Source: a virus
Length of the DNA stretch: 21,621 bases
Virus record (IMG/VR): IMGVR_UViG_3300030090_001346
Location: 1 to 21,621 of that record
Direction: 5' to 3' (one strand)
Part shown: positions 1-21,621 of the stretch, one piece after another
Layout of the letters: every line of letters begins with the position of its first letter
Numbering within the stretch: the stretch's first letter is position 1
Position numbers and translations under genes: made by a program
Notes under the pieces: generated by a model
Database searches by the model: none
Told to the model about the DNA's origin: nothing
What the model saw: the letters and a program-made list of their open reading frames with translations, nothing else

Positions 1-983
1 GGCACTTTAATTCTATTAGTGTCTTTCATAAAAAACTGAATAACTTCTTTAGATATATTTTGACCACTTGCTTTTTCAATACCCTCTGTGCCAGGTGATG
101 AGTTTACTTCTAATATGTAAGGTGGTTCTTTTTCTCTATTTTTGCTAGGTATAAAATCAACGGCAGTCCATAATCCTCCAACTGCTTTCGCCGCCTTTAA
201 ACATTCTGTGATTTCAACTTCAGTCAAATCTATCTTTACTGGTTCCGAACCTTGTGATACGTTACTTCTAAAATCACCTTTTATAACAGGTCGTTTCATA
301 TTTGCTAATACTTTACCACCTAATACTAATACTCTAACATCATAATCATTAGGTATGTACTCTTGTAAAAGTAGGTCAGCATCTTCATCTTGTTTATATA
401 GCACTTGACATAAACTATCAAGTCCTCTTTCTGACTCTACAAACAAAACACCAACACCTTTACTACCTCTTAATGTTTTTAGTATAATAGGATATTTTGT
501 ATCTAACTTTTCGAATGCCTCTTTCGATTTCTCTGCATCTGTTATCAATGCAGTCGTGGGTTGATTAATACTATAGTCAGCAAGTTTTAAATATGTTCTA
601 TACTTATCTGCACATATGCTAATACACTGTCGTGAATTAACGACACATATACCATCTTTCTCTAAAGTTGATACGATATCCATCCAACTATCTTTTCTTG
701 TAATAGAACCACGAATAATCGCAACAGTATCAGATGTTATCTCAAAACCTTTTGGGTCATCTTTGTTATGTAACCTACGAATATTATCTTCGAAAGTCAT
801 ATAACCACCAGTCAACTTGTAAAGATAGTATGGTAACTTTAGTTTTTCTGCCTCTTGTTTTAGTCTATCAGCAGTATGAAATGTTTTTGCCTCTTCAGGT
901 TCGTCAGTGATAATTAATATTTTGCAAAATAGTTTTTCATCTTTGTCTTCACTTATAAACTCTTTGAATTTGGGTATATGCAT
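1..983 (-). CDS. rimK: RimK-like ATP-grasp ligase (3' end outside window)
   Basis: At least 327 codons are open from the ATG at 983 to the window edge, so the C-terminus is missing. The protein matches the RimK branch of the ATP-grasp family, which adds glutamate to the C-terminus of ribosomal protein S6 or makes related amide bonds using ATP. Visible family marks are an ATP-binding lysine region near residues 164-180 (YPIILKTLRGSKGVGVL), the QEYI..DYDVRVLV segment at 207-220, GDFRSNVSQG at 236-245 and the metal/ATP motif LEVNSSPGTEGIEKASG at 291-307. Residues 1-120 form the usual less conserved N-terminal domain. Its ATG overlaps the regA stop by one base (TAATG) and a GGAGAG sequence lies just upstream, so translation is probably coupled to regA. 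The family assignment is firm. The substrate in an infected cell is inference; S6 is the obvious candidate. Confidence 0.88.
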   Translation of the reverse strand, partial: MHIPKFKEFISEDKDEKLFCKILIITDEPEEAKTFHTADRLKQEAEKLKLPYYLYKLTGGYMTFEDNIRRLHNKDDPKGFEITSDTVAIIRGSITRKDSWMDIVSTLEKDGICVVNSRQCISICADKYRTYLKLADYSINQPTTALITDAEKSKEAFEKLDTKYPIILKTLRGSKGVGVLFVESERGLDSLCQVLYKQDEDADLLLQEYIPNDYDVRVLVLGGKVLANMKRPVIKGDFRSNVSQGSEPVKIDLTEVEITECLKAAKAVGGLWTAVDFIPSKNREKEPPYILEVNSSPGTEGIEKASGQNISKEVIQFFMKDTNRIKV

Positions 984-1417
984 TACTCTCCATTACTCTG
1001 ACTTTTTCCTATATTATATTTAGCAGATAAGTTCCAATCGTTTTTCTCTTTGAAATGTAATATCTTAATTTGACTTAATGGTGCCCTTTGATTTACTACT
1101 TTATCTGTATTTACAATTTCTATAAGTTCCCAATCAGCAAGTAATGTTGCAATCGTATTTCTTCTCTCTATATCATTCTTCACTAGACTTGCTGGTTTAC
1201 CATCAAGTGCAAATAGTTCTTTAAAATGTGTGATAAAATATCTACCTTGTTTGTGTAAGATATGACACGACTGATATAGTGTTCTATCTTTACGACTAGC
1301 AACACCTATTCTAGTTAATGTTTCTCTAATTTTTAGAAAGTCATCTGGTTGTTTTATTTTGACCTCTAACATATCATCAGGTGTCCAGTTCACCTGTTCA
1401 CTTCTTAATTCATTCAT
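983..1417 (-). CDS. regA: RegA translational repressor
   Basis: This 144-residue protein is a homologue of T4 RegA (122 aa), the RNA-binding protein that represses translation of many phage early mRNAs, including those of the clamp and clamp-loader genes. Residues 17-60 (MLEVKIKQPDDFLKIRETLT, then the stretch ending YQSCHIL and HFKELFALDG) follow the T4 protein closely, as does the C-terminal part with KEKNDWNLSAKYNIG. It has about 16 extra residues at the N-terminus relative to T4. A start at the later Met (residue 17) would remove these, but a GGGAG sequence sits just ahead of the first ATG, so I kept the longer form. The start overlaps the gp62 stop by 4 nt (ATGA). The T4 order 45-44-62-regA is kept, so autoregulation of the replication operon by RegA is likely, though I did not identify the RNA target. 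Confidence 0.93.
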   Translation of the reverse strand: MNELRSEQVNWTPDDMLEVKIKQPDDFLKIRETLTRIGVASRKDRTLYQSCHILHKQGRYFITHFKELFALDGKPASLVKNDIERRNTIATLLADWELIEIVNTDKVVNQRAPLSQIKILHFKEKNDWNLSAKYNIGKSQSNGE

Positions 1418-1806
1418 TTTCTCCCACCTTTATCTAATCTTTTCTTAATAGTTTCAATTTGTTCTTTAGATAATATATTCAGAGCGGTCTTTGCCTTCTC
1501 ATTACTATAACCATAATACTCTTTAATATAATCTAAGTCTTTCAATTTAGATGGTGATAACCACTTACCACCAAATCTCTTTTTCTTTCTAACACTATTT
1601 ATGAAAAAATCAAATTGTAGTTTCTTTGGTAAGAAATGATATCCGTTCATTTCGTTCGCCTGCATCAAAGTGTCATAGTGCATAGACATACACTTATTAA
1701 TTACAAAAGGTGGATATTTCTTTTCCCAAGTTTCATCATCTGTGTCAAGTAAGTTTTTCTTTGTTAGATTGATGGCATTGAGATAGTCTTTTAATTCATA
1801 ACTCAT
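1414..1806 (-). CDS. 62: Clamp loader small subunit (gp62-like)
   Basis: This 130-residue protein lies between gp44 and RegA, exactly where T4 has gene 62, the non-ATPase subunit that joins four gp44 subunits to load the sliding clamp on primer-template DNA. It is shorter than T4 gp62 (187 aa), as is usual in marine T4-like phages. No catalytic motif is expected. The N-terminus (SYELKDYLNAINLTKKNLLD) and the KKYPPFVINKCMSMH segment near residues 30-44 resemble gp62 of marine relatives. The sequence is Lys-rich with a basic KKKKRFGGKW patch at 73-81, which may contact DNA or gp44. Both ends overlap neighbours by 4 nt (ATGA), which suggests translational coupling and matched production with gp44. 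The call rests on weak sequence similarity plus very strong gene order. Confidence 0.87.
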   Translation of the reverse strand: MSYELKDYLNAINLTKKNLLDTDDETWEKKYPPFVINKCMSMHYDTLMQANEMNGYHFLPKKLQFDFFINSVRKKKRFGGKWLSPSKLKDLDYIKEYYGYSNEKAKTALNILSKEQIETIKKRLDKGGRK

Positions 1807-2747
1807 TTGAATTTACACCCTGCCATTATCTCTGTCAAACATGCTACCATATTAATTTCTTGGTCAGCAACAAAGGCAGACTTGTATTGATATCCTGCAA
1901 GTGTTAATATTGCTTGTGGTATAGATTTAGCATCTAAACTTTTTTCAAGATTATCATAGATAGTTCTAAACAATTGAGTTGGTTCTTTATCTAGATTTTT
2001 TACAACCCACTTTCTCATTTCATTAAATTGTTTAGTTTTCAACGCAGTCATAAGTTCTTTGATATTGACCTCTGACATACTATACAATATGCCACTATCT
2101 ATTTTACCACTAACAGAATATCTTTGTAATTCATTAAGAACTCTTCTAAAGTCAGGAAAGTATTTCATAATAAATTCTGCTAATACTTTTTTATCATACT
2201 CAACTTTATTTTGCTCTAGAATATCACACAAACTTTTCATAAACTTACCAGCAACTATTTTCTTTTGACCATTGATAATTCTAAAATCAACAACGGTACA
2301 ACGACTATGAAGTGCTGGTAGTATTTTATTTTTGTAATTACAAGTAAATATAAATCTACAATTCTTATGAAATGTTTCTATAAAGTTTCTTAGTGCTGGT
2401 TGAACAGATTCAGGATTCATATAATCTGCCTCATCAACTATGACAACTTTATGCACACTATCACTGCTAAGTGAAACTGTAGACGCAAAGTCTTTTATCT
2501 TATTTCTTAATGTATCAATCTGACGACCTTCATCAGAACCATTAATAATAATATAGTCAGCACCAAGTTCTTCACACAATGCTCTTGCAACTGTGGTCTT
2601 ACCTGTGCCAGACGTACCTGATAATAATAAGTTTGGTATTTCTTTACCAGACGCAAACTTCTTCATTGTAGTCATTATATCTTTTGGTAAGATACAATCG
2701 ACTATCTTTCTAGGGCGATACTTCTCTACCCATAAAAAATCTTCCAT
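1803..2747 (-). CDS. 44: Clamp loader AAA+ ATPase (gp44-like)
   Basis: This is the 314-residue ATPase subunit of the sliding-clamp loader (T4 gp44, 319 aa), related to RFC small subunits and DnaX. It has the RFC-type start FLWVEKYRPRKIVDCI, Walker A GTSGTGKT at 44-51, Walker B VVIVDEAD at 101-108 and the SRC motif at 148-150, which supplies the arginine finger to the neighbouring subunit. The C-terminal region is the helical collar domain. It uses ATP to open and place the gp45 ring. It starts 18 nt after the gp45 stop with GAGG upstream of the ATG; T4 RegA represses at such early start sites, though the site here is not proven. Complete and intact. Confidence 0.96.
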   Translation of the reverse strand: MEDFLWVEKYRPRKIVDCILPKDIMTTMKKFASGKEIPNLLLSGTSGTGKTTVARALCEELGADYIIINGSDEGRQIDTLRNKIKDFASTVSLSSDSVHKVVIVDEADYMNPESVQPALRNFIETFHKNCRFIFTCNYKNKILPALHSRCTVVDFRIINGQKKIVAGKFMKSLCDILEQNKVEYDKKVLAEFIMKYFPDFRRVLNELQRYSVSGKIDSGILYSMSEVNIKELMTALKTKQFNEMRKWVVKNLDKEPTQLFRTIYDNLEKSLDAKSIPQAILTLAGYQYKSAFVADQEINMVACLTEIMAGCKFK

Positions 2748-2765
2748 AATATAAACCTCAAACTA

Positions 2766-3434
2766 TTAATTAAAAACACTATCTTTCTCTACTGCAATCC
2801 AATATTGAACTTGTCTATTTCTACCTATAAAGTGTGCTAGACCTTTTTCAGATATTGCTACATCATAGTCGTCTTCAATCTGTTTAAAGTTTTCCATTCT
2901 AAAAAATACTGTAAAGTTTTTATCAGTTTCACCTAATGATACAGAATATTCATTAGATGATTTATTCTTTTTATCAGATGCAGTAATAGTCATTTTACCA
3001 TCTACACCTTTTAGTGCTATGTCTGGTAGTTGTAATGAGTTAGCACCTTTCATTAATCTTTCGAACTTCTCTTTTGTAAATTGAAAAGTAACATACCTAT
3101 CTGGTAGTTCTATTGTTTTAGATGGTGTGACTAATACTGACGAATCAGCAAAGAAATATTTAATTGATTGACCATACTTTTCATCTTTGATAGTAACATA
3201 CTGACCACCATTAAAATTTAGTTCAGGTTTTTCAAATAACTCAACTGAACGTAAGAACTCTGGTAGTTTGTATATACCGAACTCTTGTTCAAATCTTTCA
3301 TCTATTGTTGCTTGTGCTAAAACATTTTTCAATGTTGATATTGTGGTAATTGTATTACCAGGTTTCACTAAAATGTTCTCGTTGATTTCAGAAAAATTCT
3401 TGAGAACAGATAACGTTTGACTACTTACTTTCAT
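2766..3434 (-). CDS. 45: Sliding clamp (gp45-like)
   Basis: This is the DNA polymerase processivity clamp of T4 type (gp45, 228 aa), a PCNA-like trimeric ring that tethers the polymerase and, in T4, also activates late transcription through gp55 and gp33. I chose the ATG at 3434 (222 aa, MKVSSQTLSVLKNF) because AGGAG lies 5 nt before it. The ATG at 3449 has no such site and would only add five residues. The protein has the repeated beta-alpha clamp pattern with no catalytic motifs. Similarity to marine gp45 proteins is clear in the first 60 residues (NFSEINENILVKPGNTI) and at the C-terminus (RNRQVQYWIAVEKDSVF). The start overlaps the end of the upstream small gene by 14 nt. It is the first core gene of the 45-44-62-regA operon. 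Confidence 0.93.
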   Translation of the reverse strand: MKVSSQTLSVLKNFSEINENILVKPGNTITTISTLKNVLAQATIDERFEQEFGIYKLPEFLRSVELFEKPELNFNGGQYVTIKDEKYGQSIKYFFADSSVLVTPSKTIELPDRYVTFQFTKEKFERLMKGANSLQLPDIALKGVDGKMTITASDKKNKSSNEYSVSLGETDKNFTVFFRMENFKQIEDDYDVAISEKGLAHFIGRNRQVQYWIAVEKDSVFN

Positions 3435-3693
3435 CTTCACTCCTATCATAGTTTAATAATAATGTAATGTAATGTATCGCCTTGAATAAGTCCATCTTAT
3501 TCTTACCGTGTTTCTTACCATAACGACACACATATTTGATAGCATTTGCTTGAGCAAATTCACGACCTATATTTAATTCTTTGAATATGTCTTGAATTTG
3601 AAAACCACTACCACTATCAGAGTAGTGCTGATTATAAGTTGATTTAATATAACTTATTACTTCATTTAATATTTTATCTTCATTGTATTTCAT
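3421..3693 (-). CDS. DUF3310-like small phage protein
   Basis: A 90-residue protein whose C-terminal half (EFAQANAIKYVCRYGKKHGK, then MDLFKAIHYITLLLNY) fits the DUF3310 pattern, in which an N-A-I-K-Y segment is followed by a short Lys-rich turn and a D-L-x-K-A helix. Such small proteins are common in phage early regions. Their biochemical role is not established and I do not assign one. The gene opens the replication operon and overlaps gp45 by 14 nt. A consensus promoter ends about 9 nt before its ATG and no Shine-Dalgarno sequence is present, so the mRNA would have a leader of about 3 nt. No other in-frame ATG exists before residue 67. Confidence 0.72.
   Translation of the reverse strand: MKYNEDKILNEVISYIKSTYNQHYSDSGSGFQIQDIFKELNIGREFAQANAIKYVCRYGKKHGKNKMDLFKAIHYITLLLNYDRSEDESK
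3440..3444 (-). promoter_or_regulatory. 45: Shine-Dalgarno deciding the gp45 start
   Basis: AGGAG on the minus strand, 5 nt before the ATG at 3434. It supports that start rather than the upstream ATG at 3449. Confidence 0.8.
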
Positions 3694-3702
3694 AATTTAC
3701 TC

Positions 3703-3731
3703 ACTATATAATAAAATTAAAATTATGTCAA
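3703..3731 (-). promoter_or_regulatory. Sigma70-type promoter for the replication operon
   Basis: Perfect -35 TTGACA (complement of 3726-3731), 17-nt spacer and -10 TATAGT (complement of 3703-3708). The TGA stop codon of the upstream gene (3728-3730) lies inside the -35 box. The predicted start of transcription is only about 3 nt before the ATG at 3693. Confidence 0.85.
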
Positions 3732-4411
3732 GTCCGAATGTAATCTTTTAATAAACTACAAGCATCACTAAAAGAAACTTCTTCTCCATGTCTATCTTTC
3801 CAAGTTAATCTATATTGAATAACATACCTATTTTCGTCAAAAGGATTGTATGCTCTGTGAAATTCACCTACGTTAATTAGTGTAGGTCTTGTTGTATCTA
3901 ATTTTGTTTCTGTAACAAACTTACAATGTTTTGCATCAATAGTTTCAAATTTATGTTTTATTATAAGGTCAGTAAAAGGTTCATCATCTAGATAACCTTG
4001 TTTGTGTGTAAAAGCATCTTTGTATGAACTATTTGTTTGGTCGAATTCAACTAAATTGACATTTTTGTAATCATCAATATCAAAAAATTGTAATCTACTC
4101 TCTGAATGTCCATAGGCAAAATTTATAGAAACACTTGAATTGCAAGTATTGTTTTCAGTTCTTGCACAATCATTATGCACATTCATAATTTCATTTTTAT
4201 TAGTCTTTAAATATAAAACATAAAAAACTGTTAAACCCTCAATACCTTTAACAAAATCAATTACTTTTTTATGGACAGGTAAATGTTGTTTCATAACAAG
4301 ATATCCTACACCTGTCTTTTCACCATATACTTTTGAAAACTCAACGTCTTCAAAATTAGGTTTTTCAACTTTGAATGGTAAGTCTAGGTATCTAAAATAT
4401 TTTTTTCTCAT
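3728..4411 (-). CDS. Putative 2OG-Fe(II) oxygenase-like protein
   Basis: A 227-residue protein that I assign cautiously to the double-stranded beta-helix oxygenases using 2-oxoglutarate and Fe(II). Support comes from an H-x-D motif (VHND, H79 and D81), a distal histidine in LINVGEFHRAYNP (H185), and an arginine ten residues later followed by beta strand (RYVIQYRL, R195). This is the spacing expected for the two halves of the metal site and the co-substrate arginine, as in aspartyl/asparaginyl hydroxylase relatives. No substrate can be named. The gene stands alone between the Hsp20 terminator and the replication operon promoter. A TATAGT box ends 8 nt before its ATG, and there is no Shine-Dalgarno sequence. 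If the iron site is not real, it is simply an unknown phage protein. Confidence 0.6.
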   Translation of the reverse strand: MRKKYFRYLDLPFKVEKPNFEDVEFSKVYGEKTGVGYLVMKQHLPVHKKVIDFVKGIEGLTVFYVLYLKTNKNEIMNVHNDCARTENNTCNSSVSINFAYGHSESRLQFFDIDDYKNVNLVEFDQTNSSYKDAFTHKQGYLDDEPFTDLIIKHKFETIDAKHCKFVTETKLDTTRPTLINVGEFHRAYNPFDENRYVIQYRLTWKDRHGEEVSFSDACSLLKDYIRT

Positions 4412-4419
4412 TTTCTCGC

Positions 4420-4450
4420 ACTATAAAAAACACCCTAAACTTTATGTCTA
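4420..4450 (-). promoter_or_regulatory. Candidate promoter overlapping the Hsp20 terminator
   Basis: TATAGT (complement of 4420-4425) lies 8 nt before the ATG at 4411, the same layout as at 3693 and 8040. The best -35 is TAGACA (complement of 4445-4450) with a long 19-nt spacer, located in the loop and stem of the terminator hairpin. It is weaker than the other promoters; the -10 is convincing and the -35 uncertain. Confidence 0.45.
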
Positions 4451-4457
4451 GGGTGTT
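4425..4457 (-). terminator. Rho-independent terminator after hsp20
   Basis: On the minus strand a 9-bp perfect stem AACACCCTA / TAGGGTGTT (4449-4457 with 4429-4437) and an 11-nt loop are followed by a run of six T (4430-4425). It begins 9 nt after the hsp20 stop codon. Confidence 0.88.
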
Positions 4458-4466
4458 GTTGTAAAA

Positions 4467-4904
4467 CTATTTTATAGCAATAGTTTTTGCTTTTTTGTGT
4501 TCAGGTATAATTCTTTCTAAAGAAACAGTCAATAGACCATCTTTTAGTTCTGCACCTAAAACTTCTACATCATCAGCAATTGTGAAATGCCTTTCAAAGT
4601 ATCTCTTTGAAATTCCTTGATGTATTACTTCTTGCTTTTCTTCAGATGATTCTTTAATAGATTTTACTGATAAAGCATTTTCTTCTACTTTAACTTCAAT
4701 ATCTTTTTTAGAATAACCTGCTAAAGCAATCTGGATATTGTATTTATTGTCTGTGACTTTTACAATATCATAAGGTGGGTAAGATTGTTTATAAGAACCT
4801 CGTAATATATTCTCGTCAAACATCTTTCCAAAGTCTTCAAAGATATCATCAAATCCTACTGTTACTGGTCTTAATTGATTAAATATGCTTAATGCGTTTG
4901 TCAT
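4467..4904 (-). CDS. hsp20: Small heat-shock protein Hsp20 (alpha-crystallin domain)
   Basis: A 145-residue small heat-shock protein of the IbpA/Hsp20 class, an ATP-independent chaperone that holds unfolding proteins. The N-terminal arm contains a FDDIFEDFGKMFDEN segment. The alpha-crystallin domain runs from about residue 42 (SYPPYDIVKVTDNKYNIQIA) to 135 and includes the typical LAGYSKKDIEVKVEENALSV strand pattern and the A-x-x-x-x-G-x-L motif (AELKDGLLTV, about 118-127). Hsp20 genes are common in marine T4-like phages, where a role in capsid or tail folding has been suggested. It forms a single-gene unit with a consensus promoter, the best Shine-Dalgarno of the window (AAGGAGG, 5 nt from the ATG) and a strong terminator, so it is probably made early and in quantity. 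Confidence 0.96.
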   Translation of the reverse strand: MTNALSIFNQLRPVTVGFDDIFEDFGKMFDENILRGSYKQSYPPYDIVKVTDNKYNIQIALAGYSKKDIEVKVEENALSVKSIKESSEEKQEVIHQGISKRYFERHFTIADDVEVLGAELKDGLLTVSLERIIPEHKKAKTIAIK

Positions 4905-4909
4905 ATAAA

Positions 4910-4916
4910 CCTCCTT
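4910..4916 (-). promoter_or_regulatory. hsp20: Strong Shine-Dalgarno of hsp20
   Basis: AAGGAGG on the minus strand, 5 nt before the ATG. It is the longest match to the anti-SD in this window and contrasts with the genes here that have no site at all. Confidence 0.85.
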
Positions 4917-4938
4917 GTGTTAAGCAAAGTTATTAAGT

Positions 4939-4957
4939 GTACCCTTAAAAGGCGTAC
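4939..4957. repeat. Imperfect palindrome at the hsp20 transcription start
   Basis: GTACCCTTAAAAGGCGTAC: two 8-nt arms matching at 6 of 8 positions, with GTAC at both ends and a 3-nt centre. It lies immediately downstream of the hsp20 -10 box, at about +1 to +19. It could be an operator or a small 5' hairpin; neither is shown. Confidence 0.5.
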
Positions 4958-4963
4958 ATTTAT

Positions 4964-4992
4964 AATATAATCATTAATTGACTATTTGTCAA
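4964..4992 (-). promoter_or_regulatory. Sigma70-type promoter of hsp20
   Basis: TTGACA (complement of 4987-4992), 17-nt spacer, TATATT (complement of 4964-4969). The -35 begins three bases after the glyA TAG stop codon. It gives a leader of about 50 nt containing the palindrome and Shine-Dalgarno. Confidence 0.85.
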
Positions 4993-4994
4993 GT

Positions 4995-6137
4995 CTATAA
5001 TGTAATTATATTTATAATTCTTTTTGCAACATCACGAAACCAACTTGCAGGTCTACCTCTAGTTGTTTCGGCGGCAGTACCTATACGAATACCTGATGTT
5101 TCTACAAAACTTCTAGGGTCATTAGGTATTCCGTTCTTGTTTACTGTGATACCCATTTCTTCTAATTTATCTGCTGACTCTCTACCAGAATACTTTTTAT
5201 CACTCAAATCTATCAACATCATATGACTATCTGTACCACCTGTCAATACATTGAAACCATTCTCTATGAATACCTCTGCCATTGCTTGAGCATTATTAAT
5301 AACATTTTGTATGTATTGTCTAAACTCTGTTGTATTCGCCTCTTTAAATGCTTGTGCTTTACTGGCGATTATATTCATCAAAGGACCACCTTGTGTGCCA
5401 GGAAAGATAGCAGAGTTTATCTTTTTAGTATGTTCATCATTATCCCACAAGATTATACCACCTCTTGGTCCTCTTAACGTTTTATGTGTGGTTGATGTTA
5501 CTGCGTCAGCATGGGGTACAGGATTATCATAACTACCACCTGCTATTAGTCCAGAATAATGTGCCATATCGCATAATAAATATGCACCCACTTCATCTGC
5601 TATCTCTCTAAATAGATACCAATGTATTTGTCTAGAGTAAGCACTAGCACCTGCTATAATCATTTTAGGTTTCAGTTTTTTTGCTTGTTCTTTGATTGCA
5701 TTGTAATCTAACCAACCGTCTTTATCAACACCATAATAGTGTGCATCATATACTTTACCTGATATGTTAGGTTTAGAACCGTGACTTAAATGTCCACCTG
5801 ATGCTAAATCCATACCAAGTATTGTATCACCTGGTTTTAAAAATGCTTGATAGACGGCAGTATTTGCATTTGCACCACAGTGTGGTTGAACGTTTGCGTA
5901 TTCACAATTGTATAACTTTTTTAATTCATCTATTGCAAGTTGTTCTATTTGGTCCATATATTCACAACCATTATAGTATCTTTTACCTGGATAACCTTCA
6001 GCATACTTATTTGTAAATTCAGAACCACACAATCTCTTAACTGCTTGACTGGCAAAGTTTTCTGATGCTATCAACTCAATAGTTTGTGATTGTCTATTTA
6101 TTTCAGCATCATATATTCTTTTGACTTCTTTATCCAT
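4995..6137 (-). CDS. glyA: Serine hydroxymethyltransferase
   Basis: A 380-residue PLP enzyme converting serine and tetrahydrofolate to glycine and 5,10-methylene-THF, the one-carbon donor for thymidylate synthesis. Family signatures are all present: ELIASENF at 21-28, NKYAEGYPGKRYYNG at 43-57, LSHG at 117-120, cofactor aspartate D190 in CDMAHYSG, the Schiff-base lysine K219 in TTHKTLRGPRGG, the PGTQGGP loop at 246-252 and the substrate-carboxylate arginine R351 in SGIRIGT. It is shorter than E. coli GlyA (417 aa): about 10 residues less at the N-terminus and about 27 less at the C-terminus, where it stops soon after the TRGRPASWF helix. The active site is complete, so it should be functional. 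The ATG overlaps the kdsA stop by one base. A supply role for phage DNA synthesis is inference. Confidence 0.97.
   Translation of the reverse strand: MDKEVKRIYDAEINRQSQTIELIASENFASQAVKRLCGSEFTNKYAEGYPGKRYYNGCEYMDQIEQLAIDELKKLYNCEYANVQPHCGANANTAVYQAFLKPGDTILGMDLASGGHLSHGSKPNISGKVYDAHYYGVDKDGWLDYNAIKEQAKKLKPKMIIAGASAYSRQIHWYLFREIADEVGAYLLCDMAHYSGLIAGGSYDNPVPHADAVTSTTHKTLRGPRGGIILWDNDEHTKKINSAIFPGTQGGPLMNIIASKAQAFKEANTTEFRQYIQNVINNAQAMAEVFIENGFNVLTGGTDSHMMLIDLSDKKYSGRESADKLEEMGITVNKNGIPNDPRSFVETSGIRIGTAAETTRGRPASWFRDVAKRIINIITL
5009..5016 (-). promoter_or_regulatory. Possible late promoter inside glyA end
   Basis: TATAAATA on the minus strand within the last codons of glyA, about 105 nt before hsp20. 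It equals the T4-type late -10 element. It could give hsp20 a late transcript, but in AT-rich coding sequence chance occurrence is quite possible. Confidence 0.3.
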
Positions 6138-6964
6138 TAGAACCCACCTTTCGTGCTTTCGTCTATGTCATATAATTGTTTTAGTAAATTTTGTAAGTCT
6201 TCTAACTTTAACATATTAGGTCCATCACTTGGAGCATTATCTGGGTCTTGATGTACTTCCATAAAAATACCTGCAATGCCCACTGTCATAGCACATTTTG
6301 CCAAGACAGGAACAAACTCTCTATTACCTCCTGATGTTGCACCCATACCACCAGGTTGTTGCACTGAATGTGTTGCATCAAAGATAACTGGATATTTTGT
6401 TTCTTTCATTATTGGTAATGAAGTCATATCAACAACTAATCTATTATATCCAAAACTTGTGCCTCTTTCACACAATAATATTTTATCGTTTATGTGACTT
6501 ATTTTTTCTATGACTCTTTTCATATCCCAAGGTGCCATAAATTGACCTTTTTTAATCATCACAGGTTTTTGAGTTTCTGCTGATGCTGTAAGTAAATCTG
6601 TTTGTCTACATAAAAATGCTGGTATTTGTAACATATTAACAACTGATGCTACCTCTTTACATTGACCTGTTTCGTGAACGTCTGTAATAACAGGTACTTT
6701 AAATTGATTTTGTATTTCTTCAAATACTTGTAATGATTTTTCTAAACCTAAACCTCTTTCTGAATTAAAACTTGTTCTGTTTGCTTTGTCAAAAGATGAT
6801 TTATATACTAAAGGTATATTATGTAGCATTGATATTTCTAATAGAGAACCACACATATGCATTGCGTGGTCTTTACTTTCTACTTGACACGGACCTGCTA
6901 TCAAAACAAAAGGGTTGTCGTTACTAAATGATGTTACTGTATTTGGTACGAAAAATTCTTTCAT
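6137..6964 (-). CDS. kdsA: 3-deoxy-8-phosphooctulonate (KDO-8-P) synthase
   Basis: A 275-residue enzyme condensing phosphoenolpyruvate with arabinose 5-phosphate to KDO-8-phosphate, the first committed step to the inner-core sugar of lipopolysaccharide (E. coli KdsA 284 aa). Diagnostic segments are KSSFDKANR at 55-63, ITDVHE at 93-98, IPAFLCRQTDL at 114-124, CERGTSFGYNRLVVDM at 165-180, DATHSVQQPGG at 196-206 and SDGPN at 246-250. Cys26 in AGPCQVES, with H199, E236 and D247, matches the four ligands of the metal-dependent class; E. coli has Asn at the Cys position. AGGAG precedes the ATG, which overlaps the methyltransferase stop by 4 nt. A related DAHP-type synthase is less likely because of the KANR and DVHE motifs. 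It is a host-type metabolic gene carried intact by a phage. Confidence 0.96.
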   Translation of the reverse strand: MKEFFVPNTVTSFSNDNPFVLIAGPCQVESKDHAMHMCGSLLEISMLHNIPLVYKSSFDKANRTSFNSERGLGLEKSLQVFEEIQNQFKVPVITDVHETGQCKEVASVVNMLQIPAFLCRQTDLLTASAETQKPVMIKKGQFMAPWDMKRVIEKISHINDKILLCERGTSFGYNRLVVDMTSLPIMKETKYPVIFDATHSVQQPGGMGATSGGNREFVPVLAKCAMTVGIAGIFMEVHQDPDNAPSDGPNMLKLEDLQNLLKQLYDIDESTKGGF

Positions 6965-8040
6965 TTTACTCCTATAAAAACTGGTTCAAATTTTCTGCCT
7001 GATACATCAGGTCTTTCAAATCTACTTATATATTTGTTACTTTGTTTTTTTTCTGACTCATCACCATCTAACGTAGCAACAACACTTGCACCTTGTTGTG
7101 TTGATAGTGACAACCACCACACTTGTATATCTTTAAACCCTGCCTCTTTCATACAATCATATGTATCTTCTTCAAAAGTTTTGTATGACTTTACATTTGC
7201 TACGTTAAAACCAGCATACTTACCAGGTTTCAAACCTCTGTATGCATTCTTAATTGTTTGTAGTAAGAAACCTTCACGCCACTTTTCTTGAACAGGAAAT
7301 TTTTTGTATGACTGCTCTTCTTCTTCACCATACATCTCGTGCCCAAGATAAGGAGGACTTGTAAACACAAAGTCAAGTGTTTCTGGTTCAGGTATGAATG
7401 TTTCACTACCTTGTTTTAATAAAGTATATTTTTTATCTTTGTGTCCATAATCATCTCTTATTTTACATAGACCTTCATAAGTAGGAACACAAGGGTCTGT
7501 GCCAATGTAATTAACACCTGATGCAATAGCACCTAAAAGTCTACCACCATAACCCATACTAGGATCCCAAACAGTGCCAGCAGTTGTACCCTCAAGAATA
7601 CTATCTTTATCAACAAATATATCATATAATGTGGCGGCGGCAGTAGGTCTAAAATTAGATACCATTTGTGTGCCAGTGTATCTTCTGAGCATTGACCTTA
7701 AATCAGATGCAGTAATTAAGTGAGCAGGTTTTTGTTTAAAAAATGTACCTGTTAATATTTTATTAAGACCTTTCTTAAAATGTTCTTCATCATTCCAAAT
7801 CTCCATAGGTGTTCTCATCTTACCACATTTTATTTCCCACATATGTTTCATATAAGAACCTGCAAGATTAAGACCGTGTGTAGATTGACCTATGATTTTG
7901 TGTTGTCTATCAACCATAGTATCTCGTTTAAACTCTAGAAGTTTTTGAAATTGTTTGTTTCTCCAATCACTATCTGTATTGTAATATGGGAAACCTCTAT
8001 CTTTAATTGTTTTGTGTGCAGTATCTAAAATGTCAGTCAT
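6961..8040 (-). CDS. DNA methyltransferase, N4/N6 amino-methylase type
   Basis: A 359-residue protein with a Rossmann-type methyltransferase core. AdoMet-binding motif I is VWDPSMGYGGRLLGA near 158-171, the acidic strand follows at YIGTDP (178-183), and catalytic motif IV is TSPPY at 227-231. T/S-P-P-Y is typical of enzymes methylating the exocyclic amino group of cytosine (N4) or adenine (N6). The order I before IV with a C-terminal extension fits the gamma-like arrangement. The N-terminal 150 residues have no domain I recognise. No restriction enzyme is nearby, so it is a solitary methylase, perhaps protecting phage DNA or marking it; the target is unknown. I chose the ATG at 8040. A longer GTG frame from 8049 would start inside the -10 box and is not credible. 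First gene of the unit with kdsA and glyA. Confidence 0.82.
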   Translation of the reverse strand: MTDILDTAHKTIKDRGFPYYNTDSDWRNKQFQKLLEFKRDTMVDRQHKIIGQSTHGLNLAGSYMKHMWEIKCGKMRTPMEIWNDEEHFKKGLNKILTGTFFKQKPAHLITASDLRSMLRRYTGTQMVSNFRPTAAATLYDIFVDKDSILEGTTAGTVWDPSMGYGGRLLGAIASGVNYIGTDPCVPTYEGLCKIRDDYGHKDKKYTLLKQGSETFIPEPETLDFVFTSPPYLGHEMYGEEEEQSYKKFPVQEKWREGFLLQTIKNAYRGLKPGKYAGFNVANVKSYKTFEEDTYDCMKEAGFKDIQVWWLSLSTQQGASVVATLDGDESEKKQSNKYISRFERPDVSGRKFEPVFIGVK

Positions 8041-8047
8041 TCGAATC

Positions 8048-8076
8048 ACTATATCTCATTATAATATATTTGTCAA
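8048..8076 (-). promoter_or_regulatory. Sigma70-type promoter of the methyltransferase-kdsA-glyA operon
   Basis: TTGACA (complement of 8071-8076), 17-nt spacer, TATAGT (complement of 8048-8053). The upstream gene's TGA stop (8073-8075) lies inside the -35. The -10 ends 7 nt before the ATG at 8040, so the RNA would start 0-2 nt before the initiation codon. Confidence 0.85.
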
Positions 8077-9209
8077 GTGTAAAGTAAACTTCTAACTTGC
8101 TCATTTGCAACAACATCTATGACTAAATGTGTTCTCCAATCATCACCTTTATTGATTGCCATGTGTGGTTTTCTAATATCTAGATACCAACAACTACCCT
8201 CACTCATATTGACTACATCTTTTGTTCCGTTTGTTGACCAACTTGTAAATTCTACATTAGGATTAGTTTTAATTGGAACGTGTATTCTCATCAATTTATC
8301 ATCAGCAATACCCATATCTGGGTCAACTTGGTCTGTATGTCTTTGTAATTCTCCACCACCAGGTTTTAATTTCATAAATCTAACTCTGTGTATTTCAGTT
8401 TGAAAGTGTTTTAGTATATCTTCAACTGCTGAAAACTTTTTTCTCCAATCAGTATCTTGCATTTCAAAAACTTCATTTTTGTTTTCTTCTTTCCACTTCT
8501 TATTCATTTCTATTGGTTTAGTTATAAACTTGTAATCATTCTTATAACCTCTTAATGATATAGCACTCCAAGATTTTGCTTTGTTATAATTTGAGTAATG
8601 ATTAGTAAAGTCTACATTTAATTCATCTAATTGTTTAGATAATACTGATGTTATATTTGAAAAATCAGGTGTTAATTTTTTTAACGTATATTCTTCATAC
8701 TCTGGTATTTCAAAATGCTTTCTATCTTCAAACACATTATTAGCATCTCTAAAATATACACCAATGATATCTGCAACAGAGGTATATTTTACACCTACTT
8801 TTTCAAATTGAGTTTCTTTTGCAATTTGTTTATCTGCTAAATTTTCTTCATTAATAAACAACCAGACACCACAACTTTGAAATCTATAGTCATTAAATAA
8901 AAACTCTACTATATGTCGTTTACTACTCTCTGAGGAATAACCTAATTGTTTTATTTGTATATCTCCAGGTTGTTTTTCACTTAATGTTACACCTGAAAAC
9001 ATTGATATTTTAGATTTTACTTTTACTTCATTATAGTGTATAATAGCATCATCTCTTAGAAGTATGATGTTATCTTTAGATAAAGCATCTGCAATATTGT
9101 TTTTCTTAAATTTAGATAACTCGTGTTGTGCATAATCATTATAACTGCTAAATCGCAATTCTAATTCTTTTAAGTATTCTAAATCAAATCCTTTTTGCCA
9201 AGGTTTCAT
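8073..9209 (-). CDS. Two-part protein with C-terminal aspartyl/asparaginyl hydroxylase-like 2OG-Fe(II) domain
   Basis: A 378-residue protein. Residues about 270-370 look like an aspartyl/asparaginyl beta-hydroxylase-type oxygenase: iron ligands H291 and D293 in QRHTDQ, distal H349 in RKPHMAINKG and R359 in DDWRTHLVIDVV, with the MRIHVPIKTNPNVEF strand between. This family hydroxylates protein or small-molecule substrates using 2-oxoglutarate, Fe(II) and oxygen. Residues 1-155 are a separate region. Its FEKVGVKYTSVADIIGVYFR end recalls GNAT acetyltransferases, but I see no clear acetyl-CoA P-loop, so I leave it unassigned. It is the last gene of the long operon that begins with gp55. Its start overlaps the preceding small gene by 4 nt, and its stop codon forms part of the next promoter. 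The substrate is unknown. Confidence 0.72.
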   Translation of the reverse strand: MKPWQKGFDLEYLKELELRFSSYNDYAQHELSKFKKNNIADALSKDNIILLRDDAIIHYNEVKVKSKISMFSGVTLSEKQPGDIQIKQLGYSSESSKRHIVEFLFNDYRFQSCGVWLFINEENLADKQIAKETQFEKVGVKYTSVADIIGVYFRDANNVFEDRKHFEIPEYEEYTLKKLTPDFSNITSVLSKQLDELNVDFTNHYSNYNKAKSWSAISLRGYKNDYKFITKPIEMNKKWKEENKNEVFEMQDTDWRKKFSAVEDILKHFQTEIHRVRFMKLKPGGGELQRHTDQVDPDMGIADDKLMRIHVPIKTNPNVEFTSWSTNGTKDVVNMSEGSCWYLDIRKPHMAINKGDDWRTHLVIDVVANEQVRSLLYT

Positions 9210-9448
9210 TTTACAATTTCTACATCTGATTCAGTCGAAATGACAACTCTAGCACCACAAGAAAGAATAGGTTTATCATTACCGCCATAAACCACGGTAC
9301 TAGGACCGAGTATTTTGACTTCGTGACAGTAAGTGTTTTTAGAACCTTTCTTAACTGTAATAACTGGTTCGTTTTTGTTATGTTTTTTATTACTTCGTAT
9401 AATGTGTTGATTGACGTGAACATAAGTTTTAGTTATCCTTTTTGGCAT
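9206..9448 (-). CDS. Conserved small phage protein, function unknown
   Basis: An 80-residue basic protein with the layout TYVHVNQHIIRSNKKHNKNE, then PVITVKKG, a Y-C-H-E-V-K-I-LGPSTVVYG stretch and SCGARVVIST near the C-terminus. I recognise this arrangement as a conserved hypothetical family in T4-like marine phages and other tailed phages, but no function is known to me. It appears to be one small beta-rich domain. It overlaps the end of the deformylase gene by 20 nt and the next gene by 4 nt, so it is translated from the same long mRNA. A 67-residue frame at 9220-9423 on the same strand is an out-of-frame shadow of it. Confidence 0.75.
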   Translation of the reverse strand: MPKRITKTYVHVNQHIIRSNKKHNKNEPVITVKKGSKNTYCHEVKILGPSTVVYGGNDKPILSCGARVVISTESDVEIVK

Positions 9449-9980
9449 TTTTCATTTCTCTCATATGTTTCTTCATAATTTTCTGTGCTTTTTTTAAACC
9501 TAAATTATATCTGAATTTACTAACTTTGTCAACCATAGTTACACCTTGTGTGTGGTCATACTCGTGTTGAAACACTCTGCTCATATAACCATCAAATGAA
9601 CCCTCTTTCATTTCTCCATTTTCATCTTCAAATTTAGCAACTATTTTTCTAGGTCTCTTTATATTTAGAAACAAAAATGGATAGGTTAAACAACCCTCTT
9701 TCATTGTTATTAGTTCACTGCTTGTGCTGATTATCATAGGATTAAAACACGCCAACTTCATTCCACTCTCTAGACTAGGGTGATTACCTAATACAAAAAC
9801 ATTTAAATCATAACCTACTTGATTAGCAGTTAATCCTATACCACCAGATTTTGACATAAATTCAAACATTTTATCAGTCAATTCTTTTCTATCTTTAAAC
9901 CCATACTCTTCTAATTGAGAATCATCATACTTTGGTAGTGTTTTTTTTATTATTGGTGTTTCAGGTGCAACTAGTTTCAT
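9429..9980 (-). CDS. def: Peptide deformylase
   Basis: A 183-residue metallo-enzyme that removes the formyl group from the N-terminal methionine of new proteins. The three family motifs are present: GIGLTANQ at 47-54 (usual GxGLAAxQ), EGCLTYP at 95-101 with metal ligand C97, and HEYDH at 139-143 supplying two histidine ligands and the catalytic glutamate. The length is ordinary, with a Lys-rich tail after residue 155. Deformylases are frequent in marine T4-like phages, where they are thought to help process phage or host proteins. GGAGG precedes the ATG, which overlaps the gp46 stop by 4 nt. Co-transcription with gp55, gp47 and gp46 is expected. Confidence 0.95.
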   Translation of the reverse strand: MKLVAPETPIIKKTLPKYDDSQLEEYGFKDRKELTDKMFEFMSKSGGIGLTANQVGYDLNVFVLGNHPSLESGMKLACFNPMIISTSSELITMKEGCLTYPFLFLNIKRPRKIVAKFEDENGEMKEGSFDGYMSRVFQHEYDHTQGVTMVDKVSKFRYNLGLKKAQKIMKKHMREMKNAKKDN

Positions 9981-11689
9981 ACTGCCTCCAATCTAGTAAA
10001 GTTTTTATATTTTTCATATTTAATTATATTAGAGAATTTATCAAATAATATATCACCCTTATGTGATATCACAAATACGTTTTCATTTTTCATTGTTCTA
10101 ACAATTTTAAAAAAATCATCTGTGCCTTGTCCATCTAAACTACTATCAAATATTTCATCAAGCATTAATAGATTAGTATTTGTAGAATTTTTCATCTTAG
10201 CAATTGCTCTCCAGGTAAACAATAGTGCTAAATCTATTCTCATTTTTTCACCTTCACTAAAACTATTGTAGTTAAAGTTATCTCTAAATCGACTCTTTAC
10301 TGTTTCATTAAACTCTTCATCTAAATTAAATGAAACATAAAAGTCCATTGATTGTAAATATTGATTTATCAAATTATTCATTATCGGTAAATACTTTTTA
10401 ATTATTTTTGCTTTAGCACCTGTATCATTCAGCACCTCTCTTAAAATATCTACATATCCCTTTTCTTCTACAATACCATTTAGTTCTTTTTCTGACACAT
10501 CAATATTTGATTTCATATCTCTTAACTTATTTTCTAATTTAGAAATATCATTATCATCACTAAAGTTTTTTAACTCTTCACTTATAGTATCACTAGTCAA
10601 TTCAATATTTTCTAATGAGTTATTTATCTTGGCAATATCTATTCTCATATCGTTTATTTTTTTTGACACATTGTCGAACCCTTTTATTTTTTCCTCTGTT
10701 TTTGATATCTCTGACAACAATTCTCTAAGTCCTGTTGACAAATTGTCAATTTTATCTTTAGTTGTTTTACACTTTTCTTGTTTAAAATCTTTTTCAATGG
10801 GTTGTGTGCAAGTAGGACAAGTGTCATTTTTTTCAAAAAAGTCTAATGTCTTTCTATGATTTTCTAAATTAGATGATATCTTACTTTCTAATTTATTTAA
10901 CTTTGTTAACTTACTATCATAGGTAAACTTATCTTTCATTTTTTCGTTATGCACTGCTAACTCAATATTTAATTGTTCAATTTTTTTCTCATAAACTTTT
11001 TTGTTAACTGCATTTTGTGATAAAGACTTTTCTTTTATCTCTTTAAATGTGTCACCTTTAGATTTTAATGTACCAAGATATTTCATTTCTGTGTCATATT
11101 TTGTTCTTAAAATATCACACTTGTGTTTTGTGTCTGTTAATTTTTTCTGCAAATCACTTTGTTGTGACCTCAAGTTTATATCCATTAGACCGAACACTCT
11201 TATGTCTAGTATCTCTTCAACTACTTCTCTTCTATATGAGGGTCGCATTTTCATAAATGGTTCGTATGATGAAGAACCTAACATCACCACCTGAATAAAA
11301 GAACGATAGTTTAGTTTCATTATATTTTTTTCAAGATACTTTTGATAATCTATATTATTAGCATCTTGATTAATAACTAAACCATCTTTATATATTTTAA
11401 ATATATTAGGTTTTATACCTCTAACAACTTTGTAATTTCTAGTGCCTACTGCAAATTCAATTTCTATAACACAATCACTTTGATTGATTGTATTGACCAT
11501 TTGATTTTTTTTAATCAATCGGAACGGTTTGTTAAATAAACCAAAACATAAAGCATCTAATAAAGTAGATTTACCAGAACCATTAGTACCTATAATAAGA
11601 GTAGTAGGTGTTGTATCTAATTTTATCTTTATTGGTGTATTACCTGTAGACAAAAAGTTTTTATATTGTATACTTTTAAATATTATCAT
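9977..11689 (-). CDS. 46: Recombination endonuclease subunit gp46 (Rad50/SbcC-like)
   Basis: A 570-residue SMC-like ATPase, the T4 gp46 homologue (560 aa). It partners gp47 to resect DNA ends for recombination-dependent replication and host DNA breakdown. The order is: N-terminal ATP half with Walker A GTNGSGKS at 34-41; a long coiled coil from about 170; a zinc-hook CPTC motif near 288-291 (CPTCTQPIEKDF) that joins two molecules; the returning coiled coil; then the signature FSEGEKMRIDLALLF near 476-490 and Walker B LLMLDEIFDSSLDG near 506. The coils are short, as usual for gp46. It lies between an oxygenase gene and deformylase with 4-nt overlaps at both ends. Confidence 0.96.
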   Translation of the reverse strand: MIIFKSIQYKNFLSTGNTPIKIKLDTTPTTLIIGTNGSGKSTLLDALCFGLFNKPFRLIKKNQMVNTINQSDCVIEIEFAVGTRNYKVVRGIKPNIFKIYKDGLVINQDANNIDYQKYLEKNIMKLNYRSFIQVVMLGSSSYEPFMKMRPSYRREVVEEILDIRVFGLMDINLRSQQSDLQKKLTDTKHKCDILRTKYDTEMKYLGTLKSKGDTFKEIKEKSLSQNAVNKKVYEKKIEQLNIELAVHNEKMKDKFTYDSKLTKLNKLESKISSNLENHRKTLDFFEKNDTCPTCTQPIEKDFKQEKCKTTKDKIDNLSTGLRELLSEISKTEEKIKGFDNVSKKINDMRIDIAKINNSLENIELTSDTISEELKNFSDDNDISKLENKLRDMKSNIDVSEKELNGIVEEKGYVDILREVLNDTGAKAKIIKKYLPIMNNLINQYLQSMDFYVSFNLDEEFNETVKSRFRDNFNYNSFSEGEKMRIDLALLFTWRAIAKMKNSTNTNLLMLDEIFDSSLDGQGTDDFFKIVRTMKNENVFVISHKGDILFDKFSNIIKYEKYKNFTRLEAV

Positions 11690-12321
11690 TTTCTTTTGTG
11701 TGGTTTAGCAGGTAGTTTTCTCTGTAGTAAATCAAAATTTATACTTAAACTTCTTCTAGTATCTTTACCTCTAAATGGATAAACTAAATGTTCTAAGTCA
11801 TATGGAAAAATATAAAAGTCACCTACCTCTGGTTCAACTAAATGATGTTTAACTGAAAAAAGACCACCACAATTACCTACTAATGAAAGTCTACCATTGT
11901 GTGGTATAGCAGTTTCTGTATATTCTTTACCAAAATCAGGCACTCTTAAAAACATAACTGATGCAAAACCAACTTCACTCGCACCAGAATGTTTATGTAA
12001 AGTTTGATATTCATTTTCTACTTGGTCATTTATCCAAGCATCATTGATTGAAATAGAATGAGAAAATGACCTATCGTACCAAGTATTATCATAAGTGTGT
12101 TGTATTGCTTTTATTATTTCTCTATCTGTATCAACTTTGTCTAACCATTGTATTATTCTATATTCTTTTCTTATTTTTGCTGATAACGAATCAGTTGCAT
12201 CAATAAAAGTTTTTTTCTTAATTTCTTCATCCATTCTATCATTGACACGTTTGATAAAACCATCAGACATTTTGTATAATTGTACTTTTTGTCCGTATGT
12301 AATTTCTTGAATATGTTTCAT
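11686..12321 (-). CDS. 2OG-Fe(II) oxygenase (PF13759-like)
   Basis: A 211-residue protein of the phage-associated 2OG-Fe(II) oxygenase family often called 2OG-FeII_Oxy_5. Visible features are SINDAWINDQ at 91-100, an H-x-H metal motif in QTLHKHSG (H109, H111) where many relatives have H-x-D, the FASVMFLRVPDFG strand pair at 119-131, the GDFYIFPYDLEHLVYPF segment with distal histidine H178, and the co-substrate arginine in DTRRSLSINF (R189 or R190). The product and substrate are unknown. It sits between gp47 and gp46, two subunits of one nuclease, with 4-nt overlaps on both sides and a GAGG site upstream. It is therefore made in step with them, though a direct role in DNA processing is only inference. 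Confidence 0.8.
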   Translation of the reverse strand: MKHIQEITYGQKVQLYKMSDGFIKRVNDRMDEEIKKKTFIDATDSLSAKIRKEYRIIQWLDKVDTDREIIKAIQHTYDNTWYDRSFSHSISINDAWINDQVENEYQTLHKHSGASEVGFASVMFLRVPDFGKEYTETAIPHNGRLSLVGNCGGLFSVKHHLVEPEVGDFYIFPYDLEHLVYPFRGKDTRRSLSINFDLLQRKLPAKPHKRK

Positions 12322-13364
12322 TCACTTACCTCATTATAAATGCTTTGAGCATACTTTTTTAATTTATTTTTATCTAAATCAGTTTCTATTTGGTCAATAT
12401 AATTTCTTAAAAATGTCAGAGTGTCCTCACTTTTTTCTACCACATCATCACTAACCGAAACGTGTATGTCTGTAATATCATCTATTATTTGTAAACTATG
12501 AACATCAATCTCACTGTACAATCTTTCTACAAATTTATTATACATTTCATCATCACTCTTATTTGTAATGAATAATTTTACAAAGCATTTATCAAATTTT
12601 GAAATATCATAGTTTGAATAGTTTACTTCTTTATCATTATATAAAATCTTTTTATGTATTCTATATGGATTTTCTACTCTTGTCAACTCTCTAGTGTTAG
12701 TATCAAATATATGAAAACCTTTAGGACATTTATAATCTGCCCAAGTTATTTCATACTGCGTACCTAAATAATATATCTGACCGTCATCAGACTTTTTATG
12801 AAAGTGACCAGATATAACTTTTTCAAATCTACTAAAGAAACTTTTCTCTAAACCTACATCTGAGAAATGTCCTTTATGCATCTCAAAACCTTTTACTTCT
12901 AAATGACCCATTGCTATTTCACACTTTGATGTTTCTATAGCACGATTTGATTTTTCTATATTGTCATCACAAATCCAAGGTAAAAAAAGAATATCTAAAC
13001 CATCAAATGAAACTGTATCTGGTTCTGTGTATACTTTAGAATTACCATTAATTCTTAAATTTTTGATTGCATTAACTTCATTTGTATTTTTAAAGTAAGT
13101 ATCGTGGTTACCTATAATAATATGTGTTTCAATATTATTTTTGTATAACTTACTCCAAAACTTTTTTCTAAAGTTATAAGCAGTATTATGGTTTATAAAT
13201 TTTCTTCTATCAACTACGTCACCCAAATGTATCAAGCATTTTATATTATTTTTTTCTAAATATGGAAAGAATATATCATCATAAAATTTGTTTTGATAAT
13301 CAATGAAAGCAGGTGAGTCGTTGCGACACCCAAAATGTGTGTCATTCAACAATGCTATTTTCAT
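12318..13364 (-). CDS. 47: Recombination endonuclease subunit gp47 (Mre11/SbcD-like)
   Basis: A 348-residue nuclease subunit (T4 gp47, 339 aa) that works with gp46. The N-terminal 210 residues hold the calcineurin-type phosphoesterase motifs in order: NDTHFG at 7-12, GDVVDRR near 48-54, IIGNHDTY near 83-90 and the paired-histidine SGHFHKK near 185-191, which together bind two metal ions. The C-terminal 130 residues are the variable capping and gp46-binding region. The start overlaps the gp55 stop by 4 nt. Complete. Confidence 0.95.
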   Translation of the reverse strand: MKIALLNDTHFGCRNDSPAFIDYQNKFYDDIFFPYLEKNNIKCLIHLGDVVDRRKFINHNTAYNFRKKFWSKLYKNNIETHIIIGNHDTYFKNTNEVNAIKNLRINGNSKVYTEPDTVSFDGLDILFLPWICDDNIEKSNRAIETSKCEIAMGHLEVKGFEMHKGHFSDVGLEKSFFSRFEKVISGHFHKKSDDGQIYYLGTQYEITWADYKCPKGFHIFDTNTRELTRVENPYRIHKKILYNDKEVNYSNYDISKFDKCFVKLFITNKSDDEMYNKFVERLYSEIDVHSLQIIDDITDIHVSVSDDVVEKSEDTLTFLRNYIDQIETDLDKNKLKKYAQSIYNEVSE

Positions 13365-13903
13365 ATAAATTCGTCTAACTTACCTTTTAAGTTTCTTCGT
13401 TGTTTTAGTTTCTTTTTTTTAACTTCTACTTTTTCTTCTTCGTTTGTATTGTTTTTTAAAAATTCTGTAAATTGATTTGTATATCTTGCATCATCATGTG
13501 GTTGTAATGCTAAATCATCAAAGTTAGAATCTCTTAACATTCTTTGTTTTATTTCAACTTGTTTTTTCTCTTTAGTTATTCTTCTAACAAAAGCATAGTA
13601 TATTATTTGTGTAAAATATGCAAATGGGTTTTTTGATTTCTCTGGGTCAAAATTGTCTAGATACTGTAAACAGTTTTCTATACCATCACTAATCATATCA
13701 TCTCTGTATGTGTAGTTAATAAAGTTAGGTCTGTAGGATAAGTGATTCGCTATTTTTAAAAAACAACCACCTATGTAATTAGACACTAGTGGTTTTTCTT
13801 TGTTATTTTTTTTAGCATCTTCACAGAGTATTTTGTACTCTCTCATTGCCTCTAAAAACTTAGAATTGTCTACATAATGTTCATTTTTTTTCTTCATTTT
13901 CAT
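13361..13903 (-). CDS. 55: Late-transcription sigma factor (gp55-like)
   Basis: A 180-residue homologue of T4 gp55 (185 aa), the divergent sigma subunit that directs host RNA polymerase to TATAAATA late promoters. The core resembles sigma region 2: LKIANHLSYRPNFINYTYRD, then MISDGIENCLQYLDNFDPEK (about 70-90), then NPFAYFTQIIYYAFVRRITKEKKQ, which recalls the promoter-melting helix. The C-terminus is a Lys-rich linker ending GKLDEFI, a hydrophobic-acidic tail of the kind that binds the gp45 clamp; that role is inference. There is no Shine-Dalgarno, and the -10 box of its promoter ends 7 nt before the ATG, so a leaderless mRNA is predicted. A second ATG two codons in is an alternative start. 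Three or four TATAAATA boxes in the window are its likely targets. Confidence 0.92.
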   Translation of the reverse strand: MKMKKKNEHYVDNSKFLEAMREYKILCEDAKKNNKEKPLVSNYIGGCFLKIANHLSYRPNFINYTYRDDMISDGIENCLQYLDNFDPEKSKNPFAYFTQIIYYAFVRRITKEKKQVEIKQRMLRDSNFDDLALQPHDDARYTNQFTEFLKNNTNEEEKVEVKKKKLKQRRNLKGKLDEFI

Positions 13904-13910
13904 AATCTCT

Positions 13911-13938
13911 AATATATCATTTTTTTAAAAAATGTCAA
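13911..13938 (-). promoter_or_regulatory. Sigma70-type promoter of the gp55-gp47-gp46 operon
   Basis: TTGACA (complement of 13933-13938), 16-nt spacer rich in A/T runs, TATATT (complement of 13911-13916). The -10 ends 7 nt before the gp55 ATG. It is the only promoter seen for the overlapping gene run down to 8073. Confidence 0.82.
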
Positions 13939-13953
13939 GCATCAAAAAGGGAC

Positions 13954-13981
13954 TTGACAAATAAATTAATTTCCTTATAAT
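13954..13981 (+). promoter_or_regulatory. Near-consensus promoter on the opposite strand
   Basis: TTGACA (13954-13959), 16-nt spacer, TATAAT (13976-13981): both hexamers are perfect. It points rightward, against every gene in the window, and reads antisense into the LSm-like gene and uvsW. Only a short 31-codon shadow frame follows, so the product would be an antisense or small RNA. Confidence 0.65.
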
Positions 13982-13995
13982 CGGGTATGTTCCCG
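13982..13995. repeat. Inverted repeat at the antisense promoter start
   Basis: CGGGTATGTTCCCG: perfect 4-bp arms around a 6-nt centre, GC-rich in a very AT-rich gap. It directly follows the -10 box of the rightward promoter, so it spans the expected start site. It may be an operator. On the minus strand it lies 15 nt after the stop of the LSm-like gene but lacks a T tract, so it is a poor terminator. Confidence 0.45.
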
Positions 13996-14009
13996 TTCAG
14001 TGATAGATA

Positions 14010-14423
14010 TTAATGTATGGTATCATCATCATCATAAAAATTAAATATTTCATTTATTCTTTTATTTTCTTCATCACTAAATTTTTCTCTAACATATTTA
14101 TTTTTATCTAATCTTTCTGGCGGTCTGTTATATTCTCTTTTAATATCATTATAACTTTTAATAACCTCAGCACAAGCATTTGTTATAGTTAAAATTTTAT
14201 CTTTAGGTATAGTTATTATTTTATCATCTGTATAACTTGCCCATTTTATTAATGCTACATAATCTTTAAAACCCATACTTGTCATTGAAGGAACATATTT
14301 AATTAGTAAAGGTCTATCTAATCTTAGTAAAGGAGATTTATCAGGTAATTGTTTTTCACCTTGTATCAATGAACATACGATATCTTCACCATTTGATAAT
14401 TTTATAACTTTTATATTACTCAT
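14010..14423 (-). CDS. Conserved hypothetical protein with LSm-like N-terminus
   Basis: A 137-residue protein of unknown function. The first 35 residues (IKVIKLSNGEDIVCSLI, followed by a strand with PLLRLDRPLLIKYV) look like the opening strands of an Sm/LSm barrel, a fold used by RNA-binding proteins such as Hfq. The match is by pattern only. Residues 43-80 continue as beta strands, and the C-terminal 50 residues are charged and probably helical, ending in an acidic YDDDDTIH tail. Similar proteins occur near uvsW in marine T4-like phages as far as I can recall. It overlaps the uvsW stop by 8 nt and is the last gene of the uvsY operon. RNA binding is a guess. Confidence 0.65.
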   Translation of the reverse strand: MSNIKVIKLSNGEDIVCSLIQGEKQLPDKSPLLRLDRPLLIKYVPSMTSMGFKDYVALIKWASYTDDKIITIPKDKILTITNACAEVIKSYNDIKREYNRPPERLDKNKYVREKFSDEENKRINEIFNFYDDDDTIH

Positions 14424-15888
14424 TTTTTATCTCAATTTTATGTGTTTCAAAATTAAATTTTTCTTCTTTGTATATATTTAGTCGTTCCCAAAAGTGTCTT
14501 AATGTGTAGTTAGGTATATCATTATACGTCATATCATCTGATATATCATATAAGGTAGCATCTGATTTATTGTCTTTTAATCGAAGTCCCCTACCGATAG
14601 ACTGTAAGTTTCTAATGCGTGACTTACTAGGTGAGGAAAAAACAATGTTATGCAAATTGCGAATATTAATGCCAGTAGAAAAAGTACCGTATGAGGCAAT
14701 AATGATTGCATTATCTGACTTTTCTGTAATTTGTCTAATGTATTCTCTTTCATCTGTATCTATACCTCCGTGTACATAAAATACTTTTTTATCTTTTGCT
14801 TTTTCGGCAATTAGTTCTCTTAAATCTTTACCGTGCTTTTCAACAAATTGAAATAAACATAAGGTATTACCTTTTAATGCTATACACAAATTTCTAATAT
14901 ATTTATTACGACCTTTGTGATTAACTAGATAATCCATTTCTTCTCTATAATCAAATCTACATTTGATATCTTTATGTTGTAATGTCAAACAAAATATTTT
15001 TAATTTTGCTAACTGATTTCTTTCTTGTAATATATTTGTAGATGTTACTTTATTAACTGAACCAAAGACACCCTCAAGAACTAATTTATGTGTTTTAGAA
15101 CCATCTAATGTACCTGTTAAACCAACTCTATATTTGCAGTTTTCTAATTTATTCATAATCTTAGTTAACGATACTGCTTTAAATAAGTGTGCCTCGTCAC
15201 CTATAATCATTCCAAACTGCTCGAACCACTTTTTTGGTTGTTGATAAATTGATTGCCACGTTGATATAACAACTCTTTTATTTGTATTTTTTGTATGTCC
15301 TTGATATATCTTATGTATATTTCTTAAACTATTATATCCATACTCTTTGAAGTCTTTGAACAATTGTTCTACTAAAGATGTTGTAGGAACAATGATTAAT
15401 ATTTTGTCAGACTTTTTATCTTTTAGATTTAAGAGATTATAAATTAATATCAGATAAATGATTAAAGATTTACCACTACCTGTTGGTGATAGAAGTAAAC
15501 ATCTTTTTTTCTGTATAGCATAATAAAATGCGTCTTTCTGATAATCTCTAATTTCGTGTGGTAATTTTAGTGCTGATAAAAATCTTTCTACTAATTTAGG
15601 TTTTATCTTTGCATCTTTAATTTTTGTACCATCAACAAACTGTACTTCATTCTTTTTACACCAATCAAGCAAATAAGGATACAATCCCACATAAATTTGA
15701 CCTGATGCATATTGAAACAGACGTATCTTACCATCCCATACTCTACTTCTATATTGAGGTGTGAATTTAAAACCGGGCATCTCAAAAGCAAAGTATTCAC
15801 TTAAATCTCTTTTGATTGCAGGTTCTGCCTCAACTTTAAGATAGACTTCATTTTTCTTTTCAATTACTATATATTTTGTTAAGACCAT
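14416..15888 (-). CDS. uvsW: UvsW recombination DNA/RNA helicase
   Basis: A 490-residue superfamily 2 helicase, homologue of T4 UvsW (about 500 aa), which remodels replication forks and branched DNA, unwinds R-loops and so shifts T4 from origin-dependent to recombination-dependent replication. Motifs in order: N-terminal DNA-contact domain (about 1-105, including PGFKFTPQYRSRVWDGKIRL), Q-like region IRDYQKDA at 113-120, Walker A SPTGSGKS at 134-141, motif Ia VPTTSLVEQ, DEAH box at 231-234, motif III LTGTL near 257, motif V TGINI and motif VI QSIGRGLR near the C-terminus. The start overlaps the upstream oxygenase by 10 nt with AGGTAAG before the ATG. Complete. Confidence 0.96.
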   Translation of the reverse strand: MVLTKYIVIEKKNEVYLKVEAEPAIKRDLSEYFAFEMPGFKFTPQYRSRVWDGKIRLFQYASGQIYVGLYPYLLDWCKKNEVQFVDGTKIKDAKIKPKLVERFLSALKLPHEIRDYQKDAFYYAIQKKRCLLLSPTGSGKSLIIYLILIYNLLNLKDKKSDKILIIVPTTSLVEQLFKDFKEYGYNSLRNIHKIYQGHTKNTNKRVVISTWQSIYQQPKKWFEQFGMIIGDEAHLFKAVSLTKIMNKLENCKYRVGLTGTLDGSKTHKLVLEGVFGSVNKVTSTNILQERNQLAKLKIFCLTLQHKDIKCRFDYREEMDYLVNHKGRNKYIRNLCIALKGNTLCLFQFVEKHGKDLRELIAEKAKDKKVFYVHGGIDTDEREYIRQITEKSDNAIIIASYGTFSTGINIRNLHNIVFSSPSKSRIRNLQSIGRGLRLKDNKSDATLYDISDDMTYNDIPNYTLRHFWERLNIYKEEKFNFETHKIEIKNE

Positions 15889-16442
15889 TGCTTACCTAAA
15901 GTCCACCCTACTAAAACTTTTCTCGTACCACTGATAACTTCATTAACTCTATGCCACACAAAAGATGGAAAAACTAATAATGTTCCAGAATTAAATCTTT
16001 TTAAATCAAGTGTATAATTTATATTATCTTCTTCTTTAGGGTTAGGTATTGATATGTCAAACAAACCACCTTCATAATCATCATTTAAACACAAAGTAAA
16101 ACTTAATTTTCTAATCAAATTATTATCGTAAGCATCAGAAAGACTATCTATGTGCCAGTTATAAAAATCATTTTTATTATAAACTGTATATTGTAAAGGT
16201 TCAATGTCTGTCAATGAAAAATTCCAATCTGCTTTTCTATTTGCAAGTCTTACTAATTTTATTATCTGTTCTTTTATTTTTGTATCTTCTATCCAAGAAA
16301 CTTTAGAAGAACGATTGTTTTGATTACCGTCTAAAATTTCACCCTTTTTTAATCTTTTACTTTCACCAAGATTAATAATTTCATTACAAACTTTTGAAGA
16401 TATTGCTTTAGGTATGACATAATAACAATTATTCAAATACAT
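15879..16442 (-). CDS. 2OG-Fe(II) oxygenase, prolyl-4-hydroxylase (PKHD) type
   Basis: A 187-residue protein with a full prolyl-4-hydroxylase-like iron site: H97 and D99 in NWHIDSLS, distal H164 in FPSFVWHRVNEV and the 2-oxoglutarate arginine R174 in GTRKVLVGW. Between them are the strand segments KLSFTLCLNDDYEGGLFDI (112-130) and SGTLLVFP (152-159), typical of the PKHD/PiuC branch. These enzymes couple oxidation of 2-oxoglutarate to hydroxylation of a protein residue or small molecule; the target here is unknown. Its ATG overlaps the uvsY stop by one base (TAATG), and its end overlaps uvsW by 10 nt. Small oxygenases of this type are frequent in T4-like cyanophages and their relatives. Confidence 0.88.
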   Translation of the reverse strand: MYLNNCYYVIPKAISSKVCNEIINLGESKRLKKGEILDGNQNNRSSKVSWIEDTKIKEQIIKLVRLANRKADWNFSLTDIEPLQYTVYNKNDFYNWHIDSLSDAYDNNLIRKLSFTLCLNDDYEGGLFDISIPNPKEEDNINYTLDLKRFNSGTLLVFPSFVWHRVNEVISGTRKVLVGWTLGKQWS

Positions 16443-16867
16443 TATTCACCATTGATAAATTTTCGCCAATCAATTGAGTTCTTAATTAAAAATCCTCTGT
16501 TAGATATATGCTTAACAGTTTTATCTAAATAATCAACTACAACTTCTAAATACTTAGTCTTTTGCTTTGCTTTTTGTATTTCACCATCTGCATCTAGATA
16601 TTTATCAATGTCTTGTCTAAGTATTTTTAAATCAAAAGGTTGTTCTTTATAAACTTGTGCCTCTGCTTTACCTGTATAATATTCCCACTTATACTTTTTT
16701 AAAAGTTTAAATTCATCCTCTGCTTTAACTAGTAACAACTTATATTTGTTGAGATACTTTAAATACTTATTATGTAACTGTGGTGTTTTTATTGACTCTA
16801 ATGATAAATTAGTTTCATCCATTTTTAAATCTTTGTCTGCTATTTCTTGTAATTCTTCTAGTGTCAT
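16442..16867 (-). CDS. uvsY: UvsY recombination mediator
   Basis: A 141-residue protein of the T4 UvsY family (137 aa), which helps load the UvsX recombinase on single-stranded DNA coated with gp32. It is almost all helix and very rich in Lys and Glu. The stretch KYLKYLNKYKLLLVKAEDEF at 35-54, the KYKWEYYTGKA motif at 58-68 and the C-terminal IKNSIDWRKFING at 128-140 are the parts that most resemble UvsY. An AAGGTGA ribosome site precedes the ATG. It is the first gene of the operon with an oxygenase and uvsW; T4 also uses UvsY and UvsW together in recombination-dependent replication. Complete. Confidence 0.9.
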   Translation of the reverse strand: MTLEELQEIADKDLKMDETNLSLESIKTPQLHNKYLKYLNKYKLLLVKAEDEFKLLKKYKWEYYTGKAEAQVYKEQPFDLKILRQDIDKYLDADGEIQKAKQKTKYLEVVVDYLDKTVKHISNRGFLIKNSIDWRKFINGE

Positions 16868-16888
16868 TCATTCACCTTTTTAATTTTA

Positions 16889-16916
16889 ATTATAACAAAA
16901 AAACTAGATTTGTCAA
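16889..16916 (-). promoter_or_regulatory. Sigma70-type promoter of the uvsY-uvsW operon
   Basis: TTGACA (complement of 16911-16916), 16-nt spacer, TATAAT (complement of 16889-16894). It starts 4 nt after the TAA stop of the tail gene. The leader is about 15 nt and contains an AAGGTGA ribosome site, unlike the leaderless units. Confidence 0.85.
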
Positions 16917-16920
16917 GTTT

Positions 16921-17550
16921 TTATGATGTTGTGACTGTTGTTGTTGATGAGTTAGGTGTTGCGAATTCATAATTTAAATAGTCAAAAGTAACTGTGGCGG
17001 TTAGGTAATTTATATCTGTTTCTTGTTGGTTGTATGCTAATCCTGTCAATGATAATGGAAATAAATCTTTAAATCTGACCTCAACCACAGGATTATTTTT
17101 ACTAGATAAAACAATCAGTGTTGCATCAGAAAGTGTTGGTCCTTGATTTTGCACAGGATTCTTTGGTATCTTACCACCGTCTTGTGCTGAGTTAGATGCT
17201 AATTGAGATATAGGAAATCTATCTTGTCCTACAGATAATAAATCATTAAACTCTTGATGTTTAGATGGAAATCCTAAACCTACTAACCAACCGTGTATCT
17301 CTCTATAGTTTTCTAGATTTTCATCTACTAAAAAAGATAGTGATAATGTGTCATACGTCAACTTATCACCTGCTACTGGTATGTCTTTGAAACGTGTGGT
17401 TTGCGAACCACTACCTAAAGTTATGCCAGGTATGTTTATGCTTGTTACAAAGTATTCAACTTTAGGTATTTTTACCACATTGAATTTAAACTGTGTAGGA
17501 CTAGCATAATCTAGTTGTGTTGGTTGTCTTGATAATCCTGATGTTGTCAT
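16921..17550 (-). CDS. Tail tube-fold virion structural protein (gp19-like family)
   Basis: A 209-residue protein with the beta-rich layout of T4-type tail tube proteins: SPTQFKFNVVKIPKVEYF near 17-34, SINIPGITLG near 37-46, DIPVAGDKLTYDTLSLSFLVDE at 56-77, the NYREIHGWLVGLGFP helix at 81-95 and a C-terminal strand set KDLFPLSLTGLAYNQQETDINYLTATVTFDY. The position after gp23 and before uvsY differs from T4 gene 19, which precedes gene 20. It may therefore be a tube paralogue, such as a baseplate tube initiator or the gp3-type tail terminator, rather than the main tube monomer. The TATAAATA box ends 5 nt before its ATG and no Shine-Dalgarno is present, so a leaderless late mRNA is predicted. 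Confidence 0.68.
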   Translation of the reverse strand: MTTSGLSRQPTQLDYASPTQFKFNVVKIPKVEYFVTSINIPGITLGSGSQTTRFKDIPVAGDKLTYDTLSLSFLVDENLENYREIHGWLVGLGFPSKHQEFNDLLSVGQDRFPISQLASNSAQDGGKIPKNPVQNQGPTLSDATLIVLSSKNNPVVEVRFKDLFPLSLTGLAYNQQETDINYLTATVTFDYLNYEFATPNSSTTTVTTS

Positions 17551-17555
17551 ACTAT

Positions 17556-17563
17556 TATTTATA
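17556..17563 (-). promoter_or_regulatory. Late promoter abutting the tail gene start
   Basis: TATAAATA on the minus strand, the exact T4 late -10 element, with 5 nt between it and the ATG. It lies between the gp23 terminator and the tail gene, which is the expected place for a new late unit. Confidence 0.75.
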
Positions 17564-17565
17564 CC

Positions 17566-17598
17566 AAAAAAAAAGGGCGTCTAAAAAGACACCCTTTT
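17566..17598 (-). terminator. Rho-independent terminator after gp23
   Basis: Minus strand: AAAAGGGTGTC (17598-17588), 6-nt loop, GACGCCCTTTT (17581-17571), one G-T pair in an 11-bp stem, followed by further T to 17566. It lies 18 nt after the gp23 stop and should insulate the abundant capsid mRNA from the tail gene. Confidence 0.9.
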
Positions 17599-17616
17599 GA
17601 TAAGATGTAAATAATA

Positions 17617-18996
17617 CTACATTAAGTTTGCTACTTGAACTCTTCTGTAATATCTGTTACTGTTGGCAGAACCTGCTCCATCAATAACTGCGGTATCTCC
17701 ACTTCCTGCTTCAGCAAAAGGATTTGCTTGTAAACCGTATCTGGTTTTGAAACCAATTTTTGGTTGGAAGTTATCTTGACCAACTGCTCTCACCATTTGT
17801 AGTGGAACATATGGACAATAGAATAAACCACTGTCGTATGGAGAAGAACCTTTATAACCAACTACAAAGTATTGAGCGGCGGCACTGTTCGCAGAATACG
17901 GGTCAATATAAACTTTATATCTACCGTTTAATACACCAGCGAAAGTGTTACCAGTATCGTCTATTTGTAGATTGTTATTTAATGCAGGTGCGTAATCTAA
18001 AATACCTGCCATTTGAAGTGCAGATGCAACATCAGAACTTGTGATTAAGATGTTACCTTTACCTCTTCTGGTTCTTTGAGCAATCTGATTTGCCTCTCTC
18101 TCAACTTGGAACATAAGTCCTTTAAATCTCTCAACTGACCAACGACCATTTGAGTCTGTATCTAAGTCAAAGATACCAGCGGTAGTTGTGTTGATAGCAC
18201 TTACTGAACCAATTGCAGTTGAACTTGAGTCAGATGCACCGATTTCTGCGTTAATGTAAATTGTTCTAACAACTTCTCTGTTAATCTCTGCAAGAATTTC
18301 AGCAGAAAGAATGTTTGCTAATTCTGTTTCTGCGTCTAAACCGTGGATTGCTTTTAAGTCTTGAGCAAGTTCCATTGTGTACTCTGCCTTTAATGCTCTA
18401 CTTCTAGCAGTAACAGTGGACTTCTCAATACTAAATGCCATCTCTGCGAAAGTATTATCAGATGTACCACCTAGTGCCTCAGCGGCGGCAGTTGTCATAC
18501 CAGTACCTTTTGTAAATGTACCAGCAGGATTATCGTTTAATAGTTTCGGGTTTGTTCCAGCATGAGCAGTAGATGAGAAACCGTCAACAGATGAACCTTC
18601 TTTGTTTCTGCCAGAAAAATCTGTATCCGCTTCATCAAATAATGCTTCAGTTCCTGTTTGACTATCAAATCTTGCTCTCATGGCAAAGATTAGACCGGTA
18701 GGACCAGTCATTGGTTGAACACCACAAATGTCGTAAGCAATTAAATTTGGCATTGCTCTTCTTACTAACGAAATTAAAATTGGATCCCAGTTATCGATAC
18801 TGGCACCAGTTGCGTTAGCAGGAGTTACACTTGGAGATGCCTCATTTAAAAATGCTCTATCTTCATTGATACTTCTTTCTTGGTTTTCCAAGATAACAGA
18901 AGTTACGGCACGTCTATAAGAATCCTCGATTTTTGGTAAATCGGGATGCTCAAGGACTGGTTGCCATTTCTTCTCATAATTTTCAGATAAGTACAT
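17617..18996 (-). CDS. 23: Major capsid protein gp23
   Basis: A 459-residue major head protein of the T4 gp23 family (T4 521 aa). Recognisable segments are SLVRRAMPNLIAYDICGVQP at about 75-94, MTGPTGLIFAMRARF directly after, SRALKAEYTMELAQDLKAIH and DAETELANILSAEI in the middle, and RGKGNILITSSDVASAL further on. The N-terminal propeptide ends with FLNE-A at 49-53, matching the T4 gp21 cleavage site FLTE-A and the rule (I/L)-x-E, so mature protein probably starts at A53. A GGGAGAG ribosome site precedes the ATG, which is 11 nt after the gp22 stop. Codons appear more regular here than in the early genes, fitting high expression. It is followed by a strong terminator. Confidence 0.97.
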   Translation of the reverse strand: MYLSENYEKKWQPVLEHPDLPKIEDSYRRAVTSVILENQERSINEDRAFLNEASPSVTPANATGASIDNWDPILISLVRRAMPNLIAYDICGVQPMTGPTGLIFAMRARFDSQTGTEALFDEADTDFSGRNKEGSSVDGFSSTAHAGTNPKLLNDNPAGTFTKGTGMTTAAAEALGGTSDNTFAEMAFSIEKSTVTARSRALKAEYTMELAQDLKAIHGLDAETELANILSAEILAEINREVVRTIYINAEIGASDSSSTAIGSVSAINTTTAGIFDLDTDSNGRWSVERFKGLMFQVEREANQIAQRTRRGKGNILITSSDVASALQMAGILDYAPALNNNLQIDDTGNTFAGVLNGRYKVYIDPYSANSAAAQYFVVGYKGSSPYDSGLFYCPYVPLQMVRAVGQDNFQPKIGFKTRYGLQANPFAEAGSGDTAVIDGAGSANSNRYYRRVQVANLM

Positions 18997-19007
18997 ATTA
19001 TCTCTCC

Positions 19008-20186
19008 CTATATTGTTTTCTTAGACAATTTAATGTCCTTGGTTTTACTTATAGCGGCGGTATATGCGGCCATAGTCTTTGACAATTCTGAATTGTCTAC
19101 AGCAGAATTATCGCCAACTGCTACATCATCAATATCAGATGAAGTTTCTTTTTTACCAAAGTAAGATTCTTTAATAGTGCTTAACTTTGATTTAAATTCT
19201 TCTTCATTTGAATATTCAACTTCTTCAGAAAGTTTATTGAATTTTTCTTTTTGTGAATCAGCAAGGTCAGATGAAACTTCATTAATAATGTCATTTCTCT
19301 TATAATCACTATTCTCTTTTTTGAATTCAACATTCTTTTGAATTTCTTCGTTTAATCTCTTATTTAACTCTTCGATTTTTGCAGATTGGTCTTCAAGCAC
19401 ATTGTACTTCTCATCTGGTACATCTATGTAATGGTCTTCGAAAAGTTTTTTGAGACCAGAAATAAAGTCTTCAGCGATTTCACCCTTGATACCTCTTTCG
19501 ATAGCAATGGTGTTTTCTTTCATCCACTCTTCAACAACGTATGTTAAATAAGTGTCAACTTTTTCAGAAAGTTTTTCTTTCTCGACTTCTATTTCTTCGT
19601 TTAATTTTTTATCAAACTCTGCGTTCAACTTCTCTTTATGCTCGGTGATTTTTGCTTTAACCGCCGCCTCAAAGATAGTTGTTGCTTTGTTTTTGAATTC
19701 TTCAGATAGGTCCTCGTCTTTGACAAGAGCATCTACGTCAGCAGAAACATCAATTAAATCTTCTTCAACCTCTTCTTTTTTCATATCGTGCTTTTTCTCT
19801 CCCATACCATAAGTGTCTGCCATAGTATGTTTGTCAGCATTGATTTTTTCGTGGTCTTTTTGTGCTTTAATTGTTTCTTTCTGACCAGGTGTTGAAACTT
19901 TAGTAACACCCTTTTCAGTATCAGGTGACTCGTTAGGGTCTCCGTCTTGTGCTTTTGCATTAACTTGGTCCTGTGCTTTTTTTGATTTCTTTGTGGCGTC
20001 TGGATTGCTGTCTGTCGGTTTAACGACCGCCGCACCCAAATCATCATACTTTGCCATACCTGCAATGTTTGACCCTTCTGGCGCCACAGCATTCTTTTTA
20101 GGAGCATCTGCTTGAGGATTTGCTTTTTCTTCTAACTCTTTCTCAATCTCCTCTATTGCCACGACTTTTTTATTTTCTTCAGTCAT
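19008..20186 (-). CDS. 22: Prohead core scaffolding protein (gp22-like)
   Basis: A 392-residue, highly charged, largely helical protein in the gene 22 position between the prohead protease and the capsid protein. It is longer than T4 gp22 (269 aa), as in marine relatives. Residues 1-130 are low-complexity with many Lys, Asp, Ala and Pro. Residues 140-330 are Glu/Lys-rich with strong coiled-coil character, including the conserved-looking TYLTYVVEEWMKENTIAIER segment near 211-230. The C-terminus has an MAAYTAAIS helix near 376-384. In T4, gp22 forms the inner core around which gp23 assembles and is then cut to peptides by gp21. An AAGGAG ribosome site precedes the ATG and a TATAAATA box lies about 36 nt upstream. 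A 108-codon frame at 19781-20107 is an out-of-frame shadow. Confidence 0.9.
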   Translation of the reverse strand: MTEENKKVVAIEEIEKELEEKANPQADAPKKNAVAPEGSNIAGMAKYDDLGAAVVKPTDSNPDATKKSKKAQDQVNAKAQDGDPNESPDTEKGVTKVSTPGQKETIKAQKDHEKINADKHTMADTYGMGEKKHDMKKEEVEEDLIDVSADVDALVKDEDLSEEFKNKATTIFEAAVKAKITEHKEKLNAEFDKKLNEEIEVEKEKLSEKVDTYLTYVVEEWMKENTIAIERGIKGEIAEDFISGLKKLFEDHYIDVPDEKYNVLEDQSAKIEELNKRLNEEIQKNVEFKKENSDYKRNDIINEVSSDLADSQKEKFNKLSEEVEYSNEEEFKSKLSTIKESYFGKKETSSDIDDVAVGDNSAVDNSELSKTMAAYTAAISKTKDIKLSKKTI

Positions 20187-20222
20187 ACTAATCTCCTTTT
20201 AGAACCTTCGTTTTTTAGTAAT

Positions 20223-20230
20223 TATTTATA
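20223..20230 (-). promoter_or_regulatory. Late promoter of gp22-gp23
   Basis: TATAAATA on the minus strand in the gap between gp21 and gp22, 36 nt before the gp22 ATG. It is followed by a normal leader with AAGGAG. It would drive gp22 and gp23 up to the terminator at 17566. Confidence 0.75.
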
Positions 20231-20233
20231 ATA

Positions 20234-20878
20234 CTAGAGATTTTTGAGAAAATTCTCAAAAACTTCCAACTTTTTTTCTTCTAATTTTCTTGTTGATGCA
20301 CTTCGTATTTCTCTTCTCCACGCCTCAACATCTCTTTCCACCAATCTACCATTATCCCAAACCCACTCTTTACTTTCCATTATACCTTGTACGAAGGCGT
20401 CAGGTGCTGAAGGGTCAGCAACAATGTCGGCGGCAGTTGCTAACATAAAGTCAGACTTTACATAGTTAGCACCATTTCTTTGTTCTAATGAACCCATACC
20501 TCTTGAAGACACCCCAAGTTGGGCACCTTCATCAATAAGACCTTTAACAATCTTACCATAAGGTGTATTCATTATTTTTGCCTCTCCTATAAAATTAGAA
20601 CCGTCTTGTTGAAGATTCGTAATCATATGAGAAACTCTCTCTAGATTAACAGTTGGTCCATCAGGATGACCTAACTCACCAAATGCTCTTTTCTTTTCAA
20701 CGAATTCTTTTTGATAACGATTAACTTCTTTCATCATTATCTGTTTAGGGTAGACTCTACCATTTCGGTTTTTTATGTCTGACTGTAAGAAAACACCTTT
20801 AATCTTATAATTTTTCTTACCACCTACATCTTCAACCAGATACTCTGCGTCTTGAATTTCTTCTGATATTAGTTTCAT
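20234..20878 (-). CDS. 21: Prohead protease gp21
   Basis: A 214-residue serine protease of the T4 prohead type (gp21, 212 aa; herpesvirus-assemblin-like fold), which cleaves scaffold and capsid proteins after (I/L)-x-E during head maturation. Family marks are the NRNGRVYPKQIM segment at 37-48, the catalytic histidine H71 in GELGHPDGP, the NLERVSHMI strand at 78-86 and the nucleophile region GVSSRGMGSL at 122-131 (S124 or S125). The C-terminal third, from DIVADPSAPDAFVQGIMES onward, is typical and ends in a charged tail that may be self-cleaved. It has its own TATAAATA box and an AAGAGAGAG purine-rich ribosome site. Confidence 0.95.
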   Translation of the reverse strand: MKLISEEIQDAEYLVEDVGGKKNYKIKGVFLQSDIKNRNGRVYPKQIMMKEVNRYQKEFVEKKRAFGELGHPDGPTVNLERVSHMITNLQQDGSNFIGEAKIMNTPYGKIVKGLIDEGAQLGVSSRGMGSLEQRNGANYVKSDFMLATAADIVADPSAPDAFVQGIMESKEWVWDNGRLVERDVEAWRREIRSASTRKLEEKKLEVFENFLKNL

Positions 20879-20897
20879 AGTTCTCTCTCTTAACTAC

Positions 20898-20905
20898 TAT
20901 TTATA
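20898..20905 (-). promoter_or_regulatory. Late promoter of gp21
   Basis: TATAAATA on the minus strand, 19 nt before the gp21 ATG, in the 34-nt gap after the small virion-type gene. The leader includes a GAGAGAGA ribosome site. Confidence 0.75.
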
Positions 20906-20912
20906 AAAATTA

Positions 20913-21305
20913 TTACCTAAACTCAATAACTATAGTATAACTGTCGCCATTAGTGAAATTTTTAGTTGATAGTAACACATCACCAGTTGGTGTTGTTGCA
21001 TTATTTGTTATCTGATTTGTTGGTGTTTGTAAATCCCAAACACCTTGACCTGACAATATACAAGCAGTTGCATTTGTGGCACCCTCCCATAATATTTCAA
21101 CTGCACCATTTCTATTTAATGTATTGATAGACCAATTTATTCTTGCAATTTTTCTATTACCATCAGCAGTCATAAACGTTTCATTAGCTGCCGTAATTTT
21201 CTCTACAAGTGACTCGCCAGTGCCATCAGATATATTGGTCAACTTTGCAACATATTTTACTCCAGAAGTATCTGCTATTTCTAATACTGATACTGTATCT
21301 GCCAT
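20913..21305 (-). CDS. Small conserved marine-phage protein, probably virion-associated
   Basis: A 130-residue beta-rich protein starting MADTVSVLEIADTSGVKYVA and KLTNISDGTGES, and ending with GDVLLSTKNFTNGDSYTIVI before a final EFR. I recognise this start and end pattern (xKFTNxSDGTGE, then GD-hydrophobic-strand-TYxIxxExR) as a small family common in marine tailed phages, usually beside head genes. No enzymatic motif is visible. The place directly upstream of gp21 and the beta-strand pattern suggest a head decoration or other structural part, which is inference. AGGAG lies before the ATG, and only 2 nt separate it from the peroxiredoxin stop. Confidence 0.62.
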   Translation of the reverse strand: MADTVSVLEIADTSGVKYVAKLTNISDGTGESLVEKITAANETFMTADGNRKIARINWSINTLNRNGAVEILWEGATNATACILSGQGVWDLQTPTNQITNNATTPTGDVLLSTKNFTNGDSYTIVIEFR

Positions 21306-21307
21306 AT

Positions 21308-21621
21308 TTACTCCTCTTTTAATTCCTTTAATATATCTTGAGGTTTTGTATTTTCGTATGGGTCAGTAGGACAATCATCTTGTTTACCTGGTTCTTCCCA
21401 TATTTTTTCTACAACTCCGTCATTTATTACCATTGCATATCTCCAAGAACGATAACCAAAACCTTCCGGGTCTTTTCTTACTAACATACCCATTTGTCTT
21501 GTAAATTCACCACCACCATCAGGTATCACTTTTACATTTTGTAAGTTTTGACTTTTTGCCCAAGCATTCATCACAAAAGAATCATTAACTGACATACAAT
21601 AAATATCATCAATACCTATTT
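21308..21621 (-). CDS. Peroxiredoxin (PRDX5-like), 5' end outside window
   Basis: The C-terminal 103 codons of a thiol peroxidase of the PRDX5 type, which reduces hydrogen peroxide and organic peroxides. The frame stays open to the window edge and reads IGIDDIYCMSVNDSFVMNAW across the ATG at 21595, so that ATG is internal and the gene is cut by the window. Family marks are the SVNDSFVMNAWAK helix, VIPDGGGEFTRQMGML, the RSWRYAMVINDGVVEKI strand pair with its conserved arginine, and the EPGKQDDCPTDPYE segment. The peroxidatic cysteine lies upstream and cannot be checked. One cysteine in DIYC and one in DDCPTD remain; either could be resolving. Its presence in the head region is unusual for T4 but fits marine relatives that carry redox genes. 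Confidence 0.87.
   Translation of the reverse strand, partial: IGIDDIYCMSVNDSFVMNAWAKSQNLQNVKVIPDGGGEFTRQMGMLVRKDPEGFGYRSWRYAMVINDGVVEKIWEEPGKQDDCPTDPYENTKPQDILKELKEE

Follow-up and report, generated by a model that had tools for sequence, protein, structure and literature searches.

A conserved host-type promoter opposite the Sm-like gene of marine T4-like phages, in helical phase with the gp55 promoter

The window analyzed here, a stretch of viral DNA of 21,621 nt (IMG/VR record IMGVR_UViG_3300030090_001346), is part of a T4-like marine phage; judged by its gp55 region, Pelagibacter phage Mosig is the closest relative with a name. Its minus strand codes in order for uvsY, a 2OG-Fe(II) oxygenase, uvsW, an Sm-like (LSm) gene and gp55, followed by recombination genes of the gp47/gp46 type (Table 1). 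All the named genes are on this strand and the plus-strand ORFs do not exceed 97 aa, in keeping with the initial annotation of this DNA, which had noticed a promoter on a plus strand devoid of genes. The Sm-like assignment is based on the match to PDB 3by7, which we take to display the Sm fold and to be the published cyanophage-type Sm-like protein, and on relatives annotated as Sm-like RNA-binding proteins. The C-terminus of the encoded protein (14010–14060, minus strand) is an acidic Asp-rich tail, DDDDTIH, arising from GAT repeats, and its relatives have similar acidic tails. Between the stop of the Sm-like gene (14010) and the start of gp55 (13903) lie two divergent sigma-70 promoters.

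Table 1. Features at the junction of the Sm-like gene and gp55 (window coordinates)
Feature	Position	Strand	Basis
gp55 late sigma factor	13361..13903	-	phrog_234, E 6.6e-63
Divergent gp55 promoter, TTGACA-N16-TATATT	13911..13938	-	11/12, TG before -10; gp55-strand promoter at least 10/12 in 151/161 loci
Hairpin joining both -35 boxes, then a U run; in this subgroup, a possible LSm mRNA terminator	13927..13959	-	-9.2 kcal/mol, z -6.1
Sigma-70 promoter antisense to the LSm-like gene, TTGACA-N16-TATAAT	13954..13981	+	12/12; equivalent in 150/158 non-redundant LSm-bearing loci
Dyad CGGG-TATGTT-CCCG centered on the expected start	13982..13995	+	Arms co-vary between phages
TGT core where transcription is expected to start, 6 nt past -10	13988..13990	+	TGT 5 or 6 nt past -10 in 138/144 loci
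GTTCAG, conserved in the initially transcribed region, near where conservation stops	13995..14000	+	Column information, 150 loci
Sm-like gene (LSm, "methylamine utilization", DUF6561), putative target of the antisense promoter	14010..14423	-	phrog_471, E 2e-13; PDB 3by7, E 1.7e-8
uvsW helicase, next along the antisense direction	14416..15888	-	UvsW_N and helicase domains

The plus-strand promoter has perfect -35 (13954–13959) and -10 (13976–13981) boxes, separated by a distance within the 16–18 nt of a sigma-70 promoter, and its -35 is exactly 15 nt from that of the gp55 promoter (13938–13933, minus strand). Thus, the hexamers, coordinates, spacing and back-to-back arrangement given by the initial annotation all stand; its ranking of this promoter among the two best does not, there being three 12/12 matches in the window, with the others at 16916 and 9532, both on the minus strand. 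Neither of the latter (16889–16916 and 9504–9532) shows a start-site dyad with TGT, and the former sits just upstream of uvsY. On the gp55 strand, the two -35 boxes can pair in a stem of 8 bp with a U run after it. However, just 14 of 90 scored loci look terminator-like here (in a scoring to which gp55 promoters with an overlap from the far side were lost), and a conserved terminator was rejected as the general purpose of the paired boxes.

Loci were drawn from one collection using three gp55 queries and one LSm query, to which named phages were added. The gp55-bearing loci, chosen by protein alone from three viral-contig scans and 18 named phages, comprised 258 usable loci (the window and one slice from it included) and were thinned by k-mer similarity, rather than by tree, to 161 non-redundant ones; loci found through a DNA pattern (L261–L380) were excluded from every conservation count. 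Upstream of gp55, the antisense strand has a promoter with at least 10/12 matches in 144 of the 161 loci, at least 11/12 in 114 and 12/12 in 41, with TGT playing no part in the choice of site. When the homologous regions are dinucleotide-shuffled, three sets yield corresponding values of 8–13, 0–2 and 0. For the gp55 strand, the same three thresholds are reached in 151, 123 and 40 loci. As the observed counts far exceed those from the shuffles, both divergent promoters are, by this measure, conserved across the gp55 loci. Conservation of the promoter and the repeat in relatives, which had been suggested as a check, is strong for both, and the hexamers have not been lost in close relatives, an outcome that would have spoken against the proposal. 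A chance promoter-like sequence in AT-rich DNA might be argued from the scan as a whole, which returns merely 119 sites against 94 expected; yet the 114 loci with at least 11/12 matches rule out a chance match, and the location at the LSm stop and the helical phasing described below further contradict it, leaving this reading with a negligible probability. Instead, we consider it highly likely that the promoter is functional and selected.

We then scored an element, defined as a promoter of at least 10/12 with a TGT 4–7 nt past the -10 and no more than 400 nt from the Sm-like stop, in the 158 loci with a detected Sm-like gene on the same strand. It is present in 150 of these, where the TGT lies on the opposite strand at a median of 25 nt beyond the LSm stop (interquartile range 20–29), the choice of site in this distance count, as in the arm test below, having favored or required TGT. 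The distance from gp55 to the antisense -35 ranges from 19 to 963 nt. In 20 loci the LSm–gp55 gap is wide (194–1031 nt): in 19 of them the element is beside the Sm-like stop, and in the twentieth (L234) a promoter is found there without the TGT. The gap, in those wide-gap loci whose sequence was inspected, usually holds an extra reading frame, with gp55 retaining its own promoter. Because the element stays at the LSm stop when extra sequence parts LSm from gp55, we assign it to LSm, and on this comparative evidence it belongs to that gene rather than to gp55 or uvsW. The initial annotation had raised, among other options, a control on uvsW timing or a switch through competition with gp55 transcription; a primary link to either gene finds no support, given the tethering to the LSm stop despite gaps of 190–1030 nt; its proposal of a transcript antisense to the LSm-like gene and then uvsW is borne out in orientation, with a plus-strand promoter facing minus-strand genes. 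With respect to a cis-antisense RNA, i.e., a transcript complementary to a gene, the orientation is right in the same 150 loci.

The junction between LSm and gp55 is also an insertion hot spot (L191, L200, L201, L207, L213, L216, L217, L225, L234, L241 and L250), with the inserts being differing small reading frames (82, 63, 99, 202 aa and others). In Mosig, a 111-nt hypothetical gene annotated in the intergenic region (Mosig_00030; L083 3495–3605) overlaps the element and is probably spurious. In an independent set selected by LSm, 43 of 44 distinct loci pass the element test, while the 44th (L439) has the dyad, an earlier TGT having misled the test. Among the eight LSm-bearing loci that fail it (L085, L097, L004, L135, L157, L195, L234 and L255), L097 and L004 carry a variant in which a dyad and TGT are visible, the TGT of L085 is accompanied by a weak -35, and L135, L157 and L255 have TGC in place of TGT. 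No Sm-like gene was detected in three of the 161 loci (L098, L138 and L204). Of these, Caulobacter phage Cr30 (L098) is without any phrog_471 match and without the element. In L204, no LSm-like gene was detected beside gp55; by eye, the neighboring ORFs resemble fatty-acid desaturases, and there is no convincing element.

The two promoters further show a constrained relative placement. Across 143 loci, 125 of them without a wide LSm–gp55 gap, the distance between the -35 boxes is most often -16, -7, 14, 24, 33–35, 44–46 or 55–57 nt. Counting each distance once per sequence cluster and scanning periods from 5 to 20 against 2000 jittered sets, the strongest period is 10.40 bp with finer clusters (33 clusters, 56 values; R 0.628, 0/2000 null) and 10.50 with coarser ones (9 clusters, 38 values; R 0.561, 0/2000 null), with R rising to 0.72 for finer clusters when only gp55 promoters of at least 11/12 are used. 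The control distances, from the antisense -35 to the gp55 start and from the gp55 -10 to the gp55 start, give no signal, and the distance from TGT to the LSm stop shows weak periodicity with finer clusters (17/2000) and none with coarser ones (445/2000). Given a spacing periodic at about 10.4 bp, i.e., one helical turn per step, the two -35 boxes keep to the same face of the DNA. Since polymerases on the two promoters would occupy overlapping DNA at most of these distances, competition or contact between them is a natural inference; hence, the earlier suggestion that this promoter competes with that of gp55 gains support, as coupling or competition. In several clusters (e.g., L083, L014 and L252), the spacer next to the antisense -35 contains a conserved stretch, CCGTGGAAT or TCCTGGAACC on the gp55 strand, which could be an activator site.

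This register, running from overlapping boxes (-16, -7) to boxes about 57 nt apart, and the conservation of the gp55 promoter itself might be taken to mean that the arrangement is primarily a device for gp55, with the reverse promoter competing with or supercoiling that of gp55 and the RNA being a by-product. We regard this as rather unlikely, as the reverse promoter remains with LSm across intervening sequence of up to about 1 kb.

The other distinctive part of the element is the dyad at its start, which the initial annotation had recognized as a CGGG-N6-CCCG repeat over the expected start and which is present as such (CGGG 13982–13985, CCCG 13992–13995, with a 6-nt center). Sigma-70 RNAs are expected to start about 7 nt downstream of the -10, and the start position used here is deduced from that spacing and the nearly fixed TGT. 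In the 150 loci, the columns are conserved from the -35 as far as roughly position 15 of the RNA, but not beyond. The dyad of the window taken singly is weak evidence; it is the matching of the arms across relatives that supplies the support. With one sequence per distinct left arm (44), the mean longest Watson–Crick run between the arms is 3.30, as compared to 2.33 ± 0.11 upon permutation (0/5000 permutations), and 55 of 71 distinct arm combinations form at least four Watson–Crick pairs, whereas 500 permutations average 19 and never exceed 28. The remaining mismatches are G–T in 11 cases and A–C in one, an imbalance reached in 0.4% of permutations (8.4% with a looser three-pair cut), which points to pairing of the transcript-sense strand. 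A hairpin of the opposite strand, at the 3′ end of the LSm mRNA, is disfavored both by these G–T mismatches falling on the antisense strand and by copies elsewhere retaining the promoter orientation. In folding predictions, an RNA beginning at 13979 forms the hairpin; one beginning at 13988 does not. Thus, if the start lies at the sigma-70 spacing, the left arm is outside the RNA. Considered as a stabilizing hairpin of a 5′ leader, the arms do pair and G–T mismatches do outnumber A–C ones, yet the left arm precedes the expected start. The dyad might be explained by transcription starting at an unusual position, by a hairpin that forms in the non-template strand once opened, by base pairing between that strand and the nascent RNA, or by an operator.

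Exact matches to the cyanophage-type pattern occur in at least 120 stretches of viral contigs. Among the 120 matches listed, 87 are antisense to an Sm-like gene, 19 precede a sense ORF, five are antisense to another ORF, two are beside gp55 without a detected Sm-like gene, two are neither and five are ambiguous. The sense targets include a gene annotated as CpeT in ACG-2014b and hypothetical genes in ACG-2014b and Melnitz. One copy, in Syn2 (L433; 158500–163000), begins within 840 nt that hold no annotated gene. TGT at the start is found in just 14 of the 140 strong promoters of six whole phage genomes, and a generic feature of all phage promoters is rejected on this count; likewise, a unique RNA gene is rejected because exact cyanophage-type copies also precede sense ORFs. 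These two observations together indicate that the element is a small promoter subclass, of which the antisense site at the Sm-like gene is, in this survey, the fixed member.

Copies within one genome resemble each other while their arms differ between genomes, as might be seen if the dyad were the operator of a phage repressor evolving with its site, the antisense output being one target among several. However, only a single clear copy is present in Mosig and in HTVC008M, and the excess of G–T over A–C mismatches fits pairing of a strand better than a duplex operator; we therefore deem this option improbable. Still less probable is that the promoter primes replication through an R-loop, as the T4 origin near uvsY does. 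It does lack a downstream gene of its own, it lies next to uvsW and uvsY, and its nascent RNA would be complementary to the non-template left arm, but copies elsewhere precede ordinary genes and the GC-skew minimum is about 12–39 kb away in six genomes (with Melnitz taken as circular). The cumulative skew extremes lie away from the element in all six, skew being a weak test of an origin.

Regarding the RNA itself, the codons at the 3′ end of LSm show no extra synonymous constraint, and there are no Rfam matches at gathering scores in the window, nor at E up to 1 in 13880–14430. A search for a terminator on the antisense strand found none except a weak one in HTVC008M. Hence, the regulatory RNA envisaged earlier finds no backing as a structured RNA beyond about the first 15 nt, the synonymous sites and Rfam offering no sign of one. 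The conserved transcript start (about 15 nt, GTTCAG-like) and the neighboring gene, with its match to the solved Sm-like protein 3by7, presumably of Sm fold, raise the prospect of a short RNA acting in trans, for instance as a ligand, client or decoy of the adjacent Sm-like protein. Set against the want of conserved sequence past about +15, of a conserved terminator and of an Rfam match, this seems unlikely to us, although less so than the operator.

Taken by sequence, selection is evident on the promoter, on its position at the LSm stop, on the start-centered dyad with co-varying arms and on the phasing with the gp55 promoter. Since nearly all the related ocean viruses examined retain it, this is very probably a working, hitherto undescribed control element. 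Accounting for its main job, our leading proposal, to which we accord slightly less than an even chance, is the cis-antisense control of the Sm-like gene through a predicted RNA, with the gp55 promoter mechanically coupled to it; perhaps uvsW is also controlled. We envisage that a host-type sigma-70 polymerase would start the antisense RNA about 25 nt beyond the Sm-like stop and read back through the gene toward uvsW. As long as host-type polymerase dominates, such transcription might repress LSm, and perhaps uvsW, via RNA pairing or polymerase collision. Polymerases at the antisense and gp55 promoters would share a face of the DNA, and the usual spacings would forbid their simultaneous binding. 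The block might then be relieved by a factor binding the start-site dyad or by the handover from sigma-70 to gp55. Counting against this proposal are the use of the same element to drive sense genes in cyanophages, the RNA body being free of extra synonymous constraint, the finding of no antisense-strand terminator other than the weak one in HTVC008M, and the 20 loci with an LSm–gp55 gap above 190 nt, by which tight coupling to gp55 is dispensable. More speculatively, and in our estimate probably too ambitious, most marine T4-like phages might possess a timing module, in which an Sm-like RNA-binding gene and its dedicated antisense promoter, with a co-evolving dyad and in helical register with the gp55 promoter, would let one segment choose between silencing of the Sm-like gene and uvsW and late transcription.

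Several known systems offer partial precedents. Divergent promoters, face-to-face or back-to-back, are known in which two sigma-70 promoters have adjacent or overlapping -35 boxes; here, one of the two is without a gene, and members of a phage family differ in the spacing by helical steps. In T4, the origin promoter ori(uvsY) lies near uvsW and uvsY, and replication is primed there through an R-loop; the present promoter shares that neighborhood but is antisense, of the host sigma-70 type and beside LSm, with no skew signal at the site. The middle genes of T4-like cyanophages reportedly have host-like sigma-70 promoters, comparable to this one in their perfect host-type -35 and -10 boxes; the present promoter differs in pointing against all genes and in its TGT, which so few strong promoters carry at their start. 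Our literature search returned no report of this promoter, although Doron 2016, said to deal with such middle-gene promoters, may already contain the start site unremarked. The site is not mentioned in the available portions of PMC5082946, PMC3037559 and PMC12753301, the last of which concerns other pelagiphages. A comparable case is cfrI of cyanophage S-PM2, an RNA running opposite psbA (Millard 2010, as cited in PMC5931967), which begins at the 3′ side of a gene of a T4-like marine phage, as the transcript predicted here would; it differs in the gene concerned, and the present case involves a promoter nearly universal in the loci examined and a start-centered, co-varying dyad. What look new are that dyad with its co-varying arms and nearly fixed TGT core, the end of conservation about 15 nt into the RNA and the -35 spacing in steps of about 10.4 bp.

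According to PMC5780444, marine T4-like cyanophages are without the T4 middle promoters and motA/asiA. With the MotA/AsiA middle system thus reported absent, a near-universal, unannotated promoter opposite the Sm-like gene and phase-locked to the gp55 promoter is a concrete, testable element for the question of how marine T4-like phages time genes around gp55. Its helical phasing across a phage family provides natural evidence suggesting an interaction of two divergent promoters, and the element would provide a regulatory context for the phage Sm-like protein.
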